Of a stretch of 64,000 nucleotides of DNA, positions 1 to 64,000 are shown in pieces; position 1 is the stretch's first letter, and each line of letters begins with the position of its first letter. Source of the DNA: Acidibrevibacterium fodinaquatile (GTDB lineage: Bacteria > Pseudomonadota > Alphaproteobacteria > Acetobacterales > Acetobacteraceae); NCBI RefSeq assembly GCF_003352165.1, contig NZ_CP029176.1, forward strand, positions 3,417,501-3,481,500, read 5' to 3'. Below the pieces are notes generated by a model. It was not told the origin of the DNA and did no database searches. It saw only the letters and a list, made by a program, of their open reading frames with translations. The translations under genes were made by a program, and so were the position numbers.

Positions 1-874
1 CGGTGAAGGCGCGGGTGCGATCGTTCAGATCCCAATAGAAGGTCTCGGTCAGCACCAGCCCTTGCGCGTTCTGCAAGCCGAGCGCGTGAATATCGCTGAT
101 GAAAACCAGCAATCCCGCGAGGCGGGCAGATTTGTTGACGCCGAATTCGGCCGCTTGCTTGATGCAGTTGACGGTATCGGAGCCGGCATTGGCGAGCCCG
201 ATCACCTTCGCCCCGGTCGATTGCGCTTGCAAAAGGAACGAGGAGAAATCGGTGGTGCCGGGGAATGGCGTATCGACATTGCCGAGCACCTTGCCGCCCG
301 CCTCTTTCACGAAATTCGCCGTATCACGCTGCATCGCATGGCCGAAGGCGTAATCAGCGGTGATGAAAAACCAGGTATCGCCGCCGGTTTTCACCATCGC
401 GCCGCCGGTCGAATGGGCCAGCATCCACGTATCGAACGACCAATGAATGGTATTGGGCGTGCATTGCGGGCCGGTGAGATCGGCGGTGCCGGGGCCGCAG
501 GCGATCACCACCTTGTTCTTGAGATGGCCGACATTGGAGACCGCGAGCGCGACCGCCGAGTTGGGCACGTCAACGACGAGATCGACGCCGTCGCGATCGA
601 ACCATTGTCCGGCGATGCCAGCGCCGATATCGGGCTTGTTCTGATGATCGCCGACCACCACCTCGACCGCAATGCCTTTGGCGCTCGCGCCGAAGTCAGC
701 GATCGCCTGTTGCGCGCAGGCGACCGAGACCGGGCCGGAGAGATCACGATACATCCCCGACATATCGCCGAGCACGCCGATCTTGATCGGCGCGTCAGCG
801 GCGCGGGCGCGAGCGAGCGGCAAGAGCGAGGTCGCGGCGGCGGTGCCGAGTAGTCCACGTCTTGTCAAAATCAT
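1..874 (-). CDS. ABC transporter substrate-binding protein, branched-chain amino acid/amide type (C-terminus beyond window)
   Basis: Periplasmic ligand-binding component of a LivJ/Peripla_BP_6-type importer. Reading from the ATG at 874 to the left edge gives about 291 residues with no stop. The N-terminus has a twin-arginine-like start (LTRRGLLG) followed by a hydrophobic Ala/Leu stretch and an ARA cleavage region. The mature part opens with the family pattern IKIGVLGDMSG, and later contains FFITADYAFGHAM and GANVIG-like strands (seen as GAKVIGLANAGSD). The gene lies 68 bp downstream of livF on the same strand, so it belongs to the same transport operon. The ligand cannot be told from the sequence; amides, aromatic acids or branched-chain amino acids are all possible. 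Confidence 0.85.
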   Translation of the reverse strand, partial: MILTRRGLLGTAAATSLLPLARARAADAPIKIGVLGDMSGMYRDLSGPVSVACAQQAIADFGASAKGIAVEVVVGDHQNKPDIGAGIAGQWFDRDGVDLVVDVPNSAVALAVSNVGHLKNKVVIACGPGTADLTGPQCTPNTIHWSFDTWMLAHSTGGAMVKTGGDTWFFITADYAFGHAMQRDTANFVKEAGGKVLGNVDTPFPGTTDFSSFLLQAQSTGAKVIGLANAGSDTVNCIKQAAEFGVNKSARLAGLLVFISDIHALGLQNAQGLVLTETFYWDLNDRTRAFT

Positions 875-942
875 CGGGCGTGCTCCCTGAGGTTGCTTGT
901 CTGATACGTGGGCGGGCCGGCGGTGCGGCCCCGCCGGTCGTC

Positions 943-1650
943 CTAGACGCCGAGATAATCGTGAAGTTTACCCATGTTTGCATCGAGCTCGCGGTTTTCG
1001 ATCATGTCGATCACGCGGCCATGTTCGACGACATAGTGGCGATCGGCAACGGTTGCCGCGAAGCGGAAATTTTGCTCAACCAGCAGAACGGTGAAGCCGC
1101 GTTTCTTGATCTCGCGAATGGTGCGGCCGATCTGCTGGACGATCACCGGCGCCAGCCCTTCGGTCGGCTCGTCGAGCAGCAACAGGCGGGCGCCGGTGCG
1201 GAGAATGCGCGCGATCGCCAGCATCTGTTGTTCGCCGCCCGAGAGCTTGGTGCCCTGGCTCGAGGCGCGCTCGCGAAGATTGGGAAACAAGGCGTAGATC
1301 GTTTCGATATCGAGCCCCCCGGGCGCGATCGCCGGCGGCAACACAAGATTTTCGGTGACGTTGAGAGAGGCGAAGATGCCGCGCTCCTCCGGACAGATCG
1401 CGATGCCGCGGCGCGCGATGAGATCAGGACGCAGCCCGATCAGTTCCTCGTCGCGAAAGCGGATGCTGCCGGCGCGTCGTGGCACCAGCCCCATGATCGC
1501 TTTCATCGTCGTCGTCTTGCCGGCGCCGTTACGGCCCAGCAACGTCACCACTTCGCCCTCGCGCACCGAAAAATCGATGCCGTGCAGGACATGACTTTCG
1601 CCATACCAGGCGTTGAGGCCTTTGACTTCGAGCATGCTGGCCTCAGGCAT
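943..1650 (-). CDS. livF: Branched-chain amino acid-type ABC transporter ATP-binding protein LivF
   Basis: Cytoplasmic ATPase subunit of a LivFGHM-type importer, 235 aa, which is the usual LivF length. Walker A is GRNGAGKTT at about residues 39-47, the ABC signature LSGGEQQM at 136-143, and Walker B LLLLDEPTEGLAP follows at about 156. The TEGLAP ending is typical of LivF rather than LivG. The first Met (1650) overlaps the 3' end of livG by 8 bp; an internal Met at residue 6 (MLEVKGL) is an alternative start. The permeases livH and livM are not in the window and may lie left of it. Confidence 0.9.
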   Translation of the reverse strand: MPEASMLEVKGLNAWYGESHVLHGIDFSVREGEVVTLLGRNGAGKTTTMKAIMGLVPRRAGSIRFRDEELIGLRPDLIARRGIAICPEERGIFASLNVTENLVLPPAIAPGGLDIETIYALFPNLRERASSQGTKLSGGEQQMLAIARILRTGARLLLLDEPTEGLAPVIVQQIGRTIREIKKRGFTVLLVEQNFRFAATVADRHYVVEHGRVIDMIENRELDANMGKLHDYLGV

Positions 1651-2410
1651 GACCGGCCTCGCCCTCAGGGGTTCCGAGATAGGCGGACATCACGTCCGGG
1701 TTGCGCGAAACGGTCGCGTAATCGCCTTCGGCCACCACCCGCCCGCGCGTCAATACCGTTATGGTATCGCACAGACCTTCGACCACCGAAAGATTATGCT
1801 CGACCATGAGGATGGTTCGCCCGGCGCGCACGCGCCTGATCAGCGCGACTATTCTTTCGACATCGTCATGGGTCATGCCCGCCGTTGGCTCGTCGAGCAG
1901 CATCATTTTCGGGTCGAGCGCCAAAGTGGTCGCGATTTCCAACGCCCGCTTGCGGCCATAGGGCAGAAGCGCTGCCTCGGTTTCGGCGAATTCAGCGAGG
2001 CCGACATCTTCGAGCAGCGCCCGCGCGCGATCATCGAAGCGATGCAAAACCCGCTCCGAACGCCAGAAATCATAGGAATTGCCGCGCGCGCGCTGGAGCG
2101 CCAGGCGGACATTGACCAAAGCGGAGAGATGCGGAAACACCGCCGAAATTTGAAAACTGCGCACGAGGCCGAGCCGCGCCACCGCCGCCGGCGAAAAGCC
2201 GGTGATGTCGCGCCCGGCGAAGCGAATGCTGCCGCGTGTCGGGGCAAGGAATTTCGTCAAGAGGTTGAAACATGTGGTCTTGCCGGCACCGTTCGGGCCG
2301 ATCAAGGCATGAATGGTCCCCTCGCGCACCGCGATATCGACGCCGGCGACGGCAACGAAGCCGCGGAACTCCCGCACCAGCCCCTTCGTCTCCAGGATGA
2401 TATCGGCCAC
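1643..2410 (-). CDS. livG: Branched-chain amino acid-type ABC transporter ATP-binding protein LivG
   Basis: Second ATPase subunit of the importer, 255 aa. Walker A GPNGAGKT lies at residues 38-45. The signature region is the LivG-type variant LLPYGRKRALEIA rather than canonical LSGGQ, and Walker B is MMLLDEPTAGMTHDD. It is the first gene of the visible reverse-strand operon livG-livF-binding protein, and its start is 110 bp from the divergent MaoC gene at 2521. Any promoter must lie in that short divergent gap; I could not identify one with confidence. Confidence 0.9.
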   Translation of the reverse strand: MADIILETKGLVREFRGFVAVAGVDIAVREGTIHALIGPNGAGKTTCFNLLTKFLAPTRGSIRFAGRDITGFSPAAVARLGLVRSFQISAVFPHLSALVNVRLALQRARGNSYDFWRSERVLHRFDDRARALLEDVGLAEFAETEAALLPYGRKRALEIATTLALDPKMMLLDEPTAGMTHDDVERIVALIRRVRAGRTILMVEHNLSVVEGLCDTITVLTRGRVVAEGDYATVSRNPDVMSAYLGTPEGEAGHA

Positions 2411-2520
2411 GCGAAGACACCCCCCAACTTTATTCGTCCCTTGCGGTCATTTGCATATTGCGCGGGAGCGCGCAAGATTGCCGCCTATGGCTTGACGTAG
2501 GCGGGGAGGAAGTGTCACCG

Positions 2521-2988
2521 ATGGCGGGGCTCTATTTCGAGGAATTGCATGAGGGACGGGTGATCGATGCGGAATGGACCCGCACCATTACCGAGTCCGA
2601 TAATGTTCTTTTCTGTGGCATGACGATGAACGTGCAGAAACTTCATCTCGATGCGCATTTCGCGGCGACAACGGAATTCGGCCGCCCGTTGGTCAATTCG
2701 CTGCTGACGCTCGGCCTGATGATCGGCATGAGCGTGCATAATTCGACGCAGGGCACCACCATCGCCAATCTCGGCATGCGCGACACACGCTTTCCCGCCC
2801 CGGTCTTCGCCGGCGATACGCTGCGCGTGCAGACGACCGTGATCTCGGCGCGCCCCTCGGCATCGCGGCCGGATGCCGGGATCGTGATCTTCCGCCATGA
2901 GGCGTTCAACCAGGACGGCAAGATGGTGGCGGTTTGCGAACGTTCGGCGCTCATGCGCCGCCGCCCGGTGGTGGAGGATGCGCCATGA
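2521..2988 (+). CDS. MaoC-like (hotdog-fold) dehydratase, mesaconyl-CoA hydratase type
   Basis: Hydratase acting on an enoyl-CoA thioester, 155 aa, single MaoC domain. The segment MNVQKLHLDAHFAATTEFG carries the Asp/His pattern of the hydratase hotdog family, followed by a hydrophobic helix and a GDTLRV strand. I chose ATG 2521 because a strong Shine-Dalgarno (GGGGAGGAAG) precedes it; the open frame upstream lacks homology. Its stop overlaps the start of the CitE-like gene (ATGA), so the two are translationally coupled. That pairing suggests sequential action on the same CoA ester, such as a mesaconyl/methylmalyl-type compound. The exact substrate is inference. Confidence 0.8.
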   Translation: MAGLYFEELHEGRVIDAEWTRTITESDNVLFCGMTMNVQKLHLDAHFAATTEFGRPLVNSLLTLGLMIGMSVHNSTQGTTIANLGMRDTRFPAPVFAGDTLRVQTTVISARPSASRPDAGIVIFRHEAFNQDGKMVAVCERSALMRRRPVVEDAP

Positions 2989-3860
2989 CGCCGCGCCGCC
3001 TGCGCACGCCGCTTTTTGCGCCCGGCGATCAGCCGCGCAAAGTGGAAAAGGCGCTGGCAAGCCCCGCCGATGCCGTCATTCTCGATCTCGAGGACGCGGT
3101 CATGCCGGCGAACAAGAGCCTCGCGCGCCAGAGCGTGGCCGCCGTCCTCAAAGGGCTCGACCGGCCGGGCACGTTCGTGCGCGTCAACCCGCGCGATAGC
3201 GAGTGGTATCTCGCCGATCTCGCCGCGGTCGTCCCCGGCCGGCCGGCCGGGGTCATGCTGCCGAAATGCACTGGGCCCGAGGATCTCATCGCCCTCGATC
3301 ACCATCTCGAAAGCCTCGAAGTCAGCGCCGGGATCGCGGTCGGAAGCCTCACCGTGCTGGCGCTGGTCACCGAGACCGCGGCCTCGGTGCGCCGGCTCGA
3401 CGAGTATGGCAAGCTGCCGCGGCGTGTTCTCGCCTTCTGCTTTGCCGCCGAGGATCTTTCCGCCGATCTCGGTATTTCGCCGCGCGATGCTGAGGGCAAC
3501 CTGCGAGCACCGCTCCGGCAAGCCCGCGCCCGCATGCTGATTGCCGCCGGCGCTTTGGGCCTGCTTGCGCTCGACACCCCGTTCCCTGACCCGCGCGATC
3601 CGGCCGGGCTTGCGCGCGAAGCGCAACGGGCCGCCGAGGACGGTTTCGCCGGCAAAATTCTCATCCATCCCGGCCAGATCGCCGCGACCGAGGCGGCGTT
3701 TACCCCAAAGCCAGCGTCGATCGCCTGGGCCGAGGCGGTGATCGCCGGGTTCGCCGCCCACGGAGGGGCCGGCACCTTCGCGCTCGAGGGCAAGATGATC
3801 GACCGCCCGCATCTCAAGCTCGCCGAACGCATCCTCGCCGCCGCTGGCGTTGCGACGTAG
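2985..3860 (+). CDS. HpcH/HpaI aldolase / CitE-like acyl-CoA lyase
   Basis: Member of the citrate lyase beta-like (CitE/malyl-CoA lyase) family, 291 aa. Visible hallmarks are RTPLFAPGD near the N-terminus, the metal-binding LDLEDAV, the VNP turn after FVR, AAEDLSADLG with the acidic metal ligand, and IHPGQI near the end. The start ATG (2985) overlaps the stop of the MaoC gene and is preceded by GGTGGAGG. The family cleaves or forms (3S)-malyl- or methylmalyl-CoA-type esters with acetyl-CoA, propionyl-CoA or glyoxylate; which one applies here is not decidable from sequence. Confidence 0.8.
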   Translation: MTPRRLRTPLFAPGDQPRKVEKALASPADAVILDLEDAVMPANKSLARQSVAAVLKGLDRPGTFVRVNPRDSEWYLADLAAVVPGRPAGVMLPKCTGPEDLIALDHHLESLEVSAGIAVGSLTVLALVTETAASVRRLDEYGKLPRRVLAFCFAAEDLSADLGISPRDAEGNLRAPLRQARARMLIAAGALGLLALDTPFPDPRDPAGLAREAQRAAEDGFAGKILIHPGQIAATEAAFTPKPASIAWAEAVIAGFAAHGGAGTFALEGKMIDRPHLKLAERILAAAGVAT

Positions 3861-3931
3861 CGGCCTGCGCCTCAAAACCGCGTATCATCCATCTGCTCGC
3901 CGCGCCGGCCGCGCCGTGATATGGCGGCAGG

Positions 3932-5350
3932 ATGGCGGGACGGGACAGAGCGCGGTTCGTATGTCAGGCGTGCGGGGCGGTTGCGGCAAAATGGGCCGGG
4001 CGCTGTGAGGCGTGCGGCGCGTGGAACAGCCTCGTCGAGGAGGTGGCAACGCCGCGGCCCGGGGGCCTCGCGCGGCCGGCGCGCGGGGCAGTGCGGGGGG
4101 TCGATCTGGTCGGCCTCGCCGGCACGACGCCGCCGCCGCCACGGCGCGCGACCGGCATCGCCGAATTCGACCGGGTGCTCGGCGGCGGGTTGGTCGCGGG
4201 CTCGGCGGTGCTGGTCGGCGGCGATCCCGGGATCGGCAAATCGACGCTGATGCTGCAAGCCGCGGCGCGGCTGGCGGCGAGCGGGCAGAAGGTGATCTAC
4301 ATCACGGGCGAGGAATCGGTCGAGCAGGTGCGGCTGCGCGCCCGCCGGCTGGGGCTGGCCGAGGCGCCGGTCGAACTCGCCGCGGCGAGCCATTTGCCCG
4401 ATATCGCGGCGACCTTGGAGGCGCGGCCGGAAACCGGCCTCGTCGTCATCGATTCGATCCAGACCATGTGGCTCGATACGTTCGACGCCGTGCCGGGAAC
4501 CCTGACGCAGGTCCGCGCCGCCGGGTTCGAGCTGGTGCGGCTCGCCAAGACGCTCGGCTTCGCGCTCGTTCTGGTCGGGCATGTCACCAAGGATGGCGCG
4601 ATCGCCGGGCCGCGTGTGCTCGAACACATGGTTGACGCCGTGCTTTATTTCGAGGGCGAGCGCGGCCATCAGTTCCGGATTTTGCGCGGCGTCAAAAACC
4701 GCTTTGGCGCGACCGACGAGATCGGCGTCTTCGAAATGACCGATCATGGTCTCGCCGAGGTCGCCAATCCCTCGGCCCTCTTTCTCGCCGAGCGGCGCGG
4801 CCATATCGCCGGCTCGGCGGTGTTCGCCGGAATCGAGGGCACGCGCCCGGTGCTGCTCGAAGTCCAGGCGCTGCTCGCCCCCAATGCCGGCGGCACGCCG
4901 CGGCGGGCGGTTCTCGGCTGGGATGCCGGGCGGCTTGCGATGCTGCTCGCGGTGCTGGAGAGCCGCTGCGGCCTTCGGCTTTCGGGCAATGACGTCCATC
5001 TCAACATCGCCGGCGGCCTTCGGATCAACGAGCCGGCGGCCGATCTCGCCGTTGCCGCGGCGCTGGTTTCGGCCGCGAGCGAGACGCCGACCCGCCCCGA
5101 TACGGTCTATTTCGGCGAGGTCGGGCTTTCGGGTGAAATCCGCCAGGTGGCGCAAGCGGAAGCGCGTCTGCGCGAGGCGGCGAAGCTCGGCTTCGCCAGC
5201 GCCTGCCTGCCCCTCCGTCTTGCGCGCGGCGGCAAGCGGCTGGCGCCGCCGGAGGGGTTGCAGCTCGCGGAGATCGGCCATCTCGGTGACCTGCTGGCGA
5301 GCTTCGCGGTCGCCGCCAAGACACGCAAGCCCGACAAAACCCCGGCATGA
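3932..5350 (+). CDS. radA: DNA repair protein RadA
   Basis: RecA-like branch-migration ATPase used in recombinational repair, 472 aa (usual about 460). An N-terminal zinc finger has Cys at 11, 14, 25 and 28. The ATPase core has Walker A GGDPGIGKST at about 96-105. The RadA-specific KNRFG motif is at 255-259. The C-terminal third is a Lon-protease-like domain (VHLNIAGGLRINEPAADLAV and VGLSGEIRQV). A ribosome site (GCGGCAGG) precedes the ATG. Its stop overlaps an ATG (5347) that would open the glycosyltransferase if a single base were removed. Confidence 0.95.
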   Translation: MAGRDRARFVCQACGAVAAKWAGRCEACGAWNSLVEEVATPRPGGLARPARGAVRGVDLVGLAGTTPPPPRRATGIAEFDRVLGGGLVAGSAVLVGGDPGIGKSTLMLQAAARLAASGQKVIYITGEESVEQVRLRARRLGLAEAPVELAAASHLPDIAATLEARPETGLVVIDSIQTMWLDTFDAVPGTLTQVRAAGFELVRLAKTLGFALVLVGHVTKDGAIAGPRVLEHMVDAVLYFEGERGHQFRILRGVKNRFGATDEIGVFEMTDHGLAEVANPSALFLAERRGHIAGSAVFAGIEGTRPVLLEVQALLAPNAGGTPRRAVLGWDAGRLAMLLAVLESRCGLRLSGNDVHLNIAGGLRINEPAADLAVAAALVSAASETPTRPDTVYFGEVGLSGEIRQVAQAEARLREAAKLGFASACLPLRLARGGKRLAPPEGLQLAEIGHLGDLLASFAVAAKTRKPDKTPA

Positions 5351-5410
5351 GCACGGTGATACTTCGCCTCGGCGGCGCTGCTCGGCGATCAGCGCGCGCC
5401 ACGGCTCGGC

Positions 5411-8095
5411 GTGCTGCTCGATGAGGCAATGATCGGCACCATCGCGCTCGAGCCTGGCGAAAATGCCGACGTCTGGCGGTTTTCTCTGCCGCTGCCGGGG
5501 CACCGGCTGGCCGCGCGGCTCGATCTCCTGCGGCTCGATACCGGCACCAGTGTTTTCGTCAAACCGGTCTCGCTCGCCGGCGTCTATCGCTTCGCCTGGC
5601 GTGATCTGGCGCGCGCCGGGCGCACCTTGATTGGCGCCTTCACCCTCGCCGTCGCGCTCGATCCCGCCCTCTATGTCGCGGTGACGGCGGCGGGAGAGAT
5701 CGCGGCGCGCGGTTTTGCGCGGCGGGAGGCGGACGGGGTTTACCGGTTTTCCCTGACGCTCACCCGGCTTCTGCCGCTCGGCCCGGCGAGCGATTTCGCC
5801 TTCACCATCGCCGGCGCGCAGGTGACCGCGTCGCTCACGGCCAGCGCCGCCGATCTCGGCCTCGCCGGCTATATCGAGGCGGTGACGGACGGCGAAGTGC
5901 GCGGCTGGGCCGCCGATCTCGCGGCGCCAGGGCGGCCGCTCGCGGTCATTCTCCGCGAGGATGGCGTGGAGATCGCCCGCACCCTCGCCGATGGCGCGCG
6001 CCCCGATCTCGCCGCGGTCGGACTGGGCGAGGGTCGGGCGGGATTTCGGCTGCCCTACGTCGCGCGCCCGCTCGCCCCGGGCGCGGCGCCGCCAGAACTG
6101 AGCGTCGTCTTGGTGGAAAGCGGGCTGGCGCTGGTCGGAAGCCCACGGCCGGCGCCGACCCGGCCGGGATTTGCCGGCTATTTCGATGGCATCGAGAACG
6201 CCGTCGCCCATGGCTGGGCGCTCAACCTGGTTGCGCCGGCGCAGCCGCTCGCCGTCGAGATCCTGCAGGAAGGCCGCGTCATCGCCACCGGGCGCGCCGA
6301 TCTCCCCCGCCCCGATGTCATTGCCGCCGGCCTGCCCGAGGCGCCTTGCGGGTTTCGCGTCCCACTCCCCCTCAATCAGGCGGCATTGGCGCAAAGCCCG
6401 CTTTTTGCGCGCCTCGCCGGGACTGAGATCCTTCTCGAAGGCTCGCCGCGCGAGGCCAAACCCCACCCGGCGATCACCGCCTTTCTCGCCGCCGCCCACG
6501 CGCCGCTGCCGGCGCCGCTCGCCGCCCGTTTCAAGGCGACGCGCGCCGGGCGGATCGCCGGTCTCATGCTGTCGCTGGTGATGCCGGTCTTCAATCCGCG
6601 GCTTTCCTGGCTCGAGGAGGCGCTCGCCAGTGTCTTCGCCCAGCGCTGCCCTGCGTTCGAGTTGATTTGTGTCGATGACGGCTCGACCGATCCCGCGATC
6701 GTCGCATGCCTCCGTGCCGCCGCCGCCGATCGGCGTCTGCGGGTGCTGCGCGCGCGCAAGAACGAGGGATTTGCCCGTGCGCTTGCGCGCGGGATCGCGG
6801 AGGCGCGCGGCAGCCATGTCGCCTTCCTCGATCACGATGACGCGCTCGCCCCGGACGCGGTGTTTCAATGGCTGCGAGCGGCCGCCGAGAGCGGCGCCGA
6901 TCTCGTGTTCGCCGACGCCGCGTTGTCGGCCGAGAGCTTGGACGAGATCGAAGCGATCGAGATCGGTGGCGCCTTCTCGCACGACGCCTTTCTCGCCCGC
7001 GCCGCCCTCCCGCGGCCGCTGGCGATCGAACGCCACCTCGCCGCCTCGCTCGCGCCGCCAGATGCGAGCTTCGCAGGGGCGGAGGAGTTCGATTTCGTGC
7101 TGCGCGCCATCGCGCGCGCGAAAAGCCTCGCCCATCTGCCGCGAGTTCTCTATCGCGCCCGCCGCCATGGCCTCGGCCGCGCCGCGGTGCTCGGCGCGCA
7201 AGCGATCGAGACGGCGCGGCGGCAAGCGGTTGCGCGCCATCTCGCCGCCCTCGGTCTTCCCGCCCGGGTTCTTCCCGGCCTTAGCGAAGATCAATGCCGC
7301 CTCGATTGGCCGGTGCCGGCGGCGGAGGTGATCGCCGTGATCCGGCGCGACGGGTCAGGACAGGAGGCGGCGCTGCGTGCGGCGCTCGCGGCGCTTTCCG
7401 TGCGGGTCGCGGCACGCCCGCCTTCAGGGCCAGGGCCGGCGTTTTTGCTGTTTCTCGACGAGGGGATCATGCCGCCTGCGGGCCGGGCGTGGCTTTCGCA
7501 TCTCGTGTCACTCGCGGCGCGGCGCGATGTCGGCGCCGCCGCGCCATTGTTGCTCACCCCCTCGGGGCAGGTGCGCGAGATGGGCCTGGTGATCGGCGCT
7601 GATGGCATGATGTTGCCCGCGCTTGCCGGTGACGAGGGGTTTTTGCCCGGCGACGAGGGCCCGCGCCGCAATCCCGGCCCCGGCGGCCGCCTGACTCTGG
7701 TTCGCGACGTTGCCGGCGCTTCCGCCGCCGCCCTTCTCGTGCGGCGCGACATGTTCGCCGCGCTCGGTGGCTTCGATCGCGCGCTCGGCCCCTTGGCGGG
7801 CGCCGATTTCACCCGCCGCGCCCGCGCCGCGGGTTTGCGTGTTCTCGTCTCCGGGCTCTATCCCCTGACCCATCACGGCCCAGCGGAAAGCGCTATCCCG
7901 ACGGCGCTCGCGGCGCGGTTTCTCGCTCGCTGGCCGAAAAGCGCCGCCGGCGATCCGTTCTACAGCCCGCTTTGCTCAACGGCGCGGGCCGATTACGCCT
8001 TGCGCCAAGACGCAACGGAACTCTGCCGGCGACCCGCAGCGCTCAGGGTCTCGCCGTCTCCTGGCGCGACCCTGAGCGCTGCCATGGATGGCTGA
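5411..8095 (+). CDS. Family 2 glycosyltransferase with duplicated N-terminal module
   Basis: Large 894-aa protein, a probable sugar transferase for surface polysaccharide. A GT2 (GT-A) domain starts near residue 385 (LSLVMPVFNP), with VDDGSTD at 421-427 and the metal-binding DHDD at 474-477. A second half (about 640-860) resembles the end of rhamnosyl/galactosyl GT2 proteins, including LVRRDMFAALGGFD and DFTRRARAAGLRVL. The N-terminal 350 residues contain two similar modules: 153-216 (GYIEAVTDGEVRGWA) and 256-318 (GYFDGIENAVAHGWA). The GTG at 5411 is the first usable start in frame, but it has no clear ribosome site. Coding-like sequence extends upstream to 5360, where a TGA stops it, so the true start may be lost to a frameshift (see findings). 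Confidence 0.75.
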   Translation: MLLDEAMIGTIALEPGENADVWRFSLPLPGHRLAARLDLLRLDTGTSVFVKPVSLAGVYRFAWRDLARAGRTLIGAFTLAVALDPALYVAVTAAGEIAARGFARREADGVYRFSLTLTRLLPLGPASDFAFTIAGAQVTASLTASAADLGLAGYIEAVTDGEVRGWAADLAAPGRPLAVILREDGVEIARTLADGARPDLAAVGLGEGRAGFRLPYVARPLAPGAAPPELSVVLVESGLALVGSPRPAPTRPGFAGYFDGIENAVAHGWALNLVAPAQPLAVEILQEGRVIATGRADLPRPDVIAAGLPEAPCGFRVPLPLNQAALAQSPLFARLAGTEILLEGSPREAKPHPAITAFLAAAHAPLPAPLAARFKATRAGRIAGLMLSLVMPVFNPRLSWLEEALASVFAQRCPAFELICVDDGSTDPAIVACLRAAAADRRLRVLRARKNEGFARALARGIAEARGSHVAFLDHDDALAPDAVFQWLRAAAESGADLVFADAALSAESLDEIEAIEIGGAFSHDAFLARAALPRPLAIERHLAASLAPPDASFAGAEEFDFVLRAIARAKSLAHLPRVLYRARRHGLGRAAVLGAQAIETARRQAVARHLAALGLPARVLPGLSEDQCRLDWPVPAAEVIAVIRRDGSGQEAALRAALAALSVRVAARPPSGPGPAFLLFLDEGIMPPAGRAWLSHLVSLAARRDVGAAAPLLLTPSGQVREMGLVIGADGMMLPALAGDEGFLPGDEGPRRNPGPGGRLTLVRDVAGASAAALLVRRDMFAALGGFDRALGPLAGADFTRRARAAGLRVLVSGLYPLTHHGPAESAIPTALAARFLARWPKSAAGDPFYSPLCSTARADYALRQDATELCRRPAALRVSPSPGATLSAAMDG
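8036..8082. terminator. 15-bp perfect hairpin between convergent genes, inside the glycosyltransferase 3' end
   Basis: Arms 8036-8050 and 8068-8082 are perfect inverse complements (GCAGCGCTCAGGGTC), with a 17-nt loop. It lies within the last codons of the glycosyltransferase and 19 bp from the stop of convergent trmJ. No T-run follows on either strand, so intrinsic termination is uncertain. Confidence 0.5.
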
Positions 8096-8100
8096 CCCGA

Positions 8101-8874
8101 TCAGGGTTTTTTCGCAAGCTCCGTCACGACCCCATGCAGCGTGCGCAATTCCTGCTCCGTCACCTCGCCGCGCTGAAAGAAATGGCGGAGATTGCGGATC
8201 ATGCCAGGTCGCTTCTGGGGATTGCGCAGAAAGCCGGAGGCATCGAGTTCGCGCACGAGGTGGCCGAGGAAATTTTCGAGTTCGCCCTTGGTCGCAACCC
8301 GCGTCTCGTTGGTCATCAAGGCGCGCGGCTCGGTTTCCTCGGCCGCAAGCCACCATTCATAGGCGAGAACCATCACCGCCTGCGCGAGATTGAGCGAAAG
8401 AAAGGCCGGGTTGAGCGGATAGCGGATAAGGGCATCGGCATGGGCGAGATCGTCGCGGTCGAGCCCGGCGCGCTCGGGGCCGAACAGCACGCCGGCGCGA
8501 AGGCCGCGTTCGCCGATCGCACGCAATTCCGCCGCCGCGCCGCGCGCGGTGAGCAGCGGCGTGACGACATGGCGCGGGCGCGGGCAGGTGGCGAGCACGC
8601 GATGGAGATCGGCGACGGCGTCGGCAACGTCGGGGAAGATCTTTGCGGCGTCGAGAATGCGATCGGCGCCGGAGGCGGTGCGCCAAGCGCGCTCCTGTGG
8701 CCAGCCATCACGCGGGGCGACCAGGCGGAGATGATAGAGCCCGCCATTGGCCATGGCGCGGGCGACGGCACCGATATTTTCGGCGAGTTGCGGGCGGACG
8801 AGAATGACCACCGGTGAAGGCTCGATCGGGACGAGCATCGCCCCCTCGTCACGCCCGGTCATTTTCTCCATCAC
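8101..8874 (-). CDS. trmJ: tRNA (cytidine/uridine-2'-O-)-methyltransferase TrmJ-type (SpoU/SPOUT family)
   Basis: SAM-dependent ribose 2'-O-methyltransferase that modifies tRNA position 32 in its family, 257 aa. SPOUT motifs are visible: [19 protein letters not shown] near the N-terminus (motif 1), [14 protein letters not shown] (motif 2) and [16 protein letters not shown] (motif 3). The C-terminal extension ([18 protein letters not shown]) is the TrmJ-type helical tail, which separates it from TrmH and RlmB. The start overlaps the cysS stop by 4 bp, giving a cysS-trmJ operon that pairs tRNA charging with tRNA modification. An internal Met at residue 14 could also serve as start. Confidence 0.9.
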
Positions 8875-10289
8875 CCGCGCCGCCAGGTGGTGCCGGCGGG
8901 CCCATCCTCGAGAATAATGCCAAGGGCCGCGAGGTCCTGGCGGATTTCATCGGCGCGGGCGAAGTTTTTCTCGCGCCGGGCTTGCGCGCGTTCGGCGATT
9001 CTTAGCTCGACCCCTTCGTCGGAAATTATTCCGCGCCAAGAAAAGCCCATTCTGCTCTCCGCGTGCATATGCACCGGTCCAATCGCGCCGACATTGGAGG
9101 TCGCTATCTTAAACCACTCATTGGGATCGGTTTGCAAAATCCCAAGCAAATCGCCGGCTTTCCGCAAACCCGTTGCCGCCGCCTGATCCCCTGCCAAGGC
9201 GGCGTCCGCGAGTTTATGCATCTCCGCGATCGCGCGCGGCGTGTTGAGGTCATCGCACAATGCCGCCATCACTCGCTCGGGGACGTCGCCCTCGGCGAGC
9301 GGCGCGGTTTTTTGCAAGGCGCGGTAGAAACGATCGAGTTCCCGCTTGGCTTCCATCAACGCCGCGTCGGAAAAATCCAGAACGCCGCGATAATGGGTGC
9401 GCAACAGCGCGAAGCGCACCGCCTCGCCCGGGGCGCGGGCGAGCAATTCCTCGACGGTGATGATATTGCCGAGGCTTTTCGACATTTTCTCGCCGCTCAC
9501 CAGCAGCATGCCGTTATGCAGCCAGACGCGGGCGAAATGGCTCCCGGGAAAAGCGCAGCAGCTCTGCGCGATCTCGTTTTCGTGGTGCGGAAACAAAAGA
9601 TCGCCGCCGCCGCCATGGATGTCGAAATCGGCGCCGAGATAGCGCCACGACATCGCCGAGCATTCGATATGCCAGCCCGGCCGCCCGCACCCCCAGGGGC
9701 TCTCCCAGCCCGGCAAGTCCGGAGGCGAGGGCTTCCACAGCACGAAATCGCCGGGATCGCGCTTATAGGGCGCGACCTCGACGCGGGCGCCGGCGCGAAG
9801 CTCCTCTGGGCTGCGGCCGGAAAGCCGGCCATAGTCGGGAAAACTCGCGACCGCGAAGAGAACATGGCCCGCCGCCTCATAGGCATGGCCGCCTTCGATC
9901 AGGCGCTCGATGAGGGTGATCATCTCAGCGATGTGCATCGTCGCGCGCGGCTCGATATCGGGCGGGGCGACGCCGAGGGCTGCCATGTCGCGATGATAGA
10001 GTTCGAGCGTGCGGGCGGTCAGCGCCGCGATCGGCTCGTGGTTCTCAGCGGCGCGGGCGTTGATCTTGTCGTCAACATCGGTGACGTTGCGAACATAGGT
10101 GAGGCTCGGATAGAGCCGGCGAAGAAGACGCGCGAGCACGTCGAACACCACCGCCGGGCGGGCATTGCCGATATGCGGCCGGTCATAAACCGTCGGGCCG
10201 CAGACATACATCCGCACATGGAGGGGATCGAGCGGGGTGAACCGCTCCTTGCGGCGGGTCAGGCTGTTGTGGAGGAAAAGCTCCGACAT
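8871..10289 (-). CDS. cysS: Cysteinyl-tRNA synthetase
   Basis: Class I synthetase charging tRNA-Cys, 472 aa from the [10 protein letters not shown] start. An ATG four codons upstream at 10301 is also open. The class I signature appears as [15 protein letters not shown], whose first Cys is a zinc ligand. HIECS and FPHHENE supply the remaining zinc-binding residues. KMSKSLGN is present about 225 residues after the HIGN motif. The C-terminal helical region ([19 protein letters not shown]) matches the family anticodon-binding end. It is translationally coupled to trmJ. Confidence 0.96.
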
Positions 10290-10363
10290 GGCTCCGATCA
10301 TCCGTGATCATCCGGCGCCGTTGTGGACGATGACGGGGGGGCAGGCAAGACGGCAGCGAGACG

Positions 10364-10396
10364 AAAAACGGCCCGATCCGTTGCCGGATCGGGCCG
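10364..10396 (-). terminator. Rho-independent terminator of the first porin gene
   Basis: A perfect 12-bp stem (10369-10380 with 10385-10396, CGGCCCGATCCG arms) with a 4-nt loop. On the reverse strand it is followed directly by five T (10368-10364). It lies 20 bp after the porin stop codon. Confidence 0.9.
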
Positions 10397-10415
10397 CGTC
10401 GTCAAGCCGCCAGCG

Positions 10416-11906
10416 TCAGTTGACGCGGGCGAGGGTCGGCAAGCCGAGCAGATCGGGGAGGGCAACGACGAGCATGCCGCCAACCTCGGTCGCGCTCTTG
10501 GTCTTGACGGTCGGCGCCGCGCCGCCGCCATTCGGGTTGATGATGTATTCGAAGAACGGCGCCAGCACGAGACCGGGCGCGATCACCGCGTTATAGGTGA
10601 CCTGTTCGATCTCCATGCTGTTCGCCAAGTGCGAATTGCCGGCGATCACCGTTCCGGTCTGATAGTTCACCAGTTCGTTGCCGAGCTTGTAGTATTCGCT
10701 GACGAAGTTCAGGCTGTCGTTAGGCCGCTGCGCGAACGGGCCGCGCCAGACCATGCCGGCGTCGATTTCGTCCTGGATCGGCACATAGCCGTTGACCATC
10801 GCTTCGACCTCACCAAAGAGGGTGATGCCGCGCTTGCTGTTCATATCCGGGCGATAGACCATCTGCGCCGCCTGCGCCCACACGCCCTCACGCGGGCCGC
10901 TGGAGGCGAAGCTCGTCAAGGGCGCGACCATGGTGCTCTTGTCGAACATATAGCCGGAGTAGTTATAGCCGGTGCTGTCATAGAAGCCGCCGACATCATA
11001 CTGGCTGGGATAGGAAGACGACGAGAAATCGGTCTTGTAGCCCATTTCCACGGGCACGAAGACGCCGTTGTCATGCGTCATCGAGAGGTTCCAGCCCTCA
11101 TTCGAGGCGTTGTAGAAGCCAGAGCCATCCGCCGCTTCCGCCGCGATGCGGAAATAGGTCTGCAGCGTCGGCTTGAAGCTGATGCGCCCGCCCCAGGCCG
11201 AAACCGGGTCCGCCGAGTTCGCGTCGTTGAAGTAGAAGAACGACGTGTTGGCGCAGGTGTAATCCACGAAGTTACAGGAGAAATCGAAGGTATCGAAATC
11301 ACCCAAATCGTTGATGCGCCCGACCAGGATCCGGATATGGTCGTTGAGCAGACTCTGATCCCAGTCCAACTCCGTGAGGCGGAACGCGTCGTTCGGGCCA
11401 TAGACGAAGGAATTGTCGAGCCCGACGCCAGCGCCCTTGCCATAGGCGTTCGGCCCCTGGCGGTCATCGACATAGAAATGGATCTGCGCGCCCTGGACGC
11501 CGGCGATCTTGTTCATGTCGAGATTGATGCCGAGCGTCGCGTCGCCATCCGAATAGGCGCCATTATTGAGGCCGCCGCCGGCGTTATAGTCGGTGATGTT
11601 GATGTAGCTGCCGTCGATATAGATACCCTTGTCGGCGAGCGCCTGGCCGAAGGATTTCCCGACCTGGAGATTGAACAGGAACCCATCCGGCTGCGGTGCC
11701 GCCGGCGCCGCGGTGCCGGCCGGCGCTTGGGAGTTATCCTGCGCGGTCTGCATCGGCTGGTCGTTGTCGTTGCGGGCATTGAGCAGCGCATTGAGATAGG
11801 CGGATTGTGCCTGCGCCTGGTGCGCGGCACCGAGCGCGAGAACCGCGACCGCAACCGCGCCAACCCAGGCCGGTGCGCGTCCACGCATTGTGTTTCGGTT
11901 GAACAT
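10416..11906 (-). CDS. OprB-type carbohydrate-selective porin, copy 1 of 3
   Basis: Outer-membrane beta-barrel porin, 496 aa. A signal peptide (residues 1-33, ending AHQAQA) precedes a 50-residue hydrophilic linker and the barrel. The OprB signature region is clear: GRINDLGDFDTFDFSCNF, with two Cys 8 residues apart likely bridging a loop, then SAWGGRISFKP. The last residues are LPTLARVN, without the usual terminal aromatic. The ribosome site GGAAGGGGAA is shared with copy 2. It is transcribed alone: it has its own promoter (12036-12064) and terminator (10364-10396). Substrate is presumably a sugar or polyol; that is inference from the family. Confidence 0.88.
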   Translation of the reverse strand: MFNRNTMRGRAPAWVGAVAVAVLALGAAHQAQAQSAYLNALLNARNDNDQPMQTAQDNSQAPAGTAAPAAPQPDGFLFNLQVGKSFGQALADKGIYIDGSYINITDYNAGGGLNNGAYSDGDATLGINLDMNKIAGVQGAQIHFYVDDRQGPNAYGKGAGVGLDNSFVYGPNDAFRLTELDWDQSLLNDHIRILVGRINDLGDFDTFDFSCNFVDYTCANTSFFYFNDANSADPVSAWGGRISFKPTLQTYFRIAAEAADGSGFYNASNEGWNLSMTHDNGVFVPVEMGYKTDFSSSSYPSQYDVGGFYDSTGYNYSGYMFDKSTMVAPLTSFASSGPREGVWAQAAQMVYRPDMNSKRGITLFGEVEAMVNGYVPIQDEIDAGMVWRGPFAQRPNDSLNFVSEYYKLGNELVNYQTGTVIAGNSHLANSMEIEQVTYNAVIAPGLVLAPFFEYIINPNGGGAAPTVKTKSATEVGGMLVVALPDLLGLPTLARVN

Positions 11907-12035
11907 CTATTCCCCTTCCCTCGGGTGATTTCGGAAACCTGATCCCGCGTAATCAAAGCCGGGCGATTTCGCCTCTTTCGATCACGCGACGCGAGGGGAG
12001 GCGTCTTCCCAAGAGGCCCACCTCTCGCAGGCGTG

Positions 12036-12064
12036 ATTAGAGGGCGGCGCCGGGGAAATTTGAA
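12036..12064 (-). promoter_or_regulatory. Predicted sigma70-type promoter of porin copy 1
   Basis: Reverse strand TTCAAA (12064-12059), a 17-bp spacer, then TCTAAT (12041-12036). The same boxes and spacing recur upstream of copy 2 although the surrounding sequence differs, which is the main support. The leader to the ATG would be about 120 nt. The rest of the 304-bp gap 11907-12210 holds only this promoter, the terminator of copy 2 and a short element near 12124-12143 that is partly shared with 13917-13936. Confidence 0.65.
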
Positions 12065-12158
12065 GAGGGAAATTCAGAACAAAATAAGAACATTCGCGTA
12101 GCGGGATAAAAAAGCCTCCGCCTGTGGCAAAAATGTCACAAAACAGACACGAAGACGG

Positions 12159-12186
12159 CCGGCTTCCCCATTGCTGGGGAAACCGG
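12159..12186 (-). terminator. Probable terminator of porin copy 2
   Basis: An 11-bp stem with one mismatch (12159-12169 with 12176-12186, arms CCGGCTTCCCC and GGGGAAACCGG) lies 25 bp after the porin stop. The downstream reverse-strand sequence is only moderately T-rich. Confidence 0.6.
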
Positions 12187-12210
12187 GTTCGTCGTCAGAT
12201 CAGGCGCGCG

Positions 12211-13701
12211 TCAGTTGACGCGGGCGAGGGTCGGCAGGCCGAGCAGATCGGGGAGTGCCACCTGCAGCATGCCACCCACTTGGGTCGCGTTCTTGATGCG
12301 GCCATTGGGGTCGGCGCCGCCGGTCACTGGGTTGACGATGTATTCCCAGAACGGGCCGATGGTGATGCCCGGCGCGATCGCGGCGTTATAGTTCACCTCG
12401 AGCAGCTCGACGCTGTTCGCGGCGTGGGTGTTGCCCGCCATTACCGTCCCGGTCTCATAGTTCACCAGCTCGTTGCCGAGCTTGTAGTATTCGCCGATGA
12501 TGTTGAGGTTGTCATGCGGCCGGCTGGCGAGTGGGCCCTGCCAGACCATGCCGGCGTCGATTTCGTCCTGGATCGGCACATAGCCGGTAACCATGGACTC
12601 GACCTCACCAAAGAGGGTGATGCCGCGCTTGCTGTTCATATCCGGGCGATAGACCATCTGCGATGCCTGCGCCCACACGCCCATGCGCGGCTGGTTGGTG
12701 CCGATGGTCGCCATCGGCTCCATCATGCCGGATTTGGCGAACATCATACCGGCGTAGTTATATTGCCCGCTGTCGTAAAAACCGCCGACGTCATACTGGC
12801 TCGGATAAGCGGAAGACGAGAAATCGGTCTTGTAGCCGACTTCGACCGGCACGAAGACGCCATTGTCATGCGTCATCGAAAGGTTCCAGCCTTCATTCGA
12901 GGCGTTATAGAACCCATCGCCATCCGAAGCCTCAGCGGCGATGCGGAAATAGGTCTGCAGCGTCGGCTTGAAGGTGATGCGCCCGCCCCAGGCCGAAACC
13001 GGGTCCGCCGAGTTGTTGTTGTCATAGTAGAAGAAGGACGTGTTGGCGCAGGTGTAATCCGTGAAGTTGCAAGCGAAATCGAAGGTATCGAAGTCACCCA
13101 GATCGTTGATTCGTCCGACCAGGATGCGGATATGATCGTTGAGCAGGCTCTGGTCCCAGTCCAACTCCGTCAGGCGGAAGGCGGCGTTGGGGCCATAGAC
13201 GAAGTTGTTGTCGAGCCCAAAGCCAGGATAATTGCCATAGGCGTTCTGGCCCTGCTGATCATCGACATAGAAATGGATCTGCGCGCCCTGAATGCCGGCG
13301 ATCTTGCCCATGTCGAGATTGATGCCGAGCGTCGCGTCACCATCGGAGGTGGTCCCGTTATGGAGGCCGCCGCCGACATTATCGCTGGTGATGTTGATGT
13401 AGCTGCCGTCGATATAGATGCCCTGATTGGCGAGCGCCTGGCCGATCGACTTGCCGACCTGGAGATTGAACAGATAACCATCCGATTGCGGCGCGTTGGC
13501 GGCGCCGTTGCCGACCGGCGCCTGAGACTGATCCTGCGCAGTCTGCATCGGCTGGTCGTTGTCGTTGCGCGCATTCAGGATTGCATTGAGATAGGCGGAT
13601 TGCGCCTGCGCCTGGTGCGCGGCACCGAGCGCCAGCACCGCGACGGTCACCGCGCCGACCCAAGCCGGTGCGCGTCCGCGCATTGTGTTTCGGTTGAACA
13701 T
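12211..13701 (-). CDS. OprB-type carbohydrate-selective porin, copy 2 of 3
   Basis: Second 496-aa paralogue, closest to copy 1: its first 40 residues differ by only a few substitutions and the last 14 (LPDLLGLPTLARVN) are identical. It carries the same OprB core (GRINDLGDFDTFDFACNF, two Cys) and the same conserved middle segment (GITLFGEVESMVTGYVPIQ). Differences cluster in predicted loops, for example QGQNAYGNYPGFGLDNN against QGPNAYGKGAGVGLDNS in copy 1, and the segment after FYDS. That suggests the copies differ in surface or eyelet specificity. It has its own promoter and terminator. Confidence 0.88.
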   Translation of the reverse strand: MFNRNTMRGRAPAWVGAVTVAVLALGAAHQAQAQSAYLNAILNARNDNDQPMQTAQDQSQAPVGNGAANAPQSDGYLFNLQVGKSIGQALANQGIYIDGSYINITSDNVGGGLHNGTTSDGDATLGINLDMGKIAGIQGAQIHFYVDDQQGQNAYGNYPGFGLDNNFVYGPNAAFRLTELDWDQSLLNDHIRILVGRINDLGDFDTFDFACNFTDYTCANTSFFYYDNNNSADPVSAWGGRITFKPTLQTYFRIAAEASDGDGFYNASNEGWNLSMTHDNGVFVPVEVGYKTDFSSSAYPSQYDVGGFYDSGQYNYAGMMFAKSGMMEPMATIGTNQPRMGVWAQASQMVYRPDMNSKRGITLFGEVESMVTGYVPIQDEIDAGMVWQGPLASRPHDNLNIIGEYYKLGNELVNYETGTVMAGNTHAANSVELLEVNYNAAIAPGITIGPFWEYIVNPVTGGADPNGRIKNATQVGGMLQVALPDLLGLPTLARVN

Positions 13702-13825
13702 CTATTCCCCTTCCCTCGGGTTGATCGAGAAACCCCTCCGCGACGATACCGGGTTTACCCTTGCCCTTCGCATCGCGGAACGATCCGTAGCTGTTACCGT
13801 GATAACGCCACCTATCGCACCTGTG

Positions 13826-13854
13826 ATTAGATATCGAACACCGATAAATTTGAA
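13826..13854 (-). promoter_or_regulatory. Predicted sigma70-type promoter of porin copy 2
   Basis: Reverse strand TTCAAA (13854-13849), a 17-bp spacer, then TCTAAT (13831-13826), exactly as upstream of copy 1. Flanking identity between the two copies is limited to the boxes, the adjacent ATTT/AAAT bases and the ribosome-site leader, so the boxes look selectively kept. Confidence 0.65.
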
Positions 13855-13930
13855 GGGGCGGAAATCACAAACGCGTGAGAATCGGGGGGATCTGCGGCGA
13901 GAAGGTCGCGCCCTGTTGCACAAATGCGAC

Positions 13931-13955
13931 ACCCGCCTTGCGGGGCAAGGCGGGT
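13931..13955 (-). terminator. Probable terminator of porin copy 3
   Basis: A perfect 11-bp stem (13931-13941 with 13945-13955, arms ACCCGCCTTGC) with a GGG loop, 28 bp after the stop of copy 3. Only a short T-run follows on the reverse strand. Confidence 0.65.
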
Positions 13956-13983
13956 GGTAGGGCGAAACGCCGTCGTTGGTCGG

Positions 13984-15474
13984 TTAGTTGACGCGGGCCA
14001 ATGTCGGCAAGCCGAGCAGATCAGGGAGGGTGAGCACGAGCTGGCCGCCAAACTGGGTCGCGTTCTTGACCCGCGCCGTCTCGGGCCCGGCATCGTTCGG
14101 GTTGACGATGTATTCGACGACTGGGCCGAGGGTGAGGCCCGGCGCCAGCGCCGCGTTATAGACCACTTCGAACACCTCCATGTCGGCCGCCATGTGCGTG
14201 TTGCCGGCGATGATGGTGCCGGTCTGATAATTCACCAGCGCGTTGCCCATTTTGTAGTATTCGCCGATGATGTTGAGGTTATCATGCGGCCGGCTGGCGA
14301 GCGGCCCCTGCCAGACCATGCCAGCGTCGATTTCGTCCTGGATCGGCACATAGCCGTTGACCATCGCCTCGACTTCACCAAAGAGGGTGATGCCGCGCTT
14401 GCTGTCCCTATCCGGGCGCCAGACCATCTGCGACGCCTGCGCCCACACGCCCTCGCGCGGCGCGCTGGTTGCGATGCTCGCCATTGGCTCGAGCAGGCCG
14501 GTCTTGGCGAAAAGCTGGCCGGAGTAATTATAGCCGGTATTGTCGTAGAAACCGCCGACGTCATACTGGCTCGGATAGGAAGACGACGAGAAATCAGTCT
14601 TGTAGCCGACTTCGAGCGGCAAGAAGACGCCGTTGTCACGCGTCATCGAGAGGTTCCAGCCCTCGTTCGCGCGGTTGTAGAAGCCGTCGCCGTCCGCCGC
14701 TTCCGCCGCGATGCGGAAATAGGTGGTGAGCGTCGGCTTGAAGGTGACGCGCCCGCCCCAGGCCGAGACCGGTGCCGCCGAATTGGCGTCGTTATTGTAG
14801 AAAAAGGCAGTATTGGCGCAGGTGAAGTCAGTGAAGTTGCAAGCAAAATCAAACGTGTCGAAATCGGGCAGATCGTTCATGCGGCCAATGATGAAGCGGA
14901 TATGATCGCCCAACACACTCTGATCCCAGGTCAGTTCCTGAAGCCGGAAAGCGGCGTTGGGACCATAGGTCTGATTGGTGTCGACGAGGCCGGTGCCGGT
15001 GTAGTCGCCGAAATTCGAGCCTTGGCGATCATCCACGTAAAAATGGATCTGCGCGCCCTGAACACCGGCGATTTTGTTCATGTCGAGATTGATGCCGAAC
15101 ACCGCGTCGCCATTGGGGATGGCGCCGGTGCGCGTGCCGCCGGAGACATTGTCGAGGGTGATGTTGGTATAGCTGCCATCGATATAGATACCCTGATCGG
15201 CGAGCGTCTGGCCGAACGATTTGGCAACTTGGAGGTTGAACAGATAGCCCTCCGACGGCGCCGGGTTCGCAACGGCGCTGCCGGCTGGCGCCTGGGAGGT
15301 ATCGTCCGCCGTCTGCAGCGGTTGATCGTGATCGGCTTGCGCCGCCTCCAGCGCGTGCAGATAAGCGGATTGGGCGCGGACCTCGCGGCTCGCGCCGAGC
15401 ATGACCCCGGTGATCACGATCGGCGCGACCCAGGCGGCCGCGCCACGGCGCGCGATGCTGTGCCAATGAAGCAT
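13984..15474 (-). CDS. OprB-type carbohydrate-selective porin, copy 3 of 3
   Basis: Third porin, again exactly 496 aa, and the most divergent. The signal peptide differs from the other two (starting MLHWHSIARRG). The OprB core is kept (GRMNDLPDFDTFDFACNF with two Cys), as is the C-terminal LPDLLGLPTLARVN. Its 5' leader has no similarity to those of copies 1 and 2, so it is probably expressed under a different signal. It lies divergent from epmB. Confidence 0.87.
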   Translation of the reverse strand: MLHWHSIARRGAAAWVAPIVITGVMLGASREVRAQSAYLHALEAAQADHDQPLQTADDTSQAPAGSAVANPAPSEGYLFNLQVAKSFGQTLADQGIYIDGSYTNITLDNVSGGTRTGAIPNGDAVFGINLDMNKIAGVQGAQIHFYVDDRQGSNFGDYTGTGLVDTNQTYGPNAAFRLQELTWDQSVLGDHIRFIIGRMNDLPDFDTFDFACNFTDFTCANTAFFYNNDANSAAPVSAWGGRVTFKPTLTTYFRIAAEAADGDGFYNRANEGWNLSMTRDNGVFLPLEVGYKTDFSSSSYPSQYDVGGFYDNTGYNYSGQLFAKTGLLEPMASIATSAPREGVWAQASQMVWRPDRDSKRGITLFGEVEAMVNGYVPIQDEIDAGMVWQGPLASRPHDNLNIIGEYYKMGNALVNYQTGTIIAGNTHMAADMEVFEVVYNAALAPGLTLGPVVEYIVNPNDAGPETARVKNATQFGGQLVLTLPDLLGLPTLARVN

Positions 15475-15540
15475 GGATTTGCCTTTTGAGAGATTGTCGA
15501 AGCGGGAGAAAAGCGATAAGCAAAGTGACGATAAAGCCCG

Positions 15541-15576
15541 TCGATATGTTTATATCGATATAGCCATGACGCGCAA
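15541..15576 (-). promoter_or_regulatory. Possible promoter and overlapping dyad for porin copy 3
   Basis: Reverse strand TTGCGC (15576-15571), a 16-bp spacer, and TATAAA (15554-15549). A 7-bp inverted repeat (TCGATAT, gttt, ATATCGA; 15541-15558) overlaps the -10 box and could be an operator. The boxes are plausible but have no second example to compare with. Confidence 0.4.
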
Positions 15577-15691
15577 GCGCCGGCGTCGGATAGCGCGAAA
15601 CGCGCGCGCGATTGCCGTCGGCTTGTTGCAAAATCGCCACAGCCGGGCCGGGCTGGCGCGCCCGCTTCGCCCTCTTTCCGGATCCTCAGCG

Positions 15692-16735
15692 ATGCCCAAT
15701 CCCGCCCCGCCGACACTTCGCGACGCCGCCTCCCTGGTCGCCGCCGGGTTGCTGCCGGCGGGTGCAGAAGCCGCCATCGCCGCTGTCAGCGCCACCTACG
15801 CGATCGCCATTCCGCCAACGCTCGCCGCCTTGATCGCGCAGCCGGACGACCCCATCGGCCGCCAATTCATCCCGAGCGCCGCCGAAGCCGTCACCGCGCC
15901 GCATGAGCGGCCAGACCCGATCGGTGATGAAGCGCTGTCACCGCTCAAGGGCATCGTCCATCGCTACCCCGACCGGGTGCTGCTGAAACCGCTCCTCGCC
16001 TGCCCGGTCTATTGCCGGTTCTGCTTCCGCCGTGAGCAGGTCGGGCCGGCCGGCGGGGTGCTGAGCGAGACCGAACTCGCCGCCGCCTTCGCCTGGATCG
16101 CGGCCCGCCCGGCGATCCGCGAGGTCATCCTCTCCGGCGGTGAGCCCTTGATGCTCGCGCCGCGCCGATTGCGCGCGATCTTGGCGGGCTTGGCCGCGAT
16201 CCCGCACGTCGAGACGCTCCGCCTCCATACCCGTTTCCCGATCGCCTGCCCCGAGCGCGTAACGCCGGCGCTGGCCGCGGCGCTGGAGGCCGAAAAGCCG
16301 CTGTTTCTCGTCATCCACGCCAATCACGCGCGCGAATTCGCGGCAGACGCGCGTGCCGCGCTGCGGCGCATCCAGACGCGTGGCATCCCGCTGCTCGGCC
16401 AATCGGTGCTGCTGCGCGGCGTCAATGACAGCGCCGACGCCCTGGAAGCGCTGTTTCGCGCCATGCTTGCCGCGCGCATAAAGCCTTATTATCTGCACCA
16501 GCTCGACCCGGCGCCGGGGACGGCGCGGTTTCACGTCCCGATCGAGGAGGGGCGGCGTCTGATGGCGGCCTTACGCGGGCGCATCAGCGGCTTGGCGCTG
16601 CCGACCTATATCCTCGACATCCCTGGTGGTTTCGGCAAAGTGCCGATCGGGCCCGAGTATCTGAGCGGCGAAGACCAGGTGCGCGACCCCTGGGGCAAAC
16701 CCCATCGCCTTGCCCCCGGCAGCGCTTCGGGCTAG
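15692..16735 (+). CDS. epmB: Radical-SAM lysine 2,3-aminomutase-like EF-P modification enzyme EpmB
   Basis: Converts lysine to beta-lysine for attachment to elongation factor P in its family, 347 aa. The radical-SAM cluster motif CPVYCRFC has Cys at 104, 108 and 111 (C-x3-C-x2-C). It is followed by EVILSGGEPLM and by PYYLHQLDPAPGTARF, a PLP-lysine region typical of the KamA/EpmB group. I chose ATG 15692 because similarity starts there, although the frame is open further upstream. The gene sits 51 bp before efp, as expected for EpmB. The ligase EpmA is not in the window. Confidence 0.85.
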   Translation: MPNPAPPTLRDAASLVAAGLLPAGAEAAIAAVSATYAIAIPPTLAALIAQPDDPIGRQFIPSAAEAVTAPHERPDPIGDEALSPLKGIVHRYPDRVLLKPLLACPVYCRFCFRREQVGPAGGVLSETELAAAFAWIAARPAIREVILSGGEPLMLAPRRLRAILAGLAAIPHVETLRLHTRFPIACPERVTPALAAALEAEKPLFLVIHANHAREFAADARAALRRIQTRGIPLLGQSVLLRGVNDSADALEALFRAMLAARIKPYYLHQLDPAPGTARFHVPIEEGRRLMAALRGRISGLALPTYILDIPGGFGKVPIGPEYLSGEDQVRDPWGKPHRLAPGSASG

Positions 16736-16786
16736 AGAGCCGCCTTCCATGCGCCCCCAGCCAGAGCAATCAGAGATCGAGAGACG

Positions 16787-17353
16787 ATGAAGCAGCAGGC
16801 AAACCAGATCCGCGCCGGCCAGGTGATCGAGCATGAAGGCCGGCGCTGGACTGTGCTCAAACAGCAGATCATCACCCCCGGCAAAGGCGGCGCCTTCATC
16901 CAGGTCGAAATGCGCGACCTCAAAACCGGCAACAAAACCAACGAGCGCTGGCGCACCGCCGACACCGTCGAGCGCCTGCTGACCGAGGAAAAGGAATACA
17001 CCTATTCCTATACCGACGGCACCAACCTGGTGCTGATGGACAATGAATCCTTCGAGCAGGCGATGGTGCCCGCCGATCTCCTTGGCGATGCCGCCCCCTT
17101 CTTGCAGGACAATATGCCGGTCACCGTCGATCTCGTGGAGGGGGAGCCGGTCGCGATCCACTTGCCGGCCTCCGTCGTGCTTGAGGTCGTCGAGGCCGAT
17201 CCGGTGGTCAAGGGCCAGACCGCCGCCTCGAGCTACAAGCCGGCGAAACTCTCCAATGGCGTGCGCACCATGGTGCCGCCCTTCATCGAGACCGGCGAGA
17301 AAATCGTCGTCCGCACCGAAGACGGCTCCTACGTCGAGCGCGCCAAAAGCTGA
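16787..17353 (+). CDS. efp: Elongation factor P
   Basis: Relieves ribosome stalling at polyproline stretches; 188 aa, normal length. The loop TPGKGGAF places the modifiable Lys at residue 33, the position that receives beta-lysine in EpmA/EpmB organisms. The three beta-barrel domains are complete and the end (FIETGEKIVVRTEDGSYVER) is canonical. A ribosome site (GAGAGACG) precedes the ATG. The stop overlaps the start of the monophosphatase (TGATG), so the three genes epmB-efp-IMPase probably form one operon. Confidence 0.96.
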   Translation: MKQQANQIRAGQVIEHEGRRWTVLKQQIITPGKGGAFIQVEMRDLKTGNKTNERWRTADTVERLLTEEKEYTYSYTDGTNLVLMDNESFEQAMVPADLLGDAAPFLQDNMPVTVDLVEGEPVAIHLPASVVLEVVEADPVVKGQTAASSYKPAKLSNGVRTMVPPFIETGEKIVVRTEDGSYVERAKS

Positions 17354-18183
17354 TGGCGCATGCGCTTTCCCCGCATCTGACGATCATGGCCAACGCCGCC
17401 CAAAAGGCGGCGCGGCGCCTGTTGCGGGATTTTAACGAGGTCGAGCAGCTTCAGGTCAGCGTCAAGGGCCCTTCCGATTTCGTCTCCCAGGCCGATCTCC
17501 GCTCGGAAGCGACCTTGCGCGAGGAACTCGGCCGCGCGCGACCGGGCTATGCCTTCCTGATGGAGGAATCGGGCGCCCATGGCAGCGAGAACTGGGCTTG
17601 GCGCTGGGTAGTCGATCCGCTGGACGGGACGACGAATTTCCTCCACGGCATTCCGCAATGGGCGATCAGCATCGGGCTCGAGCATCGCCTGCCCGATGGC
17701 AGCTCGGAAATCGCCGCCGGCCTGGTCTATGCCCCGGCGCTGAATGAAATGTTCTGGGCGGAAAAGGGCGGCGGCGCGTTTCTCAACGAACACCGCCTCC
17801 GGGTCTCGGCGCGGCGCGAACTGAAAGACGCGCTGTTCGCGACCGGCATCCCCTTCGCCAAGACCGGCGCCAGCGATCGCCTCGCCTTCGCCCGCGCGCT
17901 CGGCGCCTTGATGCCGCACATCGCCGGGATCCGCCGCTTCGGCGCCGCCGCCCTCGACCTCGCCTGGGTCGCGGCCGGGCGGTTCGACGGGTTCTGGGAA
18001 TTCGGTCTCCATCCTTGGGATATTACCGCCGGCATCCTGCTCGTGCGCGAGGCCGGCGGCTTCGCAACCGACCCCGAGGGCGGCGACCCACGCACCACCC
18101 GCCAAATCGTCGCCGCGAACGCGCATCTCTATCCGATTTTGCGCGAGCACGTCGCCGCCGCGCGCAATGCCGGTGGCCGATAG
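17353..18183 (+). CDS. Inositol monophosphatase family protein (SuhB-like)
   Basis: Mg-dependent phosphatase of the IMPase/SuhB family, 276 aa. The metal-binding motif WVVDPLDGTTNF is intact, preceded by an EES motif (FLMEESG). The C-terminal metal Asp is in LHPWDITAGILLVREAGG. It starts one base inside the efp stop. The family includes inositol-1-phosphatases, histidinol-phosphatases and NusB-associated SuhB; the SuhB-type DPLDGTTNF motif does not decide between them. Confidence 0.88.
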   Translation: MAHALSPHLTIMANAAQKAARRLLRDFNEVEQLQVSVKGPSDFVSQADLRSEATLREELGRARPGYAFLMEESGAHGSENWAWRWVVDPLDGTTNFLHGIPQWAISIGLEHRLPDGSSEIAAGLVYAPALNEMFWAEKGGGAFLNEHRLRVSARRELKDALFATGIPFAKTGASDRLAFARALGALMPHIAGIRRFGAAALDLAWVAAGRFDGFWEFGLHPWDITAGILLVREAGGFATDPEGGDPRTTRQIVAANAHLYPILREHVAAARNAGGR

Positions 18184-18223
18184 GGTGTGATACGAGGTTA
18201 GGGGAAAAGGGGGAAGGAAGGGT

Positions 18224-18290
18224 CTTCTTTTTCTGAAGAAAAAGAAGCAAAAAGACTTTTGTCCCGAGGGGCAGTGCCGGTGGCGCTGCC
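18224..18290. repeat. AT-rich/GC composite intergenic repeat, copy R1 (half element)
   Basis: Module A is a perfect 10-bp palindrome (CTTCTTTTTC, tgaa, GAAAAAGAAG; 18224-18247) followed by CAAAAAGAC. A GC hairpin follows (GGCAGTGCC 18270-18278 with GGCGCTGCC 18282-18290). The same modules recur at 27000, 38536 and, in part, at 46120, 49071 and 57751. Here it lies between the monophosphatase and the MFS gene. Confidence 0.85.
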
Positions 18291-18335
18291 TGGCGTAATG
18301 GTCAAATGCAAAAAATATCGGCAAGGGGGAAAACC

Positions 18336-19649
18336 ATGTCCGGAAACGAACTCTCAGCGGAAGATCATGCCCGGCAACTGCGCCGCGCGATCGTCGCCAG
18401 CACCATCGGCACCACCATCGAGTGGTACGATTTCTTTCTTTACAGCACGGTGACGGGGCTGGTGTTCGCGAAACTCTATTTCCCGCAATCCGACCCTCTG
18501 GTCGGCACGCTCCAGGCGTTTTTGATCTACGCCGTCGGCTTCGTCGCGCGCCCCGTGGGGGCGGCGATTTTCGGCCATTACGGCGACCGCATCGGCCGCA
18601 AATCGACGCTGATCGCAACCTTGCTGCTCATGGGGGTCGCGACCTTCCTGGTCGCCCTGGTGCCGCCCTATGCCAGTATCGGCATCTGGGGGGCGGTTTT
18701 GCTAACCCTGGTGCGGTTCATCCAAGGGGTGGGCGTCGGCGGCGAGTGGGGCGGATCGGTGCTGCTGGCGATGGAGTGGACACGCACCAACGCCCATCGC
18801 GGTTTCGCCGCCTCCTGGCCGCAGCTCGGCGTGCCGGCCGGGCTTTTTCTCGCCAATCTCGCGGTGCTGGTGTTCAGCGCCCTCTCGGGCGACCAGTTCT
18901 TGACCTGGGGCTGGCGGGTGCCGTTCCTGCTCAGCATCCTCCTCGTCGGGCTCGGGCTCTGGATCCGGCTCGGCATCCTGGAAACCCCGATCTTCCGCCG
19001 CCTGATCGAGGAAAACCGGATCGAGCGCGCGCCGATGCTCGAGGTTCTGCGCCGTCATCCCAAGGAAATCCTGCTCAGCGCCTTTGCTCGCATGGCCGAA
19101 AACGCGCCGTTTTACGTCTTCACCGCCTTCGTTTTCTCCTATGGCGTCACAACACTCAAGGTCTCGCGCGATCTCCTGCTGTTCTCGATGCTGGCCGGCT
19201 CGTTGATTTCGCTCGTCACCGTGCCGCTCTCGGGCCATCTCTCCGATCGTTTCGGCCGGCGGCGGGTCTATATCCTCGGCGCGGTGCTGACCGGGCTTTA
19301 TGGCTTCCTTTATTTCGCGCTGCTCGATACCGTGGTGCCGTTCTGGATTTTCGTCGCCATCGTCGTCTCCCTGATCCCGCATGACATCATGTACGGGCCG
19401 CAAGCGGCGCTGATCGCCGAGAGTTTCACCGGCCGGTTGCGCTATAGCGGCGCGTCACTCGGCTATCAGCTCGCCTCGATCTTCGCCGGCGGCCCCGCCC
19501 CGCTGATCGCAACCGCGCTCTTTGCCTCCTACCATTCGGGTTACGCGATCGCCTGGTACATCTTCATCTGCGGCGTGATCTCGGTGGTCGCGACGTTGCT
19601 GCTGAAAGACTACACCAACAAAGATATCTCCGCCGACTATCACCGCTAG
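18336..19649 (+). CDS. MFS transporter, metabolite:H+ symporter (MHS) type
   Basis: Inner-membrane secondary transporter, 437 aa, 12 predicted hydrophobic segments. The N-terminus carries the MHS pattern TIGTTIEWYDFFLY, the loop motif GDRIGRKSTL, and RFIQGVGVGGEWGGSV. A second loop motif (DRFGRRRVYILG) starts the C-half. ATG 18336 is preceded by AAGGGGGAAA, making it better than the in-frame ATG ten codons earlier. Relatives move alpha-ketoglutarate, shikimate, proline/betaine or dicarboxylates; the substrate is not determined. The adjacent paa genes make an aromatic acid possible, but that is inference from position only. Confidence 0.88.
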   Translation: MSGNELSAEDHARQLRRAIVASTIGTTIEWYDFFLYSTVTGLVFAKLYFPQSDPLVGTLQAFLIYAVGFVARPVGAAIFGHYGDRIGRKSTLIATLLLMGVATFLVALVPPYASIGIWGAVLLTLVRFIQGVGVGGEWGGSVLLAMEWTRTNAHRGFAASWPQLGVPAGLFLANLAVLVFSALSGDQFLTWGWRVPFLLSILLVGLGLWIRLGILETPIFRRLIEENRIERAPMLEVLRRHPKEILLSAFARMAENAPFYVFTAFVFSYGVTTLKVSRDLLLFSMLAGSLISLVTVPLSGHLSDRFGRRRVYILGAVLTGLYGFLYFALLDTVVPFWIFVAIVVSLIPHDIMYGPQAALIAESFTGRLRYSGASLGYQLASIFAGGPAPLIATALFASYHSGYAIAWYIFICGVISVVATLLLKDYTNKDISADYHR

Positions 19650-19705
19650 AGCAAGGTAGGTTTTGATTGAACCATCCTGTTCAATCAAAACCGGCCAACT
19701 TGCTC
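19649..19705. terminator. Long two-part palindrome between convergent MFS and paaE
   Basis: An inner perfect 14-bp stem (19659-19672 with 19679-19692, arms GGTTTTGATTGAAC) is enclosed by an outer 7-bp stem (GAGCAAG 19649-19655, CTTGCTC 19699-19705). It starts at the last base of the MFS stop codon and ends 39 bp before the paaE stop. Position between convergent genes suggests a bidirectional terminator. The GAGC...GCTC framing also resembles dispersed intergenic palindromes of alphaproteobacteria. Confidence 0.7.
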
Positions 19706-19743
19706 GCCAAAATAGGTGTAGAGCGCGTGACATCGCGGCGCCG

Positions 19744-20820
19744 TCACACCTCATCGTAATCGACGGTGATGGCGGCGCTGCGTGGCTGGGCTTGGCAGGT
19801 GAGGACGAAGCCCGCCGCCAATTCCCATGGCTCCAGCGAATAATTCAAAGCCATGTCGGCCGCGCCGCTGACCAGCCGCGCCCGGCAAGAGCAGCACATG
19901 CCGCCGCGGCAAGCATAAGGGAGATCGAGCCCAGCGCGGAGCCCGGCCGCGAGCACGCTTTCGCCCTCGGCAACCGGAACCTCGTGGCTGGCGCCGTCGA
20001 TGATCACCGTCGCCCGGCACGCCGCCGCGCTCTCAGCGGAGGGTGGCACCGGTGAGGGCGCTGGTGCCTCCGTCGAAAACCGCTCACGCCGGATGCGTTC
20101 TTCCGGCACCCCGGCATCCTGCAGCGCCGCCACCACGCTCTCGGCCATCGCCGCGGGGCCGCAGATCAGGGCATGGTCGATGGCTCCGGCCGGGATCGCA
20201 TGGCGGAGCAGGCGGGTGATTTTATCGGCGTCCAAGCGGCCATGGAGGAGATCGAGATCCTGGCGTTCGCGCGAGAGCACCGGGAAAAACGCAAAACGGC
20301 CGGGCGCGCGGTTCTTGAGGGCCAACAGCGCGTCACGAAACATCATCTCGGCGCCACTCCGGGCACCATAGGCGAGAAAAAATCGGCTCTCGGGCTCTTC
20401 GCCCAACACCGCGCGCAGTTGCGAGAGGATCGGGGTGATCCCTGAGCCGGCGGCGAAGGCGGCGAACACGCGCTTTGCGTCGCGCGCCGTGGCAAGGCCG
20501 AAGCGGCCGGCGGGCGTTGCGACCTCGATCTCATCGCCGGCGGCGAGGCTGCTATTGGCGAGCGTCGAGAACCGCCCGCCCGGCACGTGTTTGACGGCGA
20601 TGCGGAGTTCGCCATCGCCGGGGGCGCTGCAAATCGAATAGGAACGCCTGACCTCGACCCCGTCGATGACCCGGCGCAGCGTCAGATACTGCCCCGGCGT
20701 GAAGCGGAAGGCGTCGCTGAGCGCCGGCGGCACCGCGAACGCGAGCGAGACCGCGGACGGGGTCTCACGCCGCACCTCGCGCAGCGTCAGGCGATGAAAG
20801 GCGCGGCGGGTCAGTGGCAT
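19744..20820 (-). CDS. paaE: Phenylacetyl-CoA epoxidase, reductase subunit PaaE
   Basis: Passes electrons from NADPH through FAD and a 2Fe-2S cluster to the PaaABC(D) oxygenase; 358 aa. The FAD domain has RSYSICSAP; the nucleotide domain has AAGSGITPILSQLRAVL and CGPAAM. The plant-type ferredoxin domain at the C-terminus has CRGGMCCSC plus a distal Cys in VLTCQAQP, giving the four cluster ligands. The ATG at 20820 lies inside the end of paaD (10-bp overlap). Last gene of the reverse-strand operon paaABCDE. Confidence 0.94.
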   Translation of the reverse strand: MPLTRRAFHRLTLREVRRETPSAVSLAFAVPPALSDAFRFTPGQYLTLRRVIDGVEVRRSYSICSAPGDGELRIAVKHVPGGRFSTLANSSLAAGDEIEVATPAGRFGLATARDAKRVFAAFAAGSGITPILSQLRAVLGEEPESRFFLAYGARSGAEMMFRDALLALKNRAPGRFAFFPVLSRERQDLDLLHGRLDADKITRLLRHAIPAGAIDHALICGPAAMAESVVAALQDAGVPEERIRRERFSTEAPAPSPVPPSAESAAACRATVIIDGASHEVPVAEGESVLAAGLRAGLDLPYACRGGMCCSCRARLVSGAADMALNYSLEPWELAAGFVLTCQAQPRSAAITVDYDEV

Positions 20821-21272
20821 TTGAAGGCATCGAACGGTTCGCGGCAGGCGGTGCAGCGCCAGAGCGCCTTGCAGGCCGTCGCCCCGAACGCAGAAAGCAG
20901 CTCGGTCGCCGGCGAGGCGCAGCGCGGGCAACGCGGCGGCTGGCGCGTCGGCGGCGCGATCCCCGCCGCGCTGAGTTTTTGGCGCCCTTCGGCACTCAAC
21001 CAATCCGTCGTCCAGGCCGGCGCGAGCACCGTCCGCACCCGCGCCGGGGCGATCCCGGCCTCAGCCAGGGCCGCGCGGATGGCCGCCGTGATTTCGACCA
21101 TCGCCGGGCAGCCGGAATAGGTCGGGGTGATCAGCACCTCGACGCCCTCGCCATCGGCGACGACATCACGCAGGATGCCGAGATCGGCGATGGTGAGCGG
21201 CGGCAGCTCGGGATCCGTAACCGTCGCCAGCGCCGCCCGCGCCCGTGTCACGCGATCGGCGCCGCTCACCAT
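20811..21272 (-). CDS. paaD: Phenylacetate degradation protein PaaD (Fe-S assembly-type)
   Basis: Small DUF59/MIP18-type protein needed for maturation of the epoxidase, 153 aa. The DUF59 fold region reads TDPELPPLTIADLGILRDV, with a conserved Cys in PTYSGCPAM. A C-terminal zinc ribbon, usual for PaaD, has CPRC and CTAC pairs. It overlaps paaC by 7 bp and paaE by 10 bp, so translation of the operon is tightly coupled. Confidence 0.93.
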   Translation of the reverse strand: MVSGADRVTRARAALATVTDPELPPLTIADLGILRDVVADGEGVEVLITPTYSGCPAMVEITAAIRAALAEAGIAPARVRTVLAPAWTTDWLSAEGRQKLSAAGIAPPTRQPPRCPRCASPATELLSAFGATACKALWRCTACREPFDAFKCH

Positions 21273-22051
21273 GTCGCCCCCGGATGGCTCCGCGCGAGAT
21301 GCTGCAGGGTCGCAAGGAGATGGCCGAGCGCTTCAGAATGCCGCCCGCGCCGGCCGCCGCTCTGCCAGCCATCACAGGCCGGGCGGGTGAGGCCGGCCTC
21401 AGTGAAAACGCGCCCGATGGTCGCCTCCGCGGTCGGGCGCAGGGTCGCCGGATCGATCACGATGCCAGCCGCGATCAGCGCCGCCTCGCCCGCTTCGGCG
21501 CGGAACATCTCACCCGTGAATGGCCACAGCGTCGCGAGCGCCGATTCGAGCCGGCGGTGGCTTTCCGCCGTGCCGTCACCGAGCCGGATCACCCAGTCTG
21601 CGGCATGGCGGAGGTGATAGGCCATCTCCTTCTCGGCTTTCGCCGCGATCGCCGCCAGCGTCGCATCGGCAGACGCCATCATCGCCCGCCAATAGGGATC
21701 GGCGAAGGCGGCGTAAAGGAAATGGCGCAGCATCGTCATCGCGAAATCGCCGTTTGGCTGCTCGACGAGGAGGAGATTGCGAAATTGCGGCGGGTCACGG
21801 AAATAGGCGAAATCATCCTCGCTGCGGCCGGCGCCCTCGATCACGCCGGCATACTCATAAAGCAGCCGCGCCTGGCCGATCAGATCGAGGGCGAGATTAG
21901 CGAGCGCCATTTCCTCCTCCAGGATCGGCGCGTGCCCCGTCCACTCCGAAAGCCGATGGCCGAGGATCAGCGCGTCATCGGCGCGGCCGAGGACGTATGA
22001 GAGAAGCGGCGTCTCCGCCAGGGTCACGGCGCTGCCCACCATTGCGCCCAT
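21266..22051 (-). CDS. paaC: Phenylacetyl-CoA epoxidase, structural subunit PaaC
   Basis: Ferritin-like partner of catalytic PaaA, 261 aa from the start at 22051. A second ATG three codons later, at 22042, is equally possible. The family segment LGHRLSEWTGHAPILEEEMALAN and the NLALDLIGQARLLYEYAG helix are clear. EKEMAYHLRHAADWVIRLGDGT is also a PaaC hallmark. The protein lacks the full di-iron ligand set of PaaA, as expected for the scaffold subunit. It starts 8 bp after the paaB stop. Confidence 0.92.
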   Translation of the reverse strand: MGAMVGSAVTLAETPLLSYVLGRADDALILGHRLSEWTGHAPILEEEMALANLALDLIGQARLLYEYAGVIEGAGRSEDDFAYFRDPPQFRNLLLVEQPNGDFAMTMLRHFLYAAFADPYWRAMMASADATLAAIAAKAEKEMAYHLRHAADWVIRLGDGTAESHRRLESALATLWPFTGEMFRAEAGEAALIAAGIVIDPATLRPTAEATIGRVFTEAGLTRPACDGWQSGGRRGRHSEALGHLLATLQHLARSHPGATW

Positions 22052-22058
22052 CGCCGGC

Positions 22059-22346
22059 TCACATATGCCCGACATCCTCGGGTACCTCGTAAAATGTCGG
22101 GTGGCGGTAGATTTTCGACCCGGTCGGCTCGAACAACATCTCCGCGTCATCGGGGTCGGAGGCGATGATGGCGGCGGCCGGCACCACCCAGAGGGATGCC
22201 GCCTCGCCGCGGCGGGTGAAGAGATCGCGCGCCGCTTGTAACGCCATGTCGGCATCGGCGGCGTGGAGCGAGCCGGCATGGCGATGGGAAAGGCCGTTGC
22301 GGCTGCGGATGAACACTTCCCAGAGCGGGAAATCAGCGTCGCTCAT
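22059..22346 (-). CDS. paaB: Phenylacetyl-CoA epoxidase, subunit PaaB
   Basis: Small bridging subunit of the PaaABC complex, 95 aa, normal length. The family pattern [20 protein letters not shown] at the N-terminus is intact, and [24 protein letters not shown] follows. The start overlaps the paaA stop by 4 bp. Confidence 0.94.
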
Positions 22347-23320
22347 GCCGCCCGCGCCCGCCGCTTTTCGGCGTGCGCCCGCACCGCCTCGCGCACCCAG
22401 GCGCCTTCATCATGGGCGCGGCGCCGGGCCGCGAGACGATCGCGGTTGCACGGGCCGCGTCCGGCGAGCACCGCCTCGAACTCCGCCCAGTCGATCGGGC
22501 CGGCGCGCCAATGGCCGGTTTCAGGATCGCGGGTAAGGGCGGGGTCGGGAATCGTAAGGCCGAGGAACTGCGCTTGCGGCACGGTCGCGTCGAGGAATTT
22601 CTGGCGCAGTTCATCGTTCGAAAAGCGCTTGATCTTCCAGCGCGCAGAGTTCTCGCTATGGCGGCTTTGCGCATCAGGCGGGCCGAACATCATCAAAACC
22701 GGCCACCACCAGCGATCGAGCGCATCCTGCGCCATCGACTTCTGTGCCGGGGTGCCGCGGCAAAGCGTCAGCATGATCTCGAACCCCTGGCGCTGGTGAA
22801 AACTCTCCTCCTTGCAAATCCGGATCATCGCCCGCGCGTAAGGGCCATAGGAGCAGCGGCAGAGCGGGATCTGATTCATGATCGCAGCGCCATCGACCAG
22901 CCAGCCGATGGCGCCGATATCCGCCCAGGTGAGGGTCGGATAGTTGAAAATCGAGGAATATTTCGCCTCGCCGCGCAAGAGCTGATCAACCAGCGTCTCG
23001 CGCGCGACGCCGAGCGTCTCGGCGGCGGCGTAGAGATAGAGCCCATGCCCGCCCTCATCCTGAACCTTGGCGAGCAGCGCCGCCTTGCGCCGCAGCGAGG
23101 GCGCGCGGGTGATCCAATTCCCCTCCGGCAGCATGCCGACGATTTCCGAATGCGCGTGCTGGCTAATCTGGCGGATCAGGGTGCGGCGATAGGCCTCGGG
23201 CATGGGATCATTGGGCTCGATCCGCTGTTCGGCATCGATCCGCGCCTGAAACCGCGCCTCGGCGGCGCTATCGACCGGCGCGCCCGGCGCCTCGGCGATG
23301 TTCAGAGCCTGGGTATACAT
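22343..23320 (-). CDS. paaA: Phenylacetyl-CoA epoxidase, catalytic subunit PaaA
   Basis: Di-iron oxygenase that converts phenylacetyl-CoA to the ring-1,2-epoxide, 325 aa. Ferritin-like iron ligands can be placed in [20 protein letters not shown], in [16 protein letters not shown] (ExxH) and in [14 protein letters not shown] (ExxxH). [20 protein letters not shown] is a strong family marker. First gene of the operon; the 298-bp divergent gap to the CoA-transferase gene holds its control region, including the dyad at 23361-23390. Confidence 0.95.
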
Positions 23321-23360
23321 CGGAACGCCCTCACCTTCCGCTGGGGCGCCAAGATATATA

Positions 23361-23390
23361 ACAAAAAATGCTCATTCAAGAATTTTTTGT
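23361..23390. promoter_or_regulatory. Perfect 9-bp dyad upstream of paaA (candidate operator)
   Basis: Arms ACAAAAAAT (23361-23369) and ATTTTTTGT (23382-23390) around a 12-nt centre, 41 bp upstream of the paaA ATG and adjacent to a TATATAAC stretch that may contain the -10 region. The AT-rich island contrasts with the GC-rich surroundings. A regulator such as PaaR or PaaX is not in the window, so the ligand of the site is unknown. The rest of 23391-23618 shows no gene I can support. Confidence 0.45.
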
Positions 23391-23618
23391 AACTACTGAT
23401 TCCCACCCTTCTCCATGACAGTCATGCGGCATACCTGACATCCGCTGCTGCAACGCGTTGTTCAGAGACTCGTCCGGATTATGCGCGCCCTTGCCCTTGC
23501 GCGATGACAGGCGCCGCCCGTCAAGCAGCCTGGCAGGTGCGGCGCAATCGGCGGCGGTTGCCCACATCGGGAGAGCATGGCACTCTGATTGCGCTAAAGG
23601 CTGCTACGAGGAAACCCC

Positions 23619-24818
23619 ATGTCGCTTTTCGCCGGGCTCCGGGTCATCGATTGCGCGAGTTTCATCGCCGGGCCTGCCGCTGCGACCATCCTCGGGGATT
23701 TCGGGGCCGAGGTAATCAAAATCGAACCGCCTGGCGCCGGCGATCCTTATCGCGCGCTGGCGGCGATGCCGGGCTATCCGCGCAGCGCGGAAAATTATAC
23801 TTGGCTGCTCGATGGCCGCAATAAGCGGAGCCTTGCGCTCGACCTCAAATCCGCCGCCGGCCGCGCCATCCTTCTCCGCCTGGTCGAAAGCGCGGATGTG
23901 TTCATCACCAATATGCCGCTCGGCGTGCGTGGGCGGCTTGGCATTGCCCACGCCGATCTCTCGCGGGGCAACCCACGTCTGATCTATGCCTCGCTCACCG
24001 CTTATGGCGAGGTGGGAGACGAGGCGGGCAAAACGGGATTCGATTCGACCGCTTACTGGGCGCGCTCCGGCTTGATGGACCAAGTCCGCGCGAGCGCCGA
24101 TCAGCCGCCGGCGCGCTCGGTGCCTGGCATGGGCGATCATCCGACCGCGGTCGCGCTTTATGCCGCGATCGTTACGGCGTTGCTGCGTCGCGAGCGGACC
24201 GGACGCGGCGGGCATGTCGAAACCTCGCTGCTCGCCAATGGTCTGTGGTCGAATGGTTGTCTCGCGCAGGCGGCCCTGTGCGGCGCTGAGTTCTTCCCTC
24301 GGCCGCCGCGCGAGCGGGCGCCGAATGCCTGCGCCCATCATTATCGCACGCGGGATGGGCGCTGGTTCATTTTGTCGATGCTCAACGAAGACCGGCAATT
24401 TCCCGATCTCGTGCAAGCGCTCGATCGTCCCGATCTGCTCACCGACCCGCGTTTTGCGAGCACCAAAGCGCGTCATGACAATGCCGCGGCGCTGATCGCG
24501 GTATTCGACGAGGTTTTCGCCTGCCGTGATCTCGCCGACTGGCGCGCGCGCCTCGATGCGCATGGTCTCACCTTCGGCGTCGTCGCAACGCCGAGCGATA
24601 TCGCGCATGATCATCAGGCGCGCGCCATTCGCGCGCTCGTCCCGCTCGCCGACAGTGATTTTTTGACCGTGAGCAGCCCGTTCGAGATCGCCGGCGAAGC
24701 CAAAACGCCGCCGCACCGCGCACCCGCGCTCGGCGCCGATAGCGAGGCGATCCTGCGTGAAGCCGGCTATGAGATGCATGAGATCGCGGCATGGCGCGAG
24801 GCCGGGGTCATCGGCTGA
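23619..24818 (+). CDS. Class III CoA-transferase (CaiB/BaiF family)
   Basis: Transfers CoA between carboxylic acids through an Asp-bound intermediate, 399 aa. The N-terminus has the family start GLRVIDCASFIAGPAA and DFGAEVIKIEPPGAGD. The catalytic Asp is probably D173 in PGMGDHPTAVAL, at the position of the nucleophile in formyl-CoA transferase. RTGRGGHVETSLLANG follows as expected. The substrate is unknown. The neighbouring monooxygenase 30 bp downstream suggests a shared catabolic route for a ketone or acid, which is inference from gene order. Confidence 0.88.
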   Translation: MSLFAGLRVIDCASFIAGPAAATILGDFGAEVIKIEPPGAGDPYRALAAMPGYPRSAENYTWLLDGRNKRSLALDLKSAAGRAILLRLVESADVFITNMPLGVRGRLGIAHADLSRGNPRLIYASLTAYGEVGDEAGKTGFDSTAYWARSGLMDQVRASADQPPARSVPGMGDHPTAVALYAAIVTALLRRERTGRGGHVETSLLANGLWSNGCLAQAALCGAEFFPRPPRERAPNACAHHYRTRDGRWFILSMLNEDRQFPDLVQALDRPDLLTDPRFASTKARHDNAAALIAVFDEVFACRDLADWRARLDAHGLTFGVVATPSDIAHDHQARAIRALVPLADSDFLTVSSPFEIAGEAKTPPHRAPALGADSEAILREAGYEMHEIAAWREAGVIG

Positions 24819-24848
24819 TATGATGGCAAATAAAGGGAGAAAGCGAAC

Positions 24849-26492
24849 ATGACGGTGCGGGAATCGGGTCCACCGCTCACCGGCGAGGTCGATGTCGTCA
24901 TTGTCGGCGCCGGGTTTTCGGGGATGTATCTGCTCTATCGGCTGCGCGCGCTTGGCCTGCGCACGATCGTCTTCGAAGCGGCGAGCGATGTCGGCGGCAC
25001 CTGGTATTGGAATCGCTATCCTGGCGCCCGCTGCGATGTCGAGAGCATGCAGTATTCCTACTCATTTTCTCCCGAGTTACAGCAAGAATGGCACTGGCAG
25101 GAAATCTACGCGCCGCAGCCCGAGATTTTGCGTTATGCCCAGCACGTCGCCGAGCGTTTCGATCTCCGCCGCGATATTCGTTTCGAGACCCGTGTCGAGC
25201 GCGCCCAATTCGAGCGCGCCCGCTGCCGCTGGGAGATCACAACCGATCGCGGCGATCGCGTCATGGCGCGATACTGCGTGATGGCAACTGGCTGTTTGTC
25301 TGCGGCACGGGTTCCGAATTTTCCCGGGCGCGAGCGCTTTCGCGGCCCCACCTATCACACCGGGCATTGGCCGCATGAAGAGGTCGATTTTTCCGGCCAG
25401 CGGGTTGGCGTCCTCGGCACCGGCTCGTCGGCGATCCAGGCGATCCCGGTGATTGCGGCAGCGGCAGCGGCGGTGACGGTGTTTCAGCGCACGCCGAATT
25501 ACAGCATCCCGGCCCATAACCGCCCGATGCCAGCGGAATACGAGGCGATGTGGAAAGCGCGCTATCCGGAATTGCGGGCACGGGCATGGGAGACGCGAAA
25601 CGGCATCGTCTATGACCTCAACAATCAATCCGCGCTCGAGGTCGATGACGAGACGCGCCGCAAGATCTACGAGGAACGCTGGGCGGCGGGCGGGATTCCC
25701 TTCATGGCGGCGTTCAACGATTTGATCGTCAGCCAGGAAGCGAACGAAACCGCGGCCGCCTTCGTGCGCGAGAAAATTCGCGCGATCGTCCACGATCCCG
25801 AGACGGCAGCGAAGCTCACGCCGACCAGCTATCCGATCGGCACCAAGCGCATCTGTGTCGATAGCGATTATTTCGCGACCTTCAATCGCCCCAACGTCAC
25901 CCTCGTCGATATCCGCGAAGCCCCGATCACCGCGATCACCGAAACCGGGGTCGAGACCAAGGATGCGCATTACGCATGCGATGCGCTGGTCTTCGCGACC
26001 GGCTTCGATGCCATGACCGGCGCGCTCAACGCGATTGCGATCGAGAATGACAAGGGCGAAAGCCTGCGTGAGAAATGGGCGGCCGGGCCGCGCACCTATC
26101 TCGGCCTGATGGCGGCGGGATTTCCCAATCTCTTCATGATCACCGGCCCTGGCAGTCCCTCGGTTCTGAGCAACATGATGGTCTCGATCGAGCAGCATGT
26201 CGATTGGATCGTGCGCTGCCTCGCCGATCTTCGCGCCCAGGGCGCCGCCGGCATCGAGGCGAGCGCCGAGGCCGAAGATTCTTGGGTCGCGCATGTCAAC
26301 GAGGTCGCGCACAAGACATTATATCCCGCCGCGAATTCGTGGTACATGGGCGCGAACATTCCGGGCAAGCCGCGCGTGTTCATGCCCTATATCGGCGGGG
26401 TCGGCGTCTATCGTGAAATCTGCGAAAAGGTGGCGGCAAACGGCTATGAAGGGTTTCACATGCTTGCGCCGGTGGCAGCGGCGGCGGAATAG
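24849..26492 (+). CDS. Type I Baeyer-Villiger flavin monooxygenase
   Basis: FAD/NADPH enzyme inserting oxygen next to a ketone carbonyl, 547 aa. The N-terminal FAD Rossmann motif is GAGFSG at 20-25 and the NADPH motif GTGSSA at 190-195. Between them is the Baeyer-Villiger fingerprint FRGPTYHTGHWP at 164-175, which separates it from ordinary flavin-containing monooxygenases. DVGGTWYWNRYPGARCDVES is characteristic of the cyclohexanone/phenylacetone monooxygenase group. The end (NSWYMGANIPGKPR) also matches that group. It probably forms an operon with the CoA-transferase. Substrate not predictable. Confidence 0.92.
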   Translation: MTVRESGPPLTGEVDVVIVGAGFSGMYLLYRLRALGLRTIVFEAASDVGGTWYWNRYPGARCDVESMQYSYSFSPELQQEWHWQEIYAPQPEILRYAQHVAERFDLRRDIRFETRVERAQFERARCRWEITTDRGDRVMARYCVMATGCLSAARVPNFPGRERFRGPTYHTGHWPHEEVDFSGQRVGVLGTGSSAIQAIPVIAAAAAAVTVFQRTPNYSIPAHNRPMPAEYEAMWKARYPELRARAWETRNGIVYDLNNQSALEVDDETRRKIYEERWAAGGIPFMAAFNDLIVSQEANETAAAFVREKIRAIVHDPETAAKLTPTSYPIGTKRICVDSDYFATFNRPNVTLVDIREAPITAITETGVETKDAHYACDALVFATGFDAMTGALNAIAIENDKGESLREKWAAGPRTYLGLMAAGFPNLFMITGPGSPSVLSNMMVSIEQHVDWIVRCLADLRAQGAAGIEASAEAEDSWVAHVNEVAHKTLYPAANSWYMGANIPGKPRVFMPYIGGVGVYREICEKVAANGYEGFHMLAPVAAAAE

Positions 26493-26510
26493 TGGCCGGT
26501 GAGCGGTGAC

Positions 26511-26993
26511 ATGCGGCGCCGGCTCGCGCTCGCGGGTTTTTTCCTTGTCATCGCTCTTCCCGCCGGCGCGCAAGTTCTCCCCGATCCGCGGCTGACACCG
26601 GGCGCCATCGACCCGCGGGTGACCGAGGCCAATATCGCAAGCACGATCTGCGTTCCTGGCTACGCCCACAGCGTCCGCCCGCCCGAGGATGTCAGCTATC
26701 GGATGAAGCGCGATCTGATGGCGGCCTATGGCCATCGTGGCGAGCGGCTGCGTTTTTACGAACTCGATCATCTCATCCCGCTCGAACTCGGCGGCGCGCC
26801 GCTGGCCTGGGCCAATCTCTGGGTCGAGCCGCGCCATGCCCGCAATGGCTGGGATGCAGCGCGCAAGGACGATTTGGAGCGGGCGCTGAACGAACTCGTC
26901 TGTTCCCACCGTCTCCCGCTCGCCACCGCGCAGCATGACATTGCCGCGAACTGGATCGCCGCCTATCGGAAATATCTCGGCCCGGGTCGTTAG
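26511..26993 (+). CDS. Secreted HNH-like protein of unknown role
   Basis: Exported 160-aa protein with a signal peptide (RRRLALAGFFLVIALPAGA). The central segment ELDHLIPLELGGAPLAWANL followed by WVEP has the DH...N pattern of the beta-beta-alpha metal (HNH) nuclease fold, and KDDLERALNELVC follows as in the widespread secreted family of this type. Three Cys (two after processing) could pair. A GTG four codons upstream (26499) is an alternative start. Nuclease activity has not been shown for many such proteins, so the function is a family-level guess. Confidence 0.65.
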   Translation: MRRRLALAGFFLVIALPAGAQVLPDPRLTPGAIDPRVTEANIASTICVPGYAHSVRPPEDVSYRMKRDLMAAYGHRGERLRFYELDHLIPLELGGAPLAWANLWVEPRHARNGWDAARKDDLERALNELVCSHRLPLATAQHDIAANWIAAYRKYLGPGR

Positions 26994-26999
26994 GAAGTG

Positions 27000-27123
27000 C
27001 TTCTTTTTCTGAAGAAAAAGAAGCAAAAAGACGTTTGTCCTGGTTTCTCGGAACGTCAACCTCCTCGGAAGGGCACTGCCCAACGGGATAAAAGTTTTTT
27101 GGTTCTTTTTTTCAAAAAAGAAC
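27000..27123. repeat. Composite intergenic repeat, copy R2 (complete)
   Basis: In order: module A palindrome (27000-27023), CAAAAAGAC, a spacer, GGGCACTGCCC (27071-27081), AACGGGATAAAAG, TTTTTTGG, and module B palindrome (GTTCTTTTTT, tc, AAAAAAGAAC; 27102-27123). Copy R3 at 38536 is the same element in reverse orientation. The right half of R2 is read as the start of the GH42-like gene. Confidence 0.88.
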
Positions 27124-28967
27124 TCTTTTTCCCCTTATTCCTCCTTCTAACTTTCCTCGCCCCCGCAAACGCGGCTGACTGGCCGCATTTCGAGATCATT
27201 CTCTATCAGGCCGAAACCGCCGCCCAAATCGCGGCGTTGCGTGAGATCGGCGTCTCGGCGGGAATGGTGCGGGCGCGCCGTGACGGCGGGGAAACCGTCG
27301 CCGATCCGCAAATCGCGACCTATCGCGCGCTTGGTCTTCGTTTTTATGTCGAAAATATCGCGACCGATTTTTACAGCCCCTATCATCGCTGGCAAGGAAG
27401 TGCGGCGGTAAACGCGGCGTTTCTTGCCGCGCAAGCGCAGCATCGCGCTGATCCCCGCGCTCTCGCGCCGTTTCAGCGCGTCCCGAGCCTCGTCGATGCG
27501 GCTGCGTGGCATGCCGTTGCCGCGCGCCTTGCGCACATCGTCGAGACGCTACGCGCCGATCGGCCGCTTTATTACGACCTCGCCGACGAGGCCGGGATCG
27601 GCGATCTCTCCGCCGCCTGGGATTTCGATTTTTCGCCGCTGGCGCTTGCGCGCTTTCGTGCCTCGCTGCGTAATCAGTATCGCGATCTCGCCGCCCTCAA
27701 CCGCACTTGGGGAACGCGCTATCGGGGCTGGGACGAAATCATGCCGGAAACCACCGACCAGGCGCTGGCCGGCGGGATGGCCAATCTCGCGCCGTGGATG
27801 GATTTCAAGGCGTGGATGGATGTTTCATTTGCCGAGGCGGTTCATGCCGGCACCGCGGCCGTCCACGCCGCTGACCCGAGCGCGCTCGCGGCGATCGAGG
27901 GCGCGCAGATCCCGGGTTGGGGGGGCTATGACTACACCCGTTTGGCCAATGCCGTGGATGTGATGGAAATCTATGATTTCGGCGCGAGCGTTGCCATCGC
28001 GCGTGCGATGAACCCGAAACTGATCACGTTGATGACCATCGCCGGCGCCGATCCGGCTTCCCGCGCGGCGCTCTGGCATGGCGTGCTCGCGGGCATGGGC
28101 GGGGTGATTTTATGGGACGAAAACCAGGCGCTCGCGACGTCGGATGGCCGGCTCGGCCCCTGGGGGCGGGCGGCGGCGGCGGATTTCGCGGCGCTGCGCG
28201 GCCCGCTCGGGGATCTCCTGGTCACCGCTCGGCGTCCTGTCGATCCGATCGCGATCCTCTATTCGCCGGCGAGTTTTCGGCTGCGTTGGCTCCTCGATCG
28301 CGCCGCCGACGGCGGTGACTGGGCAGCGCGCGGCGCCGATGCGGAATATCAAGACAACCCGCAAAGCCATGCCATCGCCGGCTTTCTCCATCTCCTCGGT
28401 GCGCGTGGCTGGCAGCCGGCTATTCTGTCACCGGCCGCGCTCGCTCGTGGCGATTGGCTGAAAGCGGGGATTCGCGTTCTTCTTCTGCCGGACTCGCTCG
28501 CTCTGTCGCAGGCGGAGATCTCGGCGATCAGCCGTTTCACCGCCGGCGGCGGGATAGTGATCGCAACCACCATCCCCGGGCGCTTCGACGAGCATGGCCG
28601 GCGCCGCGCCGCGCCGGCCTTTGATGGGGCGATGACCCGCTTCGACCCTGACGCAAAGGACGCCGGCCCACGCCTTGCGCACATCCTCGCCAAAGCCGGT
28701 CTGGCGCCGCCGCTCATGCTCGCAACCGCGACGGGGGCAGCGCCCGAGGATGTCACCATGACCCGGCTTGCGGCGGCTGACGGGCGGATGGTTATCGCCA
28801 TCCAGCGCGATTTTTCCGCCGCGCCGCGCACGCCATGGCCGCTCACCCTGACCTTGCCGCGCCCCTGCCGGGTCAGGGATGTCGGCACCGGGCAGGAACT
28901 CGGCTGGCGGCAAACGGTCGCGTTCACCCTCGACCCGGTGGTTCCAACGATTCTTGCGTGCTCGTAA
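27099..28967 (+). CDS. Exported GH42-like glycoside hydrolase (beta-galactosidase-like)
   Basis: About 622 aa from a TTG at 27099; no ATG or GTG gives a better start close to the mature region. The frame stays open to 26997, but only through the repeat. The predicted signal peptide is MVLFFKKELFFPLFLLLTFL followed by APANA, and its first eight residues are encoded by repeat module B. The catalytic domain resembles GH42: YYDLADEAGIGD holds a likely acid/base Glu (E164) and LNRTWGTRYRGWDE is a family pattern. A trimerisation-like domain (from PVDPIAILYSP) and a C-terminal beta domain follow. The nucleophile could not be assigned, so activity and sugar specificity are uncertain. Confidence 0.65.
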   Translation: MVLFFKKELFFPLFLLLTFLAPANAADWPHFEIILYQAETAAQIAALREIGVSAGMVRARRDGGETVADPQIATYRALGLRFYVENIATDFYSPYHRWQGSAAVNAAFLAAQAQHRADPRALAPFQRVPSLVDAAAWHAVAARLAHIVETLRADRPLYYDLADEAGIGDLSAAWDFDFSPLALARFRASLRNQYRDLAALNRTWGTRYRGWDEIMPETTDQALAGGMANLAPWMDFKAWMDVSFAEAVHAGTAAVHAADPSALAAIEGAQIPGWGGYDYTRLANAVDVMEIYDFGASVAIARAMNPKLITLMTIAGADPASRAALWHGVLAGMGGVILWDENQALATSDGRLGPWGRAAAADFAALRGPLGDLLVTARRPVDPIAILYSPASFRLRWLLDRAADGGDWAARGADAEYQDNPQSHAIAGFLHLLGARGWQPAILSPAALARGDWLKAGIRVLLLPDSLALSQAEISAISRFTAGGGIVIATTIPGRFDEHGRRRAAPAFDGAMTRFDPDAKDAGPRLAHILAKAGLAPPLMLATATGAAPEDVTMTRLAAADGRMVIAIQRDFSAAPRTPWPLTLTLPRPCRVRDVGTGQELGWRQTVAFTLDPVVPTILACS

Positions 28968-28980
28968 AACCGGGTTTGCG

Positions 28981-30390
28981 TCAGTGATTGAGCGCCTGGA
29001 CGATTTCCTCGGTCATTTTCTTCGCGTCGCCAAACAGCATCATGGTGTTGGGGCGAAAGAAGAGTTCGTTCTCGACGCCGGCATAGCCCGAGGCCATCGA
29101 GCGTTTGATGAAAAGCACCGTCTTCGCCTTGTCCACTTCGAGGATCGGCATGCCGTAGATCGGCGAGGAGGCGTCGGTCTTCGCCGCCGGGTTGGTGACG
29201 TCATTGGCGCCGATGATATAGGCGACGTCGGCGGTCGAGAACTCGTTGTTGATCTGTTCGAGTTCGAACACTTCGTCATAGGGCACGTTGGCTTCGGCGA
29301 GCAGCACGTTCATGTGCCCGGGCATGCGGCCGGCGACCGGGTGGATTGCGTATTTGACCTCGACGCCCTCGGCTTTCAGGAGATCGGCCATTTCGCGCAA
29401 GGCATGCTGCGCTTGCGCGACCGCCATGCCGTAGCCCGGCACGATGATCACCTTGGAGGCGTTCTTCAAGATGAAAGCGGCATCCTCGGCGGCGCCGCTT
29501 TTGACGGTGCGGTCGCCGATCCCGGCGCCGGCCGGGCCGGCGGCGCTGGAATCGGTTCCGAAGCCGCCGAGCAGCACGTTGATGATGCTGCGGTTCATGC
29601 CCTTGCACATGATGTAGGAAAGAATGGCGCCGGAGGAGCCGACGAGGGCGCCGGTGATGATCAGCGCGAGGTTCTGGATGGTAAAGCCAATCCCCGACGC
29701 CGCCCAGCCGGAATAGGAGTTCAGCATCGAGACGATCACCGGCATGTCGGCGCCGCCGATCGGAATGATGAGCAGAAACCCGAGCAGGAAGGCGAGCAGC
29801 GCGATCAGCCAAAACAGCGTCGCCACGCCGCCGGTCGCAACAAAGGCGATGACGAGAAGGACGATGGCGATGCCGATCGCGAGATTGATCTGATGCTGAA
29901 AGGGGAAAGTGATCGGCGCGCCACGCATCAGGGCCTGCAATTTCGCAAACGCGATCACCGAGCCGGAAAAGGTGATGGCGCCGATCGCAAGGCCGATCGA
30001 CATCTCGATCAGGCTTTCGAGATGAATGGCGCCGGGTTCGCCGATGCCAAATGCTTGTGGCGCGGCCAGCGCCGAGGCGGCGACGAACACCGCGGCGAGC
30101 CCGACCAGCGAGTGAAACGCGGCGACGAGCTGCGGCAGCGCCGTCATTTTGATGCGAAGCGCGACGGCGACCCCAATCCCGCCGCCGATCGCAAGCCCGA
30201 GCACGATGAGCCCATAGCCGGCAAGCGACATCGCGCCATGCGCGAGGGTTGCGAGGATGGCGATGACCATCCCCACCATGCCAAAAAGATTGCCGCGCCG
30301 CGAGCTATCGGGATGCGAGAGGCCGCGCAGCGCCAGGATGAAGAGAACGGCAGCGAGAAGATAGGCCGCCGAAGTCACGCTTTCGGGCAT
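28981..30390 (-). CDS. pntB: Proton-translocating NAD(P) transhydrogenase, subunit beta
   Basis: Carries the membrane domain and the NADP(H)-binding domain III; 469 aa, standard length. About eight or nine hydrophobic segments cover the first 260 residues. The NADP site shows VIIVPGYGMAVAQAQHALRE and later YAIHPVAGRMPGHMNVLLAE and IGANDVTNPAA, all invariant features. It is the last gene of pntAA-pntAB-pntB and starts 8 bp after the pntAB stop. The complex couples proton flow to NADPH formation. Confidence 0.96.
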   Translation of the reverse strand: MPESVTSAAYLLAAVLFILALRGLSHPDSSRRGNLFGMVGMVIAILATLAHGAMSLAGYGLIVLGLAIGGGIGVAVALRIKMTALPQLVAAFHSLVGLAAVFVAASALAAPQAFGIGEPGAIHLESLIEMSIGLAIGAITFSGSVIAFAKLQALMRGAPITFPFQHQINLAIGIAIVLLVIAFVATGGVATLFWLIALLAFLLGFLLIIPIGGADMPVIVSMLNSYSGWAASGIGFTIQNLALIITGALVGSSGAILSYIMCKGMNRSIINVLLGGFGTDSSAAGPAGAGIGDRTVKSGAAEDAAFILKNASKVIIVPGYGMAVAQAQHALREMADLLKAEGVEVKYAIHPVAGRMPGHMNVLLAEANVPYDEVFELEQINNEFSTADVAYIIGANDVTNPAAKTDASSPIYGMPILEVDKAKTVLFIKRSMASGYAGVENELFFRPNTMMLFGDAKKMTEEIVQALNH

Positions 30391-30397
30391 GGCGTCC

Positions 30398-30793
30398 TCA
30401 CTTCGTCTTCTTGCGGAACATTTGCAGCATGCGTTGGGTGACGACGAAGCCGCCGAAGATGTTCACAGACGCCAGCAGCACCGCAACGAACCCGAATCCG
30501 ACGCCGATCCCGGTCGCGGCAAGCCCGGTCGCCAGCATGGCGCCGACGATGATCACCGAGGAGATCGCATTGGTCACCGCCATCAGCGGCGAGTGCAGCG
30601 CCGGTGTGACATTCCACACCACGTAATAACCGACGAAACAGGCGAGCACGAACACCGTCAGAAGATAGACGAACGGCGCGCCGGCATGGATGGCGGGCGC
30701 CATGGTTTCGGCCATCTGGCGGGCATGTTCGGCAAGCGCGCTCGCACGATCCGCGAGCCCGGCGGCCTCTTCGGCCAATTCATGGGGATTCAT
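30398..30793 (-). CDS. pntAB: Transhydrogenase alpha subunit part 2 (membrane part)
   Basis: 131-aa membrane subunit with three hydrophobic segments after a hydrophilic, Ala/Glu-rich N-terminal 35 residues. [20 protein letters not shown] is the conserved proton-channel helix region of domain II. Presence of a separate pntAB gene shows that the alpha subunit is split in two, as in Rhodospirillum rubrum, unlike E. coli. Confidence 0.95.
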
Positions 30794-30814
30794 CGGCGAT
30801 CTTCCTCGACCTTC

Positions 30815-31954
30815 TTACGCGGCTTTCGGGGGCTGGAACTGGCTATGCACCACCGCCCCGCCCCGGGTCAGCAGCACGCCTTTGATGATATCGTCGCTTT
30901 CGGGGAGCTTGGGCGCCTTCGCCTCCTTATCCCAGAACATGGAGAGAAAGGTGAGCAGGTTGCGCGCATAGAGATTGCTCGCGGCCACGGCGATCCGCCC
31001 CGGCCAGTTGCGCCAGCCGAGAATGGTGACGCCGTTTTCGGTGACATGGCTTTCTCCCGCCACCGTTTGCGCGCAATTGCCGCCGGACTCGGCGGCGAGA
31101 TCGACGATCACGCTCCCCGGCCGCATCGCCGCGACCATCGGCGCGGTCACGATCACCGGCGCCTTGCGCCCCATGACGAGGGCGGTGCAGATCACGATAT
31201 CGTTCTTGGCGACGGTCGCGGCCATCAATTCCGCCTGCTTCTGGCGAAAGGCCTCGCTCATCTCGCGGGCATAGGCGCCGGTCTGGGCGGCGGTCTCCTC
31301 GTCCTCGACGCCGACGAAGGCAGCGCCGAGCGATTTGATCTCTTCCTTGGCGGCGGGGCGGACATCGGTCGCCGAGACGATGGCGCCGAGCCGCCGCGCC
31401 GTCGCGATCGCCTGCAACCCGGCGACCCCGGCGCCGATGACGAAGACGCGTGCCGGCGGCACCGTGCCGGCGGCGGTCATCATCATCGGAAATCCGCGCT
31501 GAAACGTCACCGCGGCCTCGGTGACGGCGCGGTAGCCGGCGAGATTGGCCTGGCTCGACAGCACGTCCATCGCTTGGGCGCGGGTGATGCGGGGCAGCAA
31601 TTCCATCGCCACGGCGTCGATCCCGGCTTCCGCCAGCGCCGGCACCAGGGACGTGTCGGCAAAGGCATTGGCGATCGCGACGAGGAGGGTGCCACGCCTC
31701 ATCTGCGCCCGGATATCGGCCTCCGGCATCTGCACCGCGAAGACGATGTCAGCCTCGGCAAGCGTCGCCGCGGCATCGGCGCCGATCTCGGCGCCGGCGG
31801 CACGGAATTCGTCATCGGCGATCGCGGCGCCATGCCCGGCGCCGGTCTCGACCACCACGGCGAGGCCGAGCGCGATCAATTTTTTCACCGTCTCCGGCGT
31901 TGCCGCCACGCGAGTTTCGAAGGCGTGACGTTCCCTCAGCACCGCAAGGCGCAT
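30815..31954 (-). CDS. pntAA: Transhydrogenase alpha subunit part 1 (soluble NAD(H)-binding)
   Basis: Soluble NAD-binding domain I, 379 aa. The start at 31954 is preceded by GGAGGATCGG and matches the family N-terminus MRLAVLRERHAFETRVA. The dinucleotide fold reads VFVIGAGVAGLQAIATARRLGA, followed by the mobile-loop region (MSEAFRQKQAELM). GGNCAQTVAGE and GVTILGWRNWPGRIA are further hallmarks. It opens the three-gene operon. Confidence 0.96.
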   Translation of the reverse strand: MRLAVLRERHAFETRVAATPETVKKLIALGLAVVVETGAGHGAAIADDEFRAAGAEIGADAAATLAEADIVFAVQMPEADIRAQMRRGTLLVAIANAFADTSLVPALAEAGIDAVAMELLPRITRAQAMDVLSSQANLAGYRAVTEAAVTFQRGFPMMMTAAGTVPPARVFVIGAGVAGLQAIATARRLGAIVSATDVRPAAKEEIKSLGAAFVGVEDEETAAQTGAYAREMSEAFRQKQAELMAATVAKNDIVICTALVMGRKAPVIVTAPMVAAMRPGSVIVDLAAESGGNCAQTVAGESHVTENGVTILGWRNWPGRIAVAASNLYARNLLTFLSMFWDKEAKAPKLPESDDIIKGVLLTRGGAVVHSQFQPPKAA

Positions 31955-32020
31955 CCGACCGATCCTCCACGATGAAACGCTCGCAACCGCCATACGCGGC
32001 CCGCGCGACTCTGACAAGGG

Positions 32021-32806
32021 TCAATCCGGGGCCCAGCCGGTCAAGAAAGCGAGCCGCAACGTCGCCCTGACGCGCCCATCATGGCGCGGCAAAGTGGCGA
32101 GGGCGGCGGGAAACAGGGCGCGCGGCGGGATGCGCCGGCTGCGCGCTGCCAGCGCATTGCCCTCGCCGGCGGCGCGGAGATCGCGGAGCAGCGCCAGCGG
32201 CTCGGCATAGAGCAGGGGGATCTCCTCGCTATCGGCGACCGGGAGATCGAATCCGGCGCGCTGGAGAAGCCCGGCGCAGTCGCGAAGATCGGGGAAGGGC
32301 GAGACCCGTGCGGCAGCCCCCGCGCTGATCGCCGCCTCGGTTTCGAGAAGGGCTGCGCGCAACTCGCCGAGCGTGCCGAGCAGCGGCAGGCTGGCGAGGA
32401 AAAGCCCGCCCGGCGCCAGAGCGTGGCGGATCTGGATCAAGGCGCCGGGGAGATCATTGACCTCGTGCAGCGAGAGCGAGGCGATCACGAGGTCGAAGCT
32501 CGCCGGCGCGAAGGGCAGAAACTCCTCATCGAGGGCGACGGCTGGCGCCCCGGAAAGCGCTGCCATGCGGGGCGAAAGGTCGCCAGAAACCACCGCGATC
32601 CCGCGCGCGCGCAACAAGGGCGCAACCACGCCGCGCCCGCCGAGATCGAGCGCGCGCGAAAACCGTCGCGTCGTATCATCGAGCCGGTCGATCAGCCGCG
32701 CCGCGAACTCGCCCAACAGATCGGCGACCAGCCCGACCCGCGCCGCCGCGCGCTCGCGCTTGCAGCGCACGGCGCGGCGGTCGAAAATTTCGCGAACGGC
32801 GCTCAT
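32021..32806 (-). CDS. SAM-dependent methyltransferase, BioC/NDUFAF5-like
   Basis: About 261 aa. Class I methyltransferase fold with a motif I variant ALDLGGRGVVAPLL, FDLVIASLSLHEVNDLPGAL (motif II region) and LAPGGLFLASLPLLGTL (motif III). The N-terminus EIFDRRAVRCKRERAAAR matches the alphaproteobacterial group related to mitochondrial NDUFAF5 and BioC. Start 32806 is chosen over the ATG ten codons upstream because the similarity begins there; no strong ribosome site is visible for either. The real substrate is unknown. Confidence 0.75.
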   Translation of the reverse strand: MSAVREIFDRRAVRCKRERAAARVGLVADLLGEFAARLIDRLDDTTRRFSRALDLGGRGVVAPLLRARGIAVVSGDLSPRMAALSGAPAVALDEEFLPFAPASFDLVIASLSLHEVNDLPGALIQIRHALAPGGLFLASLPLLGTLGELRAALLETEAAISAGAAARVSPFPDLRDCAGLLQRAGFDLPVADSEEIPLLYAEPLALLRDLRAAGEGNALAARSRRIPPRALFPAALATLPRHDGRVRATLRLAFLTGWAPD

Positions 32807-33181
32807 CGGCGAAAAAGCACGTTCAGGGCGCCGCACCGGGCCGGCCGTGACATCTCATCGCGTCGCCACGTGTCACCCGGATAGCAGCGACGACAGCGCG
32901 GATCGGATTCCCTCTGCATCCCGCCATCGTGACCCAACCCGCTGCCGCCGGCCAGACCCGGTTGGCGTAAGCCCGCGCCGCGCCGGATTTGCCAGCGGCG
33001 TTCCGGCGCCGGTCTTACCGCCCGCCATCGCCGCTGCGCCCGCATGCCGGTCGCGGCGCGGCCTGGCATTCGCCGACGCGGGACGGATGATGCCTCGCGC
33101 GCGGTAAATTTTTGTTGATTTCGATTAAATAATCCTTTAATTGAATCGCATTTGTAATTTTTGGCCAGGGAAACTGAAGCC
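32807..33181. other. 375-bp divergent intergenic region
   Basis: No gene could be supported. The last 75 bp (about 33105-33165) form an AT-rich island just before the ribosome site (CAGGGAAA) of the PEP-CTERM gene, with TTGATT (16-bp spacer) TTAATT as weak promoter-like boxes. The rest is GC-rich and shows no repeat or hairpin that I would defend. Confidence 0.5.
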
Positions 33182-33871
33182 ATGGCGCGGTTCCGGTTTT
33201 TTCTGCTCGGCATCAGCCTCATTCCGGGGAGTTTGTTGGCGGCCACACCCGCCGCAGCGGCGTTGCTGCATGATTACAGCTTCGACAATGCCAGCACGGA
33301 CAGTGTCGGCGGCATGAACGCGACCCTCGAAGGCGGCGCGACCGTCAGCAGCGGCGGCCTCGTTCTGAACGGCTCGTCGGCCTATGCCCAGATTTCCGGG
33401 TTCGCCATCCCGCGTTCAGATTTCAGCATCACGTTCGACGCCACCATCGCCGCCTATAGCAACGGCATTGTCGAGATGGTCTCGCAAGGTTACTCCGGTG
33501 GCCCGGGTTTCTATATCGGTCTTGCCGGCGGCGAATTCCGGCTCGGCGACAGTCTCGCCGGGATCCCGGTCGCAACGCCGAGCCTCAATGTCTCGCACGC
33601 CTACGAACTGATCAGCGACGCCTCCGGCACCCAATTCTTCATCGATGGCACCGAGGTCTATTCCTCCTCGATCGCGGTGACTGCGCCGCAGACCGGCACC
33701 GAGACGCGGGTCGGCACCCAATTCGGCACCTATTCCGAATATTTCGACGGCACGATCTCCAACCTTGCGATCTATTCCGGCCAGCCGACGGTGCCGGAGC
33801 CGGCCTCCGCGAGCCTGCTCGGCGCCGGCCTCGCGGGTCTGGCGCTGCTCCGCCGCCGCAAGGCCGTGTAA
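33182..33871 (+). CDS. Exported LamG/concanavalin-like protein with PEP-CTERM sorting signal
   Basis: 229 aa. An N-terminal signal peptide (ARFRFFLLGISLIPGSLLAA...) leads into a beta-rich domain with the LamG-like pattern YSFDNASTDSVGGMNATLEG, FSITFDATIAAYS and YFDGTISNLAIYSG. The C-terminus is a complete PEP-CTERM tripartite tail: VPEPAS, a hydrophobic helix (SLLGAGLAGLALL) and RRRKAV. Such tails are recognised by exosortase (EpsH) systems, which attach or release proteins tied to exopolysaccharide. No exosortase gene is in the window. The ligand of the LamG-like domain is unknown. Confidence 0.85.
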   Translation: MARFRFFLLGISLIPGSLLAATPAAAALLHDYSFDNASTDSVGGMNATLEGGATVSSGGLVLNGSSAYAQISGFAIPRSDFSITFDATIAAYSNGIVEMVSQGYSGGPGFYIGLAGGEFRLGDSLAGIPVATPSLNVSHAYELISDASGTQFFIDGTEVYSSSIAVTAPQTGTETRVGTQFGTYSEYFDGTISNLAIYSGQPTVPEPASASLLGAGLAGLALLRRRKAV

Positions 33872-33880
33872 GACGAGGGT

Positions 33881-35203
33881 TCAGCCCGTTTGCTGCCCGC
33901 GCCGGTCGATGACGCGGCGCGCCTTGCCGAGCGAGCGTTCGATACTGCCCGGGGCGACGATAGCGACGCTCGCGGTGACGCCGATGGTGTCCTTGATGTG
34001 GTGGGCGAGGTTCACGTCCTCGCCGGCGAGCGCCGGCGTGCCCCAGGCGTCGGGCTCCGCCTCGATCCGCACCGCCATCGCGTCCATTCTTCCCTCCCGG
34101 GTCAACTCGATCTGATAATGCCCGGTGAGAAAAGCCGAGCGCAGCAGGATCTCCTCGATCTGGCTCGGAAAGACGTTGACGCCGCGGAGGATGATCATGT
34201 CATCCGAGCGGCCCTGGATGCGTTCCATTCGCCGAAAACTCCGCGCCGTGCCGGGAAGAAGCCGTGTCAAATCGCGCGTCCGGTAGCGGATCACCGGCAT
34301 CGCTTCCTTGGTGAGGGAGGTGAGAACGAGTTCACCGCGTTCGCCATCGGGAAGGACCGCGCCGCTCTCGGGGTCGATGATCTCGGGGTAGAAATGGTCT
34401 TCCCAGAGATGAAGCCCGTCCTTGGTTTCGACGCATTCGGAAGCCACCCCCGGCCCCATCACCTCGGAAAGCCCGTAAATATCGACGGCATGAATGTCGA
34501 ACGCCGCCTCGATCTCGGCGCGCATTGCCTCCGACCAGGGCTCGGCGCCGAGGATCGCGACCTTGAGCGAGGTCGCGCGCGGATCCCGCCCTTGGCGGCG
34601 GAATTCATCGAGGATCGCGAGCAGATAGCTCGGTGTCACGGTGATGATGTCAGGGGCGAAATCGGCGATGAGCTGCACCTGCCGCTCGGTCATCCCGCCT
34701 GAGACCGGCACCACGACGCAGCCGAGATGCTCGGCCCCGGCATGAAGGCCGAGCCCGCCGGTAAAAAGACCATAGCCATAGGCGTTGTGCAGCATCATCC
34801 CCGCCCGTCCGCCGGCGGCAACGATCGAGCGGGCGACCAGCGCCGCCCAGACATCGAGATCGCCCCGGGTATAGCCGACCACGGTCGGCTTGCCGGTGGT
34901 GCCGGACGAGGCATGGATACGCGCCAGGGCCGCGCGCGGCACCGCGAACAGGCCGAACGGGTAGGTTGCGCGAAGATCGGCTTTGGTCGTCATCGGGAAG
35001 TGCGCGAGATCCTCCAGCGTCCGGCAATCCTCGGGATGGACACCGGCGGCCTCGAACGCGGCGCGGTAATGCGGCACGTTGGCATAGGCCTCGGCGAGCG
35101 TCTTTTTGAGGCGCGCGAGCTGGAGTGCTGCGATTTCATCGCGTGAGGCGATCTCGATCGGCGCCAGATCGGCGCGGTCGGGGGCGAGATCAGGGCGTGG
35201 CAT
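33881..35203 (-). CDS. paaK: Phenylacetate-CoA ligase
   Basis: Activates phenylacetate to phenylacetyl-CoA with ATP, the first step of the aerobic pathway; 440 aa. The adenylate motif is IHASSGTTGKPTVVGYT; later motifs YGLSEVMGPGVASEC and YRTRDLTRLLPG are typical for PaaK. The last part carries the conserved Lys region (SLGKARRVIDRR). The start at 35203 lies 14 bp inside the paaI end, giving operon paaG-paaI-paaK. The stop lies 10 bp from the convergent PEP-CTERM gene. Confidence 0.94.
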   Translation of the reverse strand: MPRPDLAPDRADLAPIEIASRDEIAALQLARLKKTLAEAYANVPHYRAAFEAAGVHPEDCRTLEDLAHFPMTTKADLRATYPFGLFAVPRAALARIHASSGTTGKPTVVGYTRGDLDVWAALVARSIVAAGGRAGMMLHNAYGYGLFTGGLGLHAGAEHLGCVVVPVSGGMTERQVQLIADFAPDIITVTPSYLLAILDEFRRQGRDPRATSLKVAILGAEPWSEAMRAEIEAAFDIHAVDIYGLSEVMGPGVASECVETKDGLHLWEDHFYPEIIDPESGAVLPDGERGELVLTSLTKEAMPVIRYRTRDLTRLLPGTARSFRRMERIQGRSDDMIILRGVNVFPSQIEEILLRSAFLTGHYQIELTREGRMDAMAVRIEAEPDAWGTPALAGEDVNLAHHIKDTIGVTASVAIVAPGSIERSLGKARRVIDRRGQQTG

Positions 35204-35642
35204 CGGTGGCCTCCTCGGGAAAAAACCGCTCGCCGATGCGCCGCGACTGGCCGCGAAACTCGGCGATGACGGTGCCGTCGGACGTGCGGACGGTGATGTC
35301 GTAAATGCCGCTGCGCCCGGCGTCACTCCGTTTCACCGCCTCCGCCTCCAGGCGCTCGCCGCGCCGCGCCGGGCGGAGGAAGGTGATCGCGCAGTGCTGG
35401 GCGAGCGCCTTTTCGTTTTCGCTGTTGCAGGCGAAGGCGAAGGCGGAATCGGCGAGGAGGAAGATGAACCCGCCATGGCAGGTGCCATGCCCGTTCACCA
35501 TCTCAGCGCGGATCGTCATGGCAAGGCGCGCCTCTCCGGGGGCGACGGCCAGGATCTCCATGCCGAGCGCGCGGCTCGCTTGGTCGTCCCGCCACATCGC
35601 CTCGGCGCAGGCGCGCGCGAGCGCATCCGCCCGCGTCATCAC
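35190..35642 (-). CDS. paaI: Phenylacetyl-CoA pathway hotdog thioesterase PaaI
   Basis: 150-aa thioesterase that in its family releases CoA from stalled ring-hydroxylated intermediates. The catalytic segment GHGTCHGGFIFLLADSAFAF has the HGG...D pattern (catalytic Asp in LLADSAF). It overlaps both neighbours: 4 bp with paaG, 14 bp with paaK. Confidence 0.92.
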   Translation of the reverse strand: MMTRADALARACAEAMWRDDQASRALGMEILAVAPGEARLAMTIRAEMVNGHGTCHGGFIFLLADSAFAFACNSENEKALAQHCAITFLRPARRGERLEAEAVKRSDAGRSGIYDITVRTSDGTVIAEFRGQSRRIGERFFPEEATDATP

Positions 35643-36424
35643 GCCCCGCCCGTAAAGCGCGGCGGCCGCTTCTCGAGGAACGCGCGCGCGCCCTCGGCAT
35701 AATCGCCACTGCGCCCGGCCTCGCGCTGAAGATCGCGCTCCAAGGCGAGCTGGGTCTCGAGATCATTCCCCGCCGATGCCAGCAGCGCCCGCTTGATGAG
35801 GCCGAGGGTCGCGGTCGGCTGCTCGGCGAGATAGGCCGCCATCGCCTCGGCTTCGGCCATCAGCGCCTCGTCTTCGACCACGCGCCAGATCATCCCCCAG
35901 GCGGCGGCCTGCTCGGCGCTGATCTTCTCGGCGAGCAACGCAAGCGCCCGCGCCCGCGCATCGCCCACCAGACGCGGCAACGCCCAGGTGCCGCCGGCAT
36001 CGGGGATGAGGCCGATGCGCGCGAACGCCTGCACGAAGGAGGCCGAGCGCGCGGCGAGCACGATATCGCAGGCGAGCGCGAGATTGGCGCCGGCGCCGGC
36101 GGCGATGCCGTTGACCGCGCACACCACCGGCAACGGGTGGGCTCGGATCAGGCGGATCAGCGGGTTGTAAAGCTCTTCCACCAAGGCGCCGAGATCGGCG
36201 GTCGCGGTATCGAGGGTATTGACCGCCGCGAGATCCTGCCCCGCGCAAAACCCGCGCCCGGCGCCGGTGAGCAGCACCGCCCGGCAAGCGCGGTCATTGG
36301 CCGCGCCCTCGAATGCGGCACGCAGCGCGCGCAGCATCGGGGCGGTGGTGGCATTGAGTTTGTCCGGCCGGTTGAGCGTAATGACACGATAGCCGGTACG
36401 TTCGGCGACGCTGATGTCCGTCAT
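35639..36424 (-). CDS. paaG: 1,2-epoxyphenylacetyl-CoA isomerase PaaG-type enoyl-CoA hydratase
   Basis: Crotonase-fold enzyme, 261 aa, that turns the epoxide made by PaaABCDE into the oxepin-CoA. Oxyanion-hole segments are GRGFCAGQDLA and NGIAAGAGANLALACDIV. IGLIPDAGGTWALPRLVG has the Asp typical of PaaG rather than the Glu pair of true hydratases. Placement upstream of paaI and paaK supports PaaG over other crotonases. Confidence 0.9.
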   Translation of the reverse strand: MTDISVAERTGYRVITLNRPDKLNATTAPMLRALRAAFEGAANDRACRAVLLTGAGRGFCAGQDLAAVNTLDTATADLGALVEELYNPLIRLIRAHPLPVVCAVNGIAAGAGANLALACDIVLAARSASFVQAFARIGLIPDAGGTWALPRLVGDARARALALLAEKISAEQAAAWGMIWRVVEDEALMAEAEAMAAYLAEQPTATLGLIKRALLASAGNDLETQLALERDLQREAGRSGDYAEGARAFLEKRPPRFTGGA

Positions 36425-36516
36425 GCCCGTTCCCTCTTTTCCTTTGACGGATGAGGGTATCAGACTCCGACCGCGACGCGAAGGCCAGCTTGGGCGACGC
36501 CGCCCGGCCGCAGCGG

Positions 36517-37176
36517 CTACTGCGCGGGAGTGATGCTCGGAGGAGCGGCGGGGGCAAGGGGCGCTGGCGGCGGGGGCGTTGCCGGCACCGCCGCCGCGTC
36601 CTGCGCCGCGGCCACCCCCTCTGACGTTGCCGCGGCGGCGACTGGTGCCGCCGCCGGCACCGGCTTGACCGGCTCCTTCGCCTTGGCGACCTCGGTCGCG
36701 GGATCGACCGGCACGATATAATCCGGCACGATCCGCGCCTGATTGCCGGCGATGACGAGGACGTGCTGGCCGATGGCGAGCGGCACCTCGTCCTTCTGGG
36801 TCACCGAAACCAGCTCGCCGGTGGTCTTGCGGACGATATATTCGAACGCCTTGGTATCAGTCACCGTATGCTCGGCGCCGGCCCCGACCAGCCCGCCGAG
36901 CATGGTGCCGCCGACGGTGCCGAAAGCCTGGCCGAGCGAACTGCCCGGCACCTGGCTGCCGACGATGGCGCCCATCGCGCCGCCGGTCACCGCGCCGACG
37001 GTTTCGGACGAGCTGATCTTGATTTCGCGCACCCCGACAACGACGCCCTGCGCGACCTTATTGGCCTGCTGCACTGCGGTCGTCGCATAGGTGTTGGGCG
37101 AATATGAGCCGCCGCAGCCGGCGAGCGCCGCCAATAAAAGCGCCGCCGGAATACGGGCGGCAAAACGTGCCATCAT
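36517..37176 (-). CDS. SlyB-like outer-membrane lipoprotein with Pro/Ala-rich tail
   Basis: 219 aa. Lipoprotein signal with lipobox LAALAGC. The middle holds the glycine-zipper (SlyB/Rick_17kDa-like) segment VGAVTGGAMGAIVGSQVPG and GGTMLGGLVGAGAEH, expected to form a membrane hairpin. A small beta domain (ITSK-like YIVRKTTGELVSVTQ) is followed by a 65-residue tail rich in Pro and Ala, which may span towards peptidoglycan. Role in envelope integrity is inferred from the family. Confidence 0.8.
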   Translation of the reverse strand: MMARFAARIPAALLLAALAGCGGSYSPNTYATTAVQQANKVAQGVVVGVREIKISSSETVGAVTGGAMGAIVGSQVPGSSLGQAFGTVGGTMLGGLVGAGAEHTVTDTKAFEYIVRKTTGELVSVTQKDEVPLAIGQHVLVIAGNQARIVPDYIVPVDPATEVAKAKEPVKPVPAAAPVAAAATSEGVAAAQDAAAVPATPPPPAPLAPAAPPSITPAQ

Positions 37177-37339
37177 CGATCGTCCCTCGGATCCGGTGCC
37201 GCTGGTAGATAGGATTTTTGCCTGCCGATGTCATCTCCGCCAGGCGCATCGGACGGCGTCATCCGACGCATGCCGGAATTGCGCGGCTGCCTTGCCGGCG
37301 CCCGCATTTGGCCGCAGACTCGCCACCGGGAGAAACGCA

Positions 37340-37605
37340 ATGAGCGACACGGTTCTCGACGTCAAGGGATTACGCTGCCCGCTGCCGGTGCTGCGGGCCA
37401 ATCGGGTGCTGCGCGGCCTCGCGCCCGGCGCCCAGCTGCGCGTGCTCGCGACCGATCGCGCCTCGGTCGCCGATTTTCAGGCATTTTGCCGCGAAACCGG
37501 CCATGCTTTGGTCGCCTTCAGCGAGGAGGCCGGGGTGTTCCGCTTCCTCATCCGCCGCCGCGCCGACGAGCCCGCAAAAAGCCAAGAAAACCCGGAGGCA
37601 CGGCC

Positions 37606-37609
<4 letters not shown>
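37340..37609 (+). CDS. TusA/SirA-like sulfur carrier protein
   Basis: 89 aa. The family motif KGLRCPLPVLRANRVL includes the Cys-Pro-x-Pro that carries persulfide sulfur in TusA proteins. GGGAGAAA-type ribosome site (CGGGAGAAA) precedes ATG 37340. The stop overlaps the start of the deacetylase-like gene (ATGA). Role in tRNA thiolation or general sulfur transfer cannot be separated here. Confidence 0.88.
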
Positions 37610-38532
<923 letters not shown>

Positions 38533-38535
38533 AGC

Positions 38536-38655
38536 GGTTCTTTTTTGAAAAAAAGAACCAAAAAACTTATATCCGTTGGGCAGTGCTTGCAGCACTGCCC
38601 GCTCCGAGGACACGGGGAAAAGTCTTTTTGCTTCTTTTTCGGAAGTCAAAAGAAG
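38536..38655. repeat. Composite intergenic repeat, copy R3 (complete, reverse orientation)
   Basis: Module B (GGTTCTTTTTT, 38536-38559 palindrome), CAAAAAACTTATATCCGTT, a GC hairpin (GGGCAGTGCT 38578-38587, tgc, AGCACTGCCC 38591-38600), GCTCCGAGGA, then AAAAGTCTTTTTG and a decayed module A (38631-38655). Its reverse complement follows copy R2 module by module. It lies between the deacetylase-like and GNAT genes. Confidence 0.87.
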
Positions 38656-38715
38656 AATTTTCTTTATTTCCTTCTCTTTGCCCTAAGCCCCAACACCCCT
38701 TAAAGAGGGCGGGTC

Positions 38716-39345
38716 ATGTCCGATAGCGCTTCCACATCTCCGATCACCATCGAAACCTACACCGGGGCGGCGCTTGCGCCGTTTCTCGGCGATCTCGCGC
38801 GCCTGCGCATCACCGTCTTTCGCGCCTTTCCCTATCTTTACGAGGGCGATGAGGGGTATGAGCGGGGCTATCTCGAAACCTATGTCAAAACACCGCACGC
38901 GGCGGTCATTCTGGCGCGGGCGGGCGGGCGCGTCATCGGGGCTGCGACCTGCCTTCCGCTTGCCGCCGAGAGCGCGAACGTGCAAGCGCCGTTTCGCGCC
39001 CGCGGCCTTGCGCCCGAGCGGTTTTTCTATTTCGGCGAGTCGGTGCTTTTGGCGGACTATCGCGGCCAGGGCATCGGCGTTGCGTTTTTCACCGCCCGCG
39101 AGGCCCATGCAAGCGCGGTCTCGAACGCCGATTTCGCGACGTTCTGCGCCGTCCAGCGCCCGCCCGACCATCCAGCGCGGCCGCCGGATTATGTCCCGCT
39201 CGATTCCTTCTGGCGCAAACGCGGTTTCACCCCGCGCCCCGAGCTTTCCTGCGTGATGCGCTGGCGGGAAGTGGGTGCCACAGAGGAAAGCGAGCATCGT
39301 CTCGGCTTCTGGGTCAAATCTCTCACTGGCGCGCCCCTGCCGTGA
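38716..39345 (+). CDS. GNAT family N-acetyltransferase
   Basis: 209 aa. The acetyl-CoA motif A reads ESVLLADYRGQGIGVAFF (R-G-Q-G-I-G). The N-terminal part (LARLRITVFRAFPYLYEGD) and the late FWRKRGFTPRPELSCVMRW place it in a GNAT group often annotated only by fold. Its stop overlaps the GTG start of the nitrilase-like gene by 4 bp, so the two may act together, for example on an amide or amine. The substrate is unknown. Confidence 0.82.
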   Translation: MSDSASTSPITIETYTGAALAPFLGDLARLRITVFRAFPYLYEGDEGYERGYLETYVKTPHAAVILARAGGRVIGAATCLPLAAESANVQAPFRARGLAPERFFYFGESVLLADYRGQGIGVAFFTAREAHASAVSNADFATFCAVQRPPDHPARPPDYVPLDSFWRKRGFTPRPELSCVMRWREVGATEESEHRLGFWVKSLTGAPLP

Positions 39346-40226
39346 GCGCGCCGGCCCCGCTCACCCTCGCGCTGGCGCAGTATCCGATCGAGCGCGTCGC
39401 CGGCGTTGCCGGGTTCGCGGCAAAGCTCGACCGCCTCGCCGGCGAAGCCAAGGCACGCGGCGCCGATCTCCTGATGCTCGGCGAATACGCCGCGGTCGAG
39501 ATCGCCGGTGCCGCGGTCAAAACCCCCGATGTCGCCGCCGAACTCGCGCTCGTCACCGCCGAAGCGGACGCCTTGATCACCGTGATGCGCGAGTGCGCCC
39601 GCCGCCATCGCCTCTGGCTGCTGCCCGGGACACTGCCAATGGCGGCGGCGGGCGCGGTTCGCAACCGCGCGCCGCTGATCGACGAGCGGGGTGGGATCGC
39701 GTTCCAGGAGAAGCGGGTGATGACCCGGTTCGAGGCCGAAGAATGGCGGGTTTCGCCGGGGGCGCCGCCGGCGGTCTTTGAAACCCGCTGGGGTCTGCTT
39801 GGCATCGCGATCTGCTATGACGTCGAATTCCCGCCCCTGGTGCGCGCCCAGGTCGAGGTGGGGGCGTGGCTCATTCTCTGCCCGAGCTGCACCGATACGA
39901 TCGCCGGCTTCAACCGCGTGCGGCTCGCGGCGCGCGCCCGTGCCCTGGAAAACCAATGCTACGTCGCGATCGCGCCGACCGTCGGGCTTGCGCCCTGGTC
40001 GGCGACCCTCGATGTCAATCGCGGCTATGCTGGCGCTTTTGGGCCGGTCGATCGCGGCTTTCCCGAGGATGGCGTTCTCGCGCGTGGCGCGCTCGATGCG
40101 CCGGACATGGTCATCATCCATCTCGATCCGACGCGGCTTGCGCGGGTGCGAGCGGACGGCGGGGTGCGCAACCACGCCGATTGGCCGGCGCCGGTGCCCG
40201 CCCCCGCGCGCCTTTGCCCACGCTGA
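39342..40226 (+). CDS. Carbon-nitrogen hydrolase (nitrilase superfamily amidase)
   Basis: 294 aa with GTG start overlapping the GNAT stop (GTGA). The Glu-Lys-Cys triad is complete: E48 in LMLGEYA, K124 in FQEKRVMTRFE, C158 in AICYDVEFP. Sequence around the Cys and the segment CTDTIAGFNRVRLAARARALENQ indicate an amidase or omega-amidase-like branch rather than a true nitrilase. Confidence 0.88.
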   Translation: MSAPAPLTLALAQYPIERVAGVAGFAAKLDRLAGEAKARGADLLMLGEYAAVEIAGAAVKTPDVAAELALVTAEADALITVMRECARRHRLWLLPGTLPMAAAGAVRNRAPLIDERGGIAFQEKRVMTRFEAEEWRVSPGAPPAVFETRWGLLGIAICYDVEFPPLVRAQVEVGAWLILCPSCTDTIAGFNRVRLAARARALENQCYVAIAPTVGLAPWSATLDVNRGYAGAFGPVDRGFPEDGVLARGALDAPDMVIIHLDPTRLARVRADGGVRNHADWPAPVPAPARLCPR

Positions 40227-40236
40227 GCGCGGCGCG

Positions 40237-41382
40237 ATGCCGCTGATCTATCTTCTCGCCGGCGAGCATAGCGGCGACGTGCTCGGGGCGCGGCTGATGG
40301 CGGCGCTGCGCGCTGCGCGGCCGGATCTCGATTTCGCCGGCATCGGCGGGCCACGCATGGCGGCGCTCGGATTTTCCAGCCTATTTCCGATGCACGAACT
40401 CGCGGTCATGGGGCTGGTCGAAATCGTGCCGCGGCTTTGGCGACTGCGCCGGCGGATGGCTGAGACGGTGGCCGATATCGCGGCCCGCCGCCCCGCGATC
40501 GTGGTAACGATCGACAGCCCCGGTTTCGCGCTTCGTCTGCTGCGCCGGATCGCACCACTCGGCGTCACGCGCGTCCATTACGTCGCACCCCAAGTCTGGG
40601 CCTGGCGCGAGAGTCGGGTGCGGCGCTTTCCCGGGCTTTGGGACCGCCTCCTCTGCCTCTTGCCGTTCGAGCCCGACTATTTCGCGCGCTTTGGCCTCGA
40701 TGCCCGTTTCGTCGGCCACCCGGTTTTGGAATCAGGCGCCGATCAGGGCAATGGTGCGCGGTTTCGCGCCGCCCATGGCATCGCCGCCGACGCGCCTTTG
40801 GTGATCCTGATGCCCGGCAGCCGGCCGAGCGAGGCCGGGCGGCTCCTGCCGGTCTACGGCCAAACGGTCGCACTGCTCGCCGCGCGGTTTCCTTCTCTCG
40901 TCCCGGTCGTGCCGGCGGCGGGCGCGGTTGCGCAAGCGGTCGCGCGCGCGGCCGCCGACTGGCCGATAAAGCCCCTAGTGGTGAGCGAGATCGCGGGCAA
41001 GCACGATGCCTTCGCCGCGGCCAGCGCGGCGCTGACCAAATCCGGCACCTCGACCCTGGAATTGGCACTCGCCGGCGCGCCGATGGCGGTGACCTACCGC
41101 GTCAATGCGCTCACCGCGATGATCGCGCGGCGGCTGATCCGCGTCCCACACGTCGCGATGGTCAATCTGCTCGCCGGGCGCGAAGTGGTGCCGGAATTGC
41201 TGCAGGAGAATTGCTCGCCCGAACGCCTGGCCGCGACCGTCTCCGGCCTGATCACCACGCCGGCGCTGGCGGCGGCGCAGCGTGAGGCGTTTCGCGCCGT
41301 GCTCGCAACCCTGCGCCCGCCTGCCGGCCTGCCCTCAGAGGCCGCCGCCGCCGCCGTCCTCGAGAGTCTGGAGCAAGCCTGA
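40237..41382 (+). CDS. lpxB: Lipid-A-disaccharide synthase
   Basis: GT19 enzyme joining UDP-diacylglucosamine and lipid X in the Raetz pathway, 381 aa, usual length. Family markers are LLAGEHSGDVLGARLMAAL, FAGIGGPRMAALG, VHYVAPQVWAW, FVGHPVLE, LMPGSRPSE and KSGTSTLELALAGAPM. Peripheral inner-membrane enzyme. Its last 48 bp overlap the end of the convergent Gfo/Idh gene. Other lpx genes are not in the window. Confidence 0.94.
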   Translation: MPLIYLLAGEHSGDVLGARLMAALRAARPDLDFAGIGGPRMAALGFSSLFPMHELAVMGLVEIVPRLWRLRRRMAETVADIAARRPAIVVTIDSPGFALRLLRRIAPLGVTRVHYVAPQVWAWRESRVRRFPGLWDRLLCLLPFEPDYFARFGLDARFVGHPVLESGADQGNGARFRAAHGIAADAPLVILMPGSRPSEAGRLLPVYGQTVALLAARFPSLVPVVPAAGAVAQAVARAAADWPIKPLVVSEIAGKHDAFAAASAALTKSGTSTLELALAGAPMAVTYRVNALTAMIARRLIRVPHVAMVNLLAGREVVPELLQENCSPERLAATVSGLITTPALAAAQREAFRAVLATLRPPAGLPSEAAAAAVLESLEQA

Positions 41383-42357
41383 GGCGAGGGCGACGGCGCG
41401 CGAGGCCGCCATGCTTTCGGCGACCGCAAGGGCTGCGGCCAGCGCCCGCCGCCCAGCGGCGGCATCGACGACGACCGGCGCGCCATCGAGGATCGCGGCG
41501 ATAAAGGCGGCGTGTTCGGCTTCGAGCGCGTCATGCTCACGCCAGCTCGTCTCCTCGATGCGATAGCCCTGCCCGCCGGGAATCGGGAGACCCCGCTCGC
41601 GCCCGATCAGCATCAATTTGCGGTCGACGAAATTGACCGACATATAGCCCTTTTGCGCGAATAGCCGCATCTTGCGCTCGGTTTTAAGCGAAATCCGGCT
41701 CGCCGTGATGGTCGCGACAGCGCCGTTTTCGAACCGCACGCGGGCATTGGCGATGTCTTCATGGGCGCTTGCGATCGGCGCGCCGACCGCATCGATGCTG
41801 GCGATCTCGCTTTGCACCAGGGCGAGCACGAGATCGAGATCGTGGATCATGAGGTCGAGGATCACCGAGACATCGGTGCCGCGCGGCTTGAAGGGCGCAA
41901 TACGGGTCGCCTCGATATAAAGCGGGTTTTGCATCCGTGCCGCGACCGCCGCGTATTCGGCGCTGTAGCGCACCAAATGCCCGACCTGGAGCACGCGTCC
42001 GCCGGCTTTGGCGCGGGCGGCGAGTTCATCGGCCTGGTCGAGGCTGGCGGCGATCGGCTTTTCCACCAGCACATGCTTGCCCGCCGAAAGCGCTTCCGCC
42101 GCGAGCGCGAAATGCGCCTCCGCTGGCGCTGCGATGACGACGGCATCGGACGCGGCGAGGAGATCTTTGAGCGCGAGCGCCGGCGCGCGCGTCTCGCGCG
42201 CGAGCGCTTGCGCCCGCGCGGGATCGGTATCGGTGACGCCCGCGAGCACCGCGCGCTTGGCGGCGGCGAGTTTGAGGGCATGAAACCGCCCGAAATGCCC
42301 GGCCCCGATCACCCCGACCCTTACCACGCCGCCGCCCTCCGCCATTGCGTGGAACAT
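41335..42357 (-). CDS. Gfo/Idh/MocA-family NAD(P)-dependent oxidoreductase
   Basis: About 340 aa. The Rossmann motif VRVGVIGAGHFGRFH is at the N-terminus and the family catalytic motif HVLVEKPIAASLDQA includes the active-site EKP. GTDVSVILDLMIHDLDL has the conserved D...H pair. Starts at 42357 and 42345 are both open and neither has a strong ribosome site. Position next to lpxB suggests sugar-nucleotide or polysaccharide chemistry, which is inference only. Confidence 0.85.
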   Translation of the reverse strand: MFHAMAEGGGVVRVGVIGAGHFGRFHALKLAAAKRAVLAGVTDTDPARAQALARETRAPALALKDLLAASDAVVIAAPAEAHFALAAEALSAGKHVLVEKPIAASLDQADELAARAKAGGRVLQVGHLVRYSAEYAAVAARMQNPLYIEATRIAPFKPRGTDVSVILDLMIHDLDLVLALVQSEIASIDAVGAPIASAHEDIANARVRFENGAVATITASRISLKTERKMRLFAQKGYMSVNFVDRKLMLIGRERGLPIPGGQGYRIEETSWREHDALEAEHAAFIAAILDGAPVVVDAAAGRRALAAALAVAESMAASRAVALASGLLQTLEDGGGGGL

Positions 42358-42483
42358 CGGTAGCAGCCTTGGCGAAGAGGGGCCAGAGATGCCTCGCATC
42401 GCGGCGGTTGCGCGCCGGGTTGCAATCCTCCTTGCGGCTCGTCATTCTCCGCCGCCATTCGCGAGGGGAGTCCGCCATCCGCC

Positions 42484-44067
42484 ATGCTCAGCTTCAGCCG
42501 CCTCAAAATCACGCTGATCCTTGGAATCTGCGTCCTTGGCGCGCTGTTCTGCCTGCCCAATCTCATCCGTGCGCCGGCACCTTGGCTGCCCTGGCGGCAG
42601 GTCCATCTCGGGCTCGACCTGCAAGGGGGCAGCTATCTGCTTTTGGAAGTCGATACCAAGGCGGTGCTGCGCGAGCGGCTCGAAGGCCTCGTCGATACCA
42701 CGCGGCGCACCCTGCTTGCCGCCAATATCGGCTATCTCCGCCTCGGCGCCGAGCCCGACCAGAACCGCGTCGTCTTCCATCTTCGTGACCCGGCGCAGCA
42801 GGCGCCAGCGCTCGCCGCGTTGCGCACGGCGCTTGGCCTCGGCCAGGCGAACACGGCGCCGGGGCAGGAGGAGGTGAGCGTCGCGCCCTTCGCGACTGAC
42901 GCGATCGCGCTCACGCTCTCGCCGGTCGCGATCACCGAGCGGGCCAACGCCGCGATCACGCAATCGATCGAGATCGTCCGCCGGCGCATCGATGAAACCG
43001 GCGTGATCGACCCCGAAATCGCCCGCCAGGGCGACGACCGCATCATCGTCCAGCTCCCCGGCATCTCGGACCCGGAGCGGATCAAAGCGTTGCTCGGCCA
43101 GACCGCGAAAATGACCTTCCATCTGCTCGATGCCGAGGCCAATCCCGCCGCCGGCCCGGCGCCGCCGGGGGTCGAGTTCCTGCCGCTCGCCGACCAGCCG
43201 GGGGCGAAACTCCCGGTCAGGAAGCATGTCGAGGTCGATGGCGCCAATCTCACCGACGCCCGCGCCGGCCAGAACCCGCAGACCGGGGACTGGGTGGTGA
43301 ATTTCACCTTCGACAGCATCGGCGCCCGGCGTTTCGCCGACACCACCCGCGCCAATGTCGGCAAACCCTTCGCCATCGTCCTCGACAACAAGGTGATCAG
43401 CGCCCCCGTCATCCGCGAGCCGATCACCGGCGGGCGCGGGCAGATTTCGGGCCGGTTCGATGCCAAGACCGCGACCGATCTCGCACTTTTACTCCGCGCC
43501 GGGGCCCTCCCCGCGCCGCTCACCGTCGTCGAGGAGCGGAGCGTGGGGCCGGAACTCGGCGCCGATTCGATCCGCGCCGGGGCGATCGCGCTCGCCGTCG
43601 GCTTCGTCCTCGTCATCGCCTTCATGGCGGTGTTTTATGGGCTGTTCGGCTGGATCGCCAATCTCGCGCTGGTCGCCAATCTGATCCTGATGCTCGCTGT
43701 GCTCTCGCTTTTACAGGCGACGCTGACGCTCCCCGGCATGGCCGGCATCCTGCTCACACTCGGGATGGCGGTCGATGCCAATATTCTGATCAATGAGCGC
43801 ATCCGCGAGGAGGTGAAGAATGGCCGAACGCCGCTTGGCGCCTTGGAGGCCGGATTTTCCCGCGCCTACAGCACCATTCTCGACAGCAACGTGACGGCGC
43901 TGCTCGCCCATGTCATGCTGTTCGTCTTCGGCACCGGCCCGGTGCGCGGCTTCGCCGTTACCATCACCGTCGGCATCGTGACGACATTATTCACCGCGAC
44001 ATTGCTCGCCCGCCTGATCATGGTACGCTGGTATGCCGCGACGCGCCCCGCCCTTCTGCCGGTATAA
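42484..44067 (+). CDS. secD: Protein translocase subunit SecD
   Basis: RND-like accessory subunit of SecYEG that uses the proton gradient to help protein export; 527 aa. An N-terminal membrane helix, the P1 head (LGLDLQGGSYLLLEVD, RRRIDETGVIDPEIARQG), and five C-terminal helices with the motif GADSIRAGAIA and GMAVDANILINERIREE (functional Asp in the fourth helix region). It lies 4 bp before secF. Confidence 0.96.
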   Translation: MLSFSRLKITLILGICVLGALFCLPNLIRAPAPWLPWRQVHLGLDLQGGSYLLLEVDTKAVLRERLEGLVDTTRRTLLAANIGYLRLGAEPDQNRVVFHLRDPAQQAPALAALRTALGLGQANTAPGQEEVSVAPFATDAIALTLSPVAITERANAAITQSIEIVRRRIDETGVIDPEIARQGDDRIIVQLPGISDPERIKALLGQTAKMTFHLLDAEANPAAGPAPPGVEFLPLADQPGAKLPVRKHVEVDGANLTDARAGQNPQTGDWVVNFTFDSIGARRFADTTRANVGKPFAIVLDNKVISAPVIREPITGGRGQISGRFDAKTATDLALLLRAGALPAPLTVVEERSVGPELGADSIRAGAIALAVGFVLVIAFMAVFYGLFGWIANLALVANLILMLAVLSLLQATLTLPGMAGILLTLGMAVDANILINERIREEVKNGRTPLGALEAGFSRAYSTILDSNVTALLAHVMLFVFGTGPVRGFAVTITVGIVTTLFTATLLARLIMVRWYAATRPALLPV

Positions 44068-44071
44068 TCCC

Positions 44072-45043
44072 ATGTTTTTGCGCCCGCTGTTTCGTATCGT
44101 CCCCGATGGCACCAAGATCGCCTTCATGCGCGGGCGGTTTCTCGGCCTATTAGTCTCGGCCCTGCTCTCCAGCCTCTCGGTCGTGCTGTTTTTCTATCCC
44201 GGGCTCAATCTCGGGATCGATTTCCGGGGCGGCATCGTGATCGAGGCGAAAACGCCGGGGCCGGCGGATTTCACCAAAATCCGCGCAGCCCTCGCCGGCC
44301 AGCGCATCACCGGCGCCGGCGTGCAAAGCTTCGGCGGGCCGGACGACATCCTGATCCGGCTCGAAAACCCGAAAAGCGAAACCGCGACCCAAGCCAGCGC
44401 CGATCGCGTCCGCGCCGCCCTCGCCGAGGCTTTTCCCGGCACCAAGGTGATGCGCGTCGATGCCGTGGGCTCGAGCGTTTCGGCGGAGCTGTTCCGGAAC
44501 GGCATGCTGGCGCTGGCCATCAGCCTCGTCATGATCCTCGCCTATATCTGGTTCCGCTTCGAGTGGGAGTTCGCGGTCGGCGCGGTGGTGACGCTGCTGC
44601 TCGACATCACCAAAACCATCGGCTTTCTCGCCATCACCCGCCTTCCCTTCGATCTCGTGATGGTCGCGGCGATCCTCACCATTCTCGGCTATTCCACCAA
44701 CGACAAGGTCGTGGTCTATGACCGGGTGCGCGAAAACCTGCGCAAATACAAGACCATGCCGCTCCGCGCACTGATCGATCTCTCGATCAACGAAACCCTA
44801 AACCGCACCCTCGGCACCTCGATGACGGTGTTCCTCGCGAGCCTGCCGCTCGCGCTCTTTGGCGGCAGCACGCTTTCGGCGTTTGCCTGGACGATGCTGT
44901 TTGGCATCATCGTCGGCACCTCGTCCTCGATCTTCATCGCCGCCCCCATCCTGCTCTTCCTCGGCGAACACCGGCTGCGCAAAGATGCCCACGCCCCGCG
45001 CCCGGCCAAACCCACCGCCGCTCGCCTCAAGGGGGGCACCTGA
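44072..45043 (+). CDS. secF: Protein translocase subunit SecF
   Basis: 323 aa partner of SecD. The LGIDFRGGIVIE motif follows the first helix; AVGSSVSAELFRNGMLALA and YSTNDKVVVYDRVRENLRKY are diagnostic, and INETLNRTLGTSMTVFLAS completes the helix set. ATG 44072 lies 4 bp after the secD stop, so the pair is co-translated. Confidence 0.95.
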   Translation: MFLRPLFRIVPDGTKIAFMRGRFLGLLVSALLSSLSVVLFFYPGLNLGIDFRGGIVIEAKTPGPADFTKIRAALAGQRITGAGVQSFGGPDDILIRLENPKSETATQASADRVRAALAEAFPGTKVMRVDAVGSSVSAELFRNGMLALAISLVMILAYIWFRFEWEFAVGAVVTLLLDITKTIGFLAITRLPFDLVMVAAILTILGYSTNDKVVVYDRVRENLRKYKTMPLRALIDLSINETLNRTLGTSMTVFLASLPLALFGGSTLSAFAWTMLFGIIVGTSSSIFIAAPILLFLGEHRLRKDAHAPRPAKPTAARLKGGT

Positions 45044-45115
45044 GGGAGGGCGTCAAGAGGGCCGCCGTCCCTCTGCGTTAGTTTATTTTTCATCTCATGT
45101 GCCGATCATCGCGGC

Positions 45116-46099
45116 ATGGAGAACTCGCCCGAGATCTGCACGCTCAGCCATCCGGTCTTCAAACGCTTCGGCCTCCCGGTGTTCCAGCGCGCCGAAACCG
45201 ATGGCGAAGCGGTAATGACGGTGCCGCTCGGCGAAAAGAACGTCTCGCTGCCGCTCCGCGCCCTGCGGCGGGAATTTTCCATCGCCGCCAATACCCCGGA
45301 TGGCCGCGTGCTTGACCTGATCGTCGCAGCCCTCGATTTCGTCACCCAGATCCGGCTCGGCGATCCCTTTCCCGCCGAGATCCTGACCGGGGAAGCGAGT
45401 TGGGAGCCGGCGCCGGTGCATTTCCAGATCGCTCTCGCCCGGCTCCGCCTCGCCCTCGTCGCCTGGATCACCGATGGCACGGAAACCGGCAAATCCACCG
45501 ATCCCGCCGCTCTTCTGGCGATGGTCGAAGATCCCGCCTTCCGCCCGCGCATCCAGGAAGCCTTCGAACGGGCGGCCTCGGCGCTTGGCCTTGCCGGCCC
45601 CGACGCGGTGGTCGAGGCGATCGAGACGCTCGCCCAGGAACTCGCCTATGTCGAGGCATTGCGCGCCCGCTTGCTGGTGCGCAGCCAAGACGTCCTACGC
45701 AAGGTCAGCGAAATCCAGTCTCATTGGCGCGGTGACACCTCGCACGGCGAAACCATCTCCCAGGTGCAGCGCCTGCTCCTCCGCGCGGTGCGCCAATTCA
45801 CCACCCGCTTCGAGGAACTCGATGCCCAGACCGGCGAAGTCATCGCAGCCCTTCGCAACGACGAGAACCAGAGGAGCTTCATCCGCGCCAACCGTGACTG
45901 GCTCTACCAATGCTTTCGCGGCTGGGAGCCGATCCTCGACGCCTGGGCCGACACCAACGAAATCACCGACCGCGACCAATGGGCGCTGATCGAACGCACC
46001 TACCGCTTCCTCGCCCCCCGTTACATGACGGTCAAGGAATGGACCTCAGAAAGCCAAGCCACATCGCGGAAAAAAGCTCGCGCGCAGATGGTGTGGTGA
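45116..46099 (+). CDS. Conserved-looking protein of unknown function
   Basis: 327 aa, not recognised. No signal peptide and no membrane segment. The sequence is mostly helical by eye: an N-terminal beta-rich 60 residues (LSHPVFKRFGLPVFQRAE...), then long amphipathic helices (about 130-270) rich in Glu, Arg and Leu, for example EAIETLAQELAYVEALRARL. Trp-rich patches near the end (RDWLYQCFRGWEPILDAW) and a basic tail are visible. It follows secF by 72 bp on the same strand and ends at repeat R4. Codon use and GC look like the neighbours, so it is probably a native gene. Confidence 0.6.
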   Translation: MENSPEICTLSHPVFKRFGLPVFQRAETDGEAVMTVPLGEKNVSLPLRALRREFSIAANTPDGRVLDLIVAALDFVTQIRLGDPFPAEILTGEASWEPAPVHFQIALARLRLALVAWITDGTETGKSTDPAALLAMVEDPAFRPRIQEAFERAASALGLAGPDAVVEAIETLAQELAYVEALRARLLVRSQDVLRKVSEIQSHWRGDTSHGETISQVQRLLLRAVRQFTTRFEELDAQTGEVIAALRNDENQRSFIRANRDWLYQCFRGWEPILDAWADTNEITDRDQWALIERTYRFLAPRYMTVKEWTSESQATSRKKARAQMVW

Positions 46100-46119
46100 A
46101 GATATCAGGGGAAAGAATT

Positions 46120-46150
46120 GTTCTTTTTTGAAAAAAAGAACCAAAAAACG
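46120..46150. repeat. Composite intergenic repeat, copy R4 (module B only)
   Basis: GTTCTTTTTTG followed by AAAAAAAGAACC and AAAAAACGTT, in the same orientation as R3. It sits between two convergent genes, where it could also stop transcription, but half the family lies elsewhere. Confidence 0.8.
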
Positions 46151-46168
46151 TTCGTCACGTAGCTTTTT

Positions 46169-49024
46169 TCATTTAAGCGCCTCTGCCAAAATCTGCACCG
46201 AGTGCACCGCCCGGCGCCCGGCGAGATCGGCGATCTGATGGCGGCAAGACGTGCCATCGGCGACGATGACATCCCCCGCCGCCGCCGCGCGCACCGCCGG
46301 CAAGAGCGCCGCCTCCGCCATCGCCCGCGAGATCGCGGCGGTTTCGGCCTGGTAGCCGAAACTCCCGGCCATGCCACAGCAAGACGAGGTAATCGGCGCG
46401 ACGGTGAGCCCAGGGATGCGCCCCAGCATCGCCAAAGTCGCCGGCCAGGCGCCATGCGCTTTCTGATGGCAATGGCCATGGACATGCGCCGTCGTCGCCA
46501 TCGCCGAGACGGGAAGCGAGGGGCATCTCTCTTCGAGGAACTCCGGCAAGAGCCGCGCCCGGGCGGCAAGATCGCGCGCCGCATCTCCCGGGAGCAGGGC
46601 CGAATACTCGTCGCGGAGCGTGAGCAAGCAGGAGGGTTCGAGGCCAACCACCGGCTCGTCGCCGGCGCAAGCCGCGATCACCCGCGACGCCGCCCGCCGC
46701 GCCGCCTCGAGCCGGCCGGCGGCGAGTTCCGTCCGCCCGCAGCAAAGCGGGCCGCCAGGCGCCCGCGCAACCACCGGGCGAAACCCGGCAACCCGCAGAA
46801 CACGCACCGCGGCACGCAGATTCTCGGGCTCGAAATAGCGGTTGAAGGTATCGGCGAGCAGCCAGACCTTCGCCCCCTCCCCCGCCGGCGCCTCGTGATC
46901 GCGAAACGCATCGCGGCGGAAGGCGGGAAGCCGGCGATCAGGCGCGAAGCCGAGCCGCCGCCGGGTGAGCGAAAGTCCGGCCAGAGCGTTCGCGACCGGC
47001 GCCACCCGTGCGGCGAGCGGGGCCAGACGCGGCAGCGCCGCGAGCAGCCGGGCACGAAGCGGAATCCCCTGCCGCTCGGCGCGCGCGGCGAGCACTTCGA
47101 GCTTCATCCGCGCCATATCGACGCCGGTCGGGCATTCCCGCCGGCAGGCCTTGCACGAAACACAAAGCGCCATCGCGTCAGCCAGCGCGTCCGACGCCAT
47201 GGCATCGGCGCCGAGCTGGCCGGAGAGGGCGAGGCGGAGCGTATTGGCACGCCCGCGCGTCAGATGCTGCTCATCGCGGGTCACGCGATAGCTCGGGCAC
47301 ATCGCGCCGGCCTCAAACCCCCGGCAGGTGCCATTATTGTTGCACATCTCGGCAGCCCCCAGGAGGCCGCCTGGATGCTCCGACCAGTCGAGCTTCGGGG
47401 TAAAGGCCGGATCCGGGCCATACCCGGGCGGCGTGCGGAATAAGCTGCGATCATCCATCCGCGGGGCGCGAACGATGCGGCCCGGATTGAAGAAACCCGC
47501 GGGGTCGAACGCGTCCTTCACCGCCTCGAAGGCGCGAACGATGCGCGGCCCGAACATCGCTTCATGAAATTCGGAGCGGACGATGCCATCGCCATGCTCG
47601 CCGCTATGCGAGCCGCGATAGGCGCGCACCAGGGCGAAACATTCCTCGGCGATGGCGCGAAACCGCCGGACATCGCCCACATCCTTCATGCTGAGAACCG
47701 GGCGGACATGCAGACACCCGACCGAGGCATGCGCATACCAGGTGCCCCGCGTGCCGTGGCGCTCGAGGATTTCGTTCAGCCGTTCGGTGTAATCGGCGAG
47801 ATCGGCGAGATCGACGGCGGTATCCTCGATCACCGAAACCGGCTTCCTGTCTCCCTTCATCGACATCATGATGTTGAGCCCGGCTTCGCGCACTTCGGCG
47901 ATCGCCGCCTGGAAGGCCGGCTTGGTTGCCGCAACCACCGCGCCGGGATGGCCGAGATCGCCCATCATCGTCTCGAGATCGGCGAGTTTGGTGAGAAGCG
48001 GCGCCTCTTCGTGGCCGTGGAATTCGACGATGAGCAGGCAATCCGTCCCCGGCTGCACCATCCGCTCGATGGTCGGGCGAAAGATCGCGATCGAGCGGCC
48101 GAGATCGATCATCGTGCGATCGACGAGTTCCACCGCTTCCGGATCCAGCGTCACGAGATGGGGCGTTGCCGCCATCGCCGCGCGGAAATTGGGAAACTGG
48201 CAAAGACCCAGCACCTTGCGCGGCTTGATCGGCGCGAGTTTGAGCGTCAGCGCCGCCGAAAACGCGAGCGTCCCCTCCGAACCGACCAGGAGGCGGGCGA
48301 GATTGCCGCGCCCTGCCGCGCGCGCCGCCGGCGTCAGCGCATCGATGTTATAGCCACCGACACGGCGGAGCTGGCGCGGAAAACGGGCGGCAATCTCGCT
48401 TGCCTCAGCCGCACCAAGCGCCCGCAAACGCGCGATCAGCGCCGCCGGCTCGGCGCTGTCCTCGGCGAAGCGCGCGCGCGTGCCATCGGCGAGAATGGCC
48501 TCGATCGCCAGCACATTGTCGGCCATCAGCCCATAGCGGATCGATTTCGCGCCGCAGGAATTATTCCCCGCCATGCCGCCGATCGTCGCGCGGGTGTGCG
48601 TCGAGGGATCGACCGGGAAAAAGAGGCCGTGTTCGCGCAACGCGGCGTTGAGATGGCTCAAGACCAGCCCGGGCTCGACCACCGCCGTCCCCGCTTCGGG
48701 GTCGATCGCGAGGATGCGGCGGAGATATTTGCTGCCATCGAGCACCAGCGCCCGGTTCACCGTCTGCCCGCACTGGCTGGTGCCGCCGCCGCGCGCGAGC
48801 AGCGGCACCCCCGCCTCGCGCGCGATCGCCATCGCCGCCTCGACATCGGCCAGGGTTTTGGGCACGACGACGCCGACCGGCATGACCTGATAGATCGAGG
48901 CGTCGGTGGCGTAGCGGCCGCGGCTTGCGGCATCGAACAAAACCTCGCCCGCGACCTCGGCGCGCAGCCTTGCGGCAAGAGGAGATTTCTCCCAACGGCT
49001 CTCGGGCAAAAGCGGCGCGTTCAT
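46169..49024 (-). CDS. FAD-linked oxidase with C-terminal Fe-S and CCG domains (D-lactate/D-2-hydroxyglutarate dehydrogenase type)
   Basis: 951-aa fusion, similar in build to YdiJ/Dld-II-type dehydrogenases. The N-terminal FAD_binding_4 domain has LLARGGGTSQCGQTVN and ATIGGMAGNNSCGAKSIRYG. The FAD-oxidase C-domain spans about 270-500 (ending SGEHGDGIVRSEFHEAMFG). Two 4Fe-4S motifs follow: MCNNNGTCRGFEAGAMCPS and CVSCKACRRECP. Two cysteine-rich CCG repeats close the protein (PLCCGRTELAAG and SSCCGMAGSFGY). It probably oxidises a D-2-hydroxyacid and feeds electrons to the quinone pool; the exact acid is unknown. Confidence 0.88.
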   Translation of the reverse strand: MNAPLLPESRWEKSPLAARLRAEVAGEVLFDAASRGRYATDASIYQVMPVGVVVPKTLADVEAAMAIAREAGVPLLARGGGTSQCGQTVNRALVLDGSKYLRRILAIDPEAGTAVVEPGLVLSHLNAALREHGLFFPVDPSTHTRATIGGMAGNNSCGAKSIRYGLMADNVLAIEAILADGTRARFAEDSAEPAALIARLRALGAAEASEIAARFPRQLRRVGGYNIDALTPAARAAGRGNLARLLVGSEGTLAFSAALTLKLAPIKPRKVLGLCQFPNFRAAMAATPHLVTLDPEAVELVDRTMIDLGRSIAIFRPTIERMVQPGTDCLLIVEFHGHEEAPLLTKLADLETMMGDLGHPGAVVAATKPAFQAAIAEVREAGLNIMMSMKGDRKPVSVIEDTAVDLADLADYTERLNEILERHGTRGTWYAHASVGCLHVRPVLSMKDVGDVRRFRAIAEECFALVRAYRGSHSGEHGDGIVRSEFHEAMFGPRIVRAFEAVKDAFDPAGFFNPGRIVRAPRMDDRSLFRTPPGYGPDPAFTPKLDWSEHPGGLLGAAEMCNNNGTCRGFEAGAMCPSYRVTRDEQHLTRGRANTLRLALSGQLGADAMASDALADAMALCVSCKACRRECPTGVDMARMKLEVLAARAERQGIPLRARLLAALPRLAPLAARVAPVANALAGLSLTRRRLGFAPDRRLPAFRRDAFRDHEAPAGEGAKVWLLADTFNRYFEPENLRAAVRVLRVAGFRPVVARAPGGPLCCGRTELAAGRLEAARRAASRVIAACAGDEPVVGLEPSCLLTLRDEYSALLPGDAARDLAARARLLPEFLEERCPSLPVSAMATTAHVHGHCHQKAHGAWPATLAMLGRIPGLTVAPITSSCCGMAGSFGYQAETAAISRAMAEAALLPAVRAAAAGDVIVADGTSCRHQIADLAGRRAVHSVQILAEALK

Positions 49025-49070
49025 GCGCCGATCCTAAGCGCTAGTCGGGCCGCAGCAAGAGAGAAAAGTT

Positions 49071-49093
49071 GTTCTTTTTCCAAGAAAAATAAC
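49071..49093. repeat. Decayed module B repeat, copy R5
   Basis: GTTCTTTTTCC followed by AAGAAAAATAAC, an imperfect palindrome that resembles module B. It lies in the divergent gap before the DegP gene, so it is upstream of genes on both strands. Confidence 0.5.
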
Positions 49094-49262
49094 CCAGCGC
49101 GAGGGTTCGCCACGGTCTCGGCGCGGCCGCTCGCCCCTTTACCGCCGCATGACAGAAACGTCATTGCGCGGTTTTCACCGCCTCGTCACCGCAAGGTTCA
49201 CCCGTCTCCGCCACCATGGCCTTCGTCGTGGCACGGCCACGTTTTTGTTTGAGGAACACGCG

Positions 49263-50837
49263 ATGTCAACGCAAGACCACGTCCACCAGACCGCAGGCGC
49301 CACCCCGGCCGCGAAGGGACTGATGCGCCGGCGTCAACCGCGCCTTGGCAGCCTCCTCGCCGCCGCCCTGCTCGCCGGCACCGCGCTCGGCGGTTATGCG
49401 CTGGCCGAGCGCAGCCCGGCACAGGCCGGCGAAACCGCCCCGGCCCAAACCGGGCCGCTGCAAGCGGCGCCGGCGCATGCGAACGCGGCAGCCCTGCCCG
49501 ATTTCTCCGATCTCGTGAGCCGGGTCAAACCGGCGGTGGTCTCCATCACCACCCGCTTGCAAGCGAGCGCGGCCGATGACGAGGGGCCGATGCCTTCGCC
49601 CTTCTCGATGGCGCCTAACGGGATGACCCCGGACGGCATGCCCGCCCATAGGCACATGATCGAGGCGCGCGGTTCGGGCTTCATCGTCAGCCCCGACGGC
49701 ATCATCGTCACCAATAACCATGTCGTGCACGAGGCGAAATCGGTGACGGTGACGCTGAGCGACGGCAGCGAATTGCCGGCCGAGGTCGTCGGCCGCGATG
49801 CCCGCACCGATCTCGCCGTGCTGCGCGTCAAAGCCGAACATCCTTTGCCTTATGTCACGCTCGGTGACTCGAGCGCGGTCAAGCCCGGCCAGTGGGTGAT
49901 CGCGATGGGCAACCCGTTCGGCCTCGGCGGCAGCGTCACCGCCGGCATCGTCTCGGCCAAGGGGCGCGATATCGGCGCCGGCCCCTATGACAATTTCATC
50001 CAGGTCGATGCGCCGATCAATCAGGGCAATTCCGGCGGTCCGTTGTTTACCCAGGACGGCACCGTGGTCGGCGTCAACACCGCGATCCTCTCGCCGAGTG
50101 GCGGCTCGATCGGCATCGGCTTTGCGATCCCGGCCAATCTGGTCAAGACGGTGGTCGCCGATATCGAGACCACGGGGCATGTGACGCGCGGCTATCTCGG
50201 CGTCGCAGCCCAACCGGTGGCGCCAGCGCTGCGGGCGGCGCTAGCGCTTCCCGCCGACCAGGGCGGCGACAAAGGCGCGCTCATCGCCAGTGTCGAGCCG
50301 CGCTCACCAGCCGCCAAGGCCGGCCTCAAGCCCGGCGACGTGATCACCGCCGTCGATGGCGAGACCGTCGCCGACCCGCGCGATCTGGCGCGCGAGATCG
50401 CCGCCTTGAAGCCGGGCGCGAACGCCAAGATCACCCTGATCAGAAACGGCGCGCCCACCGCCGAGACGGTGACGATCGCAGCCCAACCCGACAGCGAAAC
50501 CGCCGATCGCGCCAGCACCCCCGGCGCCGAGACGCCGCGCGTCGGCCTCGCCTTGCAGCCGCTGTCGCCTGAACTCAGCGACCAACTCGGCCTGCCGGCG
50601 GAAAGCAAAGGCGCGGTGGTCGCGGCGGTCGAGCCCGGCTCGCCGGCGGAGGCAGCCGGGATCGAGGCGGGTGACGTCGTCGTCGGGGTCGGCACCGCGG
50701 CGGTCGATGGTCCGGCGGCGGCGGTCGCTGCGATCCGCACGGCGGCGCACGAGCATCATGCGGTGGCGCTGCGCATCCTCCGCCACGGCAACGCCGCCTT
50801 CGTTGCGATCGATCTCGACAAGACCCATACCGGCTAA
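49263..50837 (+). CDS. Periplasmic serine protease DegP/HtrA family
   Basis: Do-like protease and chaperone, 524 aa. A membrane-spanning signal (SLLAAALLAGTALGGYALA, about 30-48) is preceded by basic residues. The trypsin-like triad is complete: H153 in TNNHVV, D183 in ARTDLAVL, S257 in GNSGGP. Two PDZ domains follow (about 310-390 and 425-520). A 20-residue Met/Pro/Gly-rich insert before the catalytic core (MPSPFSMAPNGMTPDGM) is unusual. The start is fixed by GAGGAACACGCG before ATG 49263. Confidence 0.93.
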   Translation: MSTQDHVHQTAGATPAAKGLMRRRQPRLGSLLAAALLAGTALGGYALAERSPAQAGETAPAQTGPLQAAPAHANAAALPDFSDLVSRVKPAVVSITTRLQASAADDEGPMPSPFSMAPNGMTPDGMPAHRHMIEARGSGFIVSPDGIIVTNNHVVHEAKSVTVTLSDGSELPAEVVGRDARTDLAVLRVKAEHPLPYVTLGDSSAVKPGQWVIAMGNPFGLGGSVTAGIVSAKGRDIGAGPYDNFIQVDAPINQGNSGGPLFTQDGTVVGVNTAILSPSGGSIGIGFAIPANLVKTVVADIETTGHVTRGYLGVAAQPVAPALRAALALPADQGGDKGALIASVEPRSPAAKAGLKPGDVITAVDGETVADPRDLAREIAALKPGANAKITLIRNGAPTAETVTIAAQPDSETADRASTPGAETPRVGLALQPLSPELSDQLGLPAESKGAVVAAVEPGSPAEAAGIEAGDVVVGVGTAAVDGPAAAVAAIRTAAHEHHAVALRILRHGNAAFVAIDLDKTHTG

Positions 50838-50864
50838 CGCGATGTCATCATCGCGGTGATAACA

Positions 50865-50901
50865 CCGCCCGGAGGGCAGCCCTTGGCAGCGCTCCGGGCG
50901 G
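50865..50901 (+). terminator. Hairpin after the DegP gene
   Basis: A 10-bp stem (CCGCCCGGAG 50865-50874 with CTCCGGGCGG 50892-50901) 27 bp after the stop and just before mazG. The T-tract is short (GTCTCT), so termination may be partial. Confidence 0.5.
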
Positions 50902-50918
50902 GTCTCTATGATCGGCGC

Positions 50919-51713
50919 ATGCACGCCGAGACCGAACTCCGCCGCCTGCTTACGATCATGGCGGCGCTGCGCGACCCAGAGACCGGCTGTCCCTGGGACC
51001 GCGCGCAAAATTTCGCGACCATCGCGCCCTACACCATCGAAGAAGCCTACGAGGTCGCCGACGCCATCGCGCGGGAGGATATGCCTGGCCTCGCCGATGA
51101 ATTGGGCGATCTTTTGTTTCAGGTGGTCTATCACGCGCGCCTGGCCGAGGAGGCCGGCCATTTCGCCTTCGCCGATGTCGCGCGCACGATCAGCGACAAG
51201 ATGATCCGCCGCCATCCGCATGTATTCGCGAACGCGCCGGCGGAGGCCGGCCTATGGGAACGCGAAAAGGCAGCCGAGCGCGCGGCGCGCGGCGTGGAGG
51301 GAACGCTCGCCTCGGTGCCCGAGGCCCTCCCCGCCCTTGCGCGCGCCCATAAACTCAGCGCGCGCGCCGCCCGCGTCGGGTTCGATTGGCCGGATGCCGA
51401 GGCGGTGCTCGCCAAACTCGATGAGGAAACCGCCGAACTGCGCGCCGAGCTCGCCAACGCCGACCCGGCGCGGCTCGAAGACGAGGTCGGCGACATGCTG
51501 TTCGTGCTCGCCAATCTTGCGCGCAAGCTCGGGCTCGATCCCGAGGCGGCGCTGCACCGCGCGAACCGTAAATTCACCCGCCGCTTCGCGGCCGTGGAGA
51601 CTACTCTCGCCGCCGCCGGCGCAACGCCGCAGGAAGCGGGGCTGGCGGCGATGGAGGCGGCCTGGGCGGCGGCGAAGGTGGCAGAGCGAGGCGGCGGCGA
51701 GAGCGGCCGCTGA
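50919..51713 (+). CDS. mazG: Nucleoside triphosphate pyrophosphohydrolase MazG
   Basis: House-cleaning NTP pyrophosphatase, 264 aa. Two MazG domains: the first has GCPWDRAQNFATIAPYTIEE and DELGDLLFQVVYHARLAEE; the second has KLDEETAELRAEL and LEDEVGDMLFVLANLARKLG. The metal-binding ExxD patterns are intact in both. ATG 50919 follows closely after the preceding hairpin. It ends one base before the stop of the convergent efflux gene. Confidence 0.94.
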   Translation: MHAETELRRLLTIMAALRDPETGCPWDRAQNFATIAPYTIEEAYEVADAIAREDMPGLADELGDLLFQVVYHARLAEEAGHFAFADVARTISDKMIRRHPHVFANAPAEAGLWEREKAAERAARGVEGTLASVPEALPALARAHKLSARAARVGFDWPDAEAVLAKLDEETAELRAELANADPARLEDEVGDMLFVLANLARKLGLDPEAALHRANRKFTRRFAAVETTLAAAGATPQEAGLAAMEAAWAAAKVAERGGGESGR

Positions 51714-53258
51714 TCAGTCCAGCACCGCCGGATGATCCTCGGCGGGAGCTGCCATATGGGTTGGGCGCCGCATGACAAAAAGCAGCAGCAGCGCCGGCAG
51801 GGTGGTCAGGGTCATGAACAGGAAATCATCGATATAGGCGATGATCTCGGCCTGCTGGTTGATCATCTGGTCGAGCAGCACGGCGCCATGGCGCGTCAGC
51901 GGGTCGAGACGATGAAAAATCGTCGGGTTGGATTGCAGCGCGCGGTTGAAGGGGGTGATCCGCGCCGCCAAGCCGGCATGCGCGACCTGGATGTTGCGCG
52001 CAAGCAGCGCCGAGGTGAGCGAGACGCCGATCGCGCTGCCGACATTGCGGAACAGGCTGAGCATGGCGGCGGCATCGGTGCGCATCGCCATCGGCAGCGT
52101 CGCGAAGGCAATGACCTGCAGCGGCGTGAAGACGAAACCAAGCCCCATGCCTTGGACGATGATGGTCGTGACCTGAACATGCACCGCGACATCGGGGGTC
52201 CAACCGGTCATGCTATAGCTCGATCCGATCAGCAGGCTGACACCGACGAACATCAGCTTGCGCGGATCGATGCGGCTCGCGAGCCGACCGGAAATCATCA
52301 TCGCGAGCATGGTGCCGATGCCGCGCGGCGCCATGACGAGGCCCGCCGTCGCCACCGGATAATTGCCGAGGCTTTGCAGATAGGGCGCCATCAGCGCCGA
52401 ACTCGCAACCAGGATCTGCCCGATCGCGAACATCATCAGGAGTGAGGCTGAAAGATTACGGTCGCGGAAAATCGCCGGGCGAATGAACGGCCGCTCGGCG
52501 GTGAAAAGATGGGCAAGAAAAAGATAGATCCCCAATCCCGCCAGCACGGCCTCGGTGATGATCTCGCGGGAAGAAAACCAGTCCTGGTCCTGGCCGCGAT
52601 CGAGCATCATCTGCAGCGAGCCGAGACCGAGCGCGAGCACGCAAAAGCCGGTCCAATCAAACCGCAGACCCTCTTCTGTCGGCGCGCGCGGCATGAAGAT
52701 GATCATGCCGAGAATGGCGAGAAGACCAAAGGGCAGATTGACGTAGAAAACCCAACGCCAGTTATAGAGTTCGGTCAAATAGCCGCCGAGCGTCGGGCCC
52801 AGGATGGGGCCGATCATGACGCCGATCCCCCAGATCGCCATCGCCGAACCGCGCCGCTCGACGGGATAAATATCCAGCATCGTGGCTTGCGAGAGCGGCA
52901 CCAGGGCGGCGCCGAACATGCCCTGAAGCAAGCGGAATCCGACCATCTGCGGCAAAGTCTGCGCGATGCCGCACAGCATCGAGGCGGTGGTGAAGCCGGC
53001 GAGGCAGAGAATGAAGAGATTCTTCCGCCCAAACCGCGCCGCGAGCCAGCCGACCGGCGCCGTCATGATGGCCGCGGCGGTGATATAGCTGGTCAGAACC
53101 CAGGTGATTTCATCGGAGGTCGCGGAAAGACTGCCCTGCATGTAAGGGAGGGCGACATTAGCGATGGTCGCATCCAGCGCCTGCATGAGCGTCGCCACCA
53201 TCGCGCAGACGGTGATGATGCCGCGATGGGGAACATCGGCCTCGACGCGCGCGCTCAC
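51714..53258 (-). CDS. emrB: DHA2-family multidrug efflux MFS transporter (EmrB/QacA type)
   Basis: 514 aa, 14 hydrophobic segments. DHA2 marks: MQALDATIANVALPYMQGSLSA in helix 1, WLAARFGRKNLF between helices 2 and 3, and LLQGMFGAALVPLSQATMLD. Works with EmrA as proton-driven export across both membranes. It starts 3 bp after the emrA stop, forming marR-emrA-emrB. Confidence 0.92.
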   Translation of the reverse strand: MSARVEADVPHRGIITVCAMVATLMQALDATIANVALPYMQGSLSATSDEITWVLTSYITAAAIMTAPVGWLAARFGRKNLFILCLAGFTTASMLCGIAQTLPQMVGFRLLQGMFGAALVPLSQATMLDIYPVERRGSAMAIWGIGVMIGPILGPTLGGYLTELYNWRWVFYVNLPFGLLAILGMIIFMPRAPTEEGLRFDWTGFCVLALGLGSLQMMLDRGQDQDWFSSREIITEAVLAGLGIYLFLAHLFTAERPFIRPAIFRDRNLSASLLMMFAIGQILVASSALMAPYLQSLGNYPVATAGLVMAPRGIGTMLAMMISGRLASRIDPRKLMFVGVSLLIGSSYSMTGWTPDVAVHVQVTTIIVQGMGLGFVFTPLQVIAFATLPMAMRTDAAAMLSLFRNVGSAIGVSLTSALLARNIQVAHAGLAARITPFNRALQSNPTIFHRLDPLTRHGAVLLDQMINQQAEIIAYIDDFLFMTLTTLPALLLLFVMRRPTHMAAPAEDHPAVLD

Positions 53259-53261
53259 GGG

Positions 53262-54350
53262 TCAGAACAGATCCTTGAGCGAGCGCTGATGGCCGGTGTC
53301 GATCTCGGTTTCAACGCTCATGCCGGTCCTGAGCGGGGGATCGCCGGGCGCGCGATCGATGCGCACGCGCACCCGGATGCGCTGCACCACCTTGACCCAG
53401 TTGCCGGAGGAATTTTGCGCCGGCAGCAAGGAGAATTGTGAATCGGCGCTGGGCGCGATGCTTTCGACGACGCCATGCCAGACGCGGCCGGGATAGGTAT
53501 CGACCGTGACATCGACGGGATTGCCGGGCTTGACCCAGGTCAGCTCGGTCTCCTTGGGTTGCGCCTCGACCCAGACATGCTCGTCAGAGACCAGGCCGAA
53601 GGCGCCGGTCGAGGCCGCGAGATACTGGCCGGGCTGGAGGTGATCGACTTGCGTCACCACGCCCGAGAACGGCGCGCGCACCACCGAATGATCGAGTTCG
53701 CGCTGCGCTTCCGCGACCCGCGCCGCGGCTTCGCGATATTGCGGCGTTTGGGTGACGTCGATCGCGGGGTTGCCGGAAAGCCGCGCAAGCTGCGCCTCGG
53801 CCTGCGCGCGCAGGCTTTCGAGGGCTTGCTGATCGGCCGAGAGCTTGAAGCGCGCATCGTCATATTCCGCGCGGGTGACACCGCCGGCTTTCACGAGATT
53901 GGCGAAGCGGCCGAGATTGGCTTGGTCATCGGCGACCTGGGCCGCTTTGGCATCGATGTCGTGGAGCATGCGGCGATAGTCGCGCTTCATCGCCTCCATG
54001 GTGAGGGCGGTTTCGGCGAGATTGGCGCGGGCGCCATCGAGGGCGATGGTGAATTGGCTCGGGTCGAGGCGAAACAGCACCTGCCCTTTGGTGACATGCT
54101 CGCCCTCATGCACCGCGACCTCGCCGACAAGACCAGAGACGTCGGTTGCAACCGGCAGCAGCGCGGCCTCGACATAGGCATCATCGGTATAGGCATAGCG
54201 TCCGCCCATCAGCCACGCAGCGAGCGACCCCGCAGCGACGACGGCGATGCCGCCGACCATCAGCGCCGTGCGCAGCACGCGGGTTTTGCGCCGCGGCCGC
54301 GCCGCGACCTCGACGTCACGCGCCGATAGGGTGGCGCTGGCTTGCGACAT
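53262..54350 (-). CDS. emrA: EmrA-type membrane fusion protein (HlyD family)
   Basis: 362 aa. One membrane anchor (about 28-50), then the biotinyl-lipoyl-like half motif YTDDAYVEAALLPVATDVSG and HEGEHVTKGQVLFRLD, a coiled-coil hairpin (about 105-215) and the return strand VVRAPFSGVVTQVDHLQPGQ. The start overlaps the marR stop by one base (TGATG). Confidence 0.92.
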   Translation of the reverse strand: MSQASATLSARDVEVAARPRRKTRVLRTALMVGGIAVVAAGSLAAWLMGGRYAYTDDAYVEAALLPVATDVSGLVGEVAVHEGEHVTKGQVLFRLDPSQFTIALDGARANLAETALTMEAMKRDYRRMLHDIDAKAAQVADDQANLGRFANLVKAGGVTRAEYDDARFKLSADQQALESLRAQAEAQLARLSGNPAIDVTQTPQYREAAARVAEAQRELDHSVVRAPFSGVVTQVDHLQPGQYLAASTGAFGLVSDEHVWVEAQPKETELTWVKPGNPVDVTVDTYPGRVWHGVVESIAPSADSQFSLLPAQNSSGNWVKVVQRIRVRVRIDRAPGDPPLRTGMSVETEIDTGHQRSLKDLF

Positions 54351-54847
54351 CAGGCAGCCTCCTCGGTAGTGTCTTCCTCGGCGAGCAATCGCACCTGTTC
54401 GGGACGGCGCTGACAACGCAACTCGCCGCACAGCGTCGCCTTCATTTTCTTCAGGGCGTCGAGCACCACGGCGATGGTCTCGGGCTCGATCCCCTGACGG
54501 ACGAGGCGGGCAATTTCATCCCGCTCGGCTTCGATTTCGCCGATCAATGGCGCCGCGTCGGGCAGAAGATGCAGCCGCCAGATTCGCCGGTCATGGGGAT
54601 CGGCGCGCCGCTCGACCATCTGCCGCTGCTCGAGACGATCGACCAGCCGGGCGACGGTGATCGGCTCGACCTCGAGCAATTCGGCGAGTTCTTTCTGCGA
54701 CATGCCGGGCTGGCGGTGCAGACGCAGCAGGATCAGCCATTGCGCGCGGGTCATGTCATGCATCCGGGCGCGTTTATCGACCATGATGCGCAACAGATGC
54801 GCGACATCGTGGAGATAGAACATGAAATCAGGTTGCGAATGGGGCAT
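54350..54847 (-). CDS. MarR-family transcriptional regulator of the efflux operon
   Basis: 165 aa winged-helix repressor. The helix-turn-helix reads MSQKELAELLEVEPITVARLVDRLEQRQMVERR, split here by description only: recognition helix ITVARLVDRL, wing DPHDRRIWRLHL. The start at 54847 has a strong ribosome site (CCGGAGGAGAAA). First gene of the operon with emrA and emrB, so autoregulation is expected and a matching operator-promoter lies just upstream. An unusual Cys-containing tail (CGELRCQRRPEQ) might sense oxidants or a ligand; this is speculative. Confidence 0.9.
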   Translation of the reverse strand: MPHSQPDFMFYLHDVAHLLRIMVDKRARMHDMTRAQWLILLRLHRQPGMSQKELAELLEVEPITVARLVDRLEQRQMVERRADPHDRRIWRLHLLPDAAPLIGEIEAERDEIARLVRQGIEPETIAVVLDALKKMKATLCGELRCQRRPEQVRLLAEEDTTEEAA

Positions 54848-54861
54848 GGGATTTCTCCTCC

Positions 54862-54893
54862 GGTTATTATAAGCAAGATTATGGTTACCACAA
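54862..54893 (-). promoter_or_regulatory. Promoter and overlapping dyad of the marR-emrAB operon
   Basis: Reverse strand TTGTGG (54893-54888), a 16-bp spacer, and a consensus TATAAT (54871-54866). An imperfect inverted repeat (GGTAACCATAAT, 54889-54878, against CTTATAATAACC, 54873-54862; 8 of 12 paired) covers the -10 box, as expected for a MarR operator. The leader to the ATG would be only about 12 nt. Confidence 0.65.
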
Positions 54894-55124
54894 ACCAGAA
54901 GGCTATGCAATATACGCAAACCTGATTTGAAATTTTTTCGAAACCGGCCCACGCAAACCAATTGGCAGGAATTTGCGCGTAGTCTCTGGCCATGCCCCAG
55001 TGTCCTGCCCCTGACATGCTTTGGCATTTCGGGGATCAGCAGGCCACGGAAAACAAAGGGCGAGTGTCCATGACATTCGCTTGCGAATTTCTGAAACGGG
55101 ACACGAACCCGCCGAGGAGAGGCC

Positions 55125-55268
55125 ATGACCCGCTTTCGCCACGCCAACACACCCTATCTCCGGTTTCTTGCCGTTATCGGCGGCCTTGCGTTGACGCTCG
55201 CGGCCTGCGCCTCACCGCCGCCGCCAGCGCCGCAACCCTATTATCATTATGGGTGGTATTATTACTGA
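55125..55268 (+). CDS. Very small lipoprotein with aromatic tail
   Basis: 47 aa. The signal region RFLAVIGGLALTLAAC ends in a lipobox Cys at residue 28. The mature peptide would be only 20 residues: a proline run (SPPPPAPQP) followed by YYHYGWYYY. A strong ribosome site (CGAGGAGAGG) precedes the ATG. The codon use and the lipobox make this a real gene despite its size. It is alone on the plus strand between the efflux operon and a reverse-strand SDR operon. Function unknown; it may be an entericidin-like or structural envelope peptide. Confidence 0.75.
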   Translation: MTRFRHANTPYLRFLAVIGGLALTLAACASPPPPAPQPYYHYGWYYY

Positions 55269-55295
55269 TCCGTTATTCGCGCCGCGGCCGATCGC

Positions 55296-56054
55296 TCACG
55301 CCTTGATCATGTAGCCGCCATCGACGGGGAGGCCGGCGCCGGTGACGAAATCGGACGCGGAACTCGCAAGAAACACCGCGGCGCCGGCGAGATCGCCCGG
55401 CTCGCCCCAGCGCGCCGCCGGGGTGCGGGCGAGCACATGCTCGTGCAGCCCACTCACGACCTGGCGCGCCGTCTTCGTCATGTCGGTATCGATCCAACCG
55501 GGGAGGATGGCGTTGACCTGGATATTGTCTGCCGCCCACGCCGTCGCCAGCGCTTTCGTCAATTGCAGAACGCCGCCCTTGCTCGCGGCATAGGGGGCAC
55601 TATAGGGCGCGGCGAGCACCGACATCACCGAGCCGATATTGATGATTTTGCCGCCGCCGCCCCGCTTCATCACCGGGTGCGCCGCTTGCGAGGCGAAAAA
55701 CACGCTGGAGAGGTTGGTCTCCAAAATGGTGCGCCATTCATCCTCGGTGTAGCTCTCCGGCGCCTTGCGGACCGAGACGCCGGCATTGTTGACCAGGATG
55801 TCGAGCCGACCGAAGTGCGCCACCGCCGCCGCGACCAGAGCCTCGCACTCGCTTTTACGGGTGACGTCAGCGGCGTGGAAAGCCGCCCGGCCCGGGCCGA
55901 ACTCGGCCGCCGCCGCCGCGCCCTTTTCCTGATTGCGGCCCACCAGCAAAATCTGCGCCCCGGCGGCGCTGAGGCCGCGCGCGATGCCGAGCCCGATGCC
56001 GCCATTGCCACCGGTGATCACCGCCGCTTTTCCGGTGAGATCGAAGGTTTTCAT
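55296..56054 (-). CDS. Short-chain dehydrogenase/reductase (SDR, FabG-like)
   Basis: 252 aa. Classical SDR: cofactor motif TGGNGGIGLGIA, NNAGVS, catalytic Ser in NIGSVMSV, and YAASK (Tyr and Lys). LPVDGGYMIKA closes the protein. The start overlaps the end of the acyl-CoA ligase by 4 bp, suggesting that it acts on the same pathway, such as a hydroxyacyl-CoA or an alcohol. NAD or NADP preference is not certain. Confidence 0.88.
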   Translation of the reverse strand: MKTFDLTGKAAVITGGNGGIGLGIARGLSAAGAQILLVGRNQEKGAAAAAEFGPGRAAFHAADVTRKSECEALVAAAVAHFGRLDILVNNAGVSVRKAPESYTEDEWRTILETNLSSVFFASQAAHPVMKRGGGGKIINIGSVMSVLAAPYSAPYAASKGGVLQLTKALATAWAADNIQVNAILPGWIDTDMTKTARQVVSGLHEHVLARTPAARWGEPGDLAGAAVFLASSASDFVTGAGLPVDGGYMIKA

Positions 56055-57676
56055 ACGGGCGTTCCTTTCTCGGCGTGCGCGCGGAGGGTGAATTTCTGAA
56101 TTTTGCCCGTCGATGTCTTGGGTAGCGGGCCGAAGGTGACATGCTTCGGGCATTTGAAATGGGCGAGATGGGCGCGGCAGAAGGCGATGATGTCGGCCTC
56201 GGAGACCGCGCCGGCGCCCTCGCGCAGGGTGACGAAAGCGTGCGGCACCTCGCCCCATGTCGCATCCGGATGCGCGACCACGGCGGCTTCGAGCACCGCG
56301 GGGTGGCGAAACAGCGCCTCCTCCACTTCCAGCGAACTGATATTCTCGCCGCCCGAGATGATGATGTCTTTGGCGCGGTCCTTGATCTCGGCATAGCCGT
56401 CCGGGTGCAGAACGGCGAGATCGCCGGTATGAAACCAGCCCCCGGCGAAGGCGGACGCGGTCGCCGCCGGGTTCTTGAGATAGCCCTTCATCACCGTATT
56501 GCTGCGCAGCATCAGCTCGCCGATCGTCTGGCCGTCGGCAGGGACGCTTGCCATCGTCGCCGGATCGAGCACCGCCATATCAGCCAGCAGCGGATGCGGC
56601 ACCCCCTGGCGCGCCATGAACAGCGCCTTTTCAGCCAGCGGCAGCGTGTCGCGCTCGGGCTGCCAGGCATTCACCGTCGCCGGGCCATAGGTTTCGGTGA
56701 GGCCATAGAGGTGGTGGACCTCAAAGCCCAGCGCCTCCATGCGTTCGATGACGATCGAGGGCGGCGCGGCACCGCCGGTCATGATGTGGACCGGGCGGGC
56801 GACGCGGCGGCGCACCGTCTCCGGCGCGTGGATCAGCATGTTGAGCACCACTGGCGCGCCACAGAGATGGGTGACGCCGTGTTCGGCGATGGCGGGGAAA
56901 ATCAGCGCCGGATCGACGCGGCGGAGACAGACATGCGTGCCGCCGGCCAGTGTCACGCTCCAGGTGAAGGTCCAGCCATTGCAGTGGAACATCGGCAGCG
57001 TCCAGAGATAGACGCTCTCCGGCGTCAGGCCGAATTCGAGGGCCATGGCGGTGGCGTTGAGATAGGCGCCGCGATGATGCGTCACCACCCCCTTGGGATC
57101 GGCGGTGGTGCCGGAGGTGTAGCCGAGCCCGATCGCCGCCCATTCGTCGGCGGGAAGCTGGAGCGTGAAGGCGCGATCGCCGGCGGCAAGGAAATCCTCG
57201 TATTCGATAGCCCCGATCGCTGGCGCCCCCGGCACTTGGTCATCGGCGATATCGATGACCGTGGGCGGCGCTTCGAGCATGGCCAGCGCCGGGGTGACGC
57301 TGGCCGCCAATTCGCGGTCAGCGATCAGCGCCTTGGCTTCGGAATGGCGCAGGATGAAGGCGATGGTCGCGGCGTCGAGCCGGGTGTTGATCGGGCAGAG
57401 CACGGCGCGAAGCCCGGGCACGGCGTAATGCGCCTCAAGGAGCGCCGGCACGTTGGGCGCGATGACGGCGACGGTATCGCCGGCGCCGATACCGCTCTCC
57501 GCCAGCGCCGCGGCAAGGCGCCGGCAGCGCGTCAGCATCTCGGCATAGGTGATGCGCCGCGCGCCATGGATGATCGCGGTGCGCCGGCCCCAAACCCGCG
57601 CCGCCCGCAACAAGAAGGAGAGCGGCGAGAGCGGCACGTAATTGGCCGGGTTGCGCGGCAGGTCGTGATCGTCCAT
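56051..57676 (-). CDS. AMP-forming acyl-CoA synthetase
   Basis: 541 aa ANL-superfamily ligase. Adenylate motif GYTSGTTADPKGVVTHH, a second motif YGLTETYGPATVNAW, the hinge Asp region WFHTGDLAVLHPDGYAEIKDRAKD, and the catalytic Lys in LPKTSTGKIQKF are complete. The LPMFHCNGWTFTW pattern fits the medium/long-chain or AlkK-like group. Start 57676 is preceded by GGAGGGAAC; an ATG seven codons upstream is possible. Operon with the SDR. Confidence 0.9.
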   Translation of the reverse strand: MDDHDLPRNPANYVPLSPLSFLLRAARVWGRRTAIIHGARRITYAEMLTRCRRLAAALAESGIGAGDTVAVIAPNVPALLEAHYAVPGLRAVLCPINTRLDAATIAFILRHSEAKALIADRELAASVTPALAMLEAPPTVIDIADDQVPGAPAIGAIEYEDFLAAGDRAFTLQLPADEWAAIGLGYTSGTTADPKGVVTHHRGAYLNATAMALEFGLTPESVYLWTLPMFHCNGWTFTWSVTLAGGTHVCLRRVDPALIFPAIAEHGVTHLCGAPVVLNMLIHAPETVRRRVARPVHIMTGGAAPPSIVIERMEALGFEVHHLYGLTETYGPATVNAWQPERDTLPLAEKALFMARQGVPHPLLADMAVLDPATMASVPADGQTIGELMLRSNTVMKGYLKNPAATASAFAGGWFHTGDLAVLHPDGYAEIKDRAKDIIISGGENISSLEVEEALFRHPAVLEAAVVAHPDATWGEVPHAFVTLREGAGAVSEADIIAFCRAHLAHFKCPKHVTFGPLPKTSTGKIQKFTLRAHAEKGTPV

Positions 57677-57738
57677 GGTGATGCCTGTTCCCTCCATCCC
57701 ATTAGAGCCGGTTATGCGGTTTGGGTAAAGGATTGGCG

Positions 57739-57801
57739 CGGCAGGGCCGCGGGCACCGCCCCCGGGGGAAAGTTTTTTGGTTCTTTTTTTCAAAAAAGAA
57801 C
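57739..57801. repeat. Composite intergenic repeat, copy R6 (GC part and module B)
   Basis: GGGCACCGCCC (57751-57761) followed by CCGGGGGAAAG, TTTTTTGG and module B (GTTCTTTTTTT, CAAAAAAGAAC; 57780-57801), the same order as the right half of R2. It lies between divergently transcribed genes, where a terminator role makes little sense. Confidence 0.82.
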
Positions 57802-57838
57802 GAATCTTCGTTTTGTCCGACGACCGCGCGAGATCCGC

Positions 57839-58468
57839 ATGAGCGACACGATACCGCCTGACCTCGAACGCTGGGAAACCCGTTTTGCCGCCGAGGCGTA
57901 TGTTTTCGGCACGGCACCGAATGATTTTCTCGCCCGCGAGGCCCATCGCCTGTCGCCGGGGGCGAAAGTGCTTGCGGTCGCCGATGGCGAAGGGCGGAAT
58001 GGCGTGTTTCTCGCCGAACAGGGGATGGACGTCCTGTCGCTGGATTTTTCCCCGCAGGCCCGCGCCAAAGCAGAGCGGCTGGCGCGGGCGCGCGGGGTTA
58101 CGCTTCAGTGCGAGACCGCCGATCTTCGCCACTGGGCTTGGCCGGAAGCCGCTTTCGACGCGGTGGTCGCGATTTTCATCCAATTCGCGACGCCGGAATT
58201 TCGTCCCCGCCTCTTTGCCCACATGCTCGCCGCCCTCAAACCCGGCGGATTGTTATTCCTCGAAGGCTACCGCACCGAACAGCTCGCCTACAATACTGGC
58301 GGCCCGTCGGATATCGCGCATCTCTATAGCGAGGCGCTGCTGCGTGACGCCTTCGCCGGTGCCGACATTCTGCTGCTGGAGAGCGAAGATCGCGATCTGC
58401 ACGAAGGTCAGGGGCATCACGGCCGCTCCGCTCTGATCGATCTCATCGCGCGACGAAAGCCGGGTTGA
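57839..58468 (+). CDS. Class I SAM-dependent methyltransferase (TehB-like)
   Basis: 209 aa. Motif I is VLAVADGEGRNGVFLAEQG; the acidic residue after strand 2 is in VLSLDFSP; AFDAVVAIFIQFATPEFRP and LKPGGLLFLEGYR complete the fold. The N-terminus WETRFAAEAYVFGTAPNDFL is typical of a group annotated as thiopurine/tellurite-type or simply methyltransferase. Substrate unknown. The start ATG follows repeat R6 by 37 bp. Confidence 0.82.
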   Translation: MSDTIPPDLERWETRFAAEAYVFGTAPNDFLAREAHRLSPGAKVLAVADGEGRNGVFLAEQGMDVLSLDFSPQARAKAERLARARGVTLQCETADLRHWAWPEAAFDAVVAIFIQFATPEFRPRLFAHMLAALKPGGLLFLEGYRTEQLAYNTGGPSDIAHLYSEALLRDAFAGADILLLESEDRDLHEGQGHHGRSALIDLIARRKPG

Positions 58469-58550
58469 GGGGGGTTTCAGGCGGCCAAATCTTTTCCTAT
58501 ATAAAACGATGGGAAGAGATGTTCTCCGGCTTGTATGAGGAGTTCAAACC

Positions 58551-58757
58551 ATGACCGCTAATGTTGGGACCGCCGATCGGGTCATCCGCATCATCGTCGG
58601 CATCGCCCTTCTCGCCTTCGCCGCTTTTGACCAAGGCGAATGGCGCTGGGTCGGCCTCATCGGTATCGTGCCGATCGCGACCGCATTGATGCGGTTTTGC
58701 CCGCTTTACTCCGTTCTCGGCATGCGGACCTGTCCGATGGCCAAGGACGCGAAATAA
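58551..58757 (+). CDS. DUF2892-type small membrane protein
   Basis: 68 aa with two hydrophobic segments (RIIVGIALLAFAAF and VGLIGIVPIATALMRF) followed by CPLYSVLGMRTC, the Cys-containing end seen in DUF2892/YgaP membrane domains. A GAGGAG ribosome site precedes the ATG. Often linked to sulfur or rhodanese proteins; none is adjacent here. Confidence 0.85.
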   Translation: MTANVGTADRVIRIIVGIALLAFAAFDQGEWRWVGLIGIVPIATALMRFCPLYSVLGMRTCPMAKDAK

Positions 58758-58763
58758 GCCCGA

Positions 58764-58787
58764 CGCGGGCGAGGGATTCCGCCCGCG
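58764..58787 (+). terminator. GC hairpin after the DUF2892 gene
   Basis: Arms CGCGGGCG (58764-58771) and CGCCCGCG (58780-58787), 8 bp, loop 8 nt, 7 bp after the stop. Weak T-tract. Confidence 0.45.
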
Positions 58788-58973
58788 CGGCCTCGATTTC
58801 TTGAGCGCTGCGGGGGATTGTTCGCGAGCTTTCTTCATCAGATGCCGGGCGCTCCATGAATACGGGGGCGCAACTGTCACGGCCAATTTAAGAACGCGAT
58901 TGCCGGGTCAATAACACCCTTGGCGCCGCCGCCGGCTTTGCTCTATGAAGTGCCGGCCCGATGCTGCGACCAG

Positions 58974-59064
<91 letters not shown>

Positions 59065-59315
59065 GCAGTCTCTGGTGAACCGCCGGTAAGGGCTCCTCGA
59101 TTCAAAACCTGGGCTGTTTGCGGTGGATTTTCGGATCCGGGGCGTCTCTGCGGGGGCGCGAAGAGTGGATTTGGCGCCGATTTGCCGGTGATTCCGATGC
59201 TTTGTCTCCGCCGCCTCGGTGACGGTCTGGTTTGAGCCGCGCGGGCGTCCTGTTCAGGACCAGGGCTACGAGCTCGCCATACCAGGGAACCGACCCGCGA
59301 TCTCGGGCGCGGCGA

Positions 59316-60012
59316 TCACGGCCGGCCGAACGCCGTCTGCTGCTCCCAGGCGAGCGGGATCGGGCGGGTCATGAGGTGCTGCAAGGTGAGCGCGGTGGGT
59401 TGGCGGCCTTCCAGGATCTGGCGCTTGAGGTGGGGGGCGAGGAAGGCGAGACGCACCATCCGTGCGATGTAGGCGGCGGTTACCCCCTCGGCGGTGGCAA
59501 TGGTTGCAAGGTTGGCGGCCTCGCCGTCGAGCAGGCGGCGCTTCCACGCCTCGGCGCGGATCAGGGCGGAGACCAGCGTCGGGTCGCGCTCGGATCGCTC
59601 GATCGGCGCCGCGCCGCCGGGGTAAAACGCGACCATCCCGCCGCTGCGGCGCGCCGTCTCCAGCGCCACGCGCACGGTGATCCCTTCGTCGGACGACGTG
59701 ATGTCAGCGTTGCCGCCAAGCCGGGCGCGCAGGGTATCAGGCTCCGGCAACGCATCAGCGGGGGCGAGCACCAGGCTGAGCCGCCCGCCGCCGATGGCCA
59801 CCTGCCGGAGATGCCGCGAGACGACAGCCCAGTCGGTTCTGTCGCCATCGGCGGGGATGAGGCCGATGCGGGCGAGACAGCGAGCGATCTGCTGCTCGAG
59901 CCGCACGGCGTTGATCCGGCAGGCGCCAGGGGCGCCGCGCTGGCCGGTCAGCAGGGGCAGGGAGATGTAGTAACGATACACCGCCCCGCCGGTGGCGTCG
60001 TGAAGTGTGTGG
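59316..60012 (-). pseudogene. C-terminal remnant of a large serine recombinase, cut by an IS
   Basis: Reads FHTLHDATGGAVYRYYISL and onward to a stop at 59316, about 232 codons. The sequence matches the end of large serine recombinases: the YRYYIS zinc-domain entry, LIRAEAWKRRLLDGEAANL, EGVTAAYIARMVRLAFLAP, ILEGRQP and the closing PIPLAWEQQ. The catalytic N-terminal domain is missing because the IS1111-type element joins at 60013. The N-terminal half would be expected beyond the right edge of the window. The gap 59064-59315 between the tRNA and this remnant shows no gene. Confidence 0.85.
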
Positions 60013-60014
60013 AA

Positions 60015-60135
60015 CGTATGGCCCGCCCCGCCTGCAAGTGATTTTTCCGATGGACTGGTCAGTCTGCGTCAACGTATCCGGCCTCAGAGCAAGCTCTCGA
60101 CCAAGATGGAGATCCGCGCGCTCTGGTTCTCATAA
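60015..60135. mobile_element. IS1111-type element, left-end fragment A (121 bp)
   Basis: Starts with CGTATGGCCCGCCCC, the same left end as fragments B, C and the full copy D. It is identical to their first 121 bp and stops at CTCATAA, where copy B begins. In B, C and D the sequence continues TTCTGTCGG. The remaining bases TTCTG appear at 62667-62671, right after the end of D, so A looks like a host copy split by a second insertion. Confidence 0.9.
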
Positions 60136-60714
60136 CGTATGGCCCGCCCCGCCTGCAAGTGATTTTTCCGATGGACTGGTCAGTCTGCGTCAACGTATCC
60201 GGCCTCAGAGCAAGCTCTCGACCAAGATGGAGATCCGCGCGCTCTGGTTCTCATAATTCTGTCGGCGACAAGTCCGCCATTCCACACATCAGATTTCCAG
60301 AACACCGATCGACTGTCAGGCCATCTTTCTTCCACCACCCGCAAACATCATGGACCGGTAGCCGATCATCATATCAGCACCGGTCGATTTCGGTCACACC
60401 GTCACACCAACGGCTTTGGCGTCAAATTTGTCGCCGTGACGTAAGACGGCCCACGCAATCCGTGCCAGCTTATTGGCCAATGCGACGACTACGGCGTTCT
60501 TATGCACCCTGGTGATCAGCCCCCGCAGCCATCCGCCGAGTGGCGTGGCGCTGGTCAGCAGACCTGGCAGGGCGGAGCGTGCACCATGGATCAACTGCTT
60601 GCGCAGATATTTGTTGCCGCGCTTGCTGATCCCGACAAGCCGGGGTCGTCCGCCTGTCGTGATCTGACGCGGCACCAAACCCAGCCAGGCGGCAAGATCG
60701 CGGCCATGACCGAA
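60136..60714. mobile_element. IS1111-type element, left-part fragment B (579 bp)
   Basis: Holds the complete 3' noncoding end (60136-60393) and the C-terminal part of the transposase gene, then stops at GACCGAA inside that gene, where fragment C begins. It matches C over the full 579 bp as far as I could compare. Confidence 0.92.
60394..60714 (-). pseudogene. Truncated IS110/IS1111 transposase, C-terminal part (in fragment B)
   Basis: About 106 codons from FGHGRDLAAWLGLVPRQ to the stop, identical to the end of the full transposase. It contains the C-terminal Transposase_20 region with GGRPRLVGISKRGNKYLRK but none of the N-terminal DEDD catalytic residues. It cannot be an active recombinase on its own. 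Confidence 0.9.
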
Positions 60715-61293
60715 CGTATGGCCCGCCCCGCCTGCAAGTGATTTTTCCGATGGACTGGTCAGTCTGCGTCAACGTATCCGGCCTCAGAGCAAGCTCTCGA
60801 CCAAGATGGAGATCCGCGCGCTCTGGTTCTCATAATTCTGTCGGCGACAAGTCCGCCATTCCACACATCAGATTTCCAGAACACCGATCGACTGTCAGGC
60901 CATCTTTCTTCCACCACCCGCAAACATCATGGACCGGTAGCCGATCATCATATCAGCACCGGTCGATTTCGGTCACACCGTCACACCAACGGCTTTGGCG
61001 TCAAATTTGTCGCCGTGACGTAAGACGGCCCACGCAATCCGTGCCAGCTTATTGGCCAATGCGACGACTACGGCGTTCTTATGCACCCTGGTGATCAGCC
61101 CCCGCAGCCATCCGCCGAGTGGCGTGGCGCTGGTCAGCAGACCTGGCAGGGCGGAGCGTGCACCATGGATCAACTGCTTGCGCAGATATTTGTTGCCGCG
61201 CTTGCTGATCCCGACAAGCCGGGGTCGTCCGCCTGTCGTGATCTGACGCGGCACCAAACCCAGCCAGGCGGCAAGATCGCGGCCATGACCGAA
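60715..61293. mobile_element. IS1111-type element, left-part fragment C (579 bp)
   Basis: Second tandem copy of the same 579-bp unit, again ending at GACCGAA, where the full copy D begins. Both boundaries are the same as for B, so B and C form an exact head-to-tail array with D. Confidence 0.92.
60973..61293 (-). pseudogene. Truncated IS110/IS1111 transposase, C-terminal part (in fragment C)
   Basis: Same 106-codon C-terminal fragment as in B, with the same truncation point at the FGHGRD codons. No start of its own can be supported beyond chance ATGs. Confidence 0.9.
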
Positions 61294-61551
61294 CGTATGG
61301 CCCGCCCCGCCTGCAAGTGATTTTTCCGATGGACTGGTCAGTCTGCGTCAACGTATCCGGCCTCAGAGCAAGCTCTCGACCAAGATGGAGATCCGCGCGC
61401 TCTGGTTCTCATAATTCTGTCGGCGACAAGTCCGCCATTCCACACATCAGATTTCCAGAACACCGATCGACTGTCAGGCCATCTTTCTTCCACCACCCGC
61501 AAACATCATGGACCGGTAGCCGATCATCATATCAGCACCGGTCGATTTCGG
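61294..61551 (-). ncRNA. Candidate guide (bridge/seek) RNA region of the IS1111-type element
   Basis: 258-bp noncoding segment directly after the transposase stop. IS1111-type elements keep their target-choosing RNA in this 3' position, which is established for the subgroup. Here the assignment rests on position and on the fact that the segment is kept unchanged in every copy (60136-60393 and 60715-60972 as complete repeats, 60015-60135 in part). I did not derive a reliable secondary structure or target/donor loops. Confidence 0.5.
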
Positions 61552-62598
61552 TCACACCGTCACACCAACGGCTTTGGCGTCAAATTTGTCGCCGTGACGT
61601 AAGACGGCCCACGCAATCCGTGCCAGCTTATTGGCCAATGCGACGACTACGGCGTTCTTATGCACCCTGGTGATCAGCCCCCGCAGCCATCCGCCGAGTG
61701 GCGTGGCGCTGGTCAGCAGACCTGGCAGGGCGGAGCGTGCACCATGGATCAACTGCTTGCGCAGATATTTGTTGCCGCGCTTGCTGATCCCGACAAGCCG
61801 GGGTCGTCCGCCTGTCGTGATCTGACGCGGCACCAAACCCAGCCAGGCGGCAAGATCGCGGCCATGACCGAAACTCTCACCCTTGCCGATCGCGGCGATC
61901 AGCGCGGTGGCGTTGACCGGGCCGATACCAGGGATCGAAAGCAGCCTGCGGGCCGCCTCATCGGCGCGGGCACGAGCAACAAATTCGTCGTCGAAAGCCT
62001 CGATCCGGTGATCCAGTTCGCGCCATTCCTTCCGCATGTCGGCAATGAGCGCTTGCGTTCGTGGAGACAACGCGATGCTACCTCCGTCGTTCTGATCGAA
62101 CCGCCCCACCAGATATTGCGCGAGCTTGCTCCGCCCCTTTGGCACGGTAATCCCCCGTTCAAGAAGGATAGCGCGTAGCTGATTGATCAGCGCCGTACGT
62201 TCCACCACCAGGCGATCCCGCGCCCGATGCAACGTCTGCACGTCAAGCTGTTCCTCGCTTTTGAGATCTACAAAGCGCATCGTCGGCCGGGTCGCTGCTT
62301 CAGCGATCGCCTCGGCGTCCCGATCATCGTTCTTCTGCGCTTTCACATACGGGCGCACATATTCCGGCGACATCAGCCGGACCGTGTGACCCTGAGCCGC
62401 CAACAGCCGCCCGAGATAATGGGCGCCACAGCATGCCTCCATGGCGATCACACACGCCGGGATCTTCGCCGTAAAGGCCGTCACGCTGTCCGGCCGCATC
62501 CGGCGCCGTTTCACCACCGCGCCGCTCGCATCCAACCCCGCGAGACTGCAACTGTTCTTGCCCAGATCGATCCCCAATACCGCGATCTCTTTCGTCAT
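61552..62598 (-). CDS. IS110-family (IS1111 subgroup) transposase
   Basis: 348 aa, intact. The N-terminal RuvC-like DEDD domain shows Asp in GIDLGKN, Glu in VIAMEACCGAHY and Asp pair in KNDDRDAEAI. A coiled linker (about 120-220) is followed by the Transposase_20 domain: SIPGIGPVNATALIAAIG and LVPRQITTGGRPRLVGIS with the catalytic Ser region. The start at 62598 matches the family N-terminus MTKEIAVLGIDLGK. It is the only complete transposase of the array and could act on all truncated copies. Confidence 0.95.
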   Translation of the reverse strand: MTKEIAVLGIDLGKNSCSLAGLDASGAVVKRRRMRPDSVTAFTAKIPACVIAMEACCGAHYLGRLLAAQGHTVRLMSPEYVRPYVKAQKNDDRDAEAIAEAATRPTMRFVDLKSEEQLDVQTLHRARDRLVVERTALINQLRAILLERGITVPKGRSKLAQYLVGRFDQNDGGSIALSPRTQALIADMRKEWRELDHRIEAFDDEFVARARADEAARRLLSIPGIGPVNATALIAAIGKGESFGHGRDLAAWLGLVPRQITTGGRPRLVGISKRGNKYLRKQLIHGARSALPGLLTSATPLGGWLRGLITRVHKNAVVVALANKLARIAWAVLRHGDKFDAKAVGVTV

Positions 62599-62670
62599 GG
62601 CACTTTCCTTTCGCTGGCCCCAGCAGACTATACACCGCCGGGGGAAAGGAGCGGGCCATCCCATAATTCT

Positions 62671-64000
62671 GGGTGGCGTAATCTCCGGGTGAGTTCAACC
62701 ACCAGACTCGGCGTTGTCGCGCCGATGGAGATCACGCCATGGAGAAGAATAGCACGGGAACGCCGGAAGCCAGCCTTTTTGATGGAGAGGGCTGGTTCGA
62801 CGCGATTGAGGCGGGGGTGCGGGATCGGATCCGCGGGTTCATCGAGAACATGCTGGAGGAGGAGCTGACGACGGCGCTGGGGCGGGAGCGATATCGCCGT
62901 GGTGGCGAGGCAACAGGATATCGCCATGGTGTCCGTCATCGGCAAATCCTCGGCTCGTTCGGCCCGCTCGAGATTACGGTGCCGCGGGGGCGGATGCCGA
63001 AGCCCGGGGGTGGAACGGCGGAATGGCAAAGTGCCACGCTGCCTCGTTATGCCCGGATGACGAAGCAGGTGGAGGCGTTGATTGCGGCGACCTATCTCGC
63101 CGGCACGAACACGCGGCGGGTAAGGCGGGCATTGGGGGCGTTGTTCAAGGGGGCAGTGGGCAAGGACGTGGTCAGCCGCACGTGGAGAAAGGTCAAGGCG
63201 GACTGGGACGGCTGGAACCGGCGGAGCCTGGCCGACGAGGATACCGTCAGGCTGATCCTCGACGGCACGGTGGTGAAGGTCCGGCTCGACCGGAAAGCGA
63301 CCAACATCTCGCTGCTGGTCGTTCTCGGCGTCCGCCGCGACGGGCAGAAGGTTTTGCTGGCGGTGAAGAACATGGGTGGCGAGAGCGAGGCCGCCTGGCG
63401 GGCGGTGCTCGATGACCTGATCGCGCGGGGTCTGCGGACGCCGGACCTGTTGCTGATCGATGGCGGTGCCGGCCTCGAACGCGCCCTGGCCAGCCTTTGG
63501 CCCGAGGTGCCGACCCAGCGCTGCACAGTCCACAAGCATCGAAATCTGCTCGCGCACGCTCCCGAGGCGCTGCACGAGGAGATCACGGCCGACTACAACG
63601 ACATGATCTACGCCGATACCAGCGCCGAGGTGATGCGCCGGCGCCGGCTGTTCCTGGCCAAATGGCGCCTGAAATGCCGCGGTGTCGCCGACAGCCTTGA
63701 GGAAGCCGGCGATCGGCTGTTCACCTTCACCCGATTGCCCAAAAGCCAGTGGAAATCGGCAAGAACGACGAATGCGATCGAACGCCTGCACGAGGAGTTC
63801 AAGCGCCGGATCAAAACCCAGACCGTCCTGCCTTCGGCAGAGACCGCGGCGATGCTGTTCTGGTCATTGCTCGCATCCGGGCAGGTCACCATGCGCAAAG
63901 TCGACGGGTGGCAGAGCCTCGGAGAGCCACCCGCCTCAATGCCTCTTGATCTCGTCGCCTGACCTCGTCATGCTCCCCAAACCGGAGACGCCGCCAAAGG
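62671..64000 (+). mobile_element. IS256-family insertion sequence (right tip at or beyond window end)
   Basis: Left inverted repeat TGGCGTAATCTCCGG (62674-62688) matches the reverse of CCGGAGACGCCGCCA (63982-63996) at 12 of 15 bases. These flank one transposase gene. The left tip is probably at 62671 or a base or two beside it. It lies 5 bp from the end of the IS1111-type copy. The right target repeat is outside the window. Confidence 0.85.
62739..63962 (+). CDS. IS256-family (Mutator-like) transposase
   Basis: 407 aa, intact. The N-terminal region FIENMLEEELTTALGRERYRR and RHRQILGSFGPLEITVPRGR are typical. The DDE core shows Asp in LILDGTVVKVRLDRK, Asp in LLLIDGGAGLERALASLWP and Glu in NAIERLHEEFKRR. 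CTVHKHRNLL is the conserved C...H motif of the family. The ORF starts 68 bp inside the left end. Confidence 0.95.
   Translation: MEKNSTGTPEASLFDGEGWFDAIEAGVRDRIRGFIENMLEEELTTALGRERYRRGGEATGYRHGVRHRQILGSFGPLEITVPRGRMPKPGGGTAEWQSATLPRYARMTKQVEALIAATYLAGTNTRRVRRALGALFKGAVGKDVVSRTWRKVKADWDGWNRRSLADEDTVRLILDGTVVKVRLDRKATNISLLVVLGVRRDGQKVLLAVKNMGGESEAAWRAVLDDLIARGLRTPDLLLIDGGAGLERALASLWPEVPTQRCTVHKHRNLLAHAPEALHEEITADYNDMIYADTSAEVMRRRRLFLAKWRLKCRGVADSLEEAGDRLFTFTRLPKSQWKSARTTNAIERLHEEFKRRIKTQTVLPSAETAAMLFWSLLASGQVTMRKVDGWQSLGEPPASMPLDLVA

What the first reader, a model, noticed from the sequence alone, without database searches (positions are those of the whole stretch)
60013..62671. An IS1111-type element that has inserted into copies of itself
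The same left end appears four times in a row: 121 bp (A), 579 bp (B), 579 bp (C) and the complete 1371-bp element (D). A is cut at CTCATAA, and the next native bases (TTCTG) reappear directly after the right end of D at 62667-62671. This is what is expected if a copy landed inside A. B and C are both cut at GACCGAA within the transposase gene. Nested self-insertion followed by recombination between identical right halves would leave exactly left-left-left-right. Only one intact transposase remains.
Basis: partly seen in the sequence, partly recalled or inferred. Interest (0 to 1): 0.82.

Follow-up and report, generated by a model that had tools for sequence, protein, structure and literature searches.

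The report
Jumping gene duplicating its guide-RNA end
A bacterial jumping gene that finds its targets with a small guide RNA has, at two places in one genome, piled up tandem copies of its own guide-RNA end, and one of the cuts falls inside the DNA that encodes the guide, as if the machine mistook its own address label for the address.

Summary
The array is real: three left-anchored partial copies (121, 579, 579 bp) plus one complete 1373-bp IS1111-family element. The 'rest of A' reading is wrong: TTCTG right of D is the normal target flank, seen at all 7 two-ended copies in this genome, which share one site in IS256-family elements; beyond that IS256 lie an 8-bp duplication and the interrupted serine-recombinase gene. 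A second array (six 167-bp units plus a full copy) lies elsewhere in the genome; Roseomonas sp. KE2513 has a third (92 and 124 bp). All five distinct junctions join the exact guide-side end to an internal TT core, which points to the element's own recombinase. The 121-bp cut, and within one base the Roseomonas 124-bp cut, fall in DNA encoding the seekRNA's B guide, which copies the left-flank/left-end junction; the 579-bp cut resembles the left-end repeat; the 167- and 92-bp cuts are unexplained. Best reading: internal pseudo-left-ends misused in excision-type recombination, then tandem expansion. Nested insertion plus homologous deletion remains possible. B, C, D and all six 167-bp units carry the predicted seekRNA: natural guide-RNA arrays. 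New variant of a known kind.

The parts
59316..59981 (-). C-terminal fragment of an interrupted serine recombinase gene (N-terminal ORF beyond the window, L021 4969-6015)
   Evidence: N-terminal ORF has PF00239 Resolvase 1.1e-36 and PF07508 Recombinase 2e-17; the C-terminal fragment itself has no Pfam or NCBIfam hit
59983..59990 (.). 8-bp target duplication GCCCCGCC of the IS256 composite (other copy directly after the IS256 right end, from 64029, outside the window)
59991..60014 (+). left terminal 24 bp of the IS256-family element = right flank (RF) of the IS1111 target
60015..60135 (-). unit A, 121 bp: guide-side end of the IS1111 element up to the cut inside the B-guide DNA (CTCATAA)
   Evidence: no seekRNA model hit
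60136..60714 (-). unit B, 579 bp: whole non-coding region with seekRNA plus the 3' part of the transposase gene, cut at GACCGAA
   Evidence: seekRNA model hit 60232-60312, 80 bits
60715..61293 (-). unit C, 579 bp, identical to B
   Evidence: seekRNA model hit 60811-60891, 80 bits
61294..62666 (-). unit D, complete IS1111-family element, 1373 bp (CGT-ATGGCCCGC ... GCGGGCCAT-CCCATAA)
61552..62598 (-). intact DEDD transposase/recombinase, 348 aa from MTKE (a start 22 codons upstream is also open), with GLVPRQITTG
61390..61470 (-). predicted seekRNA of unit D (covariance-model hit, 80 bits; 67-nt core 61397-61463)
61437..61446 (-). T guide TGTGTGGAAT, complementary to the target's right flank
61410..61419 (-). 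B guide CAGAATTATG, copies left flank CAGAA + left end TTATG; the homologous position is the cut of unit A
61860..61872 (-). internal left-end-like sequence (TT, 5 nt, ATGGCC) at which units B and C are cut
62667..64000 (+). remainder of the IS256-family element (runs to 64028); its first bases TTCTGGG are the left flank (LF) of the IS1111 target
62739..63962 (+). IS256-family transposase, 407 aa
   Evidence: PF00872; NF033543, 268.5 bits

Best explanation
An IS1111-family element sits at its guide-specified site in the end of an IS256-family element. Its RNA-guided recombinase joins a true guide-side end (ACG|TT, read in transposase direction) to internal TT cores that it mistakes for the element's left end: once at the DNA encoding the seekRNA's B guide, which copies the left-flank/left-end junction (unit A), and once at an internal sequence with part of the subterminal repeat at the right 7-nt spacing (units B, C). 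Acting between sister copies, or by excising and re-inserting a minicircle, this excision-type reaction adds a partial unit next to the end. Homologous exchange between identical units then multiplies them (B to C; six 167-bp units in the second array). Shown: the structure, the exact-end and TT-core junctions, the guide assignments by comparison, the likeness of two cuts to the left junction or left end, and the predicted seekRNA in B, C, D and the 167-bp units. Inferred: the direct excision-type route, the minicircle or sister exchange, and the expansion. The 167- and 92-bp cut sites have no explanation beyond the TT core.
For: Five distinct junctions (own 121, 167, 579; Roseomonas 92, 124) begin at the exact element end and have AA/TT at the joint. 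The own-genome search was made with the whole element, so partial copies starting elsewhere would have shown; the only identical piece not starting at the end is the full copy split by another insertion. Of 48 internal TT sites, site 121 ranks 1 for left flank + left end (14 of 23), and site 579 ties first for the 16-bp left end (9 of 16, three tied) and for the 9-bp subterminal repeat (6 of 9, two tied). B slot matches the left flank by 3-7 contiguous bases in 15 of 15 elements with a known left flank (mean 5.0 against 0.74 for wrong pairings, 0 of 5000 permutations); T slot mean 6.65 against 4.67 in 20 elements, 0 of 2000. The same guide position is cut in Roseomonas sp. KE2513. A covariance model built without this genome finds the seekRNA at 80 bits in B, C and D and at 51.5 bits in all six 167-bp units. 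IS621 of the related IS110 group is reported to make rare deletions and inversions between insertion sites (PMC11208160, passages).
Against: The 167-bp cut ranks only 19 of 48 for flank + left end, and the 579-bp cut ranks 10 on that combined score, below its neighbour 580; its flank does not match the guide. The Roseomonas 92-bp cut was judged by eye. Site 121 also ranks first for the empty target (9 of 17), so nested insertion there is not excluded. In 6 of 20 elements the T-slot match is 4-5 bases, about the chance mean. In this genome alone, 2 of 3 junctions in the non-coding region is not significant (P 0.09). No reciprocal deletion product was found: 7 of 7 IS256 left ends adjoin an IS1111 end. 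The Roseomonas downstream copy differs from its units at 6 of 59 bases and is interrupted by another IS1111-family element, so it is not their direct parent. Arrays are rare: 2 stretches in the genome-contig scan for 70-130-bp units, one an assembly artefact.
Confidence: 0.6

Rival explanations
1. Nested self-insertion: circles of the element inserted into internal off-target sites of resident copies, and homologous recombination between the duplicated left parts then deleted the remainders.
For: Gives the same end structure; site 121 is also the best internal match to the empty target (9 of 17, rank 1 of 48); tandem repeats of about 0.8-1.25 kb would recombine readily (general knowledge).
Against: Needs an extra deletion for each of the three arrays, and no intermediate was seen at any of the five junctions; site 579 scores 3 of 17 for the target (rank 44 of 48) but ties first for the left end; at site 121 only TT matches the right-flank side at the start.
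Confidence: 0.3
2. Replication slippage or microhomology-mediated tandem duplication unrelated to the recombinase.
For: At the three joints of this genome two to four bases are shared between internal site and flank (AA, GAA, GAAC in plus orientation; read by eye).
Against: All five distinct junctions start at the exact element end; slippage would not choose that base each time.
Confidence: 0.05
3. Assembly artefact.
For: Repeats are hard to assemble; one apparent array, in Novosphingobium panipatense P5:ABC, is exactly that (N at the joint, the same 87-bp shift at both ends).
Against: Two different arrays in a 4-contig genome, both inside composites with intact 8-bp duplications; a third in another genus whose two units differ by one base.
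Confidence: 0.05

Closest known systems
IS1111-family insertion sequences with seekRNA (ISEc11, ISKpn4, ISPa11; PMC11187229: abstract, introduction, results and discussion read)
   Same: DEDD transposase, subterminal repeats with 7- and 3-base extensions, downstream non-coding region, T guide before B guide, one target and orientation
   Different: The sections read treat single elements; I saw no mention there of tandem seekRNA-bearing partial units or of cuts in the guide DNA
IS4321/IS5075, IS1111 members that target the ends of Tn21-like transposons (PMC5001619, passages; Partridge and Hall 2003 seen only as a reference)
   Same: An IS1111 element aimed at the end of another mobile element
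   Different: Target here is the left end of an IS256-family element; full circle junctions of IS4321 were counted there, partial circles were not among the passages seen
IS621 and bridge RNA (PMC11208160, 12 passages of 41)
   Same: RNA-guided recombinase able to rearrange DNA between recognised sites
   Different: IS110 group, guide RNA in the other end; the off-target events described came from an assay, not from scars in a guide gene; the word 'tandem' does not occur in its main text
TIGR-Tas guide arrays (PMC12045711, 12 passages of 37)
   Same: Tandem guide RNA units read by a protein related to the IS110 RNA-binding domain
   Different: TIGR arrays need a Tas protein and hold varied spacers; here the units are identical and the protein is a transposase. 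That paper describes the IS110 bridge RNA as a single two-stem unit

Membership tests
IS1111 family | DEDD N-terminal and Transposase_20 C-terminal domains | tested here: met
   PF01548 9.6e-19, PF02371 4.1e-22; NF033542 2.8e-95
IS1111 family | Subterminal inverted repeats with 7-bp and 3-bp extensions | tested here: met
   TTATGGG-ATGGCCCGC and GCGGGCCAT-ACG; the repeat is 9 bp by my reading, shorter than the usual 11-13 bp given in PMC11187229
IS1111 family | Long non-coding region downstream of the transposase gene | tested here: met
   258 bp between stop codon and element end
IS1111 family | GL-P----S(t)G motif | tested here: met
   GLVPRQITTG in the ORF; motif as given in PMC11187229
IS1111 family | seekRNA with top-strand complement 5' of the bottom-strand match | tested here: met
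   T guide starts 27 nt upstream of B guide; B slot matches in 15 of 15, T slot better than permutations over 20 elements though weak in 6
IS1111 family | One specific target and orientation | tested here: met
   7 of 7 two-ended copies at the same site of IS256-family elements, one of these IS256 only 85% identical
IS1111 family | Circular intermediate and RNA bound to transposase | not testable with these tools
   needs DNA and RNA from the organism
TIGR array | Tas protein | tested here: not met
   NF052498 TIGR_Tas_endo only 22.5 bits against a cut-off of 100
TIGR array | Different spacers in successive units | tested here: not met
   six 167-bp units are 100% identical to the element

The most novel reading that the evidence does not exclude
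RNA-guided IS1111 recombinases use the DNA that encodes their own guide as a recombination site and so build tandem arrays of seekRNA cassettes. The arrays are transcribed as multi-guide RNAs that act in trans on other copies, and this route shows how guide arrays could arise from, or collapse to, the single-guide transposons related to TIGR systems.
Probability: 0.15. Interest if true: 0.85.

Novelty: new variant of a known kind. Interest (0 to 1): 0.6.

Why it matters
Any RNA-guided DNA recombinase carries, in its guide gene, DNA that matches its own guide. How IS110 and IS1111 elements avoid acting on it was not addressed in the papers and passages I saw. These scars suggest that they sometimes fail, and show where. 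That makes self-targeting of guide DNA directly testable in existing IS1111 assays, bears on seekRNA and bridge-RNA editing tools (the guide plasmid is itself a possible substrate), and gives a natural example of tandem guide-RNA units in a family described as having single guides.

Tried and rejected
Remainder of A beyond the IS256: looked for and not found. Empty IS256 target or reciprocal deletion scars in the genome: none (0 matches with up to 3 mismatches, 7 places, all adjoining the element's end). Arrays elsewhere: genome-contig scan for 70-130-bp units gave 2 stretches, one an assembly artefact (records near our genome may be left out there); viral contigs 0 for that pattern and, for the guide-cut joint, one match with no intact element ends near it, taken as chance; 130-190-bp units in 1 of 385 class genomes, only our own; guide-cut joint in 2 of 395 order genomes, our own and KE2513; plasmids, 30 rows listed of 100 records, each a single end of about 120-128 bp. 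Units longer than 190 bp were not searched for outside this genome. Left ends at contig starts in drafts (G204, G266, G062) say nothing about arrays. Rfam: 3 matches up to E 1 in 58500-64000, none inside the array. Positional statistics: 4 of 5 junctions in the non-coding region (9 of 48 TT sites), P 0.005; 2 of 3 in this genome alone, P 0.09; 2 of 5 at the B guide, P 0.004, or 0.016 if a neighbouring site is allowed. These mix two genomes, use this genome's TT map and ignore that short units may survive better. Literature searches for such arrays: (listings; none describes them in the titles and abstract starts shown); one listed paper with 'tandem copies' and IS110 proved to concern CRISPR repeats (PMC6352166, passages). 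The library holds open-licence papers only.

Dropped rows: 8 of the 28 ends extracted were left out (3 from the KE2513 array, 4 shorter than 200 nt, 1 without the TTAT-type motif by which the B slot was located); the left flank is unknown for 5 of the 20 kept. Model R1 used 18 of those 20 (this genome left out on purpose; L076 fell out of the extraction pattern). The shuffles ignore relatedness, and the structure was derived from the same alignment.

Full report
What is there. At window 60015-62666 lie three left-anchored partial copies (A 121 bp, B and C 579 bp) and one complete 1373-bp element (D), identical where they overlap. D is an IS1111-family insertion sequence: its minus-strand transposase has both IS110-type domains, the ends carry subterminal repeats with 7- and 3-base extensions, and 258 bp of non-coding DNA follow the transposase gene.

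Where it sits. The array lies in the left end of an IS256-family element, 24 bp from its tip. The composite has interrupted a serine recombinase gene near a tRNA-Ser and is bounded by the 8-bp duplication GCCCCGCC; the N-terminal part of the recombinase follows on the far side. All 7 copies with both ends in this genome are at the same site of IS256-family elements, one of them an IS256 relative only 85% identical although its IS1111 is 100% identical. So TTCTG after D is the normal target flank, not the continuation of A.

The guide RNA. In an alignment of 18 relatives a conserved RNA hairpin lies in the non-coding region: 96.1% of cells pair and 9 of 20 pairs change on both sides (0 and 1 of 500 shuffles reach these values). 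In 20 elements, this genome's included, guide slots were compared with flanks: the B slot matches the left flank by 3-7 contiguous bases in 15 of 15 with a known left flank (mean 5.0 against 0.74 for wrong pairings; 0 of 5000 permutations), and the T slot is complementary to the right flank (mean longest match 6.65 against 4.67; 0 of 2000), though in 6 of 20 the T match is only 4-5 bases. The order T then B is that of IS1111 seekRNAs (PMC11187229). After the B slot comes TTATGAG in 17 of the 20 (which were selected for a TTAT-type motif there), like the element's own left end TTATGGG or TTATGGA. The guide gene therefore contains a near copy of the junction between left flank and left end: here CAGAA|TTATGAG against the real CAGAA|TTATGGG.

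The cuts. Unit A is cut exactly there. In Roseomonas sp. KE2513 (G383, another genus of the family; contig length and array agree with record NZ_RCVR01000059.1) a 124-bp unit is cut at the homologous place, within one base in a run of T. Units B and C are cut at TT-CGGTC-ATGGCC, which has part of the subterminal repeat at the proper spacing; among 48 TT sites it ties first for likeness to the left end, but ranks 10 when the flank is added. The second array in this genome has six 167-bp units followed by a full copy whose transposase gene carries an insertion with IS3-type transposase domains; its cut lies 3 nt inside the 5' strand of the predicted seekRNA stem, and the new joint still allows the stem to form (-23.7 against -25.7 kcal/mol). 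It ranks only 19 of 48 as a left junction. The Roseomonas 92-bp cut is at a TT nearer the end. All five distinct junctions begin at the exact element end; for this genome the search used the whole element, so this is not a result of searching with the end.

Mechanism. Exact ends and TT cores at each joint point to the element's recombinase. Because two of the three cuts here resemble the left junction or left end more than the rest of the element does, the simplest route is excision-type recombination of a true guide-side end with an internal pseudo-left-end, in trans or through a minicircle, followed by ordinary exchange between identical units. Nested insertion with later homologous deletion gives the same product; it needs extra steps, and its intermediates were not seen, but neither were the reciprocal deletions that the direct route predicts. 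I give 0.6 to the direct route and 0.3 to the nested one.

Consequence. A covariance model made from 18 relatives without this genome finds the seekRNA in B, C and D (80 bits each), in the second array's full copy (80 bits) and in all six 167-bp units (51.5 bits, E 4.4e-9), but not in A and not convincingly in the Roseomonas units (best 14.7 bits, E 0.66); background matches inside the IS256 transposase reach 18.9 bits. So two loci are tandem arrays of predicted seekRNA genes, with 3 and 7 copies. Whether they are expressed or matter is unknown; the guides are identical, so nothing here shows selection.

How common. In the family sample 29 of 397 genomes have the exact 15-base end; arrays were recognised in 2, though only the first places of each genome are listed. 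Many of these genomes are drafts of tens to hundreds of contigs in which such arrays could collapse, so the frequency is a lower bound.

Limits. No reads, no RNA data. The Roseomonas array's downstream copy differs from its units at 6 of 59 bases and is itself interrupted by another IS1111/IS110-type element, so its history is more complex. The 167- and 92-bp cut sites are unexplained beyond the TT core.

Noticed in passing
L020 about 3725-5052 (own genome C1:3018224-3019551): A 1328-bp insertion whose two ORFs have HTH_Tnp_1 and rve (IS3-type) domains interrupts the transposase gene of the full copy in the second array; a similar junction was seen by eye in the diverged IS1111 remnant of L026.
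   Followed up: partly
L069 about 1697-3046 (Roseomonas sp. KE2513): A different IS110/IS1111-type element (410-aa ORF, PF02371 and PF01548) has inserted into the non-coding region of the array's last copy.
   Followed up: partly
own genome, 6 composites with a readable right end: Only the two composites that carry arrays have an 8-bp target duplication; the four single-copy ones have none, which may mean later recombination between copies. A seventh could not be read.
   Followed up: partly
own genome C1:1503038: One copy lacks one A at the junction (GTGTGTGGA|CGT), while its other end is normal.
   Followed up: no
window 58974-59063: tRNA-Ser (cga) close to the interrupted serine recombinase gene, possibly the edge of an integrated island.
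   Followed up: no
L090 2164-3692 (Novosphingobium panipatense P5:ABC): Apparent 87-bp tandem end is a scaffolding artefact: N at the joint and the same doubling at both ends of the element.
   Followed up: yes
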